Assembly: GCA_016200225.1 (NCBI GenBank)
Contig: JACQFD010000040.1
Span: forward strand, 1 to 64,000
Direction of reading: 5' to 3'
Length of the DNA: 64,000 nucleotides
DNA from: Planctomycetota bacterium
GTDB lineage: Bacteria; Planctomycetota; UBA1135; JACQFD01
Below, one piece after another: positions 1 to 64,000 of this stretch. Below the pieces are notes generated by a model that was given only the letters and a program-made list of their open reading frames with translations, was not told the origin of the DNA and did not search any database. A program made the position numbers and the translations under genes. Within the stretch, counting starts at the first letter, position 1; every line of letters begins with the position of its first letter.

Positions 1-84
1 GGCGCCTTTTTCAAAGAGTCTTCCAGCTTCCAATCGTCGTGACCGCAACGAGGCGATGCGCTTCTTACTGGGTTTTTCTTTCAT
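1..84 (-). CDS. Transposase N-terminus (helix-turn-helix type), cut by window edge
   Basis: The minus strand reads ATG at 84 and stays open for 28 codons to the window edge. The residues RRLEAGRLFEKGA resemble the first helix of the winged-HTH domain that opens IS630-like and related transposases, where a sequence such as 'GxSQxEVARxLGVS' would normally follow. Only the start is visible, so I cannot tell an intact gene from a remnant. The next feature is another transposase fragment, which supports a former insertion hot spot at this edge. It could also be an unrelated basic peptide. Confidence 0.4.
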   Translation of the reverse strand, partial: MKEKPSKKRIASLRSRRLEAGRLFEKGA

Positions 85-596
85 ACGCCAAGTGTAATGC
101 GCCGTAACAGAAATGCTACTTTATTTTACGAGATTCTCTAGGAAATTGCTACGAATGGAACTGGTCTACGCGTTTCGTCAAAAAGTTTGAGTGGAGGGGA
201 TTCCCATTTGTCTTGCGGCGCGCGAGCTTTGCGCCAACCGCTGTCCATCCCGAGCAGCGCCCGCATGCCTCTGGATTTTCAGATATGCTGGAAAATCAAT
301 GGGAATGATACTCGGACTACTGCAATGTGGAGGAGTTCAAAAATGCGCCGGAGGTGTATCAGATTCGCAGGGACCTGCTACAGGTAATTACGTCCGAGAG
401 TTAGGTTTAGTGTTCCTTAGGGTCGCGCTTGGTAGCGCATGGGGACTAAGGGCTTTAGTATGTTCCGCGTCGCATCGGATGAGATTCCGAGATTCGGTCA
501 CAAATATTTACGCAGGGTTTCGTGTTGTAAGATGTCCAAATTGACAAAATGCAAGGCTTGGAATTCTCTTCGTAAATTTCGACGCCAGATTGAATT
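85..596. other. Non-coding stretch between two transposase remnants
   Basis: This stretch of about 510 bases has no open frame that resembles a protein family. Overlapping plus-strand frames of 66 and 117 codons near 187-544 have no recognisable domain and are rich in Cys, Arg and Gly in an unstructured way. Its composition is less GC-rich than the neighbouring genes, consistent with decayed mobile DNA. I see no tRNA, clear terminal inverted repeat or terminator. Confidence 0.4.
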
Positions 597-809
597 TCAA
601 TGACAGACGTCTTCGAGTTTCGTCAATCCCCACTGCGAATTCTCTCGGGCAAATCGAACGACGTGTTCCTCGATGAGTTGTAGTATTCGCGGCCGGCCGG
701 GACTGTTTTGCTTGAATGTCCGTTTCTTAGCGATCAGATCGCGGTGCCAGCGTAGGATCGTTTCGGGCGAGACGATCGTTACATATCGCTGGATCTCGGC
801 CCGGCTCAT
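597..809 (-). pseudogene. Transposase/integrase N-terminal fragment (remnant)
   Basis: The 70-residue frame contains VSPETILRWHRDLIAKK, followed by a GRPRI motif and ARENSQWG. This is the typical start of integrase-core transposases, where 'IVTPxTLLRWHRxLIAxK', 'GRP' and 'RENPxWGYxRI' occur in that order. The usual several-hundred-residue DDE catalytic core is missing: the frame stops right after the WG motif, at a degraded LTKLEDVCH. In-frame sequence upstream of the ATG (LSGRGR) looks like part of the same domain, so the 5' end is also incomplete. It is a dead remnant next to the flagellar operon end. Confidence 0.55.
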
Positions 810-877
810 CCGCCGCCCGCGGCCCGAGAGACTTATGAAACTACTTTTAATGCAAGCGATCGCTTATGGTTAAAATA

Positions 878-1258
878 TTAACTTTCGATTTGGTATGCAT
901 GGCCGTCGGGATCGACGGCGGGGCGGTATCCGCGAAGGCCTCGTTTCGTCCCGGCCAGCGATTCGAGTTCGGAATGTATGCTTTCGATGCGGCGATCGGT
1001 TCGATCGATGGCGATGGCTTGAAGTACGCGGATGTGGTCGGCTTCGCGGCGAAGGAGCGCGCCCGCGCCGCCATCCGGCGGAATGGATAAATTGGATAAT
1101 ACGCTCGAAAGCCGGGAACCGTCGAGCACCGCGCGCGCCGCGGAATCCGGATCGTCGCGATCGAGCGCGGCGAGCGCGCGTTCTGTAGCATCGCGAAGTC
1201 CGCGAAGCGCCGCGAGCGCATCGGCGATTTGTGTAGTATCCTGGACCGGGGGATGCAT
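878..1258 (-). CDS. Small FlgN/FliT-like flagellar chaperone (putative)
   Basis: This protein of about 126 residues is almost entirely helical by composition. It ends with a basic GTKRGLRGYRP motif that resembles the C-terminal end of FlgN/FliT-type export chaperones. It lies directly downstream of fliS on the same strand, 31 bases after the fliS stop, in the place where flagellar operons often carry a second small chaperone. I use the ATG at 1258; a longer frame would start at 1336 inside fliS and is rich in Arg and Asn, which is unlikely. The chaperone role is inferred from position and helical character, not from catalytic residues. No strong Shine-Dalgarno sequence is visible. Confidence 0.5.
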   Translation of the reverse strand: MHPPVQDTTQIADALAALRGLRDATERALAALDRDDPDSAARAVLDGSRLSSVLSNLSIPPDGGAGALLRREADHIRVLQAIAIDRTDRRIESIHSELESLAGTKRGLRGYRPAVDPDGHAYQIES

Positions 1259-1289
1259 GGCGTGTTCGTGCGGTGCGCGCCGTTCCTTA

Positions 1290-1685
1290 TTATTGCGAAT
1301 ACGACATGCGCGATTCCTCTTCGTCGCGAATGCCATCCCAGCCTTCCTTGAGTCTTGTTAATAATACGATCGCATCGTCGATCGGTTTCACGTCCGCGGT
1401 CAAACATGCGGGCGTCAGCGAGCGTTGAAACCACTCGTAAAGCGCGTCGAGGCGCCGAGCGATGTCGCCGCCCTGCTCGAAATCGAGCGCCATGCTCAAT
1501 TCCGCGAGAATGTTCTGCGCTTTGTTGACGGATCTTACAAATCCGGCGCGGTCTTTTTGTTCCAATCTGATTTTGGAGCGCTCGAGCGAGTCGATGGCGC
1601 CGGCGTACATCATGCGCACGAGCTTGAGGCGGGGAATGCTCGCGGCCTCGGCGTCGAAGTAAATGGAAGCGGGATTGGGCGACAT
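1290..1685 (-). CDS. fliS: Flagellar secretion chaperone FliS
   Basis: FliS binds the C-terminal region of flagellin in the cytoplasm and keeps it unfolded for export. The 131-residue protein is the normal family length. Expected features are a tyrosine near the N-terminus (IYFDAEAA), the first-helix pattern IPRLKLVRMMYAGAIDSLERS, the central KAQNILAELSMALDF segment, and a C-terminal helix ending in W (LTRLKEGWDGI). It follows fliD by 57 bases, as in many bacteria, and three flagellin genes upstream supply its clients. The start ATG at 1685 has no clear ribosome binding site, so expression may depend on read-through from fliD. Confidence 0.9.
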   Translation of the reverse strand: MSPNPASIYFDAEAASIPRLKLVRMMYAGAIDSLERSKIRLEQKDRAGFVRSVNKAQNILAELSMALDFEQGGDIARRLDALYEWFQRSLTPACLTADVKPIDDAIVLLTRLKEGWDGIRDEEESRMSYSQ

Positions 1686-1742
1686 ATTGTTTACAAATTA
1701 TTTTGAAAAGTAATATCTATGATCGGGGGTGTGCGATGCGGG

Positions 1743-3188
1743 TTAACCGAATTTGGCCGCGAGCGTGGCTTGTTGTTGTTTGAGCTGGCCCATGACTTCC
1801 TCGAATTTTGCATATTTTTCTTTCAATTGTTGAGTATACGAATCGAGGTGCGCCTGGCCGTTGTCGATGGTCTTTTGCAGCGACGCAATCTGAGTTTTTA
1901 TGGAATCGGTTTTCGCGCTGAGCAGACCCACGACGCTGGCGCCGGTCGCGTCGTCTTTGCCGCCCGTCGTCGCGAATTGTGCAAATTTGCGGATTTCGAT
2001 GGCGATGCCCGTGTCGGAGCCGCCGCCGTCTGAGTCCGCGAACAGGTCGAGGACGGATGTTGTATTTTCGCCGACGGCGGTCGTGAGCTTGGAGTCGTCG
2101 ACTTGCAAGGTTCCGTCGCTCTGAAACGAGATGCCGAGCGCGCTCAGCGAACCGTAGGTCCCGGAGTTCTGCTGTACATAGTTCGATCCGCCGTGGAACA
2201 GCATCGATCGCAGATTGGTTATAATCGATCCGGTCGAGTTGTCGCCGAAAAACGTGCCGGCGACTTTCGTGGCCGAATTGTAAGTATTGTTCGAATTATA
2301 ATAATTTACGATATCATTATAAGCGTTTACGAGATCTTTGATCTTATTCTTGACTCCGGTCACGTCGGTCGAGATTGTCAACGTCACCGGTTTGTTCGCC
2401 TGCGTCGTCGAAGTTAACGTAAACGTGACGCCGTTCAGATAATCGGACACCGTGTTCGACTCGCGCTGGATCCCCGTGATGCCGTCGACGTTGAATTTTG
2501 CATTTTGCGCGCCTGACACCGTGGTCGAGCCGAGACCGACCGTCGAGTCGATCGTAAACGTAAGACCGTGCGACGCCCCCGTGTCCTCGCCGGTGACGAC
2601 CAATCGATAATCCGCGTTGGCGCTCGTGCCGGCGTTGACCACCGACGCGTTGACGCCCGCGACGTTATCGTTAATCGCCTGCGCGATGTCGTTGAGCGAA
2701 CGATTCGCCACGTCGATGGGCACGGCCGTGCCGCCGGAATAAGATATATTAATGTTCCCGGTGCCGCCGAGCGCGGCCGCCGGATCTGTAATTTTAGCCA
2801 CGGCCGAAAGATAGGCGCTCGATGCCTGCGCGAGTTGTGTGACTTCGATCGAGTGCGGACCCACAGTCGCGGGCGCCGCCGCGGACGCCGTGAGAATGGT
2901 AGTATCGGAACTCGTTGCCGAAAGCGCCGTGCCGCTCGCGATGGTTGTTAATTTTCCCGCGGCCGTCTGCAACGCCGTGAGTTTTGTGGAGAGCTGCCCG
3001 ATCTGGCCCTGCAGTTTTGTTAATAAATCCTGTTTCTGCTGCGCGGCGTCGATGGGACGCGCTTCGAGCTTCGTGAGCGCATCGATGATCGCCTGCGTGT
3101 CGATTCCCGACGCGATGCCGCTGAAATTGATTCCCGCGGAACCGCTCGATGAACTCGAAAACGACGAAATAGAATTTACAGTTGCCAT
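1743..3188 (-). CDS. fliD: Flagellar filament capping protein FliD
   Basis: FliD forms the cap at the filament tip and helps flagellin monomers polymerise outside the cell. The 481-residue protein has the FliD N-terminal domain at about residues 20-115, with the hallmark GIASGIDTQAIIDALTKLE and the following heptad-rich segment. The FliD C-terminal domain lies at about residues 230-465, with the KIKDLVNAYNDIVNYYN segment and a terminal coiled coil (SYTQQLKEKYAKFEEVM). A GGGA sequence sits seven bases ahead of the ATG. It lies between the flagellin at 3303 and fliS and is probably co-transcribed with fliS. The Ser-rich N-terminus (SSFSSSSSGS) is normal for this family. Confidence 0.93.
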   Translation of the reverse strand: MATVNSISSFSSSSSGSAGINFSGIASGIDTQAIIDALTKLEARPIDAAQQKQDLLTKLQGQIGQLSTKLTALQTAAGKLTTIASGTALSATSSDTTILTASAAAPATVGPHSIEVTQLAQASSAYLSAVAKITDPAAALGGTGNINISYSGGTAVPIDVANRSLNDIAQAINDNVAGVNASVVNAGTSANADYRLVVTGEDTGASHGLTFTIDSTVGLGSTTVSGAQNAKFNVDGITGIQRESNTVSDYLNGVTFTLTSTTQANKPVTLTISTDVTGVKNKIKDLVNAYNDIVNYYNSNNTYNSATKVAGTFFGDNSTGSIITNLRSMLFHGGSNYVQQNSGTYGSLSALGISFQSDGTLQVDDSKLTTAVGENTTSVLDLFADSDGGGSDTGIAIEIRKFAQFATTGGKDDATGASVVGLLSAKTDSIKTQIASLQKTIDNGQAHLDSYTQQLKEKYAKFEEVMGQLKQQQATLAAKFG

Positions 3189-3226
3189 AACAATTCCCGT
3201 GGGTGTTGGATCCGCCCTTCAACGAC

Positions 3227-3274
3227 TCGGGCGGCCGTGATTCACGATCTATGGATCGACCACGCGCCGCCCGA
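3227..3274. terminator. Branched hairpin between flagellin and fliD
   Basis: TCGGGCGGC at 3227-3235 pairs perfectly with GCCGCCCGA at 3266-3274. The 30-base interior can fold into CGTG-ATT-CACG or into CGATC-TATG-GATCG (3245-3258); these two share bases and exclude each other. There is no U-run after the stem on the minus strand, so it looks more like an attenuator or RNA-stability element in the flagellin-fliD intergenic RNA than a full terminator. It could lower fliD expression relative to flagellin. Confidence 0.4.
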
Positions 3275-3302
3275 ACCTGAGCTTTCCGCCAGCTGAAAGT
3301 TC

Positions 3303-4136
3303 TTACTGCCGTAAGAGTTGTATCGCGGCCTGCGGTTGTAAATTAGCCTGACCGAGAATGGCCGTCGCGGCCTGCTGCAAAATCGAGTTTCGAGTCAGGT
3401 CGGCCGACTCGGACGCAACGTCGACGTCGCGAATGCGCGACTCGGCGGCGGCCAGATTTTCAATGGAAACGTTCAAGCTCGAAATCGTCGATTGCAAACG
3501 ATTCTGCGCGGCGCCGAAGCGGCCTCGCGACGTGTTTACACTGTCGATCGCGATATTAAGATTTCCGATGACGCTATCGATGTCCGACATGCACACCGTG
3601 TTCAACGTGAGAGGCAACAGATTGAGCGTCGTCGCGGTGACGTCGGTCAGCGAAGTCGTGAATGTATCAATACCGGCGCTGACGCCGTCTCCGACTTGAA
3701 ATGTAATATTCGAAACGGAGTTCAGCAGCGTGACGCCGCCGTAACTTGTAGCATTCGCGTTTCGGTCGATGGCTTGGATGAGGGATTGAAATTCATCATC
3801 CAGCGTGGCTCGATCCGACGAGCTCGACGTGCCGTTGCGCGCCTGCACCGCCAGTTCCTTCATACGCGAAAGAATCGAAGAGTTTTCGCTCAACGCTCCT
3901 TCCGCGGTTTGCACAAGCGAAATGCCATCATTGGCATTTCTAACAGATTGTTGCAGCGACCGGACCTTGGCGCGAAGCCGCTCGCTGATTGCGAGGCCGG
4001 CCGCGTCGTCAGCCGCGCTGGCGATGCGCAAACCAGACGCCAGACGGCTGTAGTTTCGCTGAAGTCGCAGGGTGACTTCCTGCAAGTTCCGCTGTGCAAC
4101 GATCGACGAAATGTTGGTATTTACACGAAGTCCCAT
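3303..4136 (-). CDS. fliC: Flagellin (copy 1)
   Basis: This is the structural subunit of the flagellar filament, exported through the flagellar type III system. The 277 residues include the conserved N-terminal D0/D1 helices (GLRVNTNISSIVAQRNL, then LASGLRI and the DDAAGLAISERLR motif) and the C-terminal D1/D0 helices (NRLQSTISSLN, RDVDVASESADLTR, ILQQAATAILGQAN). Only about 60 residues lie between them, so the D2/D3 outer domains are absent. It is close to the copies at 4440 and 10688 but differs in the middle (TLNLLPLTLNTVCMSDIDS). A GAGG sequence lies seven bases before the ATG. It sits 300 bases downstream of copy 2, with a set of hairpins between them. Confidence 0.95.
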   Translation of the reverse strand: MGLRVNTNISSIVAQRNLQEVTLRLQRNYSRLASGLRIASAADDAAGLAISERLRAKVRSLQQSVRNANDGISLVQTAEGALSENSSILSRMKELAVQARNGTSSSSDRATLDDEFQSLIQAIDRNANATSYGGVTLLNSVSNITFQVGDGVSAGIDTFTTSLTDVTATTLNLLPLTLNTVCMSDIDSVIGNLNIAIDSVNTSRGRFGAAQNRLQSTISSLNVSIENLAAAESRIRDVDVASESADLTRNSILQQAATAILGQANLQPQAAIQLLRQ

Positions 4137-4439
4137 GATGGCCTCGAATCGCAGAGTGGGTTGGGGAGGGCGGCCGCGCTGGGAGGCGAGACTTTCCCAA
4201 ACATTCGAAAACGTTTGGAACCCTTGTTGGCCCTACATCGGCAGACCAAGGCACAAAAGCAAAGCACTCGCCATGGTCCCCATGGCGAGTTTTAACTTAA
4301 CTCCATGACTCTGTTGGACTTCAGTGTCCTTCGTCGCTGGCACTGGAAATCATTTCCAGGTGTAAAAGGTCCCGGGGACCGTCGGTCGGCCCCCGGGTTC
4401 GTCGCGGAATTATAAGTCTACAATTCCGTTACTAACTTA
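4137..4439. other. Flagellin intergenic region with four hairpins
   Basis: Between two flagellin genes on the minus strand lie four separate perfect inverted repeats: ACTCGCCATGG/CCATGGCGAGT (4266-4290, loop TCC), CTGGAAAT/ATTTCCAG (4343-4359), CCCGGGG/CCCCGGG (4371-4397) and CGGAATT/AATTCCG (4405-4428). The third, read on the minus strand, is followed by CCTTTT and is the likeliest terminator of the upstream flagellin. A GCCGATGT word (4235-4242 on the complement) resembles half of a sigma-28 -10 element, but no -35 TAAA is present at the right distance. Confidence 0.55.
4371..4397 (-). terminator. Likely terminator of flagellin copy 2
   Basis: A seven-base GC-only stem (CCCGGGG with CCCCGGG) around a 13-base loop lies 43 bases past the stop codon of the flagellin ending at 4440. 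Downstream on the minus strand it is followed by ACCTTTTACA, a short U-run. It is a probable but not ideal intrinsic terminator, and partial read-through into the next flagellin is plausible. Confidence 0.5.
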
Positions 4440-5279
4440 TTATCGGAGCAGCGTCAGTGCGGCTTGCGGCTGCAGGTTCGCTTGACCGAGGATGGCGGTC
4501 GCAGCTTGTTGCAGAATTGAATTCCGCGTCAAGTCTCCGGATTCGAAAGCAACGTCGACGTCGCGGACGCGCGACTCGGCCGAGCTCAGGTTTTCCGAAG
4601 AAATCTGCAAGCTGTTAATCGTGGATCCGAGGCGGTTCTGAGCCGCGCCGAACTGGCCGCGCGTTGTATTCAATGTATTAATCGCGGAGTCGAGCGAGGT
4701 AATGACGCTGTCAATCGTCGTCGAACACGATGTATTTACCGTCAATGTACCCACGTTCAAACCCGTGCTCGCCGTCGAAACGTCCGCTAACGACGTTGTA
4801 AATGTATCAACATTGCTCGTCGTGCCGTCGCCGACCTGAAATGTAACAGTTCCTGTCGCGGAGTTCAGGAGGCTGTTGCCGCCGAAACTTGTAGCGGTTG
4901 CGTTTCGATCCAAAGCGCCAATGAGCGACTGGAATTCGTTATCAAGCGTTGCACGGTCCGAGGAACTCGAAGTTCCGTTTCGCGCTTGGACGGCGAGTTC
5001 CTTCATACGCGCGAGAATATTGGAATCCTCGCTGAGCGCGCCTTCCGCGGTTTGAACCAGCGAAATGCCATCGTTAGCATTTCGAACTGCTTGGTTAATG
5101 GAACGGATCTTGACTCGAAGGCGCTCGCTGATCGCGAGACCCGCGGCGTCGTCGGACGCATTTGCAATGCGAAGACCCGAAGCCAAATGACTGTAATTCT
5201 TCTGAAGCCGTCCGGTCACCTCGGCGAGGTGGCGCTGGGCGACAATTGAAGAAACGTTGGTATTTACTCGAAGACCCAT
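4440..5279 (-). CDS. fliC: Flagellin (copy 2)
   Basis: This is a 279-residue flagellin with the complete D0/D1 N- and C-terminal helices and a short central segment. The N-terminus MGLRVNTNVSSIVAQRHL and the terminal ILQQAATAILGQANLQPQAA are almost identical to the other two copies. The middle (VGTLTVNTSCSTTIDSVITS) aligns better with the copy at 10688 than with the one at 3303. It is preceded by a good sigma-28-type promoter at 5376-5402, giving a leader of about 90 bases. It is likely the strongly expressed first gene of the group. The binding site before the ATG is weak (AAGGGGTG, about ten bases away). Confidence 0.95.
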   Translation of the reverse strand: MGLRVNTNVSSIVAQRHLAEVTGRLQKNYSHLASGLRIANASDDAAGLAISERLRVKIRSINQAVRNANDGISLVQTAEGALSEDSNILARMKELAVQARNGTSSSSDRATLDNEFQSLIGALDRNATATSFGGNSLLNSATGTVTFQVGDGTTSNVDTFTTSLADVSTASTGLNVGTLTVNTSCSTTIDSVITSLDSAINTLNTTRGQFGAAQNRLGSTINSLQISSENLSSAESRVRDVDVAFESGDLTRNSILQQAATAILGQANLQPQAALTLLR

Positions 5280-5671
5280 AATGATCTAACACCCCTTCGG
5301 GTGCTCCTCTTCTTCTAAGACCTCTTCCTGGAAAATTGGCCCGGCTCGCGCCAAGGCATTTCAACTCTACGATCTTTATCGACGCAATTTGCGTTCGCTT
5401 TAGAGTTGCGCCGTCGAGGCGCGCGTGAGGCGCCGAGGGATCCTTATAAGGAACTGATTCTTAATAAGTTCCGGCCGCATACAAGTATTTCGGAAAGTTT
5501 TTCGCAGGTCTTTCCGTGAGCAAAAAGCACCGCGTTGAAAGTTGGTACATGACTCCGAGGAAACACGTTCGGTATCCTGCGGAGTTGGAAGTGGAATCCC
5601 AGATTTTTTTCCGAGAAATTTTCGCGACCGGCGAATGCCACATCGAAAAGAAGGACGGAAAATGACGTCAA
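5280..5671. other. Leader and promoter region of flagellin copy 2
   Basis: This stretch of about 390 bases separates the SBBP protein gene from flagellin copy 2. It holds the sigma-28-like promoter (listed separately) and the flagellin leader. The part next to the SBBP stop (5600-5671) shows no clear terminator hairpin. Short frames of 60-119 codons here overlap each other in different frames and look like chance. Confidence 0.5.
5376..5402 (-). promoter_or_regulatory. Sigma-28 (FliA-type) promoter for flagellin copy 2
   Basis: On the minus strand TAAA (5402-5399) is followed after exactly 15 bases by GTCGATAA (5383-5376). The known FliA consensus is TAAA-N15-GCCGATAA, so only one of twelve consensus bases differs. 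The distance to the start codon of the flagellin at 5279 is about 97 bases. This is established promoter architecture for late flagellar genes; no sigma-28 gene is in the window. Confidence 0.65.
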
Positions 5672-8197
5672 TCACGGCGCCACAAGTGTAATATTCAATC
5701 GGTTGGATGAACTCAATCCGAGTGGCGAAGGAGTGCAAGGGCCCGCGGACCAGAGCCAAAGGGCTTGTAAATAAAACACTTGCCCGATGAGATTTGTATC
5801 GATGGGAATACCTGTTGAGATGTAACCCATGCCGGACGCGTCGCTCGACATGTCGAGGGGGAAGAATGCGGGAGAGGTTAGATCGACGAGGAGATTGAGC
5901 CCAAGTCCAAACGGATCTCCATCGATCGCCTGATCGCTGATAAGTAAGATTCCGAGCGAACTTGCGGGCGCGTTCGAGCAGCGAAGTTCAAAACTTGCAT
6001 TATTAATATTCGGCGGCGACTCGGCGAAGAGCACCTGCGGCCCGTTGCAGCCGGAAGTGCCGGCGCCGTAGTTGGAAATGGGTAGTTCTAACTTTGTGAC
6101 AAAGGCGCTCGCAAAGCCGACGCCGTCAAAAACAGGATCAAACGACATAGAAGTTGTTGGAAATGTCGTTGAGTAGGTCTTGCCTCCAAAATAAACACAT
6201 CCCGACGCGTCTAATGTAACACCCACTCCGTAGTCCGCATCGTTTCCCCCCAAGTAGGTCGAGTAAACCAGCTTGTTCCCTTTGCTGTTAAACTTGGTTA
6301 TTACAACATCGTTATTACCATTCGGAGTCGCCACCTTGCTGTATGCACCCGGCGTCGTGGGGTAATCTGTTGCATTGGTGTAACCCAGTATCGTTGCTTG
6401 TCCCAAATCACTCAAGCTAACGTCAGTCAGAACAACACCACTGTTCGCTCCAAGGTATGTGGAGTAAACAATACCGGTGCCGGTAGGATTAAGGATCGTC
6501 AAATATCCGTCAGCCACGTTTTTCAATTTCGTTTGATATGCACCGTGGGATGTTGGAAAATCGGCGGATGCAGTATATCCGACGGTTGCAGCGAGACCGG
6601 AATTATTAATAGCAATGCGATATGGAAATTCCTGTCCAATGCCGCCTACAATTGTAGAATACACGATTGCACCCGTGGGGCTGAATTTCGCAACAAATGT
6701 GTCGCCTGCACCCTTGTAATTTGGCATCCAAGCGCCGGGAGTGGTAGGAAATCCGGACGATCCCGCAAGACCCATCACATAAGCAGATGCGGTGTTGTCG
6801 AGGGCGATGGCCCTTCCTTGATCACCTCCGTTTCCGCCCCAAAATGTTGAATACAGGAGCGCTGATCCGGCGGAATTCAGTTTTGTTATAAATGCTCCTG
6901 ACACGACATTTAGCACTGTGTCGGCAGCACCTGGCGTGACGGGAAAATCTGTTGAGTATGTAGTACCGGTTACGTGCGCTTCGCCGGCGAAATTAGATGC
7001 CAATCCTCCTGCGAGATCATCCCCCGTGCCGCCTAGATACGTAGAGTATAAAAGAGCACTTCCATTGGGGCTCAGTTTGGTGGCCACCGTGTCGCGGTTG
7101 CTAAGAGACGTGTTGAATGTTGTATCAAATGCGCCGACGGTTGTTGGGTAATTGGAGGATCTTGATGTACCATTCACAAGGACATTTCCCACGCCATCCA
7201 GTGACAGTCCGCCATCCCATTCATCCTTCGATCCCCCGAGAAACGTGGAGAATACAAGGCCATTTCCACTCGCATTTAACACTGTAACGAAGAGGTCCGT
7301 GAATCCCTGAAACGTTGATCCCACAGTATTCGGAAAATCGAAGGCTCCTGTTCTACCGGTGACATAACAATTAAGGGCCGAGTCCGTCGTGACCGCTGCA
7401 ACCCCGTCGTCCCAAGACGATCCTTCGAGATAAGTAGAATACACAATCCCGGGATCAATCACGAGTTGGCTTTCCGGATGGTGTTCACCCAACTTGAATG
7501 AAAACCTTGAGCCGCCAAGAAGTGTGAATTCACATGATAACGGCTGGCGATTTCCTCTGCAGTCGAATTCGTACGTAGTCGGTCGCAGTTGTGTCAGCGG
7601 GCCGGCGCTTGTATGTAAATTCAAATTTCCATTCTCATCCAACGATAATGATTCTGCGCCGTGGCATGCAATGATTAGATTCGCGACGTCCGCACCTGGC
7701 GCGATCTCAAGATCGTATTCCAGAAGTCCGTCGCGGGAGTGAATCAGCAGGTCGACGCCATTGTAAAGATTGTTGTATCGAACGCCGGCAAACGACGGAA
7801 TTCCGGGATGCCAGTCGGATTCGTTTGCGCCAAGAAAAAAGTTATCTTGAGCCTTCGATTCGCCGACGCCTTTAATGGTAATATTCTGATTTCCGCCCTC
7901 GAAGGCAAGGAAAATAATCGACGACCGCGGCTCACAAGCCGAGCCATCGATTGTCTTCGTTGCAACTTCGATGGCGATTCCACGTTCTGTAAAATATGTC
8001 ACCGCGTGGCCGATTTTCGCGGCAAACTTCGCCCCGCGACTCCATTGGCCGCAGTTTTCCAAAAGATGGAGGCCGCCCGTCGGACGGGTGACCTCCTGAT
8101 TCACCATGGGTTCGGTTAATGAGTGGTCTGGAATCCCGCGCTGCAAAATGGGAAACGCGTAGCAGAAACATGTCAAAACCATAGATGTCGCGACCAT
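5672..8197 (-). CDS. Secreted SBBP beta-propeller protein
   Basis: This 841-residue protein starts with a short hydrophobic export signal. Residues 40-250 look like the N-terminal domain that precedes SBBP propellers (LLENCGQWSRGAKF near residue 45, FLGANESDWHPGIPSFAGVRY near 121). Seven repeats from about residue 251 to 690 carry the SBBP signature Y/F-S-T-(Y/F)-L-G-G (VYSTYLEG, VFSTFLGG, LYSTYLGG, LYSTFWGG, VYSTIVGG and two more), matching a seven-bladed propeller. Residues 710-841 form a Cys-containing beta domain (YGAGTSGCNGPQ, then LVDLTSPAFFPLDMSSDASG) of a type I associate with planctomycete secreted proteins. It starts 13 bases after the oxidase-like gene, so the two form an operon. 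The function is unknown, probably cell-surface adhesion or recognition. Confidence 0.85.
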   Translation of the reverse strand: MVATSMVLTCFCYAFPILQRGIPDHSLTEPMVNQEVTRPTGGLHLLENCGQWSRGAKFAAKIGHAVTYFTERGIAIEVATKTIDGSACEPRSSIIFLAFEGGNQNITIKGVGESKAQDNFFLGANESDWHPGIPSFAGVRYNNLYNGVDLLIHSRDGLLEYDLEIAPGADVANLIIACHGAESLSLDENGNLNLHTSAGPLTQLRPTTYEFDCRGNRQPLSCEFTLLGGSRFSFKLGEHHPESQLVIDPGIVYSTYLEGSSWDDGVAAVTTDSALNCYVTGRTGAFDFPNTVGSTFQGFTDLFVTVLNASGNGLVFSTFLGGSKDEWDGGLSLDGVGNVLVNGTSRSSNYPTTVGAFDTTFNTSLSNRDTVATKLSPNGSALLYSTYLGGTGDDLAGGLASNFAGEAHVTGTTYSTDFPVTPGAADTVLNVVSGAFITKLNSAGSALLYSTFWGGNGGDQGRAIALDNTASAYVMGLAGSSGFPTTPGAWMPNYKGAGDTFVAKFSPTGAIVYSTIVGGIGQEFPYRIAINNSGLAATVGYTASADFPTSHGAYQTKLKNVADGYLTILNPTGTGIVYSTYLGANSGVVLTDVSLSDLGQATILGYTNATDYPTTPGAYSKVATPNGNNDVVITKFNSKGNKLVYSTYLGGNDADYGVGVTLDASGCVYFGGKTYSTTFPTTSMSFDPVFDGVGFASAFVTKLELPISNYGAGTSGCNGPQVLFAESPPNINNASFELRCSNAPASSLGILLISDQAIDGDPFGLGLNLLVDLTSPAFFPLDMSSDASGMGYISTGIPIDTNLIGQVFYLQALWLWSAGPCTPSPLGLSSSNRLNITLVAP

Positions 8198-8210
8198 GAT
8201 ATTGCAACCT

Positions 8211-10136
8211 CTATTGTAAGTTAACCCATAGGGCGACCGATGGAATGCCCTGATACCACGAGGGCGCCCCAGCGGGTGGCGGACTCACAACAAATAGCAT
8301 ATACCACCCGGGAGGCGCGAGGCGCTCGCCCGTGGGGTTGGGTGGAATCGCAATATTCAATGAAAAGGCGGTCCCCGTCGGCGTTCCGTGGGTCACCGCC
8401 AGTTCAATATACCGTTGATCCGCGTCGAAGGCGTGGGTGACGGAGCCGGGACGCATCAAGACTGCCTTGATCGACTGGTTCGTCGGATTGTTACGGATAT
8501 CAACCGAAAGTTGTAACGAACCGCCGTAGTTAATATTTGTGTTCGGCGTTCCCAGAATCCGGGGTCTCGGTCCTTGAAACAGATAGGGCGGGCTTAAAAC
8601 CTCCATCATCTGATCGGAATTTGTCAACCCCGGGACGTTTACGCCGCCCAAGCACATGATCCGACCATCAGGTAACAATAATGCAGTCGAATGGTAGAGA
8701 CGCGGACAAATGTGCCTGTTGAGCTTGCTCCAGAATCCAGGGAGGTTTGGAAACAGGCCAATATCAAATAACTCCGGTTCGAAAACCGGCATGGGCGCGA
8801 CCGCGCCCGAGCCCGGCGCTGTGCTGGGCGGCACCAGCGGTACGGGAAATTCGCCGGCGCTCGGAAGACCCGATTGGATTGCATTTGAATATTTATAATC
8901 ATTTTCAGAGCCGCCGACAATCACAACTCTTCCGGTCGGCAGGATCACACTATTGGCATATTGGCGTCCAAATGCTGGTGCGCCCGTGCCACCGAACGCT
9001 GGATTCTTTGGATATCGCATCGGTGTCCCAAATCCGAACCCCGAAAACTCATCAATTGTATTGAGCGCCGGCCACGGGTTTGTCGGCGTTGGCTGTGGCG
9101 GTGCCGCGCCCGTATTATTACCAAAGGCCGATCCATAACCCCAGAATACGCGATCGACTTGTCCCAATTGATGAATAATAAACCCCGTGCCGTCTTCCCT
9201 TTGTGTGTACGGAAGTCCGGTATACGTCGTCATCACATTTACGCCGCTCGCGGGCGGTGCGGGCGCTGCATAATTAATTCGATAAGAATCGACGATTTGT
9301 ATTAAACTTGTAAACGGAGTGTACTGCTCCTGATCCGACAGCATAATTGTGGATCCGTCGGATAATTGGAACACTCGCGGATACGTTGCGATGGTCGTCG
9401 GATTCGATGCATCAAATGCTGACGTCCAGGGATTTGTTCCGCTTGGTGTTCCCGGTGTATAAATATTCCATTCCTTGATGGGGCCCGACGCAGTGGCGGT
9501 GCCCGAGCTTCCGCCGAGAACGAGGACTTCATCTGTATCAAGCGTGATTGCCATCGGATACCAACGACTGAATCCCATCGTATTTGAGATTTTTGTAAAT
9601 GTAGAGTTCGCAGGATCGAATACATATCCGACGTCGGCGAGCTGGACGTTGTTGCCTCCCCCAGGGCAAGTATCCACAACATCTCCGCCCGGTTTCGCAT
9701 TGCCGCCCATGATAATTAGCTTTCCATCTTTTGTCCATGTATGTCCGCTACAGAACATGTCGGAGTCGACGGGTGGCGGGTTCGCTGACCATAAATCAAT
9801 GGTCCGGACACCGAGGGTTGACGGGTTCAAGGCCCAAGCCCGATACGTCCGCGCATTCGTTAGATATGCGGAGCCGCCGCCTGGGAGTGGACAATTATGA
9901 GTTGCGTACCCAATTTGAAAATTCCAAACCAAGACTTCTGAACTATTGGGAATGAGCGCGGCATGGCCTATTTCGTAGTCTTGAACATAGGTACTCCCCG
10001 AAAACAGAACTCCATTTGTTTCAAATATTGGGACGCCCGTCGGCGGATTTTGAAACAAACCCAAATCGTAAGGTCCCGCGAACTGACCTCCCTGATCGAC
10101 CGGTAATTGTGCATTTACAGATCGTGAAGATAACAA
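8211..10136 (-). CDS. Secreted galactose-oxidase-like (radical copper oxidase) protein, 5' end frame-disrupted
   Basis: Kelch-type blades fill about residues 55-510 and a DUF1929 early-set domain the last 120. Counting from the TTG at 10136, the residues of the copper-radical site of galactose and glyoxal oxidases are all present: C129 (DMFCSGHT), Y193 (RWYPMAI), Y481-H482 (RLYHSTALLLPDGR) and H568 (RPGSVTHAFDADQR). An extracellular alcohol or aldehyde oxidase producing peroxide is likely. The TTG start is unsatisfactory: the same frame continues upstream into a signal-peptide-like LYLLYLFGVAALL with no start codon before a TAG. A proper ATG with a strong binding site lies at 10290 in another frame, separated by a run of ten G (10212-10221). 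The gene is therefore either switched off by tract length or affected by a sequencing error. Confidence 0.8.
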   Translation of the reverse strand: MLSSRSVNAQLPVDQGGQFAGPYDLGLFQNPPTGVPIFETNGVLFSGSTYVQDYEIGHAALIPNSSEVLVWNFQIGYATHNCPLPGGGSAYLTNARTYRAWALNPSTLGVRTIDLWSANPPPVDSDMFCSGHTWTKDGKLIIMGGNAKPGGDVVDTCPGGGNNVQLADVGYVFDPANSTFTKISNTMGFSRWYPMAITLDTDEVLVLGGSSGTATASGPIKEWNIYTPGTPSGTNPWTSAFDASNPTTIATYPRVFQLSDGSTIMLSDQEQYTPFTSLIQIVDSYRINYAAPAPPASGVNVMTTYTGLPYTQREDGTGFIIHQLGQVDRVFWGYGSAFGNNTGAAPPQPTPTNPWPALNTIDEFSGFGFGTPMRYPKNPAFGGTGAPAFGRQYANSVILPTGRVVIVGGSENDYKYSNAIQSGLPSAGEFPVPLVPPSTAPGSGAVAPMPVFEPELFDIGLFPNLPGFWSKLNRHICPRLYHSTALLLPDGRIMCLGGVNVPGLTNSDQMMEVLSPPYLFQGPRPRILGTPNTNINYGGSLQLSVDIRNNPTNQSIKAVLMRPGSVTHAFDADQRYIELAVTHGTPTGTAFSLNIAIPPNPTGERLAPPGWYMLFVVSPPPAGAPSWYQGIPSVALWVNLQ

Positions 10137-10211
10137 AGCTGCAACTCCGAATAGATATAATAAATAAAGCCGCGATCGATGATGATAATGATTACGACAA
10201 TTCGGCCGTTG

Positions 10212-10221
10212 CCCCCCCCCC
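10212..10221. repeat. Homopolymer C10 (G10 on the gene strand), frame-breaking
   Basis: Ten C in a row lie in the 5' coding part of the galactose-oxidase-like gene. Nine or twelve would join the upstream ATG frame (from 10290) to the oxidase frame without any stop codon; ten leads to TAA about 20 bases after the tract. Such runs are classic slipped-strand phase-variation sites for surface genes, and are also the usual place for sequencing length errors. Confidence 0.9.
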
Positions 10222-10290
10222 TAAGCTCGTTTTATTGAAAAAACCGCCATTGCCGCCGCGCGGCAAGAAATTTTGCGAAGACGAAGGCAT
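10222..10290 (-). other. Displaced true 5' end of the galactose-oxidase-like gene
   Basis: ATG at 10290 is preceded by GAGGAG (10303-10298) with seven bases between, the best ribosome binding site in this region. It opens 23 codons (MPSSSQNFLPRGG...) up to the G run. If the run were nine, the product would read through GGGQRPNC and then RLYLLYLFGVAALLSSRSVNAQ, which is a plausible signal peptide with a cleavage site after VNA. This reconstructs a normal secreted oxidase starting here. Confidence 0.7.
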
Positions 10291-10687
10291 GCACGATCTC
10301 CTCGGCATCGCTCGGAGCGCATGATTGCGGTACGTTGCGAGGCCGAATCAAGTAGACGCCTGCGGTTGATTCCTGTCAATGGCGGGCGGCCTTGGAAATT
10401 GTCTGGCGTGCTGTGACTCACTGCCAAGAAGCTCATCATCACGATTCAGTTGTGTCGTTTGAATATTGGTAGTCCATTCGAAAAAGGCGCCACGCAGGCC
10501 CAGTCTCGCGGATGCCGCGCTGCCAGTGGCGGCACTCCCCGACCACGGCGGTGATTCGTCACGACAGCCGGGGTTTGTTATTAACTGGTATGTCACCATA
10601 TAAAGAAACCGGGGAGCACGTTTGCGGCGTACTCCCCGGTTGGGTGGGAAACAAACTCTGCGATTACAAACGATCCGAGATTATTTC
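10291..10687. other. Intergenic region between flagellin copy 3 and the oxidase operon
   Basis: These roughly 400 bases contain the terminator of flagellin copy 3 (listed separately) and the leader of the oxidase operon. A 73-codon minus-strand frame (10221-10442) ends at the TAG beside the G run and has no recognisable features. I cannot point to a convincing promoter. Confidence 0.5.
10607..10641 (-). terminator. Terminator of flagellin copy 3
   Basis: AACCGGGGAG (10607-10616) pairs without mismatch with CTCCCCGGTT (10632-10641) around a 15-base loop. On the minus strand the stem is followed by TCTTTATAT. It lies 46 bases after the flagellin stop codon and should end that transcript before the oxidase operon. 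Confidence 0.65.
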
Positions 10688-11527
10688 TTATCCTCGTAAC
10701 AGTTGGATGGCGGCCTGCGGCTGGAGGTTGGCCTGTCCGAGAATTGCGGTTGCCGCTTGTTGTAAGATCGAATTTCTCGTGAGATCTCCCGATTCGAGCG
10801 CGACGTCGACGTCTCGAATTCGAGACTCGGCCGCCGTCAGGTTCTCGGAGGATATTTGTAAACTCGAAATGGTCGACGTGAGGCGGTTTTGAGCCGCGCC
10901 GAACCGGCCGCGCGCGCTGTTGACGACATCGATCGCGCTGTCGACCGATGTGATGACGTTGTCAATTGTAGTCGTGCATGAACTGTTAATTGTGAGCGTC
11001 GACACCGCGAGCGCGCCGGTCGTCGTCACGTCCGCGAGGGACGTTGTATACGAATCCACGCCCGCCGTCGTGCCGTCGCCGACTTGGAATGTGATTGTTG
11101 ACGCCGAGCCGTCGAGCAGATTCACGCCGCCATAGGTTGTCGCGCTCGCGTTGCGACCGAGGGCCGCGATGAGAGACTGAAATTCATCATCGAGCGTCAC
11201 GCGGTCGGAGGAACTGGAGGTTCCGTTGCGCGCTTGGACGGCGAGTTCCTTCATGCGCGAAAGAATATTCGAATCCTCGCTGAGCGCGCCTTCCGCCGTT
11301 TGTACTAATGAAATTCCATCGTTAGCATTTCGAACGGCCTGTCCGACGGATCTTATCTTGGCGCGCAAGCGTTCGCTGATCGCGAGACCGGCGGCGTCGT
11401 CGGCCGCAACGGAGATGCGCAAGCCTGAGGCAAGGTGGCTGAAGTTTTTCTGCAAGCGCAACGTGACTTCCGATAAGTTGCGTTGCGCAACGATCGACGA
11501 AATGTTGGTATTTACACGAAGTCCCAT
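10688..11527 (-). CDS. fliC: Flagellin (copy 3)
   Basis: This is the third flagellin, 279 residues, again only D0/D1 helices with a short centre (ALAVSTLTINSSCTTTIDNV). It has an excellent ribosome binding site, AAGGAG six bases before the ATG, the best among the three copies. Its own terminator follows, and a sigma-28-like promoter lies about 120 bases upstream. It is separated from the other two copies by the secreted-protein operon on the same strand, so it is expressed independently. Different leader strengths suggest the three flagellins are made in different amounts and may form segments of a composite filament; this is inference. Confidence 0.95.
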   Translation of the reverse strand: MGLRVNTNISSIVAQRNLSEVTLRLQKNFSHLASGLRISVAADDAAGLAISERLRAKIRSVGQAVRNANDGISLVQTAEGALSEDSNILSRMKELAVQARNGTSSSSDRVTLDDEFQSLIAALGRNASATTYGGVNLLDGSASTITFQVGDGTTAGVDSYTTSLADVTTTGALAVSTLTINSSCTTTIDNVITSVDSAIDVVNSARGRFGAAQNRLTSTISSLQISSENLTAAESRIRDVDVALESGDLTRNSILQQAATAILGQANLQPQAAIQLLRG

Positions 11528-11649
11528 GGGATCTCCTTTTGGGTCGAGAGGTTGTTGGGGACTGAAACCTTCCGGATTTCAGCGTGGGTGACCTTTTTGC
11601 TAGTCTCGGGTTGGGAGAACCCGCCGGATTGGAACCGAATCTGTAGCCA

Positions 11650-11676
11650 TTTTCGGCGAACCTTTCGATCGCTTGA
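11650..11676 (-). promoter_or_regulatory. Sigma-28-like promoter for flagellin copy 3
   Basis: On the minus strand TCAA (11676-11673), 15 bases, then GCCGAAAA (11657-11650). Compared with TAAA-N15-GCCGATAA there is one mismatch in each box and the spacing is exact. It lies about 123 bases before the start codon. It is weaker than the promoter at 5376 but placed similarly. Confidence 0.5.
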
Positions 11677-11721
11677 GCGGAAACACCACAAAACGCAAGG
11701 GCCGGGAAAGAATTTCCGACG

Positions 11722-11889
11722 AACAGGGCTGTGCAAAATTCCCCGGACCTGCGCGCGGCTCTTTATTGTTAGTATCTTCGTTGCTCGCGCTCCGAGTGTC
11801 TCCCTATGGAACACGCGTCGCGCTCGCGCCTCGATACTAACAAAAGTCGCTCGCGCTCGGTCTGCCGGAGACTTTTGCACAGCCCTGTT
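11722..11889. mobile_element. MITE-like 168-bp element with perfect 17-bp terminal inverted repeats
   Basis: AACAGGGCTGTGCAAAA at 11722-11738 is the exact reverse complement of 11873-11889. A second, nested inverted repeat TTGTTAGTATC (11766-11776) / GATACTAACAA (11833-11843) sits inside, along with three copies of a GCTCGCGCTC-type word. There is no transposase inside. Size and structure fit a miniature inverted-repeat element or a REP-like hairpin island. The ends resemble those of some DDE-transposase insertion sequences, but I cannot name the family. It ends 12 bases after the stop codon of the gene at 11902. No clear target duplication is seen. Confidence 0.6.
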
Positions 11890-11901
11890 TTCGCAAACGC
11901 G

Positions 11902-12693
11902 TTACAAATGTTCCGGCAGGCCGAGCATTTGTAAGCAATGCGCGCGCGCCGCCGCCAGCGCCGGATTTCCCGGCTCGACCCGCAGCAGCACGTCGAGCGC
12001 TTCGAAGGCATCGGCGTGGCATTGTTCGCTCTCGAAAATCATGGCGCAGAAATATCGAAATGCGACCGCGTGATCTTTTGTAAGTTTTCTCGCGAGATAG
12101 ATTCTGTCGCGAATCGCGTCGCGCACGGGGGCGGGCGCGAGCGCGAACGCGCACTCGATCGTTCGATTATTATTATCTATAATTCTGAGACGCCCCGCGG
12201 CTCCGCTTTCGCCGATCGTGTCCGCGTCCGGCGTGATCGGAATGCGCAGCGCGCCGATCGCCGTGGGCCCGTAACTTCTCGATTCGCGCCCCTCGACCTC
12301 CAGAATCGCATGATACGACTGGCGGTCCCGGTCGGGGCGTCCATCATAATAATGAATCGGCAGGCGTTCATTAAAGATACGACCGCGCGGCGCCAATATT
12401 TCCCATGTCTGCGATAATTTTCCAGAATTAGGAATCGAGACGTTCGGAAAATAGTAAAATAATTTCGAAAGCGGTTCGCTCGCATGCGCCGCGAGATACG
12501 CATCCGCGAGTTTGTTCGCGCGCGCGAAGTCGGCGCTCTCTCCCGGGAGACTTCCGGTCAGGCAGGCCACGACGTCGCCCGGGTCCGGAATGGCCGTCAG
12601 CCAGCGGGGTCCGAGGTAGAGCGTCGCAGCAATGCCGACGGCGGCCGTTATAAAGAATAGATAGCGTGCGGGTGCAAAACCCATGCTCCGCAT
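11902..12693 (-). CDS. Single-pass membrane protein of unknown function
   Basis: This 263-residue protein has one hydrophobic segment at about residues 10-30 (YLFFITAAVGIAATLYLGPRWL). The rest is probably extracytoplasmic, and the last 40 residues look like a single TPR helix pair (DAFEALDVLLRVEPGNPALAAARAHCLQML). Residues 90-180 read as a beta domain (IPITPDADTIGESGAAGRLRIID). I do not recognise a family. It is divergent from the sigma-54 regulator at 12757, with only about 60 bases between the start codons, so the two may share control. Confidence 0.6.
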   Translation of the reverse strand: MRSMGFAPARYLFFITAAVGIAATLYLGPRWLTAIPDPGDVVACLTGSLPGESADFARANKLADAYLAAHASEPLSKLFYYFPNVSIPNSGKLSQTWEILAPRGRIFNERLPIHYYDGRPDRDRQSYHAILEVEGRESRSYGPTAIGALRIPITPDADTIGESGAAGRLRIIDNNNRTIECAFALAPAPVRDAIRDRIYLARKLTKDHAVAFRYFCAMIFESEQCHADAFEALDVLLRVEPGNPALAAARAHCLQMLGLPEHL

Positions 12694-12756
12694 CGTGGCG
12701 CGAACGGCCCACCCTCCGCAAGTTGCGAACGAGTTTCACCGATAAGCAATGCGCCC

Positions 12757-14136
12757 ATGCCAGTCTCCAGAAACGCGCGCATCGTCGTGGCCGACGACGA
12801 TTCTTCGGTTCGTGAAGCGCTCTCGCAGGCGCTCGCGGCGGAGGGCCACGAAATCATCGAAGCAAACAATGCGGAGAGCGCGCTCGAATCCATTCGACGC
12901 GAATCGCCCGATCTCGCGTTTCTCGATTTGCGAATGCCCGGAATGGCGACGCTCGACGTGCTCCCGCGGATCCGCGAGGCCGATCCCGAATTATCTGTAG
13001 TTATTATCACCGGGTACGGCTCCGTCGAAAACGCGGTTTCCGCGATGCGCGCCGGGGCCTACGATTTTATTGAAAAACCGATCCGCCGCGATGTTTTATT
13101 AGCATTGGTCGCGCGCGCGGTCGAACATCGCTCGCTCCGCCGCGAAGTGTCGCGACGTCGCGCCGAGGACGCGGGCTCCGGTATCGACGCGATTCTCGGA
13201 GAGAGCGGCGAAATAGTAAATTTAAGAAACCAGATCGAACGCATCGCCGCGTCGCCGTCGACGACGACGTTGATTCTGGGCGAGAGCGGCTGCGGAAAGG
13301 AACTCGTCGCGCGCGCCGTCCATGCGAGCAGCGCGCGCGCGCGCGAACCCTGGGTCGCCGTCAACTGTGCCGCGCTCTCGGGCGGGCTCATGGAGTCGGA
13401 ACTGTTTGGTTATGAACGCGGCGCCTTCAGCGGCGCCGATCCGCTTGGCCGCGAAGGCCTGTTCGAACAGAGCAACGGCGGCACGCTGTTTTTGGATGAA
13501 GTCAGCGAACTCGATTTATCTTTACAATCGAAATTGTTAAGAGCGCTCGAGGATCGCGCGATCCGGCGCGTCGGCGGCAACCGCGTTCGCAAATTGGATA
13601 TTCGCATTATCGCGGCTTCAAATCGCAACCTCCCGGCCGAAGTCGCCGCGGGGAGATTTCGCGCGGATTTGTATTATCGATGCGCGGTCGTCACCATTAC
13701 GGTTCCTCCGCTTCGCGAACGCCGCGGCGACATCGTCGCGCTCGCGAAGCATTTCCTCCGCATTTGCGGCGAGGCGCTCGGAAAACGATATTTACAATTC
13801 GAGGACGAAACGCTCCGCGCGCTCGAAAGTTATCATTGGCCCGGCAATGTCCGCGAATTGAGGAATGCCGTCGAGCGGGCGTGCATCACCGCGCGCGGAC
13901 GGAGCATTCTGCCCGCCGATCTTGGAATTGTAAGAATTCGGACGGCGGGCCCGGTCGCGGTGCGTCCGCTCGCGGCCGTCGAGGCGGAATTGATCGACGC
14001 CGCGATGCGACAAATGGGCGGAAATATTAGTCTTGCGGCGCGCGCGCTCGGTCTCCACCGCAGCACGCTGCATCGCAAATTGGAGCAACGGCAGCGCGGC
14101 GCCGCCGCCTCTATTTCTCTAGAATCGGAAGTTTGA
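12757..14136 (+). CDS. NtrC-family sigma-54-dependent response regulator
   Basis: This 459-residue transcription activator has a receiver domain (residues 8-125) with the acidic pair DDD near residue 13, phospho-acceptor D57 (LAFLDLRMPG) and conserved K108. The AAA+ domain (about 148-385) has Walker A GESGCGKE (175-182), the sigma-54 contact loop as GAFSGA (222-227, one change from GAFTGA) and Walker B LFLDEVS. The C-terminal Fis-type helix-turn-helix contains NISLAARALGLHRSTLHRKL. No histidine kinase is encoded nearby. Its 3' end overlaps the convergent TPR/DUF3857 gene by 26 bases. Targets are unknown; I found no clear sigma-54 promoter in the window. Confidence 0.93.
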   Translation: MPVSRNARIVVADDDSSVREALSQALAAEGHEIIEANNAESALESIRRESPDLAFLDLRMPGMATLDVLPRIREADPELSVVIITGYGSVENAVSAMRAGAYDFIEKPIRRDVLLALVARAVEHRSLRREVSRRRAEDAGSGIDAILGESGEIVNLRNQIERIAASPSTTTLILGESGCGKELVARAVHASSARAREPWVAVNCAALSGGLMESELFGYERGAFSGADPLGREGLFEQSNGGTLFLDEVSELDLSLQSKLLRALEDRAIRRVGGNRVRKLDIRIIAASNRNLPAEVAAGRFRADLYYRCAVVTITVPPLRERRGDIVALAKHFLRICGEALGKRYLQFEDETLRALESYHWPGNVRELRNAVERACITARGRSILPADLGIVRIRTAGPVAVRPLAAVEAELIDAAMRQMGGNISLAARALGLHRSTLHRKLEQRQRGAAASISLESEV

Positions 14137-17100
14137 GCTGTTCGGCTTCCTCGATTTCGCGGTGGAATGTTAGGAATTGAGTGAACTCCTGCGCCGGAAT
14201 CGTTCCGGGCTTTCTAACAAAAATGCGCTCGACGACGATTTCCCTGTCCGACTTCTGTAATTTTAACTCATAGTGCGTCGTGAACGCGTCTTTAACGATA
14301 TTTTGAGGCGTTTCGCCGAAAGACTGCGCGTCCGCGAGCTTGATCGTTAGTTTTTCCCTCTGGTAACGCAGGTTGCCGAGACGGATGGGGAGTTTGCGCT
14401 TGCTCTTGCCCGAAAATTCCTTCGCGGGCGCCTCCTGCGCGAGCACGAGCGGCGATTCAAACGTCGCGGCGCCCTGCCGGAGGAAATTGCTCACGGTTCC
14501 CTCGAAGTGCAGTCCGAACGGTTTTGTAGCATCCTCGAGGCCGTCGAAATCATACTTTTCGAGTTCGATGCCCTCGACGAACCGGTTGGAAATTCCACTG
14601 ATCTGCGCTTTCTTTATATCGGCCGTCAGGTTTTTGAAGCGTTCCCGAAGGATCCACGAAAAACTGTTTCGAAATGTAATTTTAACTTTAACGTACGCCG
14701 CCTGGCCGCCTTTCAATTCGGCGGTGCTCTCGATTTCCGCCTGCATCGCCTCCTCCATCGGGAGACCCGGCATTTGTATACGCTCGGGTCCGCTCTCGCC
14801 GAGAATCAACGCCTCGGCTCCCGACGATTGAAATAATCGCGCGCCGAATGGTTGATATTTGGCGGTCATGTCGACCCAGATCGGTTCGGCCGATTCGCGC
14901 GGGCGGACGCGGAAGAGAATACCTTGATAACGATTGAAATCGAGAAAATCGGGCTCGACTTCGTCGTCGGTTCCTTCCATGAAGCCGCGGATCGCGACGA
15001 GGTCGAAGGGGACATCCGTAGCTTTCAACAGCGCTCCATAAAGCGCGATCGGATTGCCGCGCTTTTCGAGGAGGCTTCGCACGGCGTTGTTGCCGGCCCG
15101 CTCGACGAGAAGGTCATTTGTAAACTTATAAAGCGCCGCCGCTTTTTCCCGGTCGGATTTTGCGTTCGCGGCGGCGACCGCGTCCGCGGCCGCGGCGCGA
15201 ATCTCTTCTGTTACATCCATCGAGCGCAGTTGCGACGCGCGGAACGCACGATACAAATCCTCGATCGTGCGCGACACGCCGGCTTTGACCCACGGCAGAT
15301 ATTGATTGGGATCCGGAGCGCTGTATTCGGGCAGGACGCGCGGAGAATTCGTTTTTGTAAATATATGCGTTATTTCGGCGTCGCCCTCCGCGACCTGATG
15401 TTCGCCGTCGTAATGGCGCTCGACGAGGCGAAGCGCGTTGTTCTTCGGCAACGAAAGGACGTATTGCGAAAATGCGAACGGGCGCTCGGTGCTTTGAAAG
15501 TTAAATTGTCCGAGCTGAGGGCGCTCGCCGGGACCGGCTTCGTGAAACGCGCGCGAACGAGTTAATATAAAATCCCCCGGCTTCAAATTGGGCAGCGCGA
15601 AATCGTTTTTCGCGGGCGTCGGCTCGTCGTACGTGCCGTCGGAGTGTACAACTTTCAATTCTAACAAATCGCCGCGAAATTCCGCGCTTCCGTGCATGCG
15701 GATGCCTTCCTGATCGTTCACGCGAACGACCGAGGTGATTTCCGTTTCGGTGCTTCCGTCTTGAAATACATGTTCGATCTGCTGATCGACGATCAGCGCG
15801 TCGGGAGCTTTTTCGAATTCCTTCGTCGGTTTGTAATTCTTGATCGCGTCCATGCAATTCGCGCGATATTTATTAAAAAAAGCCTCGTCCTCGAGTCCGC
15901 CCCCGACCTCGCGATACCAGTTTCTAACATATCCGTCCGACGGTTTTTTGTTAAATTCCTCCGCGAGGAATTTTTCCGCTTCATCGTCGCGCTTCGCGAG
16001 GCGCAGCGAGGCGATCAAGTTCTCGAACGCGGACTTGTCGTTTTTCCGCCGCTCGCGGATTTCTTTACGAATACCGATCGCGCGATCCCTGGCGCCGGTC
16101 ATTTCGAGCGTTCGCGCGAGCGACTCGCGGTAGTCGTCCGATTGATACAATTCGAGCGCTCGCTCCTGTTCCGCGACGACGCGCGTCGCCTGGCCGTTGT
16201 GTATCCAATGACTCATCAACGCGCTCAGGATCGCGGCATTGGACGCGTCCTGTTCGTGGCCGCGCTCGAGACAGGAAATATACAATTCCGTTTCGGCGGC
16301 TCCGTTCGCTTCGCGGGCCAGATCCAATTGTAAATCCGCGCGCTTCGGCGCGAGCACCGCGGCTTTTTCGACGGCTTTTCGCCGTTCGGAAGGCCACTGC
16401 AGCCGGCCGAACACGAGCGCGCGGGCCCGCGGAATTAAATAACTATTCGGATTCGCTTTTTCGGCTTCGTTCAGCGTTTGCAGCGCGTCTTCCATGCGAT
16501 CGTCGCGCGCCTGCAGATCCGCGCGCATGAGAAGAGCCGGCACGTGCGCGGGATCGAGTTTTATCGTTAAATCTAACGATTCGCGCGCGCGATTTTTGGA
16601 CTCCGTCGGCGGAAGATACGCGGCGGCGACGGTCGCTTCGGCGAGCGCGAATTGTATATCGGCCCGCGTCGGCAGCGCGGCGGCGGCGGCGCGGAGATCG
16701 GCGAGACCCTCCGAGGATTTTTCGTTATTGATACGAATCGAACCGCGGACGGCGCGCAACTCGGCCGCGAGGTCCGCGTCGTTCGCGCGACTTATCAAAT
16801 CCGCGACGCGGTCCTCCGCGCGGCGAAACGGTTTCATCGCCGGCGCGGGGGCCGGATTTGGCGCGAGCGCGTGTTCCGTTAAATTGATTTCTTCGTCGAA
16901 ATCCTTCAGCGTGCGGCCGTCGGCGTCAACGAAACGCATGATAAGATTCGCTCCGCGGGCGTCGGTTTTTACCAATAACTGATTCCAACCCGCCGAAATA
17001 TGAACGGGAATCGGGACCAGCGGTTCTTTTTGCGCCGTATCGGCGTCATAACTAAAAATTTTCGCCCCGTTCCACCAGACGGCGTGCGACACATTATTAA

Positions 17101-17800
17101 ATATCGAAATAAACGCGTCCGCGTCGGATTTGAAGCGGACCTGCGATTTGAAGTAAAGGACGCCGATGTCGCGGATCGTCGAAATTTCAATATCGAAATT
17201 CGGCTGGAATTTTCTCCGCGCGAGCGCCTGCCATCGAAGCGGCGTCTCGCTAAGAATCGACGCGGCGGTCTGGTCGAACGCGAGTCCGCGCTCGGGCGCG
17301 AAGGGGACTTGAATCGCGCTCTGGACGCCGTCGCCGAACGGTCCGATCACGGCGGCGTGCGCGAGAAGGCCCGGGAAAAACTCTTCGCCGCCCGAAAGCC
17401 GCGCCCAGTCGCCGCTCCGCGTGATCGAGTCCATTTCGAGGAGCCGCAGCCGAAGTTCGAGCCGGCCCGTCGGCGCGGCGCCATGTAACAAATCGTTCGT
17501 GCGCTTCAATACGGCATTCTTGTCGGCGACGCGGTCGATCAGGCCGAACGCGCGGTTCAGTAATATCTCAGATGCGTCGGCCGTCGGATTCTTTACAACT
17601 TCGTCGAGCAGCGCGTGCACGGCTTTATCGTAATCGCCGCTCGAGAGTCCGGGCGGATTCAGGACGAGCCGCGGCCATTGCGACGATGCGGCCTGCGGAC
17701 CGTTCCGCACGGCCGCGGCGGGTCCGGCCGCGGGAAACCAAAGAAAAGCGGCGGCCAGCGCGGGGACGACGGAATGGCGCGCGAACGAAACGCAGGACAT
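14111..17800 (-). CDS. Secreted TPR-DUF3857 protein with inactivated transglutaminase-like domain
   Basis: The product of 1229 residues has a signal peptide (PALAAAFLWFPAAGPAAA), a beta region, TPR-like helices at about 330-620 and a DUF3857 domain at about 665-820 (IVDQQIEHVFQDGSTETEITSV cut by positions near 15,780). A transglutaminase-like fold follows at about 880-1010. Where the family has G-D-C-K-D this protein has EKRGNPIALYG, so the catalytic Cys is replaced by Pro near residue 917. The His position reads FNRYQGILF, while the Asp (WVDMTAKYQPFG) is kept. It is therefore probably a pseudoenzyme with a binding role. It lies 40 bases after its intact paralogue at 17841 and is likely co-transcribed and possibly a partner. 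DUF3857 proteins are generally periplasmic and poorly understood. Confidence 0.82.
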   Translation of the reverse strand: MSCVSFARHSVVPALAAAFLWFPAAGPAAAVRNGPQAASSQWPRLVLNPPGLSSGDYDKAVHALLDEVVKNPTADASEILLNRAFGLIDRVADKNAVLKRTNDLLHGAAPTGRLELRLRLLEMDSITRSGDWARLSGGEEFFPGLLAHAAVIGPFGDGVQSAIQVPFAPERGLAFDQTAASILSETPLRWQALARRKFQPNFDIEISTIRDIGVLYFKSQVRFKSDADAFISIFNNVSHAVWWNGAKIFSYDADTAQKEPLVPIPVHISAGWNQLLVKTDARGANLIMRFVDADGRTLKDFDEEINLTEHALAPNPAPAPAMKPFRRAEDRVADLISRANDADLAAELRAVRGSIRINNEKSSEGLADLRAAAAALPTRADIQFALAEATVAAAYLPPTESKNRARESLDLTIKLDPAHVPALLMRADLQARDDRMEDALQTLNEAEKANPNSYLIPRARALVFGRLQWPSERRKAVEKAAVLAPKRADLQLDLAREANGAAETELYISCLERGHEQDASNAAILSALMSHWIHNGQATRVVAEQERALELYQSDDYRESLARTLEMTGARDRAIGIRKEIRERRKNDKSAFENLIASLRLAKRDDEAEKFLAEEFNKKPSDGYVRNWYREVGGGLEDEAFFNKYRANCMDAIKNYKPTKEFEKAPDALIVDQQIEHVFQDGSTETEITSVVRVNDQEGIRMHGSAEFRGDLLELKVVHSDGTYDEPTPAKNDFALPNLKPGDFILTRSRAFHEAGPGERPQLGQFNFQSTERPFAFSQYVLSLPKNNALRLVERHYDGEHQVAEGDAEITHIFTKTNSPRVLPEYSAPDPNQYLPWVKAGVSRTIEDLYRAFRASQLRSMDVTEEIRAAAADAVAAANAKSDREKAAALYKFTNDLLVERAGNNAVRSLLEKRGNPIALYGALLKATDVPFDLVAIRGFMEGTDDEVEPDFLDFNRYQGILFRVRPRESAEPIWVDMTAKYQPFGARLFQSSGAEALILGESGPERIQMPGLPMEEAMQAEIESTAELKGGQAAYVKVKITFRNSFSWILRERFKNLTADIKKAQISGISNRFVEGIELEKYDFDGLEDATKPFGLHFEGTVSNFLRQGAATFESPLVLAQEAPAKEFSGKSKRKLPIRLGNLRYQREKLTIKLADAQSFGETPQNIVKDAFTTHYELKLQKSDREIVVERIFVRKPGTIPAQEFTQFLTFHREIEEAEQLKLPILEK

Positions 17801-17840
17801 GACGACCTTTTGTTAAATTTAAGGAACGGTTTTGTTGAAT

Positions 17841-20800
17841 TTACTGTTTCAGAACGATTTCGCGCGCTTCCGCTTCGTCCAGTTTACGCGCGAAATCGCG
17901 AAACGATGGATACTGATCCGGTTTCACGCGCGGCGTGGCCGTCGACGACGTCGCGTGAATGGTTATTTCATTTCCCGTCTGGGACGTTTCGATCGAGTAG
18001 GCGCCGAACGGCGACGATTCCTTTTCCGATTTCGGAAGGGATTTGACCGTCAATCCGCCCGCGAGTTTATAATGAATCACGAGATCCGAAGACTCCGGAA
18101 TGCCGAGCAGCAAATCATAATTACGTTTCGACTCGGGCGCGCGCTCCAGAAGATTGCGGGGCGTCACCGTGAGCGGCAGCGCGTAATCGTTGCCTTTCGA
18201 TTTTGCGAGCTTTTCGATTTCGATACTCGCGCGAATCTCGACGCGTTCGCCGAGGTTCTGTAAATTTGACGTTTCGAGATCGTTAACTTTGGTCCGGCCG
18301 AGGCGTGGCGAAAGAAATCGTTCCAAATTCTCCTTCTGCGCGCCTTTTTCATTCGAGAAAAACTCGCGGAGGCGCACGTCGATGCCGCCCGTCGGCCGCA
18401 GCGTGAGCTGGCCCTTCGCGGAACCGTCGGCCGCGACTTCAAGACTGATTTCCATATTTTCCCGGTTAAAGGAAGCATCGGGATAACCCACGTCTTTTAA
18501 TATTGGCTTTCCATCGTCGATGACGACGACCGTGGCGCCATAGTCCATGTCCGGAAGAATGCCCATCGGATGATTCGTGGCGGTGCCGTCGAGAAAAATG
18601 CCCGGCCTACCATCTTTTTCGGGAACATAAGCGATGCAATGATTAAATAAATTAACCATCGGCAGCGTCATGTCCTCGATGTCGCGCGTTTCGTCGGCGT
18701 GGATCAAGACGGGATCGGCCTTGATCCCGGCGTCGGCGAGCATCGTTCTTATTAAGATTGCTTTATCTTTACAATCGCCGTACTGGCGGTCGAAAATCGT
18801 CGACGCCTGATAGGGCCGGTATCCGTGAACGCCGAATTCCCACGCGTTGTAGCGCACGTCGGTGACTACAAAATCGTAAATGGCCCGAATCTTCTCCATT
18901 TCGGTAGTCTTGCCTTGTATCAATTGCGCGACGCGGTCCTTGATCGCGGGGCTCGACTCGCATTCTTTTTCGATAAGATTCCACCACCAGCCGACGAACT
19001 CCTCCCACTTGCCGTAGGTCGATACGGATACGCTCGGCGCGAACTCGACCGCGCCCGGCATCGACGACTCGAGCGGCGGTTTTTTGAGGCCGGTCATTTT
19101 GAAACGATAGATTCTTAACTTATCCGCGGCGCTCATCGAAACCGCCGGTTGCGGCGCTTCGTTGCGCTGGCGGAAATGTAATTCCCGCTCGGGCGGCGCG
19201 AGATAGATCTGTTCGGAGGATCGCGTCGCGGCGACGCCGAGACCATGAAACAAATGTCGCGTTCCGAAATAATTACCGAAGACGCCGACTTTGATTGTAT
19301 CAATTCGCGCCTCGACGTCGATCGTGTCGCCGGGCGCGACGGGCGGAAACTTCACCCACGCGCTTCCGGGCGACGTCGGCGCGTCGTCGACTTTGCCATC
19401 TTTACGAATCACGCGCGCGCGGCGGATTCGCACCTGCTCCTCGTCGGAGTCGTGCGAAAAACCGTACGAATCGAGCCGTTTCGCGCCCTCCTCGTTCAAA
19501 ATAGTAGCTATCAAATGTTCATAACGCTGCGTCGTTCCGTCGTTGTTTAATTTATATGCGAGTTGATTCAAGATCACTTCATACGGTTCGTCCGACGCGG
19601 CGACGCTCGCCGGCGCGGATTTTAAGAATTCGAGCGCGTCGACCCGAAATTCATCCTCGAACGGTTTGACGCTCGATTTTAAATATTCGAGATATCGACG
19701 CGTCGTGCGATCCTTGGGATCGAGTTGCACCGCCTGCTCGAGCGCGAGCGTGGCGCCGGCCTGGTCGTCGAGCAGCGATAGCGAGAATGCTAATTTTGCA
19801 TGCGTGCCCGCGTCCTCGGGACAGATCGCGAGCGCGGCTTGAAACTCGCGAAGCATATCGTCCTTCCTGCGTCCCGCGAGATGCAGCCGCGCTTTCTCCA
19901 CGTGATCCGTTTTCGAATACGGATTGAATTGTAACGATTCGTCGAGCAGGCGATGCGCGTCGTCGACGCGCCCCTGCGATAACAACATTTGGCGAAGGAT
20001 ACCGATCGCGCCGTGCGCCGTCGCGCGATCCGCCGCGATCGCCGCGCGCAAACGCGCTTCGCCGTCCTGAATCAGGCCCTGGTTGAAATCGTAGTTTCCG
20101 ATTTTTTGATTGATCTCACAATCGAGTTTTCCCGCGTCCGTGGCCGCGGCGTCTTTTTCGAGCCGGACGGCCTCGGATTCGAGGTTTTGTCGATTTAAAT
20201 AATCCGAAAATGCAAGAATCGCCTGCAGATTCGCCGGCGCGATTTTGCGCGCGCGGTCGAGCCACATTCGCTCGTTGCGCTCGATCGGAAGGGTTCGTTT
20301 ATAATGATCCGCGAGCGCGAGCGCCGCCGAAAAATTAGTATTATCGAGCGCGTACGCTTTCTCCATTTCGCGGCGGAAAGGATTCAATTCCTTCTCTTCC
20401 TCGCGGCGCGTCTGCTGTCGCAGACTGTCCGCGTAAAAAACGCGATAGGCCGCCGAGTCGGGATCGGCCCCGACGGCGATTCCGGCGGAGGCGCGCCACG
20501 ACGGGTTTCCCTGATCCTCGCCCTGCCGGTTTTTCATTAAGAATCCGTGGCGAAACGCGGCGGCCGCGCGCGATTTATCTTTTGCAACCGCCGGCTCGGA
20601 CGCGGGCTTCGATTCCGTGGCATTTGCGGCGTCCGCCGCGGGAATCGCGGCGAGTTGACTAAAATAAGTGATCGCGTCGGCGTTTTCGTCGTTCATTAAC
20701 ATTACAGAACGCGCGGCGTCGGCGGCGACGACCCGGCGGGCGTCGAACGGTAGATTAAGAATCGGCGAACCGCCGCCGTCGGCCATCCGGCAGGAGAATT

Positions 20801-21650
20801 TCCATTCGTTTTCCTGCACGCAGACTTTGGCGAGAATCTCGTGAACGCCGCGGGATAATTGTAATAAGATCGAATCCTGATCGAACGCGATTTCGCGCCG
20901 CAGATTGCGATCCAAAACTAATTTTCCGTCGACCCAAAACCGCACCGCCTCGCCGCTTGAAATATAAAATTTAATATTCTGCCCGGTGGCGAGATCGAAC
21001 GTCGTCCGCAGATAGGCGTGCACCTGCTGGTTTGGACGCATCAATTCACCGAGCGGTATTTGTGCAAACGGCGGCAGGTCGTGCGGCAGATCGCGCCAGC
21101 GCACGTCGCGCTCCTTCCCGCGGGCCGTGAGATCCGCCGCGAAACCCTTTTCCGGCTCGTCGGCGCGCGCGAATCCGCCGCCGCGTTCATTATCGAACGG
21201 CCCGATCATGGTCCAGTCGAGAACGTATCCGAGGTTTTTGATACATTCACGATAGCGATTGACGTCGCCCGTACGCCACGCGCAGACCGCGCGGGAATAA
21301 TTCCAAATTGTAAACAACCTCGGCGGCAGTTTCGCGGAGGGAATCTTATCCATTTCCCGCGCGAGTTGCGCAAAGCCCGAAACGGCGGGCGCGAGATCGA
21401 GCATTTTCCAAAATTCATATTCTCCGAGCGCCAGATTGGTTGCATCCGGCCGGGCGACGGCAAGTTCACAAATGGAACTTAACGAACCAAGCGCCTTGTC
21501 GAATGCCTGCCCGTCCAATCCCCGCGTCTCGAGCGCGAGCACGTCTTCTTCGCGCTGCAACACGGCGGACGCGCCGCCGGGGAATTGTGCAATCGAGGCG
21601 CGGGACGCGAATGCAAGAATCAGAAAATTAAATAACAGTGCGCGTTTCAT
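17841..21650 (-). CDS. Secreted TPR-DUF3857-transglutaminase protein
   Basis: This protein of about 1270 residues is exported by the signal KRALLFNFLILAFASRASIAQ; I start at the ATG at 21650, and ATGs at 21659 and 21701 are alternatives. A large TPR region lies at about 380-660. DUF3857 follows at about 685-850 (YEVILNQLAYKLNNDGTTQR). The transglutaminase-like domain keeps a complete triad: C960 in YGDCKDKA, H1004 in LFNHCIAYV and D1021 in FLDGTATNHPMG. This predicts a functional cysteine protease or acyltransferase in the periplasm. It precedes the degenerate paralogue at 14111. EF-hand and NYN-domain genes lie upstream on the same strand, but the gap of over 100 bases leaves operon membership open. 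Confidence 0.85.
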   Translation of the reverse strand: MKRALLFNFLILAFASRASIAQFPGGASAVLQREEDVLALETRGLDGQAFDKALGSLSSICELAVARPDATNLALGEYEFWKMLDLAPAVSGFAQLAREMDKIPSAKLPPRLFTIWNYSRAVCAWRTGDVNRYRECIKNLGYVLDWTMIGPFDNERGGGFARADEPEKGFAADLTARGKERDVRWRDLPHDLPPFAQIPLGELMRPNQQVHAYLRTTFDLATGQNIKFYISSGEAVRFWVDGKLVLDRNLRREIAFDQDSILLQLSRGVHEILAKVCVQENEWKFSCRMADGGGSPILNLPFDARRVVAADAARSVMLMNDENADAITYFSQLAAIPAADAANATESKPASEPAVAKDKSRAAAAFRHGFLMKNRQGEDQGNPSWRASAGIAVGADPDSAAYRVFYADSLRQQTRREEEKELNPFRREMEKAYALDNTNFSAALALADHYKRTLPIERNERMWLDRARKIAPANLQAILAFSDYLNRQNLESEAVRLEKDAAATDAGKLDCEINQKIGNYDFNQGLIQDGEARLRAAIAADRATAHGAIGILRQMLLSQGRVDDAHRLLDESLQFNPYSKTDHVEKARLHLAGRRKDDMLREFQAALAICPEDAGTHAKLAFSLSLLDDQAGATLALEQAVQLDPKDRTTRRYLEYLKSSVKPFEDEFRVDALEFLKSAPASVAASDEPYEVILNQLAYKLNNDGTTQRYEHLIATILNEEGAKRLDSYGFSHDSDEEQVRIRRARVIRKDGKVDDAPTSPGSAWVKFPPVAPGDTIDVEARIDTIKVGVFGNYFGTRHLFHGLGVAATRSSEQIYLAPPERELHFRQRNEAPQPAVSMSAADKLRIYRFKMTGLKKPPLESSMPGAVEFAPSVSVSTYGKWEEFVGWWWNLIEKECESSPAIKDRVAQLIQGKTTEMEKIRAIYDFVVTDVRYNAWEFGVHGYRPYQASTIFDRQYGDCKDKAILIRTMLADAGIKADPVLIHADETRDIEDMTLPMVNLFNHCIAYVPEKDGRPGIFLDGTATNHPMGILPDMDYGATVVVIDDGKPILKDVGYPDASFNRENMEISLEVAADGSAKGQLTLRPTGGIDVRLREFFSNEKGAQKENLERFLSPRLGRTKVNDLETSNLQNLGERVEIRASIEIEKLAKSKGNDYALPLTVTPRNLLERAPESKRNYDLLLGIPESSDLVIHYKLAGGLTVKSLPKSEKESSPFGAYSIETSQTGNEITIHATSSTATPRVKPDQYPSFRDFARKLDEAEAREIVLKQ

Positions 21651-21774
21651 GATTTTCATAATTATCCATTGACGATTCGCAAACCGCGCGGAATCCGGCA
21701 ATCGAAACCTCGTGGCGCGAACAACGCGCGGATTCTAACAGTCGACCGGTGCGCATCGCCCGTGCGACGCGTTC

Positions 21775-22320
21775 TTACTTTCGGTCGTAGCGATCGGAGG
21801 GACGTGTGGTGGCGCGCGACGAGGCGCCTCCCAAGCGAAACGGCCCGCTCGCCGGGCGTGTCTCGGCGTTCGCGGCGGTGCGCATAGCGGCACTGCGACT
21901 TGTTGCATCTGCCGGCGCGCTTTCCGGGCGCGATTCGGGTAGTTGTGAAATTCCCGCGCCGTTCTCGATGAGTTTCTTGAATTGAATCAAGAACTCGCCG
22001 AGATCGACGCGCCCATCCGCGTCGCGATCATAAACTGTAAATTCCCGTCGATCGATTTGTAAAACGTGTCTTAATTCGCGCAACGAGAGCCATCCATTTC
22101 CGTCCGAATCGGCGCGTTTGAAAAACTCCTCGGCCTGCGATTGCGAGTAGGCATCGCGAACGCGCGTCACGCGCTGGCCGGGCGTCAAGACTTCCACGCC
22201 GCGCACGGGTGCGGGGTTGTTTGTCGGCTGACTGTTCGAGTTCTGAGCGTCGCCCTGTGCGGGCGTCCAGTGTTCGCCCAACATACTACAAATCAGAATT
22301 GCAGCGACGCGTTCACGCAT
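21775..22320 (-). CDS. Secreted EF-hand calcium-binding protein
   Basis: This 181-residue protein has an N-terminal hydrophobic export signal and two canonical 12-residue EF-hand loops. The first is D71-S-D73-G-N75-G-W-L-S79-L-R-E82. The second is D98-R-D100-A-D102-G-R104-V-D106-L-G-E109. All calcium ligands including the final Glu are in place. A Pro/Ala/Ser/Thr-rich tail follows (residues 120-181) with no fold. EF-hand proteins of this kind are common in planctomycetes and related bacteria; the partner is unknown. Confidence 0.82.
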   Translation of the reverse strand: MRERVAAILICSMLGEHWTPAQGDAQNSNSQPTNNPAPVRGVEVLTPGQRVTRVRDAYSQSQAEEFFKRADSDGNGWLSLRELRHVLQIDRREFTVYDRDADGRVDLGEFLIQFKKLIENGAGISQLPESRPESAPADATSRSAAMRTAANAETRPASGPFRLGGASSRATTRPSDRYDRK

Positions 22321-22424
22321 GGTTTTTCAATGCCAAACATCCTTCGGCCTGCCCCGCGCCCGCGCTGAAATCGACGGATCGATCAAGCGCGGCGCGAGGT
22401 CGGGAGGATTTTTCGTTAGTAATT

Positions 22425-23834
22425 CTAAATCAGCTCTTCGCGGCCGAGCGCAAGATACGAATCCGTGCTTTCTCGCATGGATTCGGGCCCGACGTCGGGG
22501 AAGGACGCGAGTTCGACGCGACAGCCCTGCGAGCGCAGCGCTGGAATCAAAGCTAATAATTCCGGATCGGAGCCGGCGAGAACGATGCAATCGACACGAT
22601 TCGCGAGTCGACTCGCTTCGAGTGGCAGCGAGGCCGCGGCATCCGGTCGGCGAAGCATCTCGACGCCGACGTCGCTGCGGCGGATTTCAAATCCCGCCGA
22701 GCGAAGATGCGACATAAACGATGGATCCGATGCATCGCGTTCGGCGAGAAATGCCATGGCGCGAACCGCGCCGCGACCGCGCAGAACGCTCGACATTAAT
22801 TTTGTAAAAGATACAACTCGACCGAATTGTTTCTTTGCCGTTCGTTGCAAACTCGGAACATCCGCAATAATCGCGACGCGCTGCGCCGCAAAAAGAGACA
22901 TCGATCCCGTGGAGTTTGGAACCGAAGCCATCGGTGCCGACACTTGCATTGGCTGACTGCGCGGTGCGGACTCGCCGTAGAGTGAGCTGGGCGCGGATCC
23001 GGGCGTCAGCGAACGCTGCAATTGCGCTCGAAGTTCGTCGATTTCCCGGCGAAGACCGCCGACGTCGCCCGTTGGCGGTGCGCCGTAGGAAGTCGTGCCA
23101 TAGGACGGCGCCTGCGGCGGCGGCGAAAAAGACAGAGGCGGCGGCGAAAACGACAGCGGCGCCGAATAGGACGGCGGCATTTCGCCGTAGTTCGGCGAAG
23201 GCGAAGACTCGATGAGCGACTCCGCCGGCGTTACTTCGAAGTTACCCCGACCACCACGGCGAGGGGGTCGTTCGCGGTGTTGTTGACCTACGCCAAACTC
23301 TTCCGAGGGAGGACCGGATGGCAAACCGAGACCGGAATCTCCCGGACGGCGCCGATCTCGCTCGAATCGTCCGCCGCCGCTTCTGCTTTCGCGACGAGGA
23401 CCCTCATCGCGACCGCCTCGACGACCGCCTCGGCGGCGGCGATTGTCGCGATCCTCGAGTTCGCGAACGGGAATTTCGGCACCGTGAATGTGATCGTCGA
23501 CGGGTTCGACACCGCGCGATTCGACGGATTCACGGCGATGGGTTCGAAGAGCGGACGCCTTCGCTTCGGCGGAGTCGTCGATTGGAACCACGTCGCCAAA
23601 AAGGTCCGAACCGGACCCGGTGACGCCACTCTCGACTTCGGGAACCGGCTCCGATTTCCAATCGCCTTCAGAATTTTGAATCGGCGGCGTGGAGCGGGCG
23701 GGGGGTTCGGAGGGAATATAAGATTCGGACGCAGGGTTATTTTGCGGGACAGGCGACGTGTGGTGGGACGGTGCGGGTTTCGCGGACTCGTCCTCTGGAA
23801 AAAGTCCCTCGGCAAAATTGGCGGGAGATGACAT
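22425..23834 (-). CDS. NYN-domain protein with long Pro/Arg-rich N-terminal region
   Basis: The product has 469 residues. The last 150 form a PIN-like NYN (LabA/DUF88) domain: VAIIADVPSLQRTAKK opens it, and DCIVLAGSDPELLALIPALRSQGCRVELASFP holds the usual acidic residue and the G-x-x-V-E pattern near its end. NYN domains are usually metal-dependent RNases. Here the first acidic motif is I-A-D-V-P where D-x-x-N is common, so activity needs caution. The first 300 residues are low-complexity: RRRGGRRGGRDEGPRR-type Arg/Gly stretches, which often bind RNA, and repeated SFSPPP units. The Arg/Gly region with a nuclease-like domain suggests an RNA-processing role; this is inference. Confidence 0.72.
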   Translation of the reverse strand: MSSPANFAEGLFPEDESAKPAPSHHTSPVPQNNPASESYIPSEPPARSTPPIQNSEGDWKSEPVPEVESGVTGSGSDLFGDVVPIDDSAEAKASALRTHRRESVESRGVEPVDDHIHGAEIPVRELEDRDNRRRRGGRRGGRDEGPRRESRSGGGRFERDRRRPGDSGLGLPSGPPSEEFGVGQQHRERPPRRGGRGNFEVTPAESLIESSPSPNYGEMPPSYSAPLSFSPPPLSFSPPPQAPSYGTTSYGAPPTGDVGGLRREIDELRAQLQRSLTPGSAPSSLYGESAPRSQPMQVSAPMASVPNSTGSMSLFAAQRVAIIADVPSLQRTAKKQFGRVVSFTKLMSSVLRGRGAVRAMAFLAERDASDPSFMSHLRSAGFEIRRSDVGVEMLRRPDAAASLPLEASRLANRVDCIVLAGSDPELLALIPALRSQGCRVELASFPDVGPESMRESTDSYLALGREELI

Positions 23835-24195
23835 TTGTAGTTTAACGAAAGGTAGGGCGGCTATCGGCCGCGAATTGTAGTAACAGAGAAATCCCCGTGC
23901 GCAGATTCAACTTCAGTCGAATGGCTGCATCGCCGAATTTGGCGGAAGCGGGGAGCGCTCGCAGGGTTCAAATCTTGAACCTTCATACGAAGTTTGCATG
24001 TCTCTCAGGCGATCGCAGGCTCTAATGATCGCTCCGTTCAACGCGTTAACGACGTTCGCAAAGCCGCGGCATCGCAAAGACACGGCCACGGCATCGCATG
24101 AAACCGGCGATGACTTCGTTTTCGAGCGCCAACATGATAAACGACACGACACTTCGTTCCAACGAAACCTGCCCGTGAATCGCCAAATTCCCAAT
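23835..24195. other. Divergent intergenic region, no gene seen
   Basis: These 361 bases lie between the NYN-domain gene (minus) and the lipoprotein gene (plus). A plus-strand frame runs back to 23998, but its first 66 codons look like random sequence (many Arg, His and Thr). I therefore place the lipoprotein start at 24196. A short inverted repeat GGTTCAAATCTTGAACC (23966-23982) could be an operator. No tRNA is present despite the GGTTCAAATC word. Confidence 0.45.
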
Positions 24196-24711
24196 ATGTC
24201 GAAGCTGGAACTTGCGAAATATTTACTTCTGTTCGCCGTCGTGTTCGCGCCCGGCTGCCGGTCGGCCTTCGGCGTTGATCCACTCAAGGAACCCGAAAAG
24301 GCCGCGAAATTGCCCGGTTCATGGTCCGCCGAATTGCGCGGCGGATTCGGCGGCATGGCGACGGAGCGATACTTCCTCGAATTCGACGGCGAGCGAGCGT
24401 GGATCCTCTCGTCGAAATTGGACGCGTCGAACGAAACCGTGCCGTTCGGGCGCGAAGTGACGCCGGCCGAGTACGAGCGATTTGTATTAACCGCGCTGTC
24501 GCTCGATCCTTTGCACTGGAGCGACCGGCGCGTGGATGCGATCGGACCGATGGAAACGTTAATATTAAATTTTCAAGTCGCCGACGGCGCGCGGAGCGTG
24601 CGCATCGACGCTCCGGACGCGACGGAGCGATTGTTGGTGGATCGCCTGCGCGCGCTCGCGAATTCGCCGCCGCCATACAAATCCGAACAAAACGCCGGAA
24701 GTAACAGATGA
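24196..24711 (+). CDS. Putative lipoprotein of unknown function
   Basis: This 171-residue protein starts at the ATG at 24196, giving a short N-terminus and hydrophobic segment ending in LLLFAVVFAPGCRSA. The cysteine follows A-P-G and is a plausible lipidation site. The mature part is a compact alpha/beta domain (AELRGGFGGMATERYFLEFDG; RFVLTALSLDPLHW; VADGARSVRIDAPDATERL) with no family that I recognise. The stop overlaps the folD start by four bases (ATGA), so the two genes are translationally coupled. The link to folate metabolism is likely incidental. Confidence 0.65.
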   Translation: MSKLELAKYLLLFAVVFAPGCRSAFGVDPLKEPEKAAKLPGSWSAELRGGFGGMATERYFLEFDGERAWILSSKLDASNETVPFGREVTPAEYERFVLTALSLDPLHWSDRRVDAIGPMETLILNFQVADGARSVRIDAPDATERLLVDRLRALANSPPPYKSEQNAGSNR

Positions 24712-25631
24712 CGGCCGCGCCGCTCGCGGGGGATCCGATCGCCGCGGCGCTGCGCGAAGAAGCGCTGCGGATCGCGCAAACAATAATAAAAACGCGCGGA
24801 CGCGCGCCGATGCTGGCCGTGGTCGCATCGGCGGACGAATCGGCCAAAATGTACGCGGAAAAGATACGTAAGGACGCGGCGAAATGTGAAATTACAGTTC
24901 GAATCGTTCCGTTCGCGGCGGATATTACGAATGCGCGCGCGGTCGAATTGTTGGATTCGCTCGCCGCCGACCCGGAGATCGATGCAATATTGTTACAAAC
25001 GCCGCTCCCGGCCTCGGTCGACGCGGCCGCGCTCGCGGATCGAATTCCGGCGGGCAGGGACGTCGACGGCGCTTCGCTCGCGAGCGCGGGTTCGGCGGCG
25101 CTAGGGCGCCGCGGCGCGCGATTTCCCGCGACGGCCGCGGCCGTTTTGGAAATCGTCCGGCGCTCGAATATAAAGATTGCCGGATCGCGCGCCGTCGTTC
25201 TCGGACGCAGCGCCGTTGTGGGGCGTCCCGCGGCGTTTGGTTTGTTAACGATGGACGCGACGGTGACCGTCGCGCATTCGAAGACAAAGGATATCATTAA
25301 TATTACAAAAGAAGCCGACATCGTCGTGGCCGCGATCGGCAAACCGGCGTTCGTTGACGAGTCGTGGATCAAACCCGGCGCGCTCGTCGTCGACGTGGGA
25401 ATCCACCGGTTGACCGACGCCGCGCGCGTTCGCGAATTATTTATAAACGATCCCGCGCGCGTCGCCGCATTCGAACAAAAAGGCTCGGTCGTCGTCGGCG
25501 ACTGCCATCCGAATGTCGCGGGCGTCGCCGGAATGTTAACTCCCGTTCCCGGCGGCGTCGGACCCGTGACTTCCGCGATATTACTAAAAAACGCCGCCCT
25601 CGCGGCCGCGGGCGGCGTTTCGTTAAATTAA
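24708..25631 (+). CDS. folD: FolD bifunctional methylenetetrahydrofolate dehydrogenase/cyclohydrolase (divergent)
   Basis: FolD oxidises 5,10-methylene-THF with NAD(P) and hydrolyses the product to 10-formyl-THF. The 307 residues contain the family blocks in order: DESAKMYAEKIRKDAAKCEI, ILLQTPLPASVD, PAGRDVDGAS, the Rossmann segment AVVLGRSAVVGRPAA, ADIVVAAIGKPAFVDESWIKPGALVVDVGI and PVPGGVGPVTSAILLKNA. Compared with the standard S-x-x-Y-V-x-x-K motif the catalytic Lys is kept, but Met stands at the Tyr position with Tyr one place later. The usual PCTP block is FPATA. Both functions are therefore plausible but altered kinetics are possible. The 3' end encodes a hairpin that terminates the opposing gene. 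Confidence 0.88.
   Translation: MTAAPLAGDPIAAALREEALRIAQTIIKTRGRAPMLAVVASADESAKMYAEKIRKDAAKCEITVRIVPFAADITNARAVELLDSLAADPEIDAILLQTPLPASVDAAALADRIPAGRDVDGASLASAGSAALGRRGARFPATAAAVLEIVRRSNIKIAGSRAVVLGRSAVVGRPAAFGLLTMDATVTVAHSKTKDIINITKEADIVVAAIGKPAFVDESWIKPGALVVDVGIHRLTDAARVRELFINDPARVAAFEQKGSVVVGDCHPNVAGVAGMLTPVPGGVGPVTSAILLKNAALAAAGGVSLN
25586..25620 (-). terminator. Terminator of the VWA gene, inside the folD 3' end
   Basis: AAACGCCGCCC (25589-25599) pairs perfectly with GGGCGGCGTTT (25610-25620) around a 10-base loop. Read on the minus strand the stem ends in GTTTTTT (six U), a strong intrinsic terminator 18 bases after the VWA gene stop. On the plus strand the same bases encode folD residues near the C-terminus (NAALAAAGG), so the element is fully coding there. 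On the plus side the following bases (CGTTAAATTAA) give only a weak U-run. Confidence 0.8.
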
Positions 25632-25637
25632 CTGAAG

Positions 25638-28067
25638 TTACTTGGACGCGTTGCCCGCAAGCGACTTCGCCTTCATCACGAGATCGATGAATTCGCGGCG
25701 GTAGCCGAGCGCGTCGGCGCCCTTCGATTCCTCCGCGAGTTCGAGCACCGCGTCCCAGTTCGCCGTTCCTTTATATTGCGAACCGCGCAGCAGCATTCCA
25801 AAGGACGCCACCGCCGCCGAGAATTTAAAATCAACGCTCGCGGAAGTATAGCTTTTGTTCGAATCGTTCAGAGGCACTTCGAACGCGACGCTCGTGTCGG
25901 CGTCCGGCATTTTATAACGAATTTTCGCCGTGAGCAGTTCGATGCTATCGTTTTGAACCTTGGGCGCCGCTCTTTGCGGCGCCGGATTTTGATATTTGAG
26001 CGCGTCCACCTGGACTGTTCCTTCGCCACCCTGAACGCCGACGGGGACGATTTCATACAAGGCCGTGACGCCGTGGCCCGCGCCGAGTTCGCCCGCGTCT
26101 TTCTTATCATTATTAAAATCCGCCGCGGTGAGCGCGCGGTCTTCATAACCGATCAGCCGGTACGCCGAGACTTTCGCGGGATTGAACTCGACCTGAATCT
26201 TTACATCCTTCGCGATGGTGACGAGCGTGCCGTTCATCTGATCGACGAGCACTTTGCGCGCCTCGCGCAGCGAATCGATATATGCATAATTTCCGTTTCC
26301 CTTGTCGGCGAGTCGCTCCATCGTGGAATCTTTAAGATTGCCCATGCCGAATCCGAGAACCGAAAGAAAAACTCCGCTCTTGGCCTTGTCGGCGATCATG
26401 GTATTTAACTGATTCGAATCCGTGACGCCGACGTTGAAATCGCCGTCGGTCATTAAGATTACGCGGTTGACGCCTTTCTGTATGAAATTCGCGGTCGCCT
26501 GTTCGTAGGCCATCTGTATGCCGGCTTCGCCGTTCGTCGATCCGCCCGCTTCGAGCGAATCGATGACGCTCATGATCTTGTCGCGCTGACTGGCGTTCGT
26601 CGACGGCAGCGCGACGCCGGAGGTTCCGGCATACGTAACAATTGCGACGCGGTCGTTTTCTGTTAACTGTCGTACCAGCAAACGCAGACCTTCCTTTAAC
26701 AATGGAAGTTTATTCTGATCCGACATCGAGCCGGAGACGTCGATTAAGAATACGAGATTTGTAATTCTGCGTTCCTCGGCGGCGATCTCCTTGCCTTTCA
26801 TCGAAACCCGCACGAGTTTGTTCTGTAAACTCCACGGACAGGCCGCGACTTCGAGCCGCACCGCGAGCGGACGCCCGTCGGTCGGCTGCGCGTCGCCATA
26901 GGCAAAGTAATTGATCAATTCTTCGATGCGAATCGCATTCGCCGGCGGCAGCGTATTTTGTACTGTTAGGAATCGCCGGACGTTCGCATACGAAGCCGTG
27001 TCGACGTCGATCGAGAAAGTCGAAAGGGGATTGTGCTCGGGATGCTGAAATTTGTTCTCGTAGATGGATTGATAAGATTCGGTGCCGGGACCTTCGTTAT
27101 TTTGAAATTTACCCAAACTTCCATCGCGCGATTCTTGTGTGTCATCAAGGAAAAATCCGACGCCCGAAGGCGTCGTCGGACTGTCAGTTGGAATGCCCGT
27201 TCGGCCACTGAAGTGCAAGTCGGAATTTCTATCTACTTTCGATTTGCCTCCGCTGACCTTCATGACTCTTCGCCCGCCAAAGACACCGCCACTCTCGCCA
27301 CGGCCTTCCCGACCCGAACCGGCTCCCGTGCCAATTGTATCAAATAGCCTGGTTTCGGATTCATTATGATCTCCCGGGGGAGCATAGGCGCCTGTTGGTT
27401 TTGTCCCATCGGCCGCGATCGCACCCTGCGTCTGCGCTGTCCGGATCTGGCCCTGCGCGTCACCTTGTGGCCACGTCGTGTCGACGCCGACAAAGGATTG
27501 ATCCAATAGATCGGGGTTCTTCGCGAAGGCAGTGCCCAAGGACTTGTCTTTAACCATATTTCCAGGGGGCCGCTCGGAAATTTCATTAGCATTCGGTCTT
27601 GCAGCCGCGCGCCCGCGGACCCAAGTCGTTCCATTGTATCCGATACCCTGGAGTGTATTCGCGTCTTCCGCCTTCGATACGCTTGTCGAATCGCTTATGG
27701 CGAGTCCCGAGCCCGACTGCCGTTCCGCAAAGGGCGCGGCGGTCCCGCGCGTGAATACATAGATCGACGTCGTTACCAATAACGCGGCGGCGATGATGCT
27801 CAACGAACGCCAGAAATATAATACTTTTCCGGCGTTTGCCCGCCGCGATGCGAGCGCCGCCAGCGGGATTTCGCTTCCGACAGCCGCATTTGTATTCATC
27901 GTATTCGAAAACTCGCGCTTCAGTTCGGCCGCGAACTCCCGCGTGTCGTCGACGAAACGCCGCGCGTCGTCGTTTTGCGCGACAAATTGTTCGATTTCCG
28001 CGCGCTCCGATTCGGGCAATTCGCCGAGGGCGTACGCGGTTAATTTAGATTCGTCAAATGGGTACAT
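25638..28067 (-). CDS. Membrane VWA-domain protein with anti-sigma-like N-terminus
   Basis: The 809-residue protein begins with a cytoplasmic helical domain (residues 5-50; LTAYALGELPESERAEIE) of the type found at the start of zinc-free anti-sigma factors. One membrane segment follows at about residues 87-105 (RSLSIIAAALLVTTSIYVF), then a low-complexity linker. A YfbK-like N-terminal segment and a VWA domain lie at about 437-610 with an intact metal site (FLIDVSGSMSD, then the threonine region, then MTDGDFNVG). The DUF3520-like C-terminus fills the remainder. Its start overlaps the ECF sigma gene by 14 bases, so the pair is translationally coupled. Likely role: membrane anti-sigma factor whose external VWA part senses a ligand or protein partner. 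It ends in a strong terminator inside folD. Confidence 0.88.
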   Translation of the reverse strand: MYPFDESKLTAYALGELPESERAEIEQFVAQNDDARRFVDDTREFAAELKREFSNTMNTNAAVGSEIPLAALASRRANAGKVLYFWRSLSIIAAALLVTTSIYVFTRGTAAPFAERQSGSGLAISDSTSVSKAEDANTLQGIGYNGTTWVRGRAAARPNANEISERPPGNMVKDKSLGTAFAKNPDLLDQSFVGVDTTWPQGDAQGQIRTAQTQGAIAADGTKPTGAYAPPGDHNESETRLFDTIGTGAGSGREGRGESGGVFGGRRVMKVSGGKSKVDRNSDLHFSGRTGIPTDSPTTPSGVGFFLDDTQESRDGSLGKFQNNEGPGTESYQSIYENKFQHPEHNPLSTFSIDVDTASYANVRRFLTVQNTLPPANAIRIEELINYFAYGDAQPTDGRPLAVRLEVAACPWSLQNKLVRVSMKGKEIAAEERRITNLVFLIDVSGSMSDQNKLPLLKEGLRLLVRQLTENDRVAIVTYAGTSGVALPSTNASQRDKIMSVIDSLEAGGSTNGEAGIQMAYEQATANFIQKGVNRVILMTDGDFNVGVTDSNQLNTMIADKAKSGVFLSVLGFGMGNLKDSTMERLADKGNGNYAYIDSLREARKVLVDQMNGTLVTIAKDVKIQVEFNPAKVSAYRLIGYEDRALTAADFNNDKKDAGELGAGHGVTALYEIVPVGVQGGEGTVQVDALKYQNPAPQRAAPKVQNDSIELLTAKIRYKMPDADTSVAFEVPLNDSNKSYTSASVDFKFSAAVASFGMLLRGSQYKGTANWDAVLELAEESKGADALGYRREFIDLVMKAKSLAGNASK

Positions 28068-28578
28068 GTTGTTTTTCGCTTGGGTTGGACGATTGAATAT
28101 GAATTTCGCGCAATTGTTTCATTCCGGCGTGGATCAAAAAGCCCACGTTGCTGCGCGAATGGCCGGTGATTTTCGATATGTCTTCGTAGGAAAGGTCGTT
28201 TTGAAATTTTAAGTAAATGACTTCGCGTTGATTCTCGGGAAGCATCGCGATGATTTTTAATAATCCCGACGCGTCGCTTTCGAAGGAGAGCGGCGGCGCC
28301 GCGTCGCCGGCGATTTCCTGTACTTGCGATTCGTGGCCGTTTTTGGGATACATATGTTTCTCTTTTCTCAATTGATCCAATGCACAATTCCGGCAAACTG
28401 TAAAAAGCCACTCCGCGAGCCTCGGTTCGAGCGCATGGACGTCCTCGCGACACAATCGTAAGAAAGTTTCCTGAACGACGTCCTCCGCGCGGTCGCGGTC
28501 GCGGATCATGCGAATTGCATAATCGCGCAATCGCGGTCCGAAGCGTTGATACGCATTCGAAACTGCGGCGTCCGTCAT
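28054..28578 (-). CDS. ECF sigma factor
   Basis: This sigma-70-family extracytoplasmic-function factor has about 174 residues. Region 2 has YQRFGPRLRDYAIRMIRDRDRAEDVVQETFLRL with the core-binding pattern; region 4 has LPENQREVIYLKF and the helix-turn-helix YEDISKITGHSRSNVGFLIHAGMKQLRE. I use the ATG at 28578 because the 11 extra codons of the GTG-initiated form (from 28611) come from a 12-base tandem repeat. The stop lies inside the VWA/anti-sigma gene, giving a classical sigma/anti-sigma pair. It follows EttA on the same strand, with about 98 bases between the genes. Confidence 0.9.
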   Translation of the reverse strand: MTDAAVSNAYQRFGPRLRDYAIRMIRDRDRAEDVVQETFLRLCREDVHALEPRLAEWLFTVCRNCALDQLRKEKHMYPKNGHESQVQEIAGDAAPPLSFESDASGLLKIIAMLPENQREVIYLKFQNDLSYEDISKITGHSRSNVGFLIHAGMKQLREIHIQSSNPSEKQHVPI

Positions 28579-28579
28579 C

Positions 28580-28615
28580 GGCGTCACTATTGGCGTCACT
28601 GTCGGTGTCACTGTG
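28580..28615. repeat. Three 12-bp tandem repeats at the sigma-factor start
   Basis: GGCGTCACTATT, GGCGTCACTGTC and GGTGTCACTGTG stand head to tail immediately before the ATG at 28578. If a GTG at 28611 is used, they are translated as TPTVTPIVTP. The repeat number (multiples of 12) would not change the frame but would change the leader or N-terminus length. Confidence 0.75.
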
Positions 28616-28675
28616 GTTTCATGCAGTCTGCCAGCACCACGAACGACCGACGTGCCCCCTTAGAAAAAAATCGGA

Positions 28676-30334
28676 CTATTTCTTAAATTTTTTGTATTTG
28701 CTCGCCGCCGAAAACGTGTGATCGCCGTGCGCCGCGACGTAGGCCGTGTAATCTCCCTCGAAGAACCGCCACGTGCCGTCGCCGGGCAATGCTAATATAT
28801 GCGTCGCGACGCGGTCGAGAAAATAACGATCGTGCGTCACGACGAGCGCGCATCCGGCGTACGCGCCGATCGCTTCCTCGAGCACGCGCAATGTTTGCAA
28901 ATCGAGATCGTTCGTCGGTTCGTCGAGTAATAATAAGTTTCCGCCGCGACGCAACATTTTCGCGAGTTGCACGCGGTTGCGCTGGCCGCCCGAAATCTCG
29001 CCGACTTTCGCCTGCTGGTCGCCGCCCTTGAAGTTAAATCGCGCGACGTAGGCGCGCGGATTAATCGTTTTCTTGCCGAAGGGAATTTCGGGAAGTTTAT
29101 CTGTAATTTCCTCAAATACGCTCCGCTCCGGATCGAGCGTGTCGCGCATTTGATCGACATAACACATTTGAACGGTCGTGCCGATCTCGATCTGCCCGGA
29201 ATCGGGTTTTTCCGCGCCGACGAGCATGCGGATCAGCGACGTTTTTCCGGCGCCGTTCGGACCGATGACGCCGAGCATCGCGCCCGGCGGCAATTCAAAC
29301 GATAAATCTTTAAATAATACGCGGTCGCCGTAACCTTTTGTAACATTCTTGAAATGTACAACTTTGTCGCCGAGGCGCGGCGGATGGGGGAATTGTAAAT
29401 CGATCGCGTCCTCGCGCACTTCGCGGTCCTCCGTGAGCAGGCGTTCGTACGACGTGATGCGCGCCTTGCTCTTGGCCGTGCGCGCGCGCGGCGACGAGCG
29501 GATCCACTCGAGTTCGCGCGCGAGGACTTTTTGCCGCCCCTCCTCCTGTTTTTCTTCAATATTCAATTGGACGGCCTTCTTTTCTAAATATTGAGAATAA
29601 TTGCCTTCATAAGGAAAAGCGCGGCCGCGCTCGAGCTCGAGCATCCATCCGACGACTTTGTCGAGAAAATAGCGATCGTGCGTGACGACGAGGACGAGAC
29701 CTTTATATTCGGCGAGATGGTGTTCGAGCCACGCGACGCTTTCCGCATCGAGGTGGTTCGTCGGCTCGTCCAAAAGTAACATATCCGGATGCGCGAGCAG
29801 CGTTTTGCAAAGCGCGACGCGGCGCCGTTCGCCGCCGGATAATTTAGAAACGTCGGCGTCGCCGGGCGGACAACCGAGCGCCTCCATCGCCACTTCAAGT
29901 GTATGATCGAGCTCCCACGCATTCTTATGTTCGATTTCCTCCTGGAGGCGCGCCTGCGTTTCCAACACTTTCTCCATCTCGTCCGGGCTCATGTCGGTGC
30001 CGAGTTTTTCATTGATTAAATCATAGCGTTTTAACAAATCGCGGACGGGCTGCACCGATTCGTCGAGGTTGCCGACCACCGTTTTTGTTAAATCGAGGCG
30101 CGGCTCCTGCGGCACGTAGCCGACGGTCGTGCCCTCGCGGCGCCAGAGTTCACCCAGAAAATCGGTGTCCTCGCCCGCCATGATCCGAAGAAATGTAGAT
30201 TTGCCGCTGCCGTTGCTCCCGATGACGCCGATTTTCGCGTCGTGCAGGAAGGAAAGCGTGATGCCCTTCAGAATCTCCGTCCGATCGTAAAATTTTCGGA
30301 TGTTGCGGCACGTGCAGAGGATGTTTTCGGCCAT
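28676..30334 (-). CDS. ettA: EttA-type ABC-F translation factor
   Basis: EttA binds the ribosomal E site and gates entry into elongation according to the ATP/ADP state. Two ABC domains are present: Walker A GSNGSGKS and signature KLSGGERRR with LLLDEPTNHLDAE in the first; GPNGAGKT and GEISGGQRNRVQ with LLLDEPTNDLD in the second. The EttA-specific arm occurs between Walker A and the signature (NAWELDHTLEVAMEALGCP), and the linker carries the typical RARTAKSKARI. Length (about 552) is normal. I choose the ATG at 30334 (MAENILCTC); a longer frame to 30382 adds an unsupported 16 residues. The C-terminus is the lysine-rich KYKKFKK. Confidence 0.93.
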   Translation of the reverse strand: MAENILCTCRNIRKFYDRTEILKGITLSFLHDAKIGVIGSNGSGKSTFLRIMAGEDTDFLGELWRREGTTVGYVPQEPRLDLTKTVVGNLDESVQPVRDLLKRYDLINEKLGTDMSPDEMEKVLETQARLQEEIEHKNAWELDHTLEVAMEALGCPPGDADVSKLSGGERRRVALCKTLLAHPDMLLLDEPTNHLDAESVAWLEHHLAEYKGLVLVVTHDRYFLDKVVGWMLELERGRAFPYEGNYSQYLEKKAVQLNIEEKQEEGRQKVLARELEWIRSSPRARTAKSKARITSYERLLTEDREVREDAIDLQFPHPPRLGDKVVHFKNVTKGYGDRVLFKDLSFELPPGAMLGVIGPNGAGKTSLIRMLVGAEKPDSGQIEIGTTVQMCYVDQMRDTLDPERSVFEEITDKLPEIPFGKKTINPRAYVARFNFKGGDQQAKVGEISGGQRNRVQLAKMLRRGGNLLLLDEPTNDLDLQTLRVLEEAIGAYAGCALVVTHDRYFLDRVATHILALPGDGTWRFFEGDYTAYVAAHGDHTFSAASKYKKFKK

Positions 30335-30497
30335 GGATTGCTTGATTTGCCAGATTTTTTGGAATCCCGATTTGTAACACATCCGCGCGGCGGTTCGAAG
30401 CGTTGTCGCCGCGCGCGTAGAAATCGCATTCGCCCGTTACGATGACGGCTCGACTTCCAGTGCGCCGCCGCCCGAAAATGTCCACTTCGACGAAACA

Positions 30498-32681
30498 ATG
30501 AATATGTCGCTGATCGACCCGACCGTCGCGACGCGCACCGCGCAGGCATTGACCGGACGCCCAACGCGCGTCGCGCTCGTCGGCACCGGTTATATCGCCG
30601 AGTCGCATCTCATGGCGCTGCGCGCGCACGCCGAAGTTGAAGTGACCGCCGTGTGCGACGTCGACGGCGCCAAAGCCGGTGCTTTTGGTATGAAACATGG
30701 CATCGCGACCGCCGTCGGCTCCGTGCGCGAATTACTCGACGCCGCACGTCCCGACGCGGCGCACGTGCTCGTGCCGCCGCCCTTTCATGAATACGTCGCG
30801 TCGGAACTGCTCTCGGGCGGCGTGCACGTATTGTTAGAAAAGCCGATGGTGCTCGAGTCCGCGCAGGGAAAACGCCTCGTCGGCCACGCGGCGATATCGG
30901 GAGTGCGCCTCGGCGTCAATCATAATTATACATTTCATCCGCTTTTTGTAAGAATGCTCGCGGACATCCGCGCGGGGCGGATCGGACGACCTCAGCACGC
31001 CGTGGTTTTTAATAATAATCCGCTGCGGCAGCTCGCGGCCGGCGATTTTGGACATTGGATGTTCGCGGCGCCGCAAAATATCATCCTCGAGCAGGGCCCG
31101 CATCCGATATCACAAATAACGACGCTACTCGGATCTGTTATCAGCGCGTCGCCGGCGGCAAGCGGCCGCCGCGATCTGCCGGGGGGACGCGTTTTTTTTG
31201 ATACATGGCAGGCATCGATGCAATGCGAGCGCGGCACGGCTCAGTTATTTATTGCATTCAACCGCGAGTTTCCGGAGAGCTGGATGCACGTCGTCGGCGA
31301 GGACGGCTCGATCCGCATCGATCTCGGGCACGGCGGCTACGCGATTCACGAGAAAACGCGCTGGCCGGATTTTTATGAATCGACGCTGACCGCGCGGCGC
31401 GACGCCAAAGCCTGGCACGCGGCGTCGCGCGAGGCGTTTTATGGTTATGTTCTGCCTTTGTTAAAGATCCAGCCGCGCCGCGATCCGTTTTTTATCGGTA
31501 TGAAAGGCTGCGTCGGCGCGTTTCACCGCGCGCTGCGCGACGGTTCGGCGCTTCCGGTTTCCGGCGAGGATGGCGTCGCCGTGCTCGAAGCCTGCGAGAA
31601 ACTGACCGGCCCTGCGATCGAGGAAGCGCGGCGGAATCCGCCGGCCGCGGCGCCCGCAATTGTAGAATTTATAGAACCGCGCGCGGGCGAAGTCGCCGTA
31701 ATCGGCGCGACCGGTTTCATCGGCGGCCACGTCGTGCAGAAATTGTTAAAAGCCGGGAAGCCCGTGCGGTTATTGGTAAGAAAGCCGAACGTGCTTCCGG
31801 CGCATTTGTGCAATCCGCGCGTGCGATTCGTGAAAGGTTCGATCGACGACGACGCGGCTGTGAATGCTTGCGTTCGCGGCGCGGACACGGTCATCCATCT
31901 GGCTTCGGGCGGCGGCGACGCGTACGCGGATTTCGAACGCACGATCGTGAAAGGCACGGAGCGCGTCGCGAAAGCATGTTTACAATTCAAGACGCGCCGT
32001 CTTTTGTATACGAGCACCGTGGCCGTATATTATTTTGGCGACGGCGGCGCGGTGACGGAGGAAACGCCGCCCGACCGCAAATACGAACAGCGCAGCCACT
32101 ATGCCCGCGCGAAAGTCGAGAGCGAAAAATTATTATTACAATTGTTTCGCGAGCGACAATTGCCGGTTGTACTATTGCGTCCGGCCGTCGTCGTTGGCGA
32201 GCGCGGCCGTCCCGCGCACACGGGCGTCGGCCAGTGGCCGAAAGATACCATTTGCGCGGGCTGGGGCGCCGGCGTCACGCCGATACCGTTCGTGCTCGCG
32301 GAGGATGTCGCCGACGCGCTCGTACTCGCGATTGATAAACTACAAATCGAGGGCACATCGTTCAATCTGGCGGGGGACGTCCGGCTCACGGCGCGCGAAT
32401 ACATTTCGGAAATGCAAAAGCTCAGCGGGCGCCCGATGAAATTCCATCCGACGCCGCTTTCGCTCACGCAGGCATCGGATTTGTTTAAATGGTTTATTAA
32501 ACTACTGATCCGAAAACCCTCAAATCCGTTTCCGAGCTGGCGCGATCTGAAGACGCGGGCCTTCTTCGCGAATCTCGACTGCTCGCGCGCGAAACGCGTC
32601 CTCGGATGGGCGCCCGTCGCGGACCGCGCGCGCTTCGTCGACCGCGGCATTCGCGCGGCGATCGAGCCGCCGAAATCGTAG
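30498..32681 (+). CDS. Gfo/Idh/MocA oxidoreductase fused to NAD-dependent epimerase
   Basis: The 727 residues form two Rossmann enzymes in one chain. Residues 17-385 are a Gfo/Idh/MocA-type NAD(P) sugar dehydrogenase (VALVGTGYIAESHL, and LLEKPMVL as the E-K-P catalytic motif). Residues about 397-725 are an SDR-type sugar epimerase/dehydratase (VAVIGATGFIGGHVV as nucleotide site, YTSTVAVYYFG with the Ser/Thr, and HYARAKVESE as the Y-x-x-x-K pair). Both sets of key motifs are intact, so two consecutive steps on the same sugar nucleotide are likely. The glycosyltransferase at 32705 follows by 23 bases. It is divergent from ettA. The exact sugar cannot be read from sequence. Confidence 0.88.
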   Translation: MNMSLIDPTVATRTAQALTGRPTRVALVGTGYIAESHLMALRAHAEVEVTAVCDVDGAKAGAFGMKHGIATAVGSVRELLDAARPDAAHVLVPPPFHEYVASELLSGGVHVLLEKPMVLESAQGKRLVGHAAISGVRLGVNHNYTFHPLFVRMLADIRAGRIGRPQHAVVFNNNPLRQLAAGDFGHWMFAAPQNIILEQGPHPISQITTLLGSVISASPAASGRRDLPGGRVFFDTWQASMQCERGTAQLFIAFNREFPESWMHVVGEDGSIRIDLGHGGYAIHEKTRWPDFYESTLTARRDAKAWHAASREAFYGYVLPLLKIQPRRDPFFIGMKGCVGAFHRALRDGSALPVSGEDGVAVLEACEKLTGPAIEEARRNPPAAAPAIVEFIEPRAGEVAVIGATGFIGGHVVQKLLKAGKPVRLLVRKPNVLPAHLCNPRVRFVKGSIDDDAAVNACVRGADTVIHLASGGGDAYADFERTIVKGTERVAKACLQFKTRRLLYTSTVAVYYFGDGGAVTEETPPDRKYEQRSHYARAKVESEKLLLQLFRERQLPVVLLRPAVVVGERGRPAHTGVGQWPKDTICAGWGAGVTPIPFVLAEDVADALVLAIDKLQIEGTSFNLAGDVRLTAREYISEMQKLSGRPMKFHPTPLSLTQASDLFKWFIKLLIRKPSNPFPSWRDLKTRAFFANLDCSRAKRVLGWAPVADRARFVDRGIRAAIEPPKS

Positions 32682-32704
32682 TATATTAAGAAACGGAGAG
32701 CAGC

Positions 32705-33865
32705 GTGGCGGGCGCACAAAAGCACATCGTACATGTTTTTTCCACGTTCGTGCTCGGCGGGCCGCAACGCCGCACGGTCGATCTGTTTCATTCGATGCCG
32801 CCGCGATTTCGACATACCGTTTTGACGATCGATAATAATTTTTCCGCGCGCGAAGCGGTGCGGCCGGGCGCGCCGGTCGACTATGCTAATATCATAAAAG
32901 ACGCGCGCGGCCGCGTCCGCCGCCGCGAGTTGAGGGAACAATTATTGGCGTTGAAGCCGGATTTATGCATTACATACAATTGGGGAGCGACGGAGGCGGT
33001 TCAGGCGATGATGCTTCGCGCATTCGCGCCGATGCTCCACGAACAGGACGGATTCGGCCCCGACGAGGCTCAGGCTCAGATGCCGCGCCGGCTCTGGGCG
33101 CGCCGTTTTTTTTATCGTTTCGTGGAGGCCGTGGTCGTGCCCTCTCAAAACCTCGAGCGCATCGCCACCGACGATTGGTGGCTTCCGCGCCGCAGAGTGT
33201 TATATATACCGAACGGAATTGATGTTAACAAATACGCGGGCGGAAACTCGGAGGCGCGCAAACGGTTTCGCGAGGCGCTGCGCATTCCCGCGGTCTCCGT
33301 CGTCGTGTGCATGGTCGCGCATCTGCGCGGGGAAAAAGCGCCGCGGCGCCTTCTGCGAGCTTTCGCGAACGGAGCTCCCTCCGGCGCAACTTTAGTATTT
33401 GTGGGCGACGGTCCCGAGCGGGATGCATTACAAAACGAGGCGCGTTCGTTAAATATGATGGAAAACATCCGGTTCGCCGGCCACATTACGGAACCGGTCG
33501 ACGCCTATCACGCAATGGATATATTTGCCTTGTCCTCGCACACCGAACAAATGCCGATTTCGGTATTGGAAGCGATGGCCGCCGGACTTCCGGTGCTTTC
33601 GACCGACGTCGGCGACATCGCCGCCATGGTCGCGCCGGCCAATCGCGCGTTCATTACGAATCTTGCCGACGACGCCGCGTTCGCATCCGCGCTGAAAACG
33701 CTCGCAACCGACGCGGCCCTGCGCGCACACATCGGCGCCGCGAACCGCGACCGGTGCGTCGCGCATTATTCGCTGGAACTGCAGAACAACGCCTACACGG
33801 ATTTGTATGATCGGTTCTCCCGTCCTAAATCGCAAATCTGGCGCTCCGAACATTACAGAAACTGA
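32705..33865 (+). CDS. Glycosyltransferase family 4 protein
   Basis: This 386-residue GT-B enzyme starts at a GTG with GGAGAGCA just ahead. The N-terminal donor-fold start is HIVHVFSTFVLGGPQRRTVDL. In the C-terminal half the nucleotide-sugar site has FVGDGPERDALQNEA and the E-x7-E motif EQMPISVLEAMAAGLPVLSTD. It probably transfers a sugar onto a lipid- or glycan-bound acceptor at the cytoplasmic face. It is co-transcribed with the preceding oxidoreductase-epimerase. The sequence does not reveal the sugar used. Confidence 0.88.
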   Translation: MAGAQKHIVHVFSTFVLGGPQRRTVDLFHSMPPRFRHTVLTIDNNFSAREAVRPGAPVDYANIIKDARGRVRRRELREQLLALKPDLCITYNWGATEAVQAMMLRAFAPMLHEQDGFGPDEAQAQMPRRLWARRFFYRFVEAVVVPSQNLERIATDDWWLPRRRVLYIPNGIDVNKYAGGNSEARKRFREALRIPAVSVVVCMVAHLRGEKAPRRLLRAFANGAPSGATLVFVGDGPERDALQNEARSLNMMENIRFAGHITEPVDAYHAMDIFALSSHTEQMPISVLEAMAAGLPVLSTDVGDIAAMVAPANRAFITNLADDAAFASALKTLATDAALRAHIGAANRDRCVAHYSLELQNNAYTDLYDRFSRPKSQIWRSEHYRN

Positions 33866-33880
33866 GGAATTATAAATATT

Positions 33881-34648
<768 letters not shown>

Positions 34649-34667
34649 ATCAAATGACCGCCGTTCG

Positions 34668-37600
34668 TTATTTCTTTTCTTCCTCGTCACGCGTGGCTCG
34701 ACGGATCTCCGAAGGCGTTAACGATAAAATACGCATGTGATCGACGAGTCCCGCGATTTCGAGAGCGTGATCCGCATCGGGGCCCGCCGGCAACTGTTTG
34801 GAAGCCAGAAGCGCGCATGCGTATCCTTTTGCATAATCGCCCTTGCGCCCGCGCGTCGCGTACGCGCCGCCGAGTTCCAGAACGGCGGCCGTGTTTTCCT
34901 TCTTTACAAAAACTTCGGGAAGCGCCGCTTCGTAAATATTACTGATATTCGGTCGCGCCGGGATGTCCTTCACCGCGCCGACGGCGCCTTCTAATAATTC
35001 AACCGCCTCGTCGGCTCGATTGAGCGTCACGAGCGCGCGCGCCGCGATCACGGCGTGCTCCAGCGAAAGATGCGGCGCGGGGACGCTCGCCGGACCGGAC
35101 GCGGGACGCGCATAACCTAACAATTCGAGCGCGCCCGCGGGCGAAGCGCCGGGCGACGCGAGCAGTTTCGCGAGTTTTGTCTTAATATCCGGAATCGGAG
35201 CGATTTTACAGAGCGCCTCGGCCGACTGCCGCACGAGATCGGTCTGGCCGACCGCGATCTGCGTGTCGATAAATAAATTCCAGCGTCTCCAGTCGCCGGG
35301 TTCGGCTCCCGCCGAAACCTTTGCAATCTCCGCGGCCGCGATCGGGTCGTGCGGAGCGACTTCGCGGATGATCTCCTCGATTTCGGCCTCCTGGATTTCC
35401 GTATTTAACGAATTCGAACGCAGGAAATCGAGGACCTCCTGCGCGGCCTCCGAATACCTGCCGCTTGTTAATTGTGCAGTTGTTATTAACTGAATCGGCT
35501 CCGAGTTCCCCGGCAGAATTCGATGCATTTTCCGGGCGATTTCGACGGCTTCGCGGCGGCCGTCGGGAAGCGCGGATTTGTAAGCATCGCAGATCGTCGG
35601 CAGCAGATTTGTCAGCATCGATTCGTCCTTCGCAGCGAGATCGAACAATTTCCGCGCGACGCCGATGGCCGTGATCTTCCGACCGATTTTTGTATAAACG
35701 AGGCATTGGACTCTCAAAGATTCATATTCGGAGGCGCCGGACTTAATATATAAATTCAACGCCTCCTCCAATGCCGCGACGGACGCCGCGTCGGCCGCGT
35801 TGACGCCCGCGATTTGTTTTAATATTTCGGCTCGGAGCGCGGCGGATTTTGCGGCTTTCGAGTCGGGGTTGGCCGAGATCCACTTCGTTAATATTTCATT
35901 CGCCGCCGCGGCGTCCGCGCGATCGAGGATGGCGATGTCGTACGCGCGAGACCAGACGAAATCGCCCTTGGAAATCGTCGCGGCGCACTGTATTAATCTG
36001 GATCGAATCGCCGCGGGATCGTGGGGGAGACGGGACTCCGCTTCGATTTCGAATAATTGTAATAACGTCAAATCGGGATGGATCGCGCGCATTTCCCGAA
36101 TTTCGCGCAACGCGAGCGGCGCGCCCTGCTCGCAGGATAATAACAAAAACGCCTGCACGCACCGGAACGCGAATTGGACTTCGGAGCCGCAAAGTTTCAC
36201 GGTTTCGCCGACCCAGGATTCCTTCGGCAGCGATTCGACTTGTTTGTCGAAATTCGGAATATTCTTACTGATCGCTTGAATGGACGCGCCGATCAGTATG
36301 GAAAGCGGTTGCTGCGGATCGAGTTTGACCGCGTCGAGTTCCTCCGGGGAAATCGCGGCCTTCGCGAACGCGGCGACGGCCGCCCTTCTGTAATCGATGG
36401 CCCGGATCCCGCCCCAATCGATCCGCAATTGATGTAAACAATCGTGCACGCCGTTCTGATCGCCCGTCCGCGCAAGAAGTAATGCTAATAATACGGAGCC
36501 GTCGAGCGAGTCGCCGAGCGCCACGGCGCGGTCGAGCAGTTCCATCGCATTCCGCTCGCCGCCCACCTGTAAATTTACAATTGCCAGTGTCAATAAATCC
36601 GCGCCGTTGGCCGGCGCTCCGCCGATCTCGAACAGCGGCGCGAGCTCGGCGGCGACGCCGAATCGCTGGTGGTTCGACGCCGCGCGGATCAATTCCATGA
36701 TTTTCGCGCGTTCGATCGCCTTGCCGGTCGTCCGGAGACGGTCGATCGTTTGTTTTAAAGAATCGAGATCGCGTTTCGCGGAATAAACGCGTAGGCGCAC
36801 CCATTCGGCGCCGGCGTTGGCCGGCGATCTCGGCGGAATCTTTACTAAATACTGTTCGATCTTCGCCGGATCCAAAGATTGAAGTTCGGCATCCTTTTCC
36901 GAGATCGAATTTAAGTAATTCTCCGCGGCGAGGAGGTTTGCATCGGGACTTGCGTCCGCGCCGCCGAGCAGGGGGCGCAAATCGTCGTCGACGGCGGCGT
37001 GATCGCCCAAATGTGATAACGATTTCGCGAGCGTCATGCGCGCCTCGGCCTCCGAACTCGAACTTAACAATCGCAACGTCGCATCGTGGGCATTCGCGCC
37101 GGACGCGGCGATTTCTCTCAATAATACCGGATCTTTCGGCAGCGATCCGAGCGCTTTCGTGATGGCCTGGCGCGCGGCGTCCATTTGATGCATTTTGGCG
37201 CGCGCCAGACTTAGTGTAATATTCGCGACCGTCAGATCGCCGTCGCGCGTCAGCGTTTCGATGGCGCACGACGCGGATTCGGGATAATGTTCGGATTCGT
37301 AAAATTCGCGCGCGAGAACATAATATAACCATCCTTCCGTGAATCCGCGCGGCAGCGTCTCGCCGCGGAGAATTGTATCTTGAACGATGCGCGCCGACGT
37401 CTGGCCCGTGCGTTCGAACAGATTTTCGGCGGCGCTCCTGAGCACCGGATAGTAAATTTCACTATTCTCCGGGTCGTGCGCGATCGCGAAGCGCGCGTAG
37501 CGGCCGACGGAAATCGGATCCTGTTTCAAATCGAGCATCACCTGCGCCCGCAGCGCGCAGACTTCCACATTTAAAGGATCCGCCGCATAACCGAATTCGA

Positions 37601-38900
37601 GGACGCGCATCGCGTCCTGTTTGCGATTCGCTTTTAGATAAAAGCGCGCCGCGCGGACGGAGGCATCGGGAATAATCGGCGTGAGCTGCGCGTCCTTCGC
37701 GGAGACGAATTTATTAATTTCGTCCGCGATGGCCGCGTCGTCGACGCCGCCGCTTTCGGCGAGAAGAAAAGTCTTTGCATAGGCGATGAATTTCGTTAAT
37801 ATTTGCGAATCGGGATCGCGGCGGAGCTGACTCGATAATGTTTCAATTAACAATGGAAGCTCATCATAGGGCTTCGACTTCCATGCATTTTCGAGCGCGT
37901 TGATCTTTACATGGATCGGGAGAGGCCACGGGCCTTTTTCGACGTATTCCTGCACGAGTTTCGCGGCATCGTGATGCCGTCCGGCGCTCGCATACAGCGA
38001 GGCGACGGTTTCTACAATTCTCGGATTCGCCCAATACGCCGGTGCGGCCATCGCGGTACGCGCGATGAGCAGTCCGTCGTCGAATTGTCTTAAATCGACA
38101 AGAGTGGCAAGGCAATATTCGAGCATGTACACGTCCGCCATCCCGTAGGCGCGAATCGCATATAATAAATCTTTTCGTGCGTCCGAGTAATGTTTGCGAA
38201 TATCCTGAATTTCTCCACCGATGCGGGCGCGGATGTCGTTCGTCCGCATGTCGAGGAGCGCGCCAAGTTCGCGATCCACCGAAATCGAAACCGGATGGTC
38301 GGCGGAAAGCGAATAAGCAAGCGGAAGGCGGCGCAGGAGAGCCATCACGGAACTTCCGCCCGAAACTGTATTTAACAATTCCCTGCGCAACTTGGCCGAC
38401 AGCGATCGAGCCAGCTTCAAATGAGCCATTCCCGTCGCGACTTTGGCAATGACATTCTTACCATTTCCGAACGCGAGTTCGCCGTGACGGATCGCGCGGT
38501 TGAGATCGTCGGAATTCTCGTCGCCCCGTTCGGCGAGCGTCATCGACAATTGTATTAATGCGTTTTCATCCGTGGCGTCCAGTTTTTCGAGAATCGTGCG
38601 GAAGTCGGTTTCGGCGGCGCTTTGAAGTCCAATCTGCCGGAACAACTGTCCTCTTAACAATAATGCCTGGAGCCGCGACGATCGTTCGGCGGGCGAATCT
38701 TCATTAAAATCGCGTCGAAGGATGTCGTCGAGTATTCGCTGGACCGAAGGCAGGTCGCCATTCGAGGCGTTGACCGCTTTTTGCGCGGCCGCGAGTTGTT
38801 CGTTGACGGATTGCTGGCATCCCGTCGCAAGCAATGCTTGCAAAACGGCGATCACGGCGACAGCGAAGCGGATCCGGCTCATGGATGATTGCAGTTTCAT
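34668..38900 (-). CDS. Giant TPR-rich lipoprotein
   Basis: This 1410-residue protein opens with a lipoprotein signal (IAVLQALLATGCQQS; Cys after ATG-type T-G). The rest is almost wholly alpha-helical with degenerate TPR-like pairs throughout, for example ALRAQVMLDLKQDPISVGRYARFA and IAHDPENSEIYYPVL. It has no enzyme motif. It begins 18 bases after the stop of the NtrC-type regulator gene at 38918, so both are probably one operon. It is likely an envelope scaffold or tether. Giant TPR lipoproteins are typical of planctomycete-like genomes, but this family is not one I recognise. Confidence 0.75.
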   Translation of the reverse strand: MKLQSSMSRIRFAVAVIAVLQALLATGCQQSVNEQLAAAQKAVNASNGDLPSVQRILDDILRRDFNEDSPAERSSRLQALLLRGQLFRQIGLQSAAETDFRTILEKLDATDENALIQLSMTLAERGDENSDDLNRAIRHGELAFGNGKNVIAKVATGMAHLKLARSLSAKLRRELLNTVSGGSSVMALLRRLPLAYSLSADHPVSISVDRELGALLDMRTNDIRARIGGEIQDIRKHYSDARKDLLYAIRAYGMADVYMLEYCLATLVDLRQFDDGLLIARTAMAAPAYWANPRIVETVASLYASAGRHHDAAKLVQEYVEKGPWPLPIHVKINALENAWKSKPYDELPLLIETLSSQLRRDPDSQILTKFIAYAKTFLLAESGGVDDAAIADEINKFVSAKDAQLTPIIPDASVRAARFYLKANRKQDAMRVLEFGYAADPLNVEVCALRAQVMLDLKQDPISVGRYARFAIAHDPENSEIYYPVLRSAAENLFERTGQTSARIVQDTILRGETLPRGFTEGWLYYVLAREFYESEHYPESASCAIETLTRDGDLTVANITLSLARAKMHQMDAARQAITKALGSLPKDPVLLREIAASGANAHDATLRLLSSSSEAEARMTLAKSLSHLGDHAAVDDDLRPLLGGADASPDANLLAAENYLNSISEKDAELQSLDPAKIEQYLVKIPPRSPANAGAEWVRLRVYSAKRDLDSLKQTIDRLRTTGKAIERAKIMELIRAASNHQRFGVAAELAPLFEIGGAPANGADLLTLAIVNLQVGGERNAMELLDRAVALGDSLDGSVLLALLLARTGDQNGVHDCLHQLRIDWGGIRAIDYRRAAVAAFAKAAISPEELDAVKLDPQQPLSILIGASIQAISKNIPNFDKQVESLPKESWVGETVKLCGSEVQFAFRCVQAFLLLSCEQGAPLALREIREMRAIHPDLTLLQLFEIEAESRLPHDPAAIRSRLIQCAATISKGDFVWSRAYDIAILDRADAAAANEILTKWISANPDSKAAKSAALRAEILKQIAGVNAADAASVAALEEALNLYIKSGASEYESLRVQCLVYTKIGRKITAIGVARKLFDLAAKDESMLTNLLPTICDAYKSALPDGRREAVEIARKMHRILPGNSEPIQLITTAQLTSGRYSEAAQEVLDFLRSNSLNTEIQEAEIEEIIREVAPHDPIAAAEIAKVSAGAEPGDWRRWNLFIDTQIAVGQTDLVRQSAEALCKIAPIPDIKTKLAKLLASPGASPAGALELLGYARPASGPASVPAPHLSLEHAVIAARALVTLNRADEAVELLEGAVGAVKDIPARPNISNIYEAALPEVFVKKENTAAVLELGGAYATRGRKGDYAKGYACALLASKQLPAGPDADHALEIAGLVDHMRILSLTPSEIRRATRDEEEKK

Positions 38901-38917
38901 GATTTACGCGCGTACGC

Positions 38918-40363
38918 TCAAGAAAGTTTACTTTCGTGGGGGCTTTGCGGATCCATGCCAAGCCGATGCATTCGTTGATAAAGAGTGGCCCGGTGCAGAC
39001 CGAGCAGTCGCGCCGCCTTCGTGCGGTTTTCGCCCGCCGCGACCAGGGCGCGCTGCAGAAATCGTTTTTCGCAAATCGCGAGCATCCCTTCGAGCGAACC
39101 GAGCGGAACGTCGTCGATCGCATGGGCCGCGCGATCGACGAAGCCGGCGATCCCGGCATCGTCGGTTGACGTTTTCGAACGCTGGTGAATCTCCGGCGGC
39201 AGATCGTTAATTTCTACAATTTCGCCGCGGCCGACGGCGACCGCGCGCTCCATCGCATTTTGCAATTCGCGAACATTGCCCGGCCACGGATGCGCGAGCA
39301 GCGTTTCCATCGCGTTTTTTGATAGTTCAGAAACCGGGCGTCCGAGCGATTCGGAGGCGGATTTTAAGAAATGGCGCGCGAGTTCGGGAATGTCGATTGG
39401 CCGCTCGCGAAGCGGCGGAACGTCGATCGATACGACGTGGATTCGATAATATAAGTCTTCGCGAAATGTTCCATTTGCGACGGCGGCGACGAGATCATGA
39501 TGCGTCGCGAGAATGACGCGCACGTCGACCGGACGCGACTTGTGCTCTCCGACGCGTTCGACGACGCGGTCCTGAAGCACGCGCAGCAGGCGGATTTGTA
39601 AACTTGGCGTCGCCGTGCCGATTTCATCCAAAAAAATCGAACCGCCGTTCGCGGCCTCGAAACGTCCTGCCCGCTCGCGCACCGCGCCCGTGAACGCGCC
39701 CTTCGCGTGGCCGAACAATTCGGATTCTAACAAATTCTCCGGAAGCGCTCCGCAGTTTACTTCAATAAACGGTTTCGCGGCTCGCGGTGAATGTTGATGA
39801 ATCGCGCGCGCGAGAAGCGATTTGCCGCAACCGCTTTCGCCGAGTAGTAGTATGGTCGCGCGCGTTTGCGCGACGGTCTCGGCGAGCGCGCAGATTTGTT
39901 TCATTTTCGGATCGCGGACGACGAGCGATCCAAAACTAGTTTTGGCGCCGAGTTCGCTGCGGAGGCGCGCGTTTTCGTTGCGTAGCCGGCGACTTTCTGT
40001 AGCTTTCCGGACCGCGAGCGCCATTTCCTCGTCGGAAAACGGCTTGGATGCGTAGTGTTGCGCGCCGTCGCGCATCGCGGCGACCGCGCCCTCGACAGAG
40101 CCGAAGGAAGACGTGATGATCGCTACAGTTCCGGACGGGCACTTTTGTAATGTCTGAAGCGCCGAGCCGGCGACCGCGATCTGCTCATCGAGAATGACGA
40201 CGTCCACGGTGTCGTCGGCGGCTCGAGCGAGCGCGGCGCGGACGTTATCAATAAACAACGCGTCGCAGCCGGCGCCGCGAAGCGAGGCTTCCAGCAAGTG
40301 ACCAGCGCGGACATCGCGATCGACGATCAGGACGCGAGGCGGCGGCGAAAGGGGCGTTTCCAT
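38918..40363 (-). CDS. NtrC-family sigma-54-dependent response regulator
   Basis: Counting from the ATG at 40363, the protein has about 481 residues. The receiver domain has D59 (VVILDEQIA; the usual MPG after the Asp is absent) and K107 in ASKPF. The AAA+ domain has Walker A GESGCGKS (175-182), intact GAFTGA (222-227) and IFLDEIG. The C-terminal Fis-type helix-turn-helix is NRTKAARLLGLHRATLYQRMHRLG. An in-frame extension to 40600 would add 79 Ser/Pro/Arg-rich residues overlapping the divergent gene and is unlikely. It is co-oriented with the TPR lipoprotein. No kinase is nearby. Confidence 0.9.
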   Translation of the reverse strand: METPLSPPPRVLIVDRDVRAGHLLEASLRGAGCDALFIDNVRAALARAADDTVDVVILDEQIAVAGSALQTLQKCPSGTVAIITSSFGSVEGAVAAMRDGAQHYASKPFSDEEMALAVRKATESRRLRNENARLRSELGAKTSFGSLVVRDPKMKQICALAETVAQTRATILLLGESGCGKSLLARAIHQHSPRAAKPFIEVNCGALPENLLESELFGHAKGAFTGAVRERAGRFEAANGGSIFLDEIGTATPSLQIRLLRVLQDRVVERVGEHKSRPVDVRVILATHHDLVAAVANGTFREDLYYRIHVVSIDVPPLRERPIDIPELARHFLKSASESLGRPVSELSKNAMETLLAHPWPGNVRELQNAMERAVAVGRGEIVEINDLPPEIHQRSKTSTDDAGIAGFVDRAAHAIDDVPLGSLEGMLAICEKRFLQRALVAAGENRTKAARLLGLHRATLYQRMHRLGMDPQSPHESKLS

Positions 40364-40500
40364 GGAAAAATTGCCCGACGGGTTCGTAATCTGAAAAGGT
40401 TCAATGTGTCGCGAACGGGCGACGCTTCTTCCATCGAGCTTTTGACCCGGATGAATCAAATTCACTTTGGAATTCCGCGACGGTCGATGAATCCCATGAC

Positions 40501-41703
40501 ATGGCGTTGCCGTCGATGGAATCTGCGAAAGGGGACACGTCTCCGATTCAGAGCGGCCCAATTCAGAGCGGCCATCCGTCGCGGTCCGGAATGGTAGCAA
40601 TTCCGGCCGGCGATTTTTTGTATGGTTCGTCGGGCGAGAAGCAGTTTCTTCATGATTTCGAGATCGACGTCCATCCGGTTACAAATGCACAATATCTCGA
40701 GGCCGCGGAAATCCATGGATTGCGCGTGCCGCGCGCGCTGCGGGAACCGGCGATCGTCCGCGCGAAAGCGAATCATCCGGTCGTCGGCATTACTTATGAC
40801 GAGGCATTGGAATTCTGCGAATGTTATCATTGCGGGCTTCCAACCGACGAGGAATGGGAAAAGGCGGCCCGCGGAACGGCGGGATTATTGTATCCTTGGG
40901 GCACGGAGTTCCGCGCCGAATGTTGCAATACGCGCGGAAACGGGCTATTTGATACAACGCCCGTCGATAAGTATATATTCGCGGCGAGTCCGTACGGCGT
41001 CGTCGATTTGTGTGGCAACGCTTGGGAATGGACTTCGTCGATCGACGGCCGCGGCCTTTGCAGCGTCCGCGGCGGATCGTGGTTCGACCCTCCGGCGATG
41101 GCCCGCGCCGACCGCCGTTCGACGGCGCGGAGAAACTACAGATGTTCGAGCATCGGTTTTCGCCGTGTCCGGCGGCCGGGGACGGCGGTTCATAAAGAAA
41201 AAATGCCCGCGGAACCGGTGTCGCTAATCGTAAATTTAACGAAAAACGCCGCGGCGGTCGCGCAGCGCGACGTACTCGAATTGTTTGAAGTCTCGTCGGA
41301 AGCGCGCGCCGCGATCGCGTCGATTTCACAATTCGAGCCGGGCATTGCCGCGGGTTTCGATGCCAAATCCGTCGCCGCCGCGCTCGCGGGCGCGCTCGCG
41401 GAAGCGACGCCGGATGAATTGCTACCCGTGAAAATGCGCGCCATCGAGACTTCCATTGCGCAAGGCGAGATCCCGGCGGCGCGTCGCCAGATCGAAGCCC
41501 TGTCACGCGAGGCGCATGGCCGGCGCGACATCGAAGTATTTGTCGATCGCGCGGCCGAAATGTTGTCGGTCGCGGACGTGCGAATTCCGTCTATGAATGA
41601 CGGCACGGGCGACCGCCGCTTTTGGGTCTGGCTCGCGCTGGCGGCTACGATGGCGTTTCTCAACGTAGCCCTTTACTGGGTTCGCACTTCCGGCCGATTT
41701 TGA
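40501..41703 (+). CDS. SUMF1 (formylglycine-generating-enzyme-like) domain protein, C-terminally anchored
   Basis: This 400-residue protein has a SUMF1-like C-lectin-type fold at about residues 30-235 (VAIPAGDFLYGSS, HPVTNAQYLEAAE, LPTDEEWEKAARG, GVVDLCGNAWEWTSS, SVRGGSWFDPP). The active-site cysteines of genuine formylglycine-generating enzyme are not present at the RGGSW region, so sulfatase maturation is unlikely. A helical region follows (250-360), then one C-terminal membrane segment (WVWLALAATMAFLNVALYWV). The N-terminus contains a direct repeat (IQSGPIQSG). The start may instead be the ATG at 40591 (MVAIPAGD). It is divergent from the NtrC-type regulator. Confidence 0.78.
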   Translation: MALPSMESAKGDTSPIQSGPIQSGHPSRSGMVAIPAGDFLYGSSGEKQFLHDFEIDVHPVTNAQYLEAAEIHGLRVPRALREPAIVRAKANHPVVGITYDEALEFCECYHCGLPTDEEWEKAARGTAGLLYPWGTEFRAECCNTRGNGLFDTTPVDKYIFAASPYGVVDLCGNAWEWTSSIDGRGLCSVRGGSWFDPPAMARADRRSTARRNYRCSSIGFRRVRRPGTAVHKEKMPAEPVSLIVNLTKNAAAVAQRDVLELFEVSSEARAAIASISQFEPGIAAGFDAKSVAAALAGALAEATPDELLPVKMRAIETSIAQGEIPAARRQIEALSREAHGRRDIEVFVDRAAEMLSVADVRIPSMNDGTGDRRFWVWLALAATMAFLNVALYWVRTSGRF

Positions 41704-41757
41704 TCGGTGGCAGCGCCGATCCCTCGAATTCGCCCCTGACATGGGGATACTCCCTCC

Positions 41758-42747
41758 GTGACGAGCACCGAAGACACAAAACAAACATCCGTCCGCACGC
41801 CCGTCGTGCTTACGTTTGTCGTGCCCGTACACAACGAGGAGAAAAACCTCGAATTGTTACATCAGGAGATCATTAAAGTCATCGGCGCGCTCGGATGCGC
41901 CAGCGAGATCATTTATGTCGACGACGGTTCGACGGATCGGAGCTACAAAGTATTACAATCCATCAAGGCGGGCGGAGGGCCGGTGCGAATCGTTAAACTT
42001 CGCGCGAATTTCGGCCAGACACCGGCGCTCGCGGCGGGATTCGACGCCGCGCGCGGAATGTATGTCGTGACGCTCGACGCGGATTTACAAAACGATCCGG
42101 CCGACGTTCCGCGGCTGCTCGAAGAGTTGCATCGCGGCTACGACGTCGTGAGCGGCTGGCGGAAACATCGTAAAGAAGCGTGGCTCTCGCGGCGACTGCC
42201 TTCGATGATTGCAAATAAAATCATCGCATGGCTCACGGCGCTGCCGCTGCACGATTCCGGCTGCACGCTCAAAGTCTACAGATCGACGGTTGTAAAGAAT
42301 CTTCCGTTGTACGCGGACGCGCACCGGTTCCTTCCGGCGATCGCATCCATTCGCGGCGCGCGCGTGAGCGAGATTCCCGTGTCGCACCGGCCGCGCCACA
42401 GCGGACGCTCCAAATACGGAATCGGCCGCACGACTCGCGTTTTGTTCGATTTATTAAAAGTGCGCGTGCTCGTCCGCTTTTCGTCGCGGCCGCTGCACTG
42501 GTTCGGACTCGGCTCGCTCCCGTCATTTGTTATCGGTTGGGTCGCGTTGATCGTTAACGTTCTGTTTTTCCTCGGCCAATCGAGCGACGCCAAAATCAAT
42601 GTCGTTTATACGACTACGTTTTTGTTATTTTTCGCGCTCGGAATACACTTTTTACTGATGGGACTGCTGAGCGAACTCGCCGTCAAAGTGAGCCGCGGCC
42701 CGCGCGTCGCAGTCCTCGATTCGATTCTCGTGGAAGTGCACGGATGA
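41758..42747 (+). CDS. Glycosyltransferase family 2, DPM/GtrB-like, membrane-bound
   Basis: This 329-residue protein begins at GTG. The GT-A catalytic domain (residues about 17-190) shows VVPVHNEEKNLELL, IIYVDDGSTDRSYK and VVTLDADLQNDPADV; the D-x-D-like VTLDADLQ holds the metal ligand. Two C-terminal membrane segments lie at about residues 255-280 and 285-315. Enzymes of this build transfer a sugar from a nucleotide to polyprenyl phosphate. It shares an ATGA overlap with the next gene, which encodes a sister protein, so the two are made together. Confidence 0.88.
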   Translation: MTSTEDTKQTSVRTPVVLTFVVPVHNEEKNLELLHQEIIKVIGALGCASEIIYVDDGSTDRSYKVLQSIKAGGGPVRIVKLRANFGQTPALAAGFDAARGMYVVTLDADLQNDPADVPRLLEELHRGYDVVSGWRKHRKEAWLSRRLPSMIANKIIAWLTALPLHDSGCTLKVYRSTVVKNLPLYADAHRFLPAIASIRGARVSEIPVSHRPRHSGRSKYGIGRTTRVLFDLLKVRVLVRFSSRPLHWFGLGSLPSFVIGWVALIVNVLFFLGQSSDAKINVVYTTTFLLFFALGIHFLLMGLLSELAVKVSRGPRVAVLDSILVEVHG

Positions 42748-43718
42748 ACCGTCCCGACGACGTTCCTGAAATTCCGCCGGAGACGGCGGAACTCGAGATT
42801 TCGATCGTCGCCGTGGCGGGCGACGCCGCGGAGACGCGCGAACTCATCGAAGCCTATTCATTACAATTAAAGAAACTAAACAAATCTTTCGAATTCGTAT
42901 TCGTGCTCGACGGGCCCAACGAGGAGGCGGCCGAAGTTTTGGAACAGGGCCGCGCCGACGGCGCGCCCATTCGCTGGCTGAGCCTTCGACAGAGCTTCGG
43001 CGAGACGCTCGCGATTACGGCCGGCGTCGAACAAGCGCGCGGAAAAGTAATTATAACTTCTCCGTCGTATTTACAAATCGACCCTTATGAAGTTCACGGA
43101 TTGATCGAAGAAATCGCGAGCGGCGCGGATCTGGTATGTTCGTGGCGGCATCCCCGGCGCGATCCGTGGTCGAACCGCCTGCAGTCAAATTTTTTTAATA
43201 TTTTGCTCCGCTGGCTCGTGAAAATGCCGTTTCACGATTTGAATTGTAATTTTCGCGCGATGCGGAGAGACGTGATGCGCGAGATTCCGATTTACGGCGA
43301 TCAATTTCGATTCTTACCGTTGATGGCGCTTCGGCAGGGTTACCGCGTCGCGGAGCGGCGCGTCCGGCATTTGAAAGAACGCGGGCGCAGGGGATTCTTC
43401 GGATTTGGAGTATATTTGCGCCGTGTGCTCGACATTCTCGCCGTTTTATTCTTAACAAAGTTCGCGCTGAAACCGCTGCGGTTTTTCGGATTGATCGGAA
43501 GCGTGTTTTCGGTGTTTGGCACTTCGATTCTTGCCTATGTCATTTACGACAAAATCAAGTGGGACAAACCGATCGGCGAAAAACCGGTCTTTATTTTGGG
43601 TGTCGTCCTGATCGTCCTCGGCGCCCAAGTCATCGGATTCGGGCTCGTCGGCGAAATTATTATATTTACACAAGCGCGCAATCTTCGCGAATACCGCATC
43701 GAACGGATCGAAGAGTGA
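42744..43718 (+). CDS. Glycosyltransferase family 2, second DPM/GtrB-like protein
   Basis: This 324-residue paralogue of the preceding enzyme has the GT2 fold (KLNKSFEFVFVLDGPNEEAAE, and then ARGKVIITSPSYLQIDPYEV in place of the usual V-x-L-D-A-D-L-Q). The Asp pair of the metal site is therefore replaced by S-P-S-Y, so catalysis in the classical way is doubtful. Two C-terminal membrane segments are present (LIGSVFSVFGTSILAYVIYD and VFILGVVLIVLGAQVIGFGL). It begins in an ATGA overlap with the upstream gene, and its stop overlaps a GTG start downstream (GTGA). It may act as a regulatory or scaffold partner of the active enzyme. Confidence 0.82.
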   Translation: MNRPDDVPEIPPETAELEISIVAVAGDAAETRELIEAYSLQLKKLNKSFEFVFVLDGPNEEAAEVLEQGRADGAPIRWLSLRQSFGETLAITAGVEQARGKVIITSPSYLQIDPYEVHGLIEEIASGADLVCSWRHPRRDPWSNRLQSNFFNILLRWLVKMPFHDLNCNFRAMRRDVMREIPIYGDQFRFLPLMALRQGYRVAERRVRHLKERGRRGFFGFGVYLRRVLDILAVLFLTKFALKPLRFFGLIGSVFSVFGTSILAYVIYDKIKWDKPIGEKPVFILGVVLIVLGAQVIGFGLVGEIIIFTQARNLREYRIERIEE

Positions 43719-44797
43719 CGTCCTCCGAAGTACAACAAATGCCCGCGGGGCTTCGTAACGAGCCGACGATTTCGGTTGCGCGCGCGCGCGTCGCCGACGA
43801 AGCGGAAATGGAAGCATGGGTGCTCGCTTCGCCGCGCACTTGTTTCTGGCATCTGCCCGCATGGATGCGCGCCGTCCGCGCCGTATTTCCAATCGAAGAT
43901 TGCTCGCTGCTCGCGCGGCGCGGAGGCCGCGTCGTCGGCGTGCTTCCGCTCGGTCTTTGTGAAACATTAACACTAGGCCAGAATTTAATATCGGTTCCGT
44001 ATGGTGTGTACGGCGGTCCGGCGGGAGACGACGAGACCGTCGAGATGGCATTATTCGAATACGCGAAAACCATGGCCGAAAAGGAGCGCGTGGGATGCCT
44101 CGAATTGCGCCAGCGCGATCGACGCATACAGGGCCTTCCCGAAAGCGATCTATATGTAACATTCGAAAAGGCGCTGCCCGCGACTCCGGACGAGACATTA
44201 CAACAATTGCCCCGAAAAGCCCGCGCGGCCGCGCGGCAGGCGCGCGACAAGTATCAATTGACTTTCGACGAAGGCATGTGGTTTATCGACGATTTCTACG
44301 CGCTTTTTTCGCGTAACAAGCATCACCTCGGTTCGCCGCCGCTGCCAAAGGCGTTTTTTGAACAATTGCGCGACGAGTTCGCGGGAAGTATTTATTTACA
44401 TATCGTCCGACACAACATCAAGCCGATCGGGGGAGTCATGTCCTTCAAATTCGGCGACCGGCTGCTTCCTTATTATTCGGGCGGCATCGCCGAATATGAA
44501 CATATGCAATGTAACAATTTTCTCTATTGGAAATTGATGGAATGGGGCGTCGAGCGCGGTTTCCGTTCCTTCGACTTCGGACGGAGCCGGCGGGATTCCG
44601 GACCGTTTCATTTCAAACGAAATCAGGGATTCGAGCCGCAATCTTTACATTATGCGTATCATTTGGTTCGCAATCGCGAGATTCCGCGATTCAATCCGAG
44701 CAATCCGGCCTTCGACCTCCCGCGTCGGATGTGGCAGCGGTTGCCGATGCCGCTGCACGAATGGCTCGGCGGAAAACTCTCGAGGTTTTTGCCATGA
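43715..44797 (+). CDS. FemAB/GNAT-like protein of glycan biosynthesis
   Basis: This protein of about 360 residues contains a GNAT-type FemAB fold (FYALFSRNKHHLGSPPLPKAFFEQLRDEF; FKFGDRLLPYYSGGI; ERGFRSFDFGRSR; FHFKRNQGF). I recognise it as the subfamily often annotated as FemAB-like, PEP-CTERM/XrtA-associated, which accompanies exopolysaccharide genes. I start at the GTG at 43715, giving a four-base overlap with the previous stop; an earlier ATG at 43559 lies inside that gene. It probably transfers an amino acid or acyl group onto a glycan or lipid precursor. No exosortase or PEP-CTERM substrate is visible in the window. Confidence 0.82.
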   Translation: MTSSEVQQMPAGLRNEPTISVARARVADEAEMEAWVLASPRTCFWHLPAWMRAVRAVFPIEDCSLLARRGGRVVGVLPLGLCETLTLGQNLISVPYGVYGGPAGDDETVEMALFEYAKTMAEKERVGCLELRQRDRRIQGLPESDLYVTFEKALPATPDETLQQLPRKARAAARQARDKYQLTFDEGMWFIDDFYALFSRNKHHLGSPPLPKAFFEQLRDEFAGSIYLHIVRHNIKPIGGVMSFKFGDRLLPYYSGGIAEYEHMQCNNFLYWKLMEWGVERGFRSFDFGRSRRDSGPFHFKRNQGFEPQSLHYAYHLVRNREIPRFNPSNPAFDLPRRMWQRLPMPLHEWLGGKLSRFLP

Positions 44798-44833
44798 TGC
44801 GCCCGCCTCAGCCACGGTTCCATCCAATCGTCC

Positions 44834-47023
44834 ATGCCCTTGAATCTTAAAGAACGCCTCCTGCGGCCGGCGGCCTTCGCGCTGTTCATTACTATTATTT
44901 GGACGGCGCTCTGGCTGGGAACCGCTTCGCGAAGCCACTATTGGGAACAAGTGGCCGCATGGGATTGGAGTAATTACGGCAGTTCGGCGCTCGTCATGAA
45001 GCATACGATCGAAGAAAAAGGACCCGGCGGCATCGTCGATGCCTGGATCTACACGAGCGGCGCGCACACGCCCTTCTTACAATTGTGCTCCGCGATGCTC
45101 ATGTTTGTGTTCGGCGAGAGCCGTTTCGTGTGCGAGTCCGTTTTAATAATATTTACGTTTCTGTTCGCTTGGTCGACGCTCAAAGTAATCGAATTATTAT
45201 ATGATCCGCCGACCGCGCGCTGGTCGTTGATATTATATTTTTGTTTTCCGGTGCTCATTTTCGTCTCCAATGTCTACTTGCTCGAACATCCGATGGCGGC
45301 GTTTTTCTCGCTTTCGATGTGGATGATGATCAAGAGCGGCGGATTCCGGCGGTGGGGACCGTCGTTGCTGTTCGGCGTTTTCGCGGGCCTCGCCTGCGTC
45401 ACGCGGCTCATGTCTTTCGTTTATTACGTCGGCCCGGCGGTCGTCGGATTCGTATGGATCGCGCGGGGTCCGGATAAGTTAAATTCCTATCTAAAGTTTG
45501 TCGTCGCCGGCGCGGTCGCGCTCGGCATCGCGGCGACCTGGTACGTTCCTAACTATTCCGCCATCAAAGCCTATGTTGGAGGCGTCACTTTCGGCGGCCG
45601 CGCGAAAGCGTTCACGGGCGGAAACTCGCCGATCAGTCTGGACACGGTCTTTTATTATTTCACTTGCATCGTGAATGAAGCTCCGGGATTTCCGCTCGCG
45701 GTGATTCTGGCGGCGGGCGGCGCCGCGCTCGTGATTTATAGGAAACTTCCGCGCATTCGCGGCGGCCCCATGAGTATCATGATCGTTCTGGCGGCGCTCG
45801 ATTTTCTGGTTATTTTTCCGTCGGGGCAGCGCGTCGGCGCCCGTTATTTTCTGCCGCTGATGCCCATCGTCGCGATCTTGATGGTGCGGACGATACAATT
45901 GACGCCATGGGCCGCGTGGCGCGCGATTTTAATATTACTCACGGCGGCGAACGCCGCGTTTCATTTATTATCATTAACGATATTCCTGCAAGTTCCGATG
46001 CCCGAGTCGAACGGGCCCACGCCGCTCCTGTTCGGAGTTCAATTGTGGAATCACCGGCCGCTGTTCCTCGGAATGGCGAGCGCCGTCGACATGGAACCCG
46101 GAATGGATTTGAGGGCTCCGGAAATCGTGGCCCGCATCGAGGAGGCGCATTCGGCGGATTCCGACCGGATTTTCGTCATGAGCGACCATCCGTTTATACA
46201 AGTGCATTCTATCAAATTCGAGTCTCTCCTGCAAAAGAAACATTGGACGTTCGGCGCCGCGGAGACGCTACAATTATGGGACGGGCCCGAATTCGACGAA
46301 GCGGTCGTCCGCGAAGCCAAAGCTTATGAAATTCTCGTCGTCCGGACTGGAGGATACAATTACGGGACGTTTCGGAGTTTCGGAGATATCGCCAAGCGCG
46401 CCGCCGGATCGGGCCGCGTGCGTTTCCGCGAGATCGGCGACGCGATCTATCTCGGCGACGGTTCGCTCGTGCGGGTTTACAATCGCCGGCCGACTTTCGG
46501 CTTTACAAATAATCTTTCCGAGATCGAGAATCCGATGGACGTCGCGTTCGAGGGCAAGGGCGAGACGATTCGCGTGGTCGGCATGAAAGCGACGGCCGTC
46601 GAGAACGTCGTTCGCTTTTGTTATTGGTTACGATTCGACGCGCCGATCGCGAGGCGGCCGATCCATTTCATGCATATTCTTAATGCTAATAATTCCGACG
46701 ATATTCTGGCGGGCACGTCCGGAACGAGGCCGGTCCCGATCGATGCGAAAATGTGGAAAGGCGCCGGTCCATGGTATTATTATTTCGAATTCGAGCTGTT
46801 CGTCGATTCCATACGGGGCAACGACCGCATGAGCGTCCCGATCAAGGCCGCTTTCGGGTTCTTGTACGGAGATCCGATGGGCGTGGGCGCGCCGCCCGAA
46901 AGACTTATGATCAAAAACGCCGAGGGCGACGCGCGATTCGATAATAATGGAACGCGGTTGTTATCGCAAACATTCACGGTCGGCCAGATCGTCGAATCGA
47001 CCGCTTCGGCGCCGGCGAAATAA
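44834..47023 (+). CDS. GT39/ArnT-like membrane glycosyltransferase
   Basis: This 729-residue polytopic protein has about ten hydrophobic segments in the first 420 residues. The first is near residue 15 (AFALFITIIWTALWLGTASR) and others include VILIIFTFLF-like stretches. Acidic residues in the first external loop (around residue 40) fit the PMT/ArnT family, which transfers a sugar from a polyprenyl-phosphate donor on the outer side of the membrane. Unlike ArnT, it has a long soluble C-terminal half (about residues 430-729; beta-rich, for example RVVGMKATAVENVVRFCYWLRF). The donor could be made by the GT2 pair just upstream. The ATG at 44834 is 36 bases after the FemAB stop. Confidence 0.8.
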   Translation: MPLNLKERLLRPAAFALFITIIWTALWLGTASRSHYWEQVAAWDWSNYGSSALVMKHTIEEKGPGGIVDAWIYTSGAHTPFLQLCSAMLMFVFGESRFVCESVLIIFTFLFAWSTLKVIELLYDPPTARWSLILYFCFPVLIFVSNVYLLEHPMAAFFSLSMWMMIKSGGFRRWGPSLLFGVFAGLACVTRLMSFVYYVGPAVVGFVWIARGPDKLNSYLKFVVAGAVALGIAATWYVPNYSAIKAYVGGVTFGGRAKAFTGGNSPISLDTVFYYFTCIVNEAPGFPLAVILAAGGAALVIYRKLPRIRGGPMSIMIVLAALDFLVIFPSGQRVGARYFLPLMPIVAILMVRTIQLTPWAAWRAILILLTAANAAFHLLSLTIFLQVPMPESNGPTPLLFGVQLWNHRPLFLGMASAVDMEPGMDLRAPEIVARIEEAHSADSDRIFVMSDHPFIQVHSIKFESLLQKKHWTFGAAETLQLWDGPEFDEAVVREAKAYEILVVRTGGYNYGTFRSFGDIAKRAAGSGRVRFREIGDAIYLGDGSLVRVYNRRPTFGFTNNLSEIENPMDVAFEGKGETIRVVGMKATAVENVVRFCYWLRFDAPIARRPIHFMHILNANNSDDILAGTSGTRPVPIDAKMWKGAGPWYYYFEFELFVDSIRGNDRMSVPIKAAFGFLYGDPMGVGAPPERLMIKNAEGDARFDNNGTRLLSQTFTVGQIVESTASAPAK

Positions 47024-47028
47024 ACAAA

Positions 47029-47718
47029 GTGAATCCGGCGCTCGCAATATTACGAAAAATCGTTCTCTCGGCGCGGCGGTTCCGCACGGCGATTACGTTC
47101 AAGGCGCGGTTCGGTTTCGATCCTCCTCCGCACTGGTCCGACCTGAGCGGATACGAAAGTCTGCTTTCGGTAATACTTAAGAATCGCCTTTGCGAACTCG
47201 AGGGGGACTTCGTCGAAATCGGGGCATTTCTCGGCGGCGGCACTTATAAACTCTGCAAATTATTACAAATCCGCGCTCCCGCGAAAAAAGTATATTCCAT
47301 CGATATTTTCGCCGCGTCGACGGATCGGACGGCGTGCGCGCTCGGCGACACGATGGAGTCGATCTATCGAAAAGCGCTTCGAGGCCGCGATCAATTGTCG
47401 GTTTTTCGCGAAGTGACGCGCGACTGTGGCAATCTTATTTGTATTGTCGGAGATTCGGCGCGCGTTGAGCTTCCGGCGAAAAAAATCTCCTTCGGTTATG
47501 TCGACGGCAATCACGATCCGGCCTATGTCCGCGGGGATTTTTCGTTAATCTGGAGCCGGTTGACCCCCGGCGGTATTATTGCATTCGACGACTACGGTTT
47601 CGACCTCCCCGACGTGACGCGCACGATCGACGACATCGTGAAGGAACACGGGACGCAGATCGCGCGGACGTGGAAGAAAGGTTGGAAAACGTTTTTTATA
47701 CAAAAAGCGGCCTCATGA
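47029..47718 (+). CDS. SAM-dependent methyltransferase (class I, TylF/Methyltransf_24-like)
   Basis: This 229-residue protein starts at GTG. The SAM-binding motif I is FVEIGAFLGGGTYKLCKLL, an acidic strand end is KVYSIDIFAAS, and motif IV-like GYVDGNHDPAYVRGDFSLIWSRLTPGGIIAFDDYG matches small-molecule and sugar-O-methyltransferases of this type. It follows the GT39-like gene by five bases and overlaps the flavoprotein gene (ATGA). It is likely to methylate a sugar or a saccharide intermediate of the cassette. Confidence 0.8.
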   Translation: MNPALAILRKIVLSARRFRTAITFKARFGFDPPPHWSDLSGYESLLSVILKNRLCELEGDFVEIGAFLGGGTYKLCKLLQIRAPAKKVYSIDIFAASTDRTACALGDTMESIYRKALRGRDQLSVFREVTRDCGNLICIVGDSARVELPAKKISFGYVDGNHDPAYVRGDFSLIWSRLTPGGIIAFDDYGFDLPDVTRTIDDIVKEHGTQIARTWKKGWKTFFIQKAAS

Positions 47719-49181
47719 CCGCCGATTCAAACAATAAAAAAGTCGTGATCATCGGCGCGGGACCCGCCGGTCTCACGGCGGCGGTGGAACTCTGCCGCCG
47801 AAGCGTGCCGACGCTCGTCGCGGAAAAGGACAAGCTCGTGGGAGGCATCGCGCGCACCGAACAATATAAAGGATATTATTTCGATATCGGAGGCCACCGA
47901 TTCTTTACAAAAATCGGCGAGGTCGAGGTCTTTTGGCGCGAAATGCTCGGAACGGAGTTCATCACGCGGCCGCGCATCTCGCGGATATATTATAAAGGCC
48001 GATTTTTCGATTATCCGTTAAAAGCGATGAACGCGCTGCGAAATCTGGGCGTTTTCACGAGCTCGGCGGTGGTGATGAGTTATATTTATTCCACGATGTT
48101 TCCCCACAAGAAGGAGGACACGTTCGAGGAATGGGTGACTAATCGATTCGGAAATAAATTATATTTAATATTCTTCAAGACTTACACTGAGAAGGTCTGG
48201 GGAATTCCGTGTTCGGAAATCCGCGCCGAATGGGCCGCGCAGCGCATCAAGGGACTTTCGCTGCCGATCGCGGTCAGGAATGCAATATTCGGAAAATTTA
48301 GATTCGGCGGAGGCGGCGGCGTCGTGAAGACGTTGATCGAAGAATTTCAATATCCGCGTCTCGGCCCGGGCATGATGTGGAACGCGTGCCGCGATTATGT
48401 CAATAAAGGAGGCGGCTCGGTCGAACTCGAGACCGACGTCGTCGAGATTCGCCATGACGGGCGCCGCGTCCGCTCCGCGGTTTTTGAGAACTTGCAAAAC
48501 CACGCAAGGACGGAGCAAACCGGCACTGATTTCATTTCAAGCATGCCGGTCGCGGAATTGATACATAAATTGAGGCCGGCGCCGCCGGCGGAAGTGCTGC
48601 GCGCGGCATCGGGACTCGCGTACCGCGACTTCATCACCGTCGTGTTGATTATACGAAAAGAGAATTTGTTTCATGACAATTGGATTTATATCCATTCGCC
48701 CGGCGTGAAAGTCGGGCGCGTTCAGAATTTTAAGAATTGGAGCATCGAAATGGTGGCCGATCCGAAGACGACGTCGCTCGGACTCGAGTATTTTTGCAAC
48801 GAGGGCGACGGGGTTTGGGGCATGCCGGACGCGGATCTCATCGAACTCGGCAAACGCGAAATGGAACAGATCGGACTGCTGCGCGCCGCGGACGTTTTCG
48901 ACGGAACCGTCGTGCGGCAGAAAAAGGCCTATCCAATATATAATTCCACGTACGGCGGATATCTGAATACTCTGCAGTCTTATCTTTTGCAATTCGAAAA
49001 TTTGCAAACGATCGGCCGCAACGGTTTACATAAATATAATAATCAGGATCACTCGATGCTGACGGCCATGCTGGCCGTGCGCAATGTCCTCGGCGAAAAA
49101 CACGACGTCTGGAATGTAAATACCGAGCGTTCCTATCATGAGGAAATCCGCGTTTCGAAGGGCGGCGCGGAAAAGGCGTGA
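47715..49181 (+). CDS. FAD-dependent UDP-galactopyranose-mutase-like oxidoreductase
   Basis: The protein has 488 residues from the ATG at 47715. The dinucleotide-binding motif is VVIIGAGPAGLTAAVEL and the second motif, typical for this amine-oxidase-like group, is GGIARTEQYKGYYFDIGGHRFFTK. A long substrate domain (RIYYKGRFFDYPLKAM; TEKVWGIPCSEI) follows, and the FAD-binding C-terminus is LQTIGRNGLHKYNNQDHSMLTAM. This resembles enzymes annotated as UDP-galactopyranose mutase relatives and protoporphyrinogen-oxidase-like. It starts by ATGA overlap and ends by a GTGA overlap with the next transferase, showing tight coupling in the glycan cassette. Confidence 0.82.
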   Translation: MTADSNNKKVVIIGAGPAGLTAAVELCRRSVPTLVAEKDKLVGGIARTEQYKGYYFDIGGHRFFTKIGEVEVFWREMLGTEFITRPRISRIYYKGRFFDYPLKAMNALRNLGVFTSSAVVMSYIYSTMFPHKKEDTFEEWVTNRFGNKLYLIFFKTYTEKVWGIPCSEIRAEWAAQRIKGLSLPIAVRNAIFGKFRFGGGGGVVKTLIEEFQYPRLGPGMMWNACRDYVNKGGGSVELETDVVEIRHDGRRVRSAVFENLQNHARTEQTGTDFISSMPVAELIHKLRPAPPAEVLRAASGLAYRDFITVVLIIRKENLFHDNWIYIHSPGVKVGRVQNFKNWSIEMVADPKTTSLGLEYFCNEGDGVWGMPDADLIELGKREMEQIGLLRAADVFDGTVVRQKKAYPIYNSTYGGYLNTLQSYLLQFENLQTIGRNGLHKYNNQDHSMLTAMLAVRNVLGEKHDVWNVNTERSYHEEIRVSKGGAEKA

Positions 49182-50749
49182 ACGCCGTGTCAAGTGCGGT
49201 CAAGCCTTGGTTTTGGGTCGTATGTTCAGTTGTAGTCATTCTCGGCGCGCTGCGATACTTGCCCGTAATCGACGAGCCTCTCGACAAATCCCTCGCATCG
49301 TGGAACGCCGCATACACGGCGCGATATATCCAATGTTGGGACCGCGCGGGTATGAATAATTTAAGACTCGCGCCGCACCTTTGGATTTCGCCGACCGATC
49401 CTCTCGTTCTTTCGCCCTATCTTCATCATCCGCCGTTCGACCCCTGGTTGCAGTGGCTCGGCGTCAAAATTTTCGGATTCTCGGAATTCGGATTTCGAAT
49501 CGTTCCCATATTCTTTGCAAGTCTTACCGGCGCGCTGATTGTCTGGTTCTTGACGCCGCTCGGAGGCCTCGCATTCGGCGCGGCGGCGGGCGCGCTTTAT
49601 TTATGTTATCCGATGTCGGTCTTTTACGGATGGATGCCGAATCCCGAGAGCGCGACGCTGTTTTTTATTATGTTAACGATCGTGCTGCACGAGCGCCTGC
49701 GCGGCCGGACGGCGCTCCGGTACGCGCCCGTATGGTTGTCTTTTTTCGCCGCGGGAATGTTCGACTGGCAGGGGCTTTTCGCGGTAACTTATATTCTGGG
49801 CCGCGAAATGTTGGAACCGCCCGCGACGCGCAGGCTCGGCCGCGCGCTTTGGTTCTTTCCGATCGGAGGTCTGGTCGCTTTGCTCGTCGTCGCCGCGTAC
49901 GGTTATTGTTATGGATCCTTTCGCGGAGCGGCGACGATGCTGCTGGATACGGCGCGGCAAAGCGCGGGCGGCGCGAAATTATATGATCTCGGAGATTGGA
50001 CGGCGAACCAAGCCCGCTTTTGGTATGAATTATTCAGCGTGCCGACGGGGTTCGCGTGCGCGCTTGCGTTTCCCGTCGCCGGCTGGTGTGCCTGGCGCGC
50101 GCGCGACCCGCTCGCGCGATCGCTATTTCTGCTCGCGCTGCCGGGAGTGACGAGCGTCGTCGTTTTTCGCAACCATGCGTTCGAACACGATTTTTGGTGG
50201 TATTATATATTACCATTCGCGGCGGCGGCGCCCGCGTGGATCGCGTTTCGCTGGCAGCGAAACCGCAGGATCGCCGCCGGCGCGGTCGCGGTGATATGTC
50301 TTTGGGGAATCTATCAAATCAACGAACGTTATAATTACTGGACCGATCGCGGACAAACGATTCCGATGCTCGGAAGGGACTGGAATCGGCTGGCGGGCGA
50401 AAACGACGGGCTGCTGCTTCCCTTCGAACTCGGTCCGGAGACTTTTTATATTAAGTCCTGGGTTTATCGGCCGATGACGACGGTCGCGGAACTCGACGAA
50501 ATCGCGAACATGGCGAAGAGTAAGAAACTGCTCGTGCGCCGCACCGTTTGCGTCGTTCCCGAAACGATCGAAGTGCTCACTCAGAAATTTACACAAATCG
50601 GAGATCTTAAGTTTAGCGACTTGATCGCGGAGATGGCGCGCCTCGGAGCGGTCCGCCGCGTTTCGGCCGACGAATTCGCGCGCGATCAGCCGATTCTCGC
50701 GGCGCAGCTCGGCCGCCCGGTTGTGTATATTTTAACGATCGAGTCGTGA
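49178..50749 (+). CDS. GT39/ArnT-like membrane glycosyltransferase
   Basis: This 523-residue polytopic protein starts at a GTG overlapping the previous stop. It has about ten membrane spans (for example WFWVVCSVVVILGALRYLPV near the N-terminus, AFGAAAGALYLCYP and ALWFFPIGGLVALLVVAAY). A long external loop follows the first span with acidic residues (PVIDEPLDKSLASWNAAYTARY and DPLVLSPYLHHPPFD), the pattern of PMT/ArnT donor binding. The C-terminal 150 residues are soluble and alpha/beta. It presumably uses a polyprenyl-linked sugar to modify a surface glycan or protein. Its 3' end overlaps the convergent gmhB-like gene by 18 bases. Confidence 0.8.
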   Translation: MNAVSSAVKPWFWVVCSVVVILGALRYLPVIDEPLDKSLASWNAAYTARYIQCWDRAGMNNLRLAPHLWISPTDPLVLSPYLHHPPFDPWLQWLGVKIFGFSEFGFRIVPIFFASLTGALIVWFLTPLGGLAFGAAAGALYLCYPMSVFYGWMPNPESATLFFIMLTIVLHERLRGRTALRYAPVWLSFFAAGMFDWQGLFAVTYILGREMLEPPATRRLGRALWFFPIGGLVALLVVAAYGYCYGSFRGAATMLLDTARQSAGGAKLYDLGDWTANQARFWYELFSVPTGFACALAFPVAGWCAWRARDPLARSLFLLALPGVTSVVVFRNHAFEHDFWWYYILPFAAAAPAWIAFRWQRNRRIAAGAVAVICLWGIYQINERYNYWTDRGQTIPMLGRDWNRLAGENDGLLLPFELGPETFYIKSWVYRPMTTVAELDEIANMAKSKKLLVRRTVCVVPETIEVLTQKFTQIGDLKFSDLIAEMARLGAVRRVSADEFARDQPILAAQLGRPVVYILTIES

Positions 50750-51283
50750 GAGGCGGCGCAGCGCTTCGTCGACGGCTTTTGTAAAATTATCCAATCCGGC
50801 GTCGCCGATGCGCGCGCAGGCGAAGATGCCGGCGGCGCGCGCGGCTTCGATGTCGCGCGGACTGTCGCCGACGGCGATCGACGCGTTCATATCGATATTC
50901 CATTCGGCGGCGGCTTTTAGAAACAATCCCGGCGCCGGTTTTCGACAGGAACAGCTTATTTTATACACTCCAAGCGCCTCGGTCGGATGGTGGGGACAAT
51001 GATAGTGCGCGTCGGGCCGCGCCGAGGAACCTAATAATTGATCGAGGCGGGCGACCTGTAATTGATAATCATTCTCCGTCAACATTCCGCGGCCGATTCC
51101 GGACTGATTTGTAATGACAATAATTAAGAAGCCGCGCTCTCTCAATTGTTCGATTCCGGCGGCCGCGCCGGGAAGCAGTTCGAGATCGTCGGGCGATCTG
51201 GCATAACCGACGTCGCGGACGATCGTGCCGTCGCGGTCGAGAAAGGCGGCGGGCCGGTGCGTTTTCCCCGATTCGCCGGACAT
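50732..51283 (-). CDS. gmhB: D-glycero-manno-heptose 1,7-bisphosphate phosphatase, GmhB-type HAD
   Basis: This 183-residue HAD phosphatase has catalytic Asp in AAFLDRDGTIVRDVGY, motif II as VITNQSGIGRG, the lysine and zinc-binding block HYHCPHHP...SCSCRKP (Cys and His ligands of the GmhB zinc site) and motif IV AVGDSPRDIEAARAAGI. GmhB removes the C7 phosphate from heptose bisphosphate on the way to ADP- or GDP-heptose, used in lipopolysaccharide core or S-layer glycans. It is the last gene of the minus-strand run. Its start at 51283 lies 40 bases after the PEGA lipoprotein stop. No other heptose gene is visible. Confidence 0.9.
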   Translation of the reverse strand: MSGESGKTHRPAAFLDRDGTIVRDVGYARSPDDLELLPGAAAGIEQLRERGFLIIVITNQSGIGRGMLTENDYQLQVARLDQLLGSSARPDAHYHCPHHPTEALGVYKISCSCRKPAPGLFLKAAAEWNIDMNASIAVGDSPRDIEAARAAGIFACARIGDAGLDNFTKAVDEALRRLSRLDR

Positions 51284-51323
51284 GATAACGATATGAAAAC
51301 GCTAAACTACAGTTCTCGACGAA

Positions 51324-51764
51324 TTATTTCGGTCCGGGCGGCGCCGCGTCGAGCGGTTGTAATACTACAAATATCCGATTCGGACTGCTCTTCGTGCTCC
51401 ATTGCAGCGGAAAAAAGAAATCGTCGGCGGTGCGCGTCAGCGAGAGTGCGATGGAAAAATCGCCCGAGCCGCCGTCGTTCCATCGAGGATAACGAAAACG
51501 CACGTCGCGCCGCACGGATCGCACGACCGGTTTATAGCCGTCTTTTTGTATTGTAATCGTCGACGAGCCGGGCTCGAGCGCGGCCGGCGTCGTGAAACCG
51601 GAGTCGACTCCGTCGACATAAACATTCGCCCCGTCCGGCTCCGAAAATACAAATAACTTCGGATCGCTCTTGATGGACACGCAGGCGGGCGCGGCCATCG
51701 CGAAAATCGCGGGTAACAGCCGCGACGCGGTCCGAATCGGGCATTCGAGCGTGATTTTGTTCAT
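51324..51764 (-). CDS. PEGA-domain lipoprotein
   Basis: This 146-residue protein has an N-terminal signal with lipobox-like AMAAPACVS. A PEGA domain follows (VYVDGVDSGFTTPAALEPGS, then ITIQKDGYKP), a small beta module that typically packs against cell-surface polymers. The C-terminal part is beta-rich (SGDFSIALSLTR) and ends in Pro/Ala. Its start overlaps the stop of the upstream methyltransferase gene (ATGA), so they are coupled. Role unknown, possibly wall or membrane attachment. Confidence 0.75.
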   Translation of the reverse strand: MNKITLECPIRTASRLLPAIFAMAAPACVSIKSDPKLFVFSEPDGANVYVDGVDSGFTTPAALEPGSSTITIQKDGYKPVVRSVRRDVRFRYPRWNDGGSGDFSIALSLTRTADDFFFPLQWSTKSSPNRIFVVLQPLDAAPPGPK

Positions 51765-52564
51765 TTTACAGATTGCGGATTCGCGGGTTTATGCATCACG
51801 GCGAGAATCCAGCCGCGCAACCCGGCGAAGGATTCGTGCCGCGTAATGAATTTTTCGTAAGAAACGCCGATTCTAAATAAAACCGGCGAAAACATTAAAT
51901 AAACGGGATATTGACAAAAAGTCTCGATGCCCCCGATTTCGAGGCCCGACCGCGCGGCCAGTTGTTGTAATCGGCCCCGCGTGTTCGCGCGGTAAAATGT
52001 CGGAAAGACGTCTTCCTCGGTGTTTCCGACGACGCGCGGCACGAGCCACGTGTGAAAGGCGTGCGGCGTGAATCGAGATACGATCGAAGCGTAATCGTAA
52101 AAATTCGGCGCCATGGCGACGATCGATCCGCCCGGCGCGAGCACGCGCGCGAATTCCTTAAATACTAATTCTGGAAATTCCAAATGTTCGAGAACGCTGC
52201 GAGTCACGATCGTGCCGACGGAGGCGTCGGCGAGCGCGAGATGCGCGAGATCGCCGCGCACGGGAATCACTTTTTCGTCGTCGCGGAGGCGCACGCGGTC
52301 CGCGCCGTAGTCGAAGGCGATCGCGCCTTTCGCGCGCGGCGCGAGCATCCGCGCGTAGCCCATTTCGCGGCCGCACCCCGCGTCGAGCACCGGATAATTT
52401 AGATTTAACGCTCCATCGATGGCCGATTGATAACGTTGATCGGGGCCGACGTAATCGGGGTAATGTTTACGAAAAATCTCCCAGCATCGTTCCTTGGCCT
52501 TCGCGAAATGCATCGGTTTGCCGTTCGCGGAATTATTGCTTGGAATGGCGGCGGCGTCTGTCAC
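51761..52564 (-). CDS. SAM-dependent methyltransferase (Methyltransf_11-type)
   Basis: This 267-residue class I methyltransferase has motif I VLDAGCGREMGYARML, an acidic motif-II end, the post-motif GDLAHLALADASVGTIVTRSVLEHL (motif IV with the E-H-L pattern) and VLAPGGSIVAMAPNF. Residues 130-267 form a substrate cap ending in a hydrophobic stretch. Typical substrates are small molecules or lipid-linked sugars. It overlaps the PEGA gene by four bases and follows the M14 peptidase by 49 bases. Confidence 0.82.
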   Translation of the reverse strand: MTDAAAIPSNNSANGKPMHFAKAKERCWEIFRKHYPDYVGPDQRYQSAIDGALNLNYPVLDAGCGREMGYARMLAPRAKGAIAFDYGADRVRLRDDEKVIPVRGDLAHLALADASVGTIVTRSVLEHLEFPELVFKEFARVLAPGGSIVAMAPNFYDYASIVSRFTPHAFHTWLVPRVVGNTEEDVFPTFYRANTRGRLQQLAARSGLEIGGIETFCQYPVYLMFSPVLFRIGVSYEKFITRHESFAGLRGWILAVMHKPANPQSVK

Positions 52565-52613
52565 GGAGTGAATATTGCTAATATTTACAGTTCGCGTGTG
52601 ATTGCGATGATGA

Positions 52614-55232
52614 TTATGGCAGCAGAATGGCGTTCAGAAACGCTTTGGTGAGTCCTTGCCAGACCAATCGGAAATTCGGGTCTTCGGAGAATAGGACAAC
52701 GCGTCCGCGTCCGATGCGCTCCGAGATCGCAAACGCCTGTCCGGCGAGGCGGCGAACCGCATCCGTTCCCACAAATCCCGAGGCCTTCGTGTCTCCGACG
52801 GTGTAAACGGCGGCGACGCTGCCGGATTCGGGATCGAAGGCCTGTTCATGTTCCGCGAGGACGTAAAGATTTCCTTCGCCGCAGCCAAAGACGACGCTCG
52901 AACTCGGCTCGAGTTCGAGTCGCAGGATCGCTCCGGGATTTCCGTTCTTTCGTGCCGCGGATTCGCGCTGTTCGACGGGAATGTAGCGGCGAGCGACGGA
53001 TTCTTTTTTCGCGGCGGCGTCGGCCGGTTCGGACGAAGCGGGCGCCGCGAGCGATTTCGATGGCCGAACATGCGTCAAACCGCTCCGATCCGCCGCCGCC
53101 CAAAATGCCGCGCCGCCGATGGCGACGACGTTGCCGCCGGCCGCGATCCACTCTCGCAATTTCAGAACTGTATCTTTACTGATCGACGAATCGTAACCAA
53201 AACCGTCGGGCAGGACGATCGCGCCGAAATCCGCGAGTTTCGCCCGCGACAGAGACTCCATCGGAATGATTGAAAACGGAATCTTATAACTTTTTTCCAA
53301 CATGTAACGAATACCGCCGAACGAATTCGGCGAAACGTCGTCGCCGACGACGAGCGCGACGCGGCGAAATTTGAGCGGATGTACCTGATCGCTGCCGAGA
53401 TCGATGCCCTCCTCCGAAAGTCCGGTCGCCGTCGCGACGGCCGTGATGCCCGACTCCTCGGCGCGCAATTTAATCTTATCGAGCAGTTTTTCGTCGGCGG
53501 GCGCGTGTACGACGGCGGTGCCGCGCGGCCATTTTCGATTATTTATTTTAAATTCTTTCGCGGCGATCGAGACGCGCACGCCGTCGCCGAGAAGCGATGT
53601 TACAAATGTCGCGGAGTTTCCCTGTTTCCAATCGACGAGAAAGGCGTACGCCGTCTTCATGTCGCCCTCGATGCCTTTGCCGCGCGGAATGATGCCGTCG
53701 TAGGGAGCGCGCGCCGTCCGCGCGGGCTCTCGCAACTGAAACGCGGATACTCCAAATGCGCGCGGCAGGCTCCACGCCGAAACGTCATAAAAATACAGAT
53801 CGCGAACCTGCGGCGCGGGCTCGAGGAGCGCGTTCGCGAGGCGCTTGCGCGGTTGCGCGAGCGGAACGAGATAACTCCCGGCGGGAAACGACTCGCGATC
53901 GATTTCGCGCCCCTCGAAATCGCGCAGGGGCCCCGCGACGAACGGTTCGCCGGAACGGAATACTTGGATTCCCTGCGATACTAACAAAGAAGCGAGGGCC
54001 GCCGCGCGCGCAGGATCGTCGCCCTCTTGAATGACGTACTCGCGGACGGGACCGGTTTCGCCTTCCTCGATCGCCGTGCGGTGCCAGTTGTAAAATCGGC
54101 GGAGCAGCGCGGATTTGTTACGAACCGAGGTTTCGCAGGTTGCGATCGCCGCCGTGAAATGATGCCACGCGCGATCGCGTAATGTTAATATCTGCTCGTC
54201 GTCGCGGCGGATCGAAAGACCGGCCGAGGAGTGCCCGGCCTGTTCGTACGTCATGCCGATGGCCCCCTGAAACGTGGGCCACGAATCGCCGTAACCGGGA
54301 TAAAATAAATCAAAATTCTCCCGCGTGTAATATTGCCATTTGAATGCATCAAATGCGGCCGCGTTGCCTTTTCCATATATTTTTCCCCAATCGACCACGT
54401 CCGCCGGAAGATTGGCATTCACCGGATACTCAGGCGGAAAAAAGAAGTAGCTCGACGAGTGTCCCATTTCGTGAAAATCGACGTGCGCCTGCGGCGGCGT
54501 CGCCAGATAGGCGGCGATGCGGCGGCGCGACTCGACTTGTGTTAAGAACGCCCAGTCGCGATTCAGATCGAAAAAGTAATGATTCACGCGGCCGCCGGGC
54601 CACGGTTCGCGGTGTTCCCACGCGGAGGGATTCGGATCGGGATTGATGCCCGCGATTCCGTGAAACCAGCGGACGTAGCGTTCGCGGCCGTCCGGATTCA
54701 CGCAGGGGTCGATGATAACGATCGAATTCTTACGAATCGCCTCCGTGCGCGCGTCGGTGCCCGCGATCAATTGATACATTAACGCGATCGCGGCCTCGCT
54801 CGCCGACGGCTCGTTGCCGTGAACGTTGAACGACAGCCACGTAATCACGGGCAGTTTTTCTATCAATCCGTCGACGGCGTCGGGCGGCGTGCTCCGCACT
54901 TCCACGAGTTTTTGTAAATCCGCGCGGATTTGCGCGAGATTCTTAAGATTCTCCGGCGACGAAATGTAAACTAAGTAAAGCGGCCGCTTTTCCTCCGTTT
55001 CGCCGTATTTTTCGAGCGTCGCGCGGTCGTTGTTTTGTGCATACGCTCGAACGACCTCCAGCATGCGGTGGTGTTCTGTATAATCCGAACCCACGGGATA
55101 ACCGAGCAGGCGGGCCGGCGGCGCCACCGCGGGGTCATACGTGCCGCCGGGAAATAGATCAAACGCCTCGTTTTGCGGCGCTTGGAAGAACGCGGATGCA
55201 AACGTAAGCAGGGTCGCGAGTAAGTTCGACAT
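52614..55232 (-). CDS. Secreted M14-family zinc carboxypeptidase-like protein
   Basis: This protein of about 872 residues is read from the ATG at 55232; a frame start at 55265 adds 11 residues. A signal peptide (LLATLLTFASAFFQAPQ) precedes the peptidase domain at about residues 50-400. The zinc ligands are H and E in SFNVHGNEPSASEAAI and a later H in HVDFHEMGHSS; a catalytic Glu candidate lies in MTYEQAGHSSAG. The C-terminal half is beta/alpha with a Rossmann-like region (RRVALVVGDDVSPNSF) and ends with an unrecognised domain. The architecture matches large M14-like secreted peptidases of Bacteroidetes, Acidobacteria and planctomycetes. It is divergent from the membrane-anchored protein at 55308. 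Confidence 0.85.
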   Translation of the reverse strand: MSNLLATLLTFASAFFQAPQNEAFDLFPGGTYDPAVAPPARLLGYPVGSDYTEHHRMLEVVRAYAQNNDRATLEKYGETEEKRPLYLVYISSPENLKNLAQIRADLQKLVEVRSTPPDAVDGLIEKLPVITWLSFNVHGNEPSASEAAIALMYQLIAGTDARTEAIRKNSIVIIDPCVNPDGRERYVRWFHGIAGINPDPNPSAWEHREPWPGGRVNHYFFDLNRDWAFLTQVESRRRIAAYLATPPQAHVDFHEMGHSSSYFFFPPEYPVNANLPADVVDWGKIYGKGNAAAFDAFKWQYYTRENFDLFYPGYGDSWPTFQGAIGMTYEQAGHSSAGLSIRRDDEQILTLRDRAWHHFTAAIATCETSVRNKSALLRRFYNWHRTAIEEGETGPVREYVIQEGDDPARAAALASLLVSQGIQVFRSGEPFVAGPLRDFEGREIDRESFPAGSYLVPLAQPRKRLANALLEPAPQVRDLYFYDVSAWSLPRAFGVSAFQLREPARTARAPYDGIIPRGKGIEGDMKTAYAFLVDWKQGNSATFVTSLLGDGVRVSIAAKEFKINNRKWPRGTAVVHAPADEKLLDKIKLRAEESGITAVATATGLSEEGIDLGSDQVHPLKFRRVALVVGDDVSPNSFGGIRYMLEKSYKIPFSIIPMESLSRAKLADFGAIVLPDGFGYDSSISKDTVLKLREWIAAGGNVVAIGGAAFWAAADRSGLTHVRPSKSLAAPASSEPADAAAKKESVARRYIPVEQRESAARKNGNPGAILRLELEPSSSVVFGCGEGNLYVLAEHEQAFDPESGSVAAVYTVGDTKASGFVGTDAVRRLAGQAFAISERIGRGRVVLFSEDPNFRLVWQGLTKAFLNAILLP

Positions 55233-55307
55233 TCTGGAATCGCCGATTGTAATGGAAACGGCCAATCATTCATTGAACCCGACGTTACGAAAACCCAGAG
55301 TCTGATC

Positions 55308-56270
55308 GTGAAATCGCGCGGTATTTTGATTTTCTTGCTGTTGATCGCTCTTGGTGCCCTCGCGGGCGCTTGGTGGGCCCATCGAAACGGCGCTGGCGAA
55401 ATGGACCATCGATCGCTCGAAGTGACGAAAACGTCGCGAGGAGTCGCGGAGTCGGGCGCGCGCACGGCAGCGGAATTCAAAGATTCGACGTCTTCGAGAG
55501 AGGCTGATCGGACCGCGTCGCCGCCACCGGCGGGCGGCGCCTTGGTGGAAGTTCGGTTGCGTGTGACGACCGAGTCGGGCGAGATCATTCCCGACGCGCG
55601 CATCGCCATTCCGTCGAACGATGCCGTGCGCATCGAGCGCGAGGGGTCGGTGGCGGTGCTCCACGGAACGCTGCCGATGATCATACAGATCGGCAGCGAG
55701 GAGACCGCGGGACTCCGAACCGTGCGGATCGAATCGCCGCCGAAGGATATTGTCAATATAACATTGCGCCGGAAAGTGAATATTCAACTCGCCGTGAAAT
55801 TTCCGCCGGGCGCGGAGATGGGATCCGGCGGCGTATTCGTATGCATTGCGGGCGAGAGCGTCGATTTGTTATATTTAACCGCGCCGGATGCTAATATTTC
55901 GACGGCGGAAGGCAATTGTAAAGCCGGCTGGGCGAACGAACAATTCGACACGGGTCTCGTCGAAGTCAAGATTCAAGACGGAAGCCGCGTCGAACTCGCG
56001 GCCGCCGCGCGCGCGACGGGCGTCGTCGAAGTTCGCTCGAAAGAATCGCCGATTTTACAATTCACCGTCGATCCAAGCCGCGGGAAGTCGGGCGCGGAGG
56101 CGTTGCAGCGCCTCGGCGTTCGCGAGCCGCGACGGGAAGGCGAATTGTGGCTTTTCGACCGCGTGCCGCAGGGCGATGCGTGGGTCGTCGTCACCGACGA
56201 GGCGAAGAATGAGTTCCGCGAGGCGCGCGTGACCGTCGAAGCCGGAAAGGTTGTCAAAATCTCGATTTAG
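55308..56270 (+). CDS. Membrane-anchored beta-rich protein of unknown function
   Basis: This 320-residue protein starts at GTG, with an N-terminal membrane segment (LIFLLLIALGALAGAWWAHR). The rest is extracytoplasmic, mostly beta, with several Ig-like or carboxypeptidase-regulatory-like repeats, for example VEVRLRVTTESGEIIPDARI near residue 85 and an analogous terminal repeat ending AWVVVTDEAKNEFREARVTV. I see no enzymatic motif. It is adjacent and divergent to the M14 peptidase and 47 bases before the LOG-family gene. Its function could be surface display or protein-protein contact. Confidence 0.6.
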   Translation: MKSRGILIFLLLIALGALAGAWWAHRNGAGEMDHRSLEVTKTSRGVAESGARTAAEFKDSTSSREADRTASPPPAGGALVEVRLRVTTESGEIIPDARIAIPSNDAVRIEREGSVAVLHGTLPMIIQIGSEETAGLRTVRIESPPKDIVNITLRRKVNIQLAVKFPPGAEMGSGGVFVCIAGESVDLLYLTAPDANISTAEGNCKAGWANEQFDTGLVEVKIQDGSRVELAAAARATGVVEVRSKESPILQFTVDPSRGKSGAEALQRLGVREPRREGELWLFDRVPQGDAWVVVTDEAKNEFREARVTVEAGKVVKISI

Positions 56271-56317
56271 GATGGAACCTCGGAAACGACGAAGGCTATT
56301 TCATTAAAAAAATTACC

Positions 56318-57145
56318 GTGCAAAAGTTTCTAAATAATCATCGCCCTGCCCACGCAGCCGGAAACGGACATTCGAGCGGATCCGCGCAGACGGAACTTCA
56401 GCCAAAAGCGTCCGACGCCTGGATGGTTTTCAAAATGCTCGGCGAATTCGTCGAGGGATTCGAAACCATGCGAAACGTCGGGCCCGCCGTGACCGTTTTC
56501 GGTTCCGCGAGGGTCAAACGCCGCGATCCTGTATATCAATTAGGCCAGCGCGTCGGACAACTCCTTGGCGAGGCGGGATTCGGCGTGATCACGGGCGGCG
56601 GGGGAGGCGTCATGGAGGCGGCGAACCGCGGCGCGATGAAGGCAAGCGCGAAATCGATCGGCCTGAATATTAAATTACCATTCGAACAAAAACCGAATCC
56701 ATGGCAGAATATATCGATTACATTCGATTACTTTTTCGCAAGAAAAGTAATGTTTGTGAAATACGCCGCGGCCTACGTCGTCCTGCCGGGCGGATTCGGA
56801 ACGATGGACGAGTTTTTCGAAGCGCTCACGCTCGTCCAGACGCAGAAAATTAAACATTTTCCGATTATATTGATGGGACGCGATTATTATGGACCGCTCG
56901 TCGACTGGATCCATGGCACGATGGTTCGCGAAAAGATGATTTCGCCCATCGATCCGAATTTAGTATATTTGACGGACGATCCCGAGGAAGCGGTATTTAT
57001 TATTAAACGAACCTACGAAAACCGCCAGTATCTGGGCGAACAGTGGCGCGCCGAATACAGCGAAATCGTCCGCGCGCGGCGCGTCGAGTCGCGTCCGGCG
57101 GTAAAGAAAACGTCCGCAAGCAGGCGCGCGCGCCGATCGTCATAA
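56318..57145 (+). CDS. LOG-family (TIGR00730-type) Rossmann nucleotide hydrolase
   Basis: The 275-residue protein has the family motif PGGFGTMDEFFEALTLVQTQ and the phosphate-binding ITGGGGGVMEAANRGAM. LOG proteins release the base from nucleoside 5'-monophosphates (in plants, cytokinin ribotides); in bacteria they are mainly nucleotide 5'-monophosphate phosphoribohydrolases or of unknown role. Start is GTG at 56318. The first 35 residues (HAAGNGHSSG) and the Arg/Ser/Lys-rich last 25 residues are flexible. It lies 20 bases before the GT39-like gene. Confidence 0.88.
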   Translation: MQKFLNNHRPAHAAGNGHSSGSAQTELQPKASDAWMVFKMLGEFVEGFETMRNVGPAVTVFGSARVKRRDPVYQLGQRVGQLLGEAGFGVITGGGGGVMEAANRGAMKASAKSIGLNIKLPFEQKPNPWQNISITFDYFFARKVMFVKYAAAYVVLPGGFGTMDEFFEALTLVQTQKIKHFPIILMGRDYYGPLVDWIHGTMVREKMISPIDPNLVYLTDDPEEAVFIIKRTYENRQYLGEQWRAEYSEIVRARRVESRPAVKKTSASRRARRSS

Positions 57146-57164
57146 TAAGTTTAAGTTAACTTTC

Positions 57165-58598
57165 GTGACCGCGAACCGTCGAACGTGGCTTTTCTGGCTT
57201 GCATTGCTCGCCCTTGCCGGCATCGCGGCGGCGTTGCGATTTTATAAATTGGGAGAATGGAGTTATTGGAGCGACGAAGCGTTTACGATGAACGATTCGA
57301 ACGCATTTTACGAATCCGATCCCGGCAGGCTGCCCGACTTTGGACTTTCATTCCGGGTTTACGGGGCGTGGTTCGAGTTCGCGCGGCATATCGGCTGGCA
57401 ACTCGACGAACGCGTCGTCCGGACGCTGCCCGCGATCTTTGGAATTCTAGGTGTAGTATTCACCGCATGGTTCGGCGCGCGCGGAGCCGGCGGCAAAGCG
57501 GCGCTTTTTGCAGGAGTGTTGGTCGCGCTCGCGCCATTTCATTTATATTGGTCGCAAAACGCGCGGTCCTATGCGTTGGAGGTGGCCTGCGCGACGCCGG
57601 CGGGGCTGCTTCTCGGAAGTTCATTTATATCCGGCAGACGCGTCGAGTTTTCGATGGGATTGTTGTTTCTCGCCGCCGCGGCGTTCGCGCATCCCACGGC
57701 GCTCGTTCTCGTTCCCGGATTGTTTATATTTGCCCTTTTCCGCGGGAGGTTCGGCGGGGCGGCCGGCCGCGGAACGGCATGGATCGCACTCATCGTCGCG
57801 GCGGCCGCGATCGCGGCGATATTATTGTTAACACCGTTGCGGCACGCGATCTGGGTTCATTATAAAGTCAAGGCGGACGCGTCGCCCGGATTATTTATAT
57901 CGACGTGTGCTTACTATTTCAGACCGACGCTTCTCGCCGCGGCGGCTTTGTTAACAATCCGCGCGTGGACGCGCCGCGACCGGCGTACGTTATTCTTTGC
58001 ATCGATCGGTTTCGGCGCGCTTGCCGCGGGATTCGCCGCGTCCTGCGTCGTCCGCGCAAATGCACAATACGTGCTTGCCGCGCTTCCTTTCTTAGCTTTG
58101 GTCGTCGGCCGCGAACTGATGTTTCTTGCCTGGACTCCGTTTCCGGGCGCACGACTCGCCGCGGGCGCGATGGCCGCGGTGCTGGTCTGCGATTTCGCAG
58201 GCGGCGCTTATTTGTATTATACGGCGGAGCAAGGCCACCGCGCGCGCTGGCGGGAGGCGTGCGCGTACGTCTGGAGCCATCGTCAGCCCGAAGACACGAT
58301 CGCCGCCACGCAGGGGACCGTTGTCGAATGTTATTTGAATCCTTCGAATCGCCTTCCGAGACGCGTGGCGTCCTGCATTTACTTAAATCCCTACGAAGCG
58401 GCGAAGTTCGAGGTGATTCCGCGGCTTGGTCAGCGGGCGTGGTTCATGATTCTCGACGTCGATCTCGACGAATGGAAAAGCGCCGATCGCGGGCGCCTCG
58501 TCGATTTTCTCCGCGAGCGGTGCCGCGCCGTCGCCGAGTGGCCGTTACAGTTTGCGGGAAAGGAACAAACATTAAGAATCTGGCGCTACGATCCGTGA
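57165..58598 (+). CDS. GT39/PMT-like membrane glycosyltransferase (third)
   Basis: This 477-residue polytopic protein starts at GTG. It has about ten membrane spans (FWLALLALAGIAAALRFYKLGEW first). The first external loop has acidic residues (SYWSDEAFTMNDSNAFYESDP), where ArnT/PMT enzymes keep an Asp/Glu pair. Later loops contain RSYALEVACATPAGL and LVVGRELMFLA. The C-terminal 120 residues form a soluble domain. It differs strongly from the two in the 44.8-50.7 kb cassette. It follows the LOG gene and is near EF-P, with no glycan neighbour, so its substrate is open. Confidence 0.8.
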   Translation: MTANRRTWLFWLALLALAGIAAALRFYKLGEWSYWSDEAFTMNDSNAFYESDPGRLPDFGLSFRVYGAWFEFARHIGWQLDERVVRTLPAIFGILGVVFTAWFGARGAGGKAALFAGVLVALAPFHLYWSQNARSYALEVACATPAGLLLGSSFISGRRVEFSMGLLFLAAAAFAHPTALVLVPGLFIFALFRGRFGGAAGRGTAWIALIVAAAAIAAILLLTPLRHAIWVHYKVKADASPGLFISTCAYYFRPTLLAAAALLTIRAWTRRDRRTLFFASIGFGALAAGFAASCVVRANAQYVLAALPFLALVVGRELMFLAWTPFPGARLAAGAMAAVLVCDFAGGAYLYYTAEQGHRARWREACAYVWSHRQPEDTIAATQGTVVECYLNPSNRLPRRVASCIYLNPYEAAKFEVIPRLGQRAWFMILDVDLDEWKSADRGRLVDFLRERCRAVAEWPLQFAGKEQTLRIWRYDP

Positions 58599-58730
58599 TT
58601 CGGCGTGGACTACGCTGCTCGCGGCGGTTCCTTTTGCCTTTCGAGACGCCGGCGAATTCGCTATATTCTTCGGCCCAAATTTCATCTGGGTCCTAAATTC
58701 ACTGCAACCCTTATCCACGAAAGTATCCAC

Positions 58731-59297
58731 GTGTCTGTTCGCGCAACTGAAGTCAAACGAGGAATGGTCGTCCGCGTCGACAACGATCTTTGGGTCATCG
58801 TCGATTATGAACACATTACGCCCGGAAACTGGCGCGCCATCCACCAAATCAAGCTCCGAAATCTGAAGAGCGGAAACCAAAAGAGTCTCCGGCTCGGATC
58901 GAGCGACACCGTCGACGAGGTTTACCTCGAAAAGAAAGAGTGTCAGTATTTATATAAAGACAATTCGGGCTACACGTTCATGGACAATACGTCCTTCGAT
59001 CAGTTTCCGATGCCCGCGGATGTCATCGGCGACATGATGCGTTATGTTACGGAAAATTCGAATGTTATTGTAACATTTCACGAGAATCTGCCGATTTCAG
59101 TCGAATTGCCCTCGGCTGTAATCTTAAGAGTCACCGAGGCGGACCCGGCGGCGCGCGGCAACACCGCGACGAGCGTCACGAAGAGTGTTAAAGTTGAAAC
59201 GGGCTACGAACTGAAGGCGCCGCCGCACATCGAAATCGGCGACCTCATCAAGATTTCGACCGAGACGGGCGAATTTCTGAGCCGGTCGAATAAGTAG
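58731..59297 (+). CDS. efp: Translation elongation factor P
   Basis: EF-P rescues ribosomes stalled at polyproline. From the GTG at 58731 the protein is 188 residues, the usual length, with three beta domains (VIVDYEHITPGNWRAIHQIKL; YLYKDNSGYTFMDNTSFDQF; RVTEADPAARGNTATSVTKS near the end). An in-frame start at 58605 would add 42 residues without match. The tip of domain I, where E. coli has P-G-K34-G, reads P31-G32-N33-W34-R35, so the position that is lysylated or rhamnosylated elsewhere is Asn with an Arg two places on. A strong hairpin terminator follows. A TATATT hexamer (58661-58666) with TTTCGA 17 bases upstream could be its promoter. Confidence 0.93.
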   Translation: MSVRATEVKRGMVVRVDNDLWVIVDYEHITPGNWRAIHQIKLRNLKSGNQKSLRLGSSDTVDEVYLEKKECQYLYKDNSGYTFMDNTSFDQFPMPADVIGDMMRYVTENSNVIVTFHENLPISVELPSAVILRVTEADPAARGNTATSVTKSVKVETGYELKAPPHIEIGDLIKISTETGEFLSRSNK

Positions 59298-59324
59298 TAT
59301 CCGCGCCATGTAAAACAGAGTCTC

Positions 59325-59352
59325 TTCGGGCGGCAATCGTTCGCCGCCCGAA
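59325..59352 (+). terminator. Terminator of efp
   Basis: TTCGGGCGGC (59325-59334) pairs with GCCGCCCGAA (59343-59352), ten base pairs, loop AATCGTTC, followed by TTGTTTGTG. It starts 28 bases after the efp stop codon. Confidence 0.75.
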
Positions 59353-59410
59353 TTGTTTGTGATCTCATGGTTGCGAACCCGGCGCGGGATCGCGTAGTTT
59401 GCGCGCCTCC

Positions 59411-60883
59411 GTGACCAACTACGCATTTCTCATCGACCAGCGCAAATGCATCGGATGCCATGCCTGCACGACCGCGTGCAAATCCGAAAATCACGTTCCA
59501 GTATCCAAATTCCGGACGTGGGTTAAATATACAGAAAAGGGGACGTTTCCGGCGGTTCGGCGGCACTTCGCGGTACTGCGATGCAATCATTGCACGAACG
59601 CGCCATGTGTAACCATTTGTCCGGTGAACGCGCTCGAAAAACGCAAGGATGGAATTGTAGACTTGGATCGCGATGCATGCATCGGATGCAAAGGCTGCAT
59701 GCAGGCCTGTCCCTACGACGCCATTTATCTAAATGAAGACACGGGTTCCGCGGAGAAGTGTCATTTCTGCGCGCACCGCGTCGAAAAACAACTCGAACCC
59801 GCCTGTGTCGTTGTCTGTCCCGAACGCGCCATCGTCGCGGGGGATCTGGACGATCCGAATAGTGAAATTCGCAATTTGACCGCGCGCCACCCCGTGTCCG
59901 TGCGCAAACCGGAGCAAGGCACGGGTCCGAAGTTATTTTATATCGATGCGGATTCGAGCACGCTGACGCCGAACGAGGCGCGACAGGAAAATATGTATCT
60001 TTGGTCGGAGCGCGCGACGCCCGCGCCACCCGGTTCCAACTTCGACGAAGATATTAATGTTCGCGTCGCTTACGACGTTTCGCATCCTGCGCCGTGGGGC
60101 TGGAAAGTCGGAACCTATTTGTGGACAAAGGCGGTCTCGGCCGGCGCGGCGATGCTCGCGCCGTTCGCGGGAGCGCTCGGACTTCGCGGAAATTTACAGA
60201 AATTCGGCCCCGAGGCCGCGGCATTGTTATTTTTAGGAATCACGATGATTTTGTTAGTCGTGGATCTGAAGCGTCCCTCGAAGTTTTATACCATTCTGAC
60301 GCGGCCTAATTGGAAGAGCTGGCTTGTGCGCGGAACTGTAATATTATCGTTGTTCGGCGCCGCCCTCGTCGCGACGGTCGCGGCGCAAATCGCCGGACTC
60401 GATTCGATCGCGACGGCGCTTCGTTATATTTCCGTCGCGCTGGGAGCGGCGACCGCGGGTTATTCGGGATTCCTGTTCGCGCAGGCCGAAGGGCGCGACT
60501 TCTGGCAGAGTCCGTTGCGCGCGCCGCATCTCGTGGTCGAGGCTCTGGTCGCCGGCGCGGCCGCGGCGCTTCTCGCGGGCGCGAACGCGGGCAATTTATT
60601 AATATATTCGCTTGCGGCGCACGGATTGTTTATCGCATCGGATTTATTTACGAAACACGGCGGAGGCGACGCGGAACGCGCGAAAGAATTGTTAATTCAC
60701 GGGCCTTTTTCGCGCGCGTTCTGGTCGACGATGTTCGCCGCGGTCGTCGGACCGATTCTTTTATTAATTCTGCTCCCCGGGGGCGCGTTCGCGCCGACGA
60801 TCGCGGCCCTCGCGGCGCACGCCGGATTGCTTGTTTTTGGTTTGTTATGGGTGAAGACCGGGCAGGCCGTGCCGTTGTCGTAA
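59411..60883 (+). CDS. Ferredoxin-NrfD fusion: 4x[4Fe-4S] electron-transfer subunit with membrane domain
   Basis: The chain of about 490 residues joins a DmsB/NrfC-type ferredoxin domain to an NrfD-type quinone-interacting membrane domain. The first 150 residues hold 16 Cys in four clusters: CIGCHACTTAC, CNHCTNAPCVTIC, CIGCKGCMQAC and CHFCAHR with CVVVC. Residues about 225-490 contain eight or so membrane segments (for example AALLFLGITMILLVVDLKRP and STMFAAVVGPILLLILLP). In polysulfide, DMSO or tetrathionate reductases these two parts are separate proteins working with a molybdopterin subunit. Such a partner is not in the window. I prefer the GTG at 59411, as a 59399 ATG-type frame only adds four residues. 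Confidence 0.85.
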   Translation: MTNYAFLIDQRKCIGCHACTTACKSENHVPVSKFRTWVKYTEKGTFPAVRRHFAVLRCNHCTNAPCVTICPVNALEKRKDGIVDLDRDACIGCKGCMQACPYDAIYLNEDTGSAEKCHFCAHRVEKQLEPACVVVCPERAIVAGDLDDPNSEIRNLTARHPVSVRKPEQGTGPKLFYIDADSSTLTPNEARQENMYLWSERATPAPPGSNFDEDINVRVAYDVSHPAPWGWKVGTYLWTKAVSAGAAMLAPFAGALGLRGNLQKFGPEAAALLFLGITMILLVVDLKRPSKFYTILTRPNWKSWLVRGTVILSLFGAALVATVAAQIAGLDSIATALRYISVALGAATAGYSGFLFAQAEGRDFWQSPLRAPHLVVEALVAGAAAALLAGANAGNLLIYSLAAHGLFIASDLFTKHGGGDAERAKELLIHGPFSRAFWSTMFAAVVGPILLLILLPGGAFAPTIAALAAHAGLLVFGLLWVKTGQAVPLS

Positions 60884-61099
60884 CGATCGTAGATTTCGAA
60901 AACGAAACAATTGGCATCGGGGTTTCGTCCATTTTCGTCACGGGGCCTCTCCCGCGCGAGACGTCCGGAGCGTTTGGCGTTTGGCGGGTCCGCGTATTCT
61001 TCATTTTTCGCCATTTTTGCGAGGCGCCTGTCCCGAGATTGTGATAGGCCGTATGTGGGCAATCGCCCTGCAAGTCCACAACCCCGATGAGGTAACAAC

Positions 61100-62350
61100 A
61101 TGTCTTTTATGAAAATCGCCGCGGCAACTGTTAGCGCGGCCACACTGATCTTCGCCCCACCGGCGATGAGCCAGTGCTTTAACGACGATGGCTTCGCCGT
61201 CCCCGGCGCCTGCTGCGTCAACGTCATGCCGACGCTGCCTCCATTTCCGGGATTCAGCATTCCTTCGCTCGGCGCCTGTTTTGATAACTGTATTCCGGTG
61301 TCACAATGGAATGTAAAGATCCAGATCACACCGCCCGCCCAGATTTTTTGTGATGTATTCGTTATTCAAGCGGACATCACGGGGCCGACGGTACTGAATC
61401 CGAGCACGATGATCGCCCGCTACGCGCGCACGTGGGAGGAAGTCGATGCGAGCGGAACGAACCTGCGCCAGGTTTGGCGATTCCTGGTGAATTGTGATTT
61501 TACATATCAAATCACCCCGTTGTCCACTTCGCCCTGTCCGATTCCGGCGGTCGCGATGGCCGGTCTTCCGGTTCACTTTATCGGTAGTATCGACTACGCC
61601 CGCGACTGTTCGTCCGGAATCTTTAGCGTCGCGATCAATTTAACCAATTTGTGCGGCGATTTCATGCACAACAGCATCAGCGTCAATCCGATCTCGCCGA
61701 ATCCGAATCCGACGCATATGTATAGTTTTGTCGGACCAATTCCGTTTCTTTATGCTCCCGCGCCGGTTCCGGCGGGGGGAGTCCGGGCCGACGCGGTTCG
61801 ATCGGTTACTTATAATCTCACGGCGTCTCCGCTGCAGTGGGATTGCAAGTCCGAAGTTCCCGTTCAGTTAAATGGAAATCTGGCGACCGTTGGCACGTAC
61901 TGCGCGTGCGCGCAACCGCCGAATCCGACGATCAACGCCTGGGTTTTGCAACAATTGGTTTTCCCGTACGGCTGCCCGGGAACTACAAATCTCTATAATA
62001 ATATCGCATGGGCGCCCCTGCTCCCGACGGGACTCTCGGCGTTCTCGCTGGGACGATACACGGGCCCGATTGCCGTGTTCCCCGGCAACGAATCGATCAG
62101 TCTTTACATCGGCGTCTCGCAAGCGCCCGATCCCTGCGGTACTAATTTTCCGGTCCACATCGTGACGGGCGTCGGAACCGTTACGTCGTCGGTCGGAATT
62201 GTACATTCCCTCGCCGCGTCCGCGCCGGTTATTACCAATCAATTCCTCGACCTCGAGGACATGATGGTGTTGATCGCCGGACCTCCGTACATCGGAATCG
62301 GAATTGGAGGTCTTTTCCTTTCGCCGATGCTTTGGTCTCTCAACTTCTAA
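61100..62350 (+). CDS. Secreted cysteine-containing protein of unknown function
   Basis: This 416-residue protein has a signal peptide (MKIAAATVSAATLIFAPPAMSQ, cleavage after MSQ-type position). The mature part is beta-rich with many Pro and about 16 Cys (CFNDDGFAVPGACCVNV near its N-terminus, CGDFMHNSI and YCACAQPPNP later), suggesting disulfide-linked domains. A GAGGT ribosome binding site precedes the ATG. It is followed by the strongest terminator in the window and stands alone. I do not recognise a family; such proteins are frequent in planctomycete-like secretomes. Confidence 0.7.
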   Translation: MSFMKIAAATVSAATLIFAPPAMSQCFNDDGFAVPGACCVNVMPTLPPFPGFSIPSLGACFDNCIPVSQWNVKIQITPPAQIFCDVFVIQADITGPTVLNPSTMIARYARTWEEVDASGTNLRQVWRFLVNCDFTYQITPLSTSPCPIPAVAMAGLPVHFIGSIDYARDCSSGIFSVAINLTNLCGDFMHNSISVNPISPNPNPTHMYSFVGPIPFLYAPAPVPAGGVRADAVRSVTYNLTASPLQWDCKSEVPVQLNGNLATVGTYCACAQPPNPTINAWVLQQLVFPYGCPGTTNLYNNIAWAPLLPTGLSAFSLGRYTGPIAVFPGNESISLYIGVSQAPDPCGTNFPVHIVTGVGTVTSSVGIVHSLAASAPVITNQFLDLEDMMVLIAGPPYIGIGIGGLFLSPMLWSLNF

Positions 62351-62369
62351 TAAATAGAAGCTGATTCGA

Positions 62370-62401
62370 CGGGCGGAACATCGCGTTCCGCCCGTTTTTT
62401 T
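62370..62401 (+). terminator. Strong intrinsic terminator
   Basis: CGGGCGGAAC (62370-62379) and GTTCCGCCCG (62385-62394) form a ten-base stem with loop ATCGC, directly followed by seven T. It lies 20 bases after the stop of the secreted protein at 61100, and faces the convergent dusB. Confidence 0.92.
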
Positions 62402-62415
62402 AATTATACTAAACT

Positions 62416-63501
62416 CTAACCGCCGCCCGGCTCGGGCAACGGCAGCGGACCGTCCTTCGGCGGAGGTACGGGCGACGGCGGAACATCGCCCTCAAAGTGA
62501 AAGTGCGCTCTTGTTAATGAAATGAGGCCCTCGCGCGTGCAAACGCGCACGCAACCTTCGCGAAAACGCGCGCCGCCGGGGACTCCGCGAGAAAAGTCCG
62601 CCGCCAGACGGCGCATCATGCGCATTCCCGTCGTTTCGCCGTACAGCGTGACGACGCCTTCCATCAATTCCAACAATAGGCCGCCGATTTCGGCTGGCGA
62701 TGGTTGGGCCGGCGGCTGCGCACCGGCAAGCATCGCCTCGATTTGTTGAAATATCCACGGGCGCCCGAGCGCGCCGCGCGCGATCGCGATGCCGTCGACT
62801 CCGGTGGATTGAAACATATCGAGCGCCTCCGCGGGGGAGTCGACGTCGCCGTTGCCAAAAACGGGAATATGAACATTACTCTTAACTTCGGCGATCAAAC
62901 GGCGATCGGCGCGGCCCGTATACAATTGCTCGCGCGTCCTCCCGTGAACCGTGAGGGCGGCGACCCCGGCGCTCTCGAGCGCCCGCGCGACTTCGGGAGC
63001 GTTTTTATGAGCATCGCTCCAGCCGGCGCGGATCTTTACAGTTACGGGAATCGGACTCGAACGCACCATGCGTTCCATGACGCGGGCCGCGTCGGCGGGT
63101 TGATTCATCAGCGCGCACCCGGCGCCGCCGCTTGTTATCTTTGGAACCGGACAGCCCATGTTGACATCCACAATTTGGAATCCGAGATCGGCGACAATGC
63201 GCGTGCTCTCGGAAAGCGATTCCGGATCATTACCAAAAACCTGCGCCGCCGCCGGCGTCTCGTCGTCCGCGCGGTCCAGAAGTCGGCGCGTTTTTTCGTT
63301 GCCCACGGCGAGGGCTCGCGCGCTCACCATTTCCGTCGTCGTCAGCGAGGCGCCGTAGCGGCGCGCGAGAACGCGGTACGCCGTATTCGAGAATCCCGCC
63401 ATCGGCGCGAGCGCGAGCCGGCCCGGAATGATCACGTTTCCGATCGAGAACGACGGAGCACTCTTCGCGGGCGGTACTGGATTCGCTAAATGTTGGGACA
63501 T
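62416..63501 (-). CDS. dusB: tRNA-dihydrouridine synthase
   Basis: This 361-residue FMN-dependent enzyme reduces uridines in the tRNA D-loop. The TIM-barrel start is LALAPMAGFSNTAYRVLARRYG; the catalytic Cys is C117 in VNMGCPVPKITSGGAG; further motifs are TVKIRAGWSD, TVHGRTREQLYTGRAD and VFGNGDVDSPAEAL. The C-terminus has an unusual Pro-rich tail of about 25 residues (PPSPVPPPKDGPLPLPEP), which could serve as a linker or be disordered. Bacterial subfamily DusB is likely but DusA/DusC cannot be excluded by eye. It is divergent from the lipoprotein at 63528. Confidence 0.92.
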   Translation of the reverse strand: MSQHLANPVPPAKSAPSFSIGNVIIPGRLALAPMAGFSNTAYRVLARRYGASLTTTEMVSARALAVGNEKTRRLLDRADDETPAAAQVFGNDPESLSESTRIVADLGFQIVDVNMGCPVPKITSGGAGCALMNQPADAARVMERMVRSSPIPVTVKIRAGWSDAHKNAPEVARALESAGVAALTVHGRTREQLYTGRADRRLIAEVKSNVHIPVFGNGDVDSPAEALDMFQSTGVDGIAIARGALGRPWIFQQIEAMLAGAQPPAQPSPAEIGGLLLELMEGVVTLYGETTGMRMMRRLAADFSRGVPGGARFREGCVRVCTREGLISLTRAHFHFEGDVPPSPVPPPKDGPLPLPEPGGG

Positions 63502-63527
63502 ACTGCACGGAACAAACTAAACACCGA

Positions 63528-64000
63528 ATGACCATAACCGAGACCCGCCGCCGCGCACCCTTTCTGTTGCTCATGGCGATGGCTGTCGCCTGCGACCACG
63601 GCGAAACAAGCGCACTATCGTCGCCCGCGAACGCGCCGCCGCCTCCCAAGACAAATGCAATGCTGGCGTCGTCGCCAGCGCCTTCCGCCGCGACGAAACC
63701 GTCGTCCGCGGAATTGTTACAATCCGCTTCGCGCCCGAGTCTGCTCGCGGATACGTTAAAATCGCTTCCGATCCTTCCGGAATTGTATGATCTTGACCCG
63801 GGCAATCTCAATGCGCGGTACGCGGAAAAATTAGTAAAGGGAAGTCTCGACGCCAAGAATTTCGCCATTCGAGAACTCGGCGCCGCGGGAGAGGAGGCGG
63901 CGCTCGAAATACTTCGAATTCTGGAGCCAATCGTCGACGATCCGCAACAGTTCGGCGCCATTTCGAATTGTGCACAGGCGCTTTCGGCTACAAAAACGAA
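63528..64000 (+). CDS. Putative lipoprotein with HEAT-like helices, truncated by window end
   Basis: An ATG at 63528 opens 157 codons without a stop up to the window edge. The start is RAPFLLLMAMAVACDHGETS, a lipoprotein signal with a Cys after A-V-A. A Pro/Ala/Ser-rich linker follows, then helical repeats (ELYDLDPGNLNARYAEKLV; NFAIRELGAAGEEAALEILR) that look HEAT- or TPR-like. The remainder is outside the window. It is divergent from dusB with only 26 bases between start codons. Confidence 0.65.
   Translation, partial: MTITETRRRAPFLLLMAMAVACDHGETSALSSPANAPPPPKTNAMLASSPAPSAATKPSSAELLQSASRPSLLADTLKSLPILPELYDLDPGNLNARYAEKLVKGSLDAKNFAIRELGAAGEEAALEILRILEPIVDDPQQFGAISNCAQALSATKT

Follow-up and report, generated by a model that had tools for sequence, protein, structure and literature searches.

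Most work on phase variation by simple repeats concerns host-associated bacteria, both pathogens and commensals. Homopolymer tracts in coding genes have been argued to be a general device of prokaryotes (PMC2831843). The nearest anatomy to the locus described here is that of the sortase-pilus loci bbr_0113 and bbr_1889 of Bifidobacterium breve UCC2003, for which slippage was shown by maximum-depth sequencing (PMC9187656). There, 11-12 G placed within the leading gene of an operon separate the open reading frame of a Sec signal from that of the protein body, an arrangement shared with our locus, and the tract length sets the frame (PMC9187656). A similar arrangement is given by pilC of Neisseria, in which a poly-G tract at the 5' end of the coding sequence of a surface protein turns the frame ON or OFF, while fetA and porA carry a homopolymer between the -35 and -10 boxes, resembling the tracts on contigs C24, C34 and C31 treated below (PMC5320596).

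The window, i.e. the whole analysed stretch of 64,000 nucleotides, contains a tract of ten G ahead of an oxidase gene. With a probability of roughly 0.85, we consider this to be a slipped-strand phase-variation (contingency) locus that switches a secreted copper-radical oxidase and probably the adjacent DUF7948 gene as well.

Architecture of the oxidase locus

The reading of the locus in an earlier note was confirmed: an ATG at 10290 with a GAGGAG site is followed by 23 sense codons, the ten G at 10212-10221 and the oxidase frame (Table 1). This frame opens directly past a TAG at 10223-10221 and stays open to 8211. It comprises a signal-peptide stretch and no ATG, GTG or TTG ahead of the hydrophobic core. 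The claimed frame arithmetic was likewise correct, since nine or twelve G join leader and oxidase, while ten do not. Past the leader the ATG frame reads GGG GGG GGG GCA ACG GCC GAA TTG TCG TAA, so that the stop expected within seven codons of the run is found as the TAA at 10194-10192. The third reading frame has a TAA stop ahead of the tract. With leader and oxidase frames out of phase at ten G, the assembled state corresponds to OFF.

Table 1. Positions of the features of the oxidase operon in the window, compared with the second copy on contig C35
Feature	Position	Strand	Remarks
Putative -35 box TTGACA	10374..10379	-	Consensus match only; same in the C35 copy, also with 17-nt spacing
Putative -10 box TCTACT	10351..10356	-	17 nt past TTGACA; kept in the C35 copy
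Ribosome-binding site GAGGAG	10298..10303	-	GGAG in the C35 copy, at equal distance to the ATG
Leader, ATG and 22 codons (MPSSSQNFLPRGGNGGFFNKTSL)	10222..10290	-	C35 leader aligns without indels, 57/69 identical
G10 homopolymer, proposed switch	10212..10221	-	Leader and oxidase joined at 3n lengths only (9, 12)
TAA closing the ATG frame at tract length ten	10192..10194	-	Earlier stop in the C35 copy, after AAAA
Signal peptide, oxidase frame	10110..10211	-	Hydrophobic core ~10169-10131; likely cleavage between VNA and QLP; near-invariant compared to the C35 copy
Secreted galactose/glyoxal-oxidase-like protein	8211..10220	-	Frame intact, out of phase with the leader; Pfam PF07250, PF13964, PF09118
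DUF7948/SBBP beta-propeller gene	5672..8197	-	Starts 13 nt past the oxidase stop; likely co-expressed; same order in the C35 copy

The first candidate start in the oxidase frame is a TTG at 10136, within the signal peptide. With a GGAG 7 nt upstream, weak initiation at this codon is possible; as the true start it was rejected, since it would remove the hydrophobic core from the signal peptide. An open reading frame caller starts the oxidase at exactly this TTG, and signal peptide and leader are lost. A function of the tract as promoter spacer, as assumed below for other loci, was also rejected: since TTGACA-17-TCTACT is kept upstream of the leader in both copies of the operon, the tract lies in the transcribed leader and not in the promoter, which is itself a predicted one. 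With just two copies in the genome, the leader does not represent a mobile or widespread 5' element. The surroundings of the operon comprise three closely similar flagellin genes (3303-4136, 4440-5279 and 10688-11527), the operon being located between the second and the third.

The G10 is the sole G/C run of at least eight within the window. It is a slippage-prone tandem repeat in a 5' coding region, at which unit changes switch the frame of an intact gene. In the proposed mechanism, slipped-strand mispairing during replication would lengthen or shorten the G tract, which is located in the 5' coding region of the two-gene operon. At nine or twelve G, translation from the ATG at 10290 would continue into the signal peptide and the oxidase (ON), while at ten, the assembled length, or eleven G it would end within about 10-35 codons (OFF). 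The tract length presumably varies within the population. Since the DUF7948 gene starts directly behind the oxidase stop, translational coupling is plausible, and the switch would probably also reach this beta-propeller protein, either by such coupling or by polarity. Loss of mismatch repair was not retained as a cause; MutS is present in the genome, which neither supports nor excludes the switch.

The oxidase and its predicted function

The body of the oxidase matches Glyoxal_oxid_N, Kelch_6 and GO-like_E_set, all above the curated Pfam cut-offs. The protein (P0001) was aligned with PDB 4unm, a secreted bacterial copper radical oxidase of the GlxA type. Both the C-terminal domain and the five copper-site residues align (C153, Y217, Y505-H506 and H592), so that the Cys-Tyr crosslink pair and the copper ligands of copper radical oxidases (Cys, Tyr, Tyr-His, His) are present. 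Based on these similarities, the gene product is predicted to be a secreted copper-radical-type oxidase, its substrate likewise being a prediction. With its signal peptide and oxidase domains, it is a surface or secreted target typical of phase-variable loci. Despite the OFF phase, the oxidase is open for more than 640 codons. The open frame and the intact active-site residues in an OFF gene argue against decay.

Second copy of the operon

The entire operon of leader, tract, oxidase and DUF7948 gene is repeated on contig C35 (L013, G000:C35:30000-40000), and the tract there also comprises ten G. An in-frame deletion has removed about 545 internal codons from the C35 oxidase and shortened it to 122 codons; what remains is the leader, the G10, the signal peptide and the final 26 codons, open up to the DUF7948 gene. 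The intact leader, G10 and DUF7948 gene beside the shortened oxidase give the impression of a switch retained for DUF7948.

Between the two copies, the DUF7948 proteins show 67% identity and their four-fold sites are near-saturated (129/311 the same). Although these sites have diverged to this extent, the frame relation of leader and G10 is kept at C35. In the block after the tract, 17/18 four-fold sites are identical, and in a signal-peptide block of ~65 nt (window 10103-10166) 63/64 bases are the same. The conservation of this block could originate from a recent gene conversion or from constraint at the nucleotide level.

Long G/C runs in the genome

The background frequency of runs was determined in a 404-kb sample of the 5.31-Mb genome, while the long runs were located by pattern searches. 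The sample contained 186, 23 and 2 G/C runs of 5, 6 and 7, respectively. By extrapolation, approximately 3 runs of 8, 0.4 of at least 9 and ~0.05 of at least 10 would be expected in 5.31 Mb, compared to 3 of 8, 1 of 9, 3 of 10 and 4 of 12 found, i.e. seven of at least 10 (Poisson p ~1e-13, and still 1e-8 with a generous ratio). Based on this comparison of observed and extrapolated counts, the long runs form a separate class. The same-family genome G001 showed no comparable set of G runs, most of its runs being located in GC-rich or contig-edge sequence. Among 41 related genomes, the number of G/C runs of at least 9 ranged from 2 to 318 per genome, the effect of G+C content not being separated.

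Genes for exported proteins carry most of the eight runs of at least nine at their 5' ends, either as a frame switch or just past a -35 box; for comparison, an exported-protein start lies at most 250 nt downstream of ~5% of random genome positions. On contig C12, a start codon and a signal peptide are followed by a G12 (L008 5463-5474; G000:C12:127462-127473), past which an 843-codon DUF7948/SBBP body lies in a different frame. This would be a second translational switch in the OFF state. On contig C40, the gene of an FG-GAP protein has a run of nine C (L014 5296-5304) within its signal-peptide region, in frame (ON). Three runs, two of twelve G (C24b, L010 5292-5303; C34, L012 5001-5012) and one of twelve C (C31, L011 4646-4657), begin 1-7 nt past TTGAC upstream of exported-protein genes, the C34 gene being another oxidase paralogue. 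Since C24b and C34 have -10-like hexamers at a distance of 18-19 nt, and all three share the TTGAC position, these runs are likely promoter-spacer switches. The G10 designated C24a (L009 4800-4809; G000:C24:132799-132808) is intergenic, ~125 nt before the gene of an AAA_14/DUF4143 ATPase.

Oxidase homologues and promoter-type tracts across the order

Homologues of the oxidase were found across the order; among the genomes returned, no other belonged to the genus. The 5' ends were read for 20 homologue loci of the order outside the present genome, protein similarity being the sole basis of their selection. This comparison with related genomes, as proposed in the earlier note, gave the strongest evidence for the switch: an unstable 5' repeat was present in 9/20 loci, a count that leaves out L067 (noticed because of its run) and includes three paralogues, L295, L297 and L298, which are not independent. 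The remaining 11/20 loci showed no 5' repeat. The repeats differed in unit and copy number, and several were out of frame as in the window. The same layout as in the window, also out of frame, was found at L308 (G004), with a G9 after MSSRTERIVL. Further out-of-frame repeats were a run of eleven C at the end of the signal peptide in L301/L020 (G036) and (AGCTCCCC)5 directly past the ATG in L304 (G027), while (ACTC)7, likewise directly past the ATG, was in frame in L306 (G019). L302 (G026) contained (TCTCC)6, and the signal peptides of the three paralogues of the same-family genome G001 contained the 8-base repeat (CGCTCTCT) in 3, 3 and 6 copies, respectively. At L312 (G032), a G9 was located upstream, the adjacent DUF7948 gene being in the opposite direction. 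The variety of repeat units suggests a repeated origin. As a side observation, L297 and L298 have an upstream GTG with GAGGAG whose frame stops past the (CGCTCTCT) repeat.

A scripted scan of 26 loci yielded 11 with a repeat in a fixed 5' interval, compared to 0.22 expected from the remainder of those loci (p ~1e-15); this remainder contained just two repeats, at L301 and L304, and both turned out on reading to be 5' switches as well. Since the 26 loci include the window, the C35 copy and L067, the unbiased figure is 9/20.

The pattern TTGAC, 1-8 nt and at least nine G was present in 37/154 genomes of the order. Among 30 such loci that were read, an open reading frame for an exported protein followed within 250 nt in 13/30, compared to 0/21 when the pattern was reversed as a control (p 2.5e-4) and to 4/30 for unselected runs (p 0.01). 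A replicate of this test with C runs gave a weaker result (9/30 vs 7/53, p=0.06). Due to this weaker replicate, the wider promoter claim at the order level is of moderate strength, while the claim for the oxidase is strong. At L219 (G036), TTGACA is followed by a G15, and a small exported protein is encoded 64 nt downstream of this run.

Weighing of the explanations

The earlier note had left two options, a phase-variable or a mis-sequenced tract. An error of sequencing or assembly would mean a true tract of nine (or twelve) G and a plainly intact gene with a long n-region of the signal peptide. Homopolymers of this length are indeed error-prone, the oxidase frame is intact, and the paralogues L002 and L003 comprise uninterrupted signal regions with long n-regions. 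However, a one-base error cannot make a tract of at least nine bases, and the site would be prone to slippage even at nine G. Ten G are likewise read in the independent C35 copy, the runs of at least ten in the genome concentrate at the 5' ends of exported genes or in promoter spacers, and in homologues this place is occupied by repeats with units of 4, 5 and 8 bases, some of them also out of frame. Since an error may add or remove one base but could not give rise to this pattern, we regard it as an unlikely explanation, and phase variation is strongly favoured by the tract of the second copy, the concentration of runs at 5' ends and the differing repeats in the signal-peptide region of homologues from other families of the order. 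Even less probable is the decay of the gene, in which the frameshift would be an ordinary inactivating mutation. The C35 oxidase without its ~545 internal codons could point in this direction, but that deletion is in frame, and in the window more than 640 codons are open, the five copper-site residues are kept and the frameshift lies at a hypermutable tract; decay is thus scarcely credible.

A programmed recoding, in which transcriptional slippage or ribosomal frameshifting at a fixed G10 would yield a constant fraction of oxidase, is compatible with exactly ten G in both copies and with the nucleotide-level conservation of the block that surrounds and follows the tract (17/18 four-fold sites and 63/64 bases unchanged). 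Nonetheless, the downstream RNA structure did not exceed that of shuffled sequences (z +0.7 and +1.3), and a structural basis for frameshifting was rejected, neither a stimulatory structure nor a conserved slippery site being found. Transcriptional slippage needs no RNA structure. The repeats of the homologues are unrelated to each other and better suited to replication slippage, and other tracts of the genome are located in promoters, where recoding has no effect. Recoding keeps a small share, owing to the ten G found within the conserved block of either copy, and is judged very unlikely; the two tracts of ten within an unusually conserved block would also fit gene conversion.

Altogether, slipped-strand phase variation is the preferred reading of the window locus. 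For the broader view, the chances appear about even: phase variation of secreted copper-radical oxidases may have evolved repeatedly throughout an order of environmental bacteria, separate lineages having placed different repeats (G, C, 4-, 5- and 8-mers) in the same signal-peptide region, so that only a fraction of a clone would make an extracellular peroxide-forming enzyme. The oxidases would then belong to a larger group of exported proteins, others of which are switched by poly-G tracts in their promoters.

Comparison with known systems

The signature of phase variation is found here in a family of enzymes for which switching is not known. Searches of the full-text literature returned nothing on point for phase variation in Planctomycetes/Planctomycetota or of galactose oxidase; while the mechanism is known, the oxidase target, the apparent repeated origin and the lineage seem to be unreported. 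A 16S fragment of the genome contains the general EUB338 site and looks planctomycete-like. The order seems to be environmental and uncultured. If the reading is true, repeat-based bet-hedging would serve something other than host immunity, perhaps a response to phage, predators or public-goods cheating, and open reading frame calling would generally miss such switches in metagenome-assembled genomes.

Compared to GlxA (4unm), the overall identity of the window oxidase is low, its 5' end is phase-variable in our reading, and its activity is a prediction. Contrary to Neisseria pilC, another protein in another lineage is concerned, and in contrast to fetA and porA, the promoter function of the C24, C34 and C31 tracts is read from the sequence only. 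The B. breve switch acts on pili of a gut commensal, while the locus of the window, known from assembled sequence alone, belongs to another lineage, concerns a secreted oxidase and carries its tract before the core of the signal peptide.
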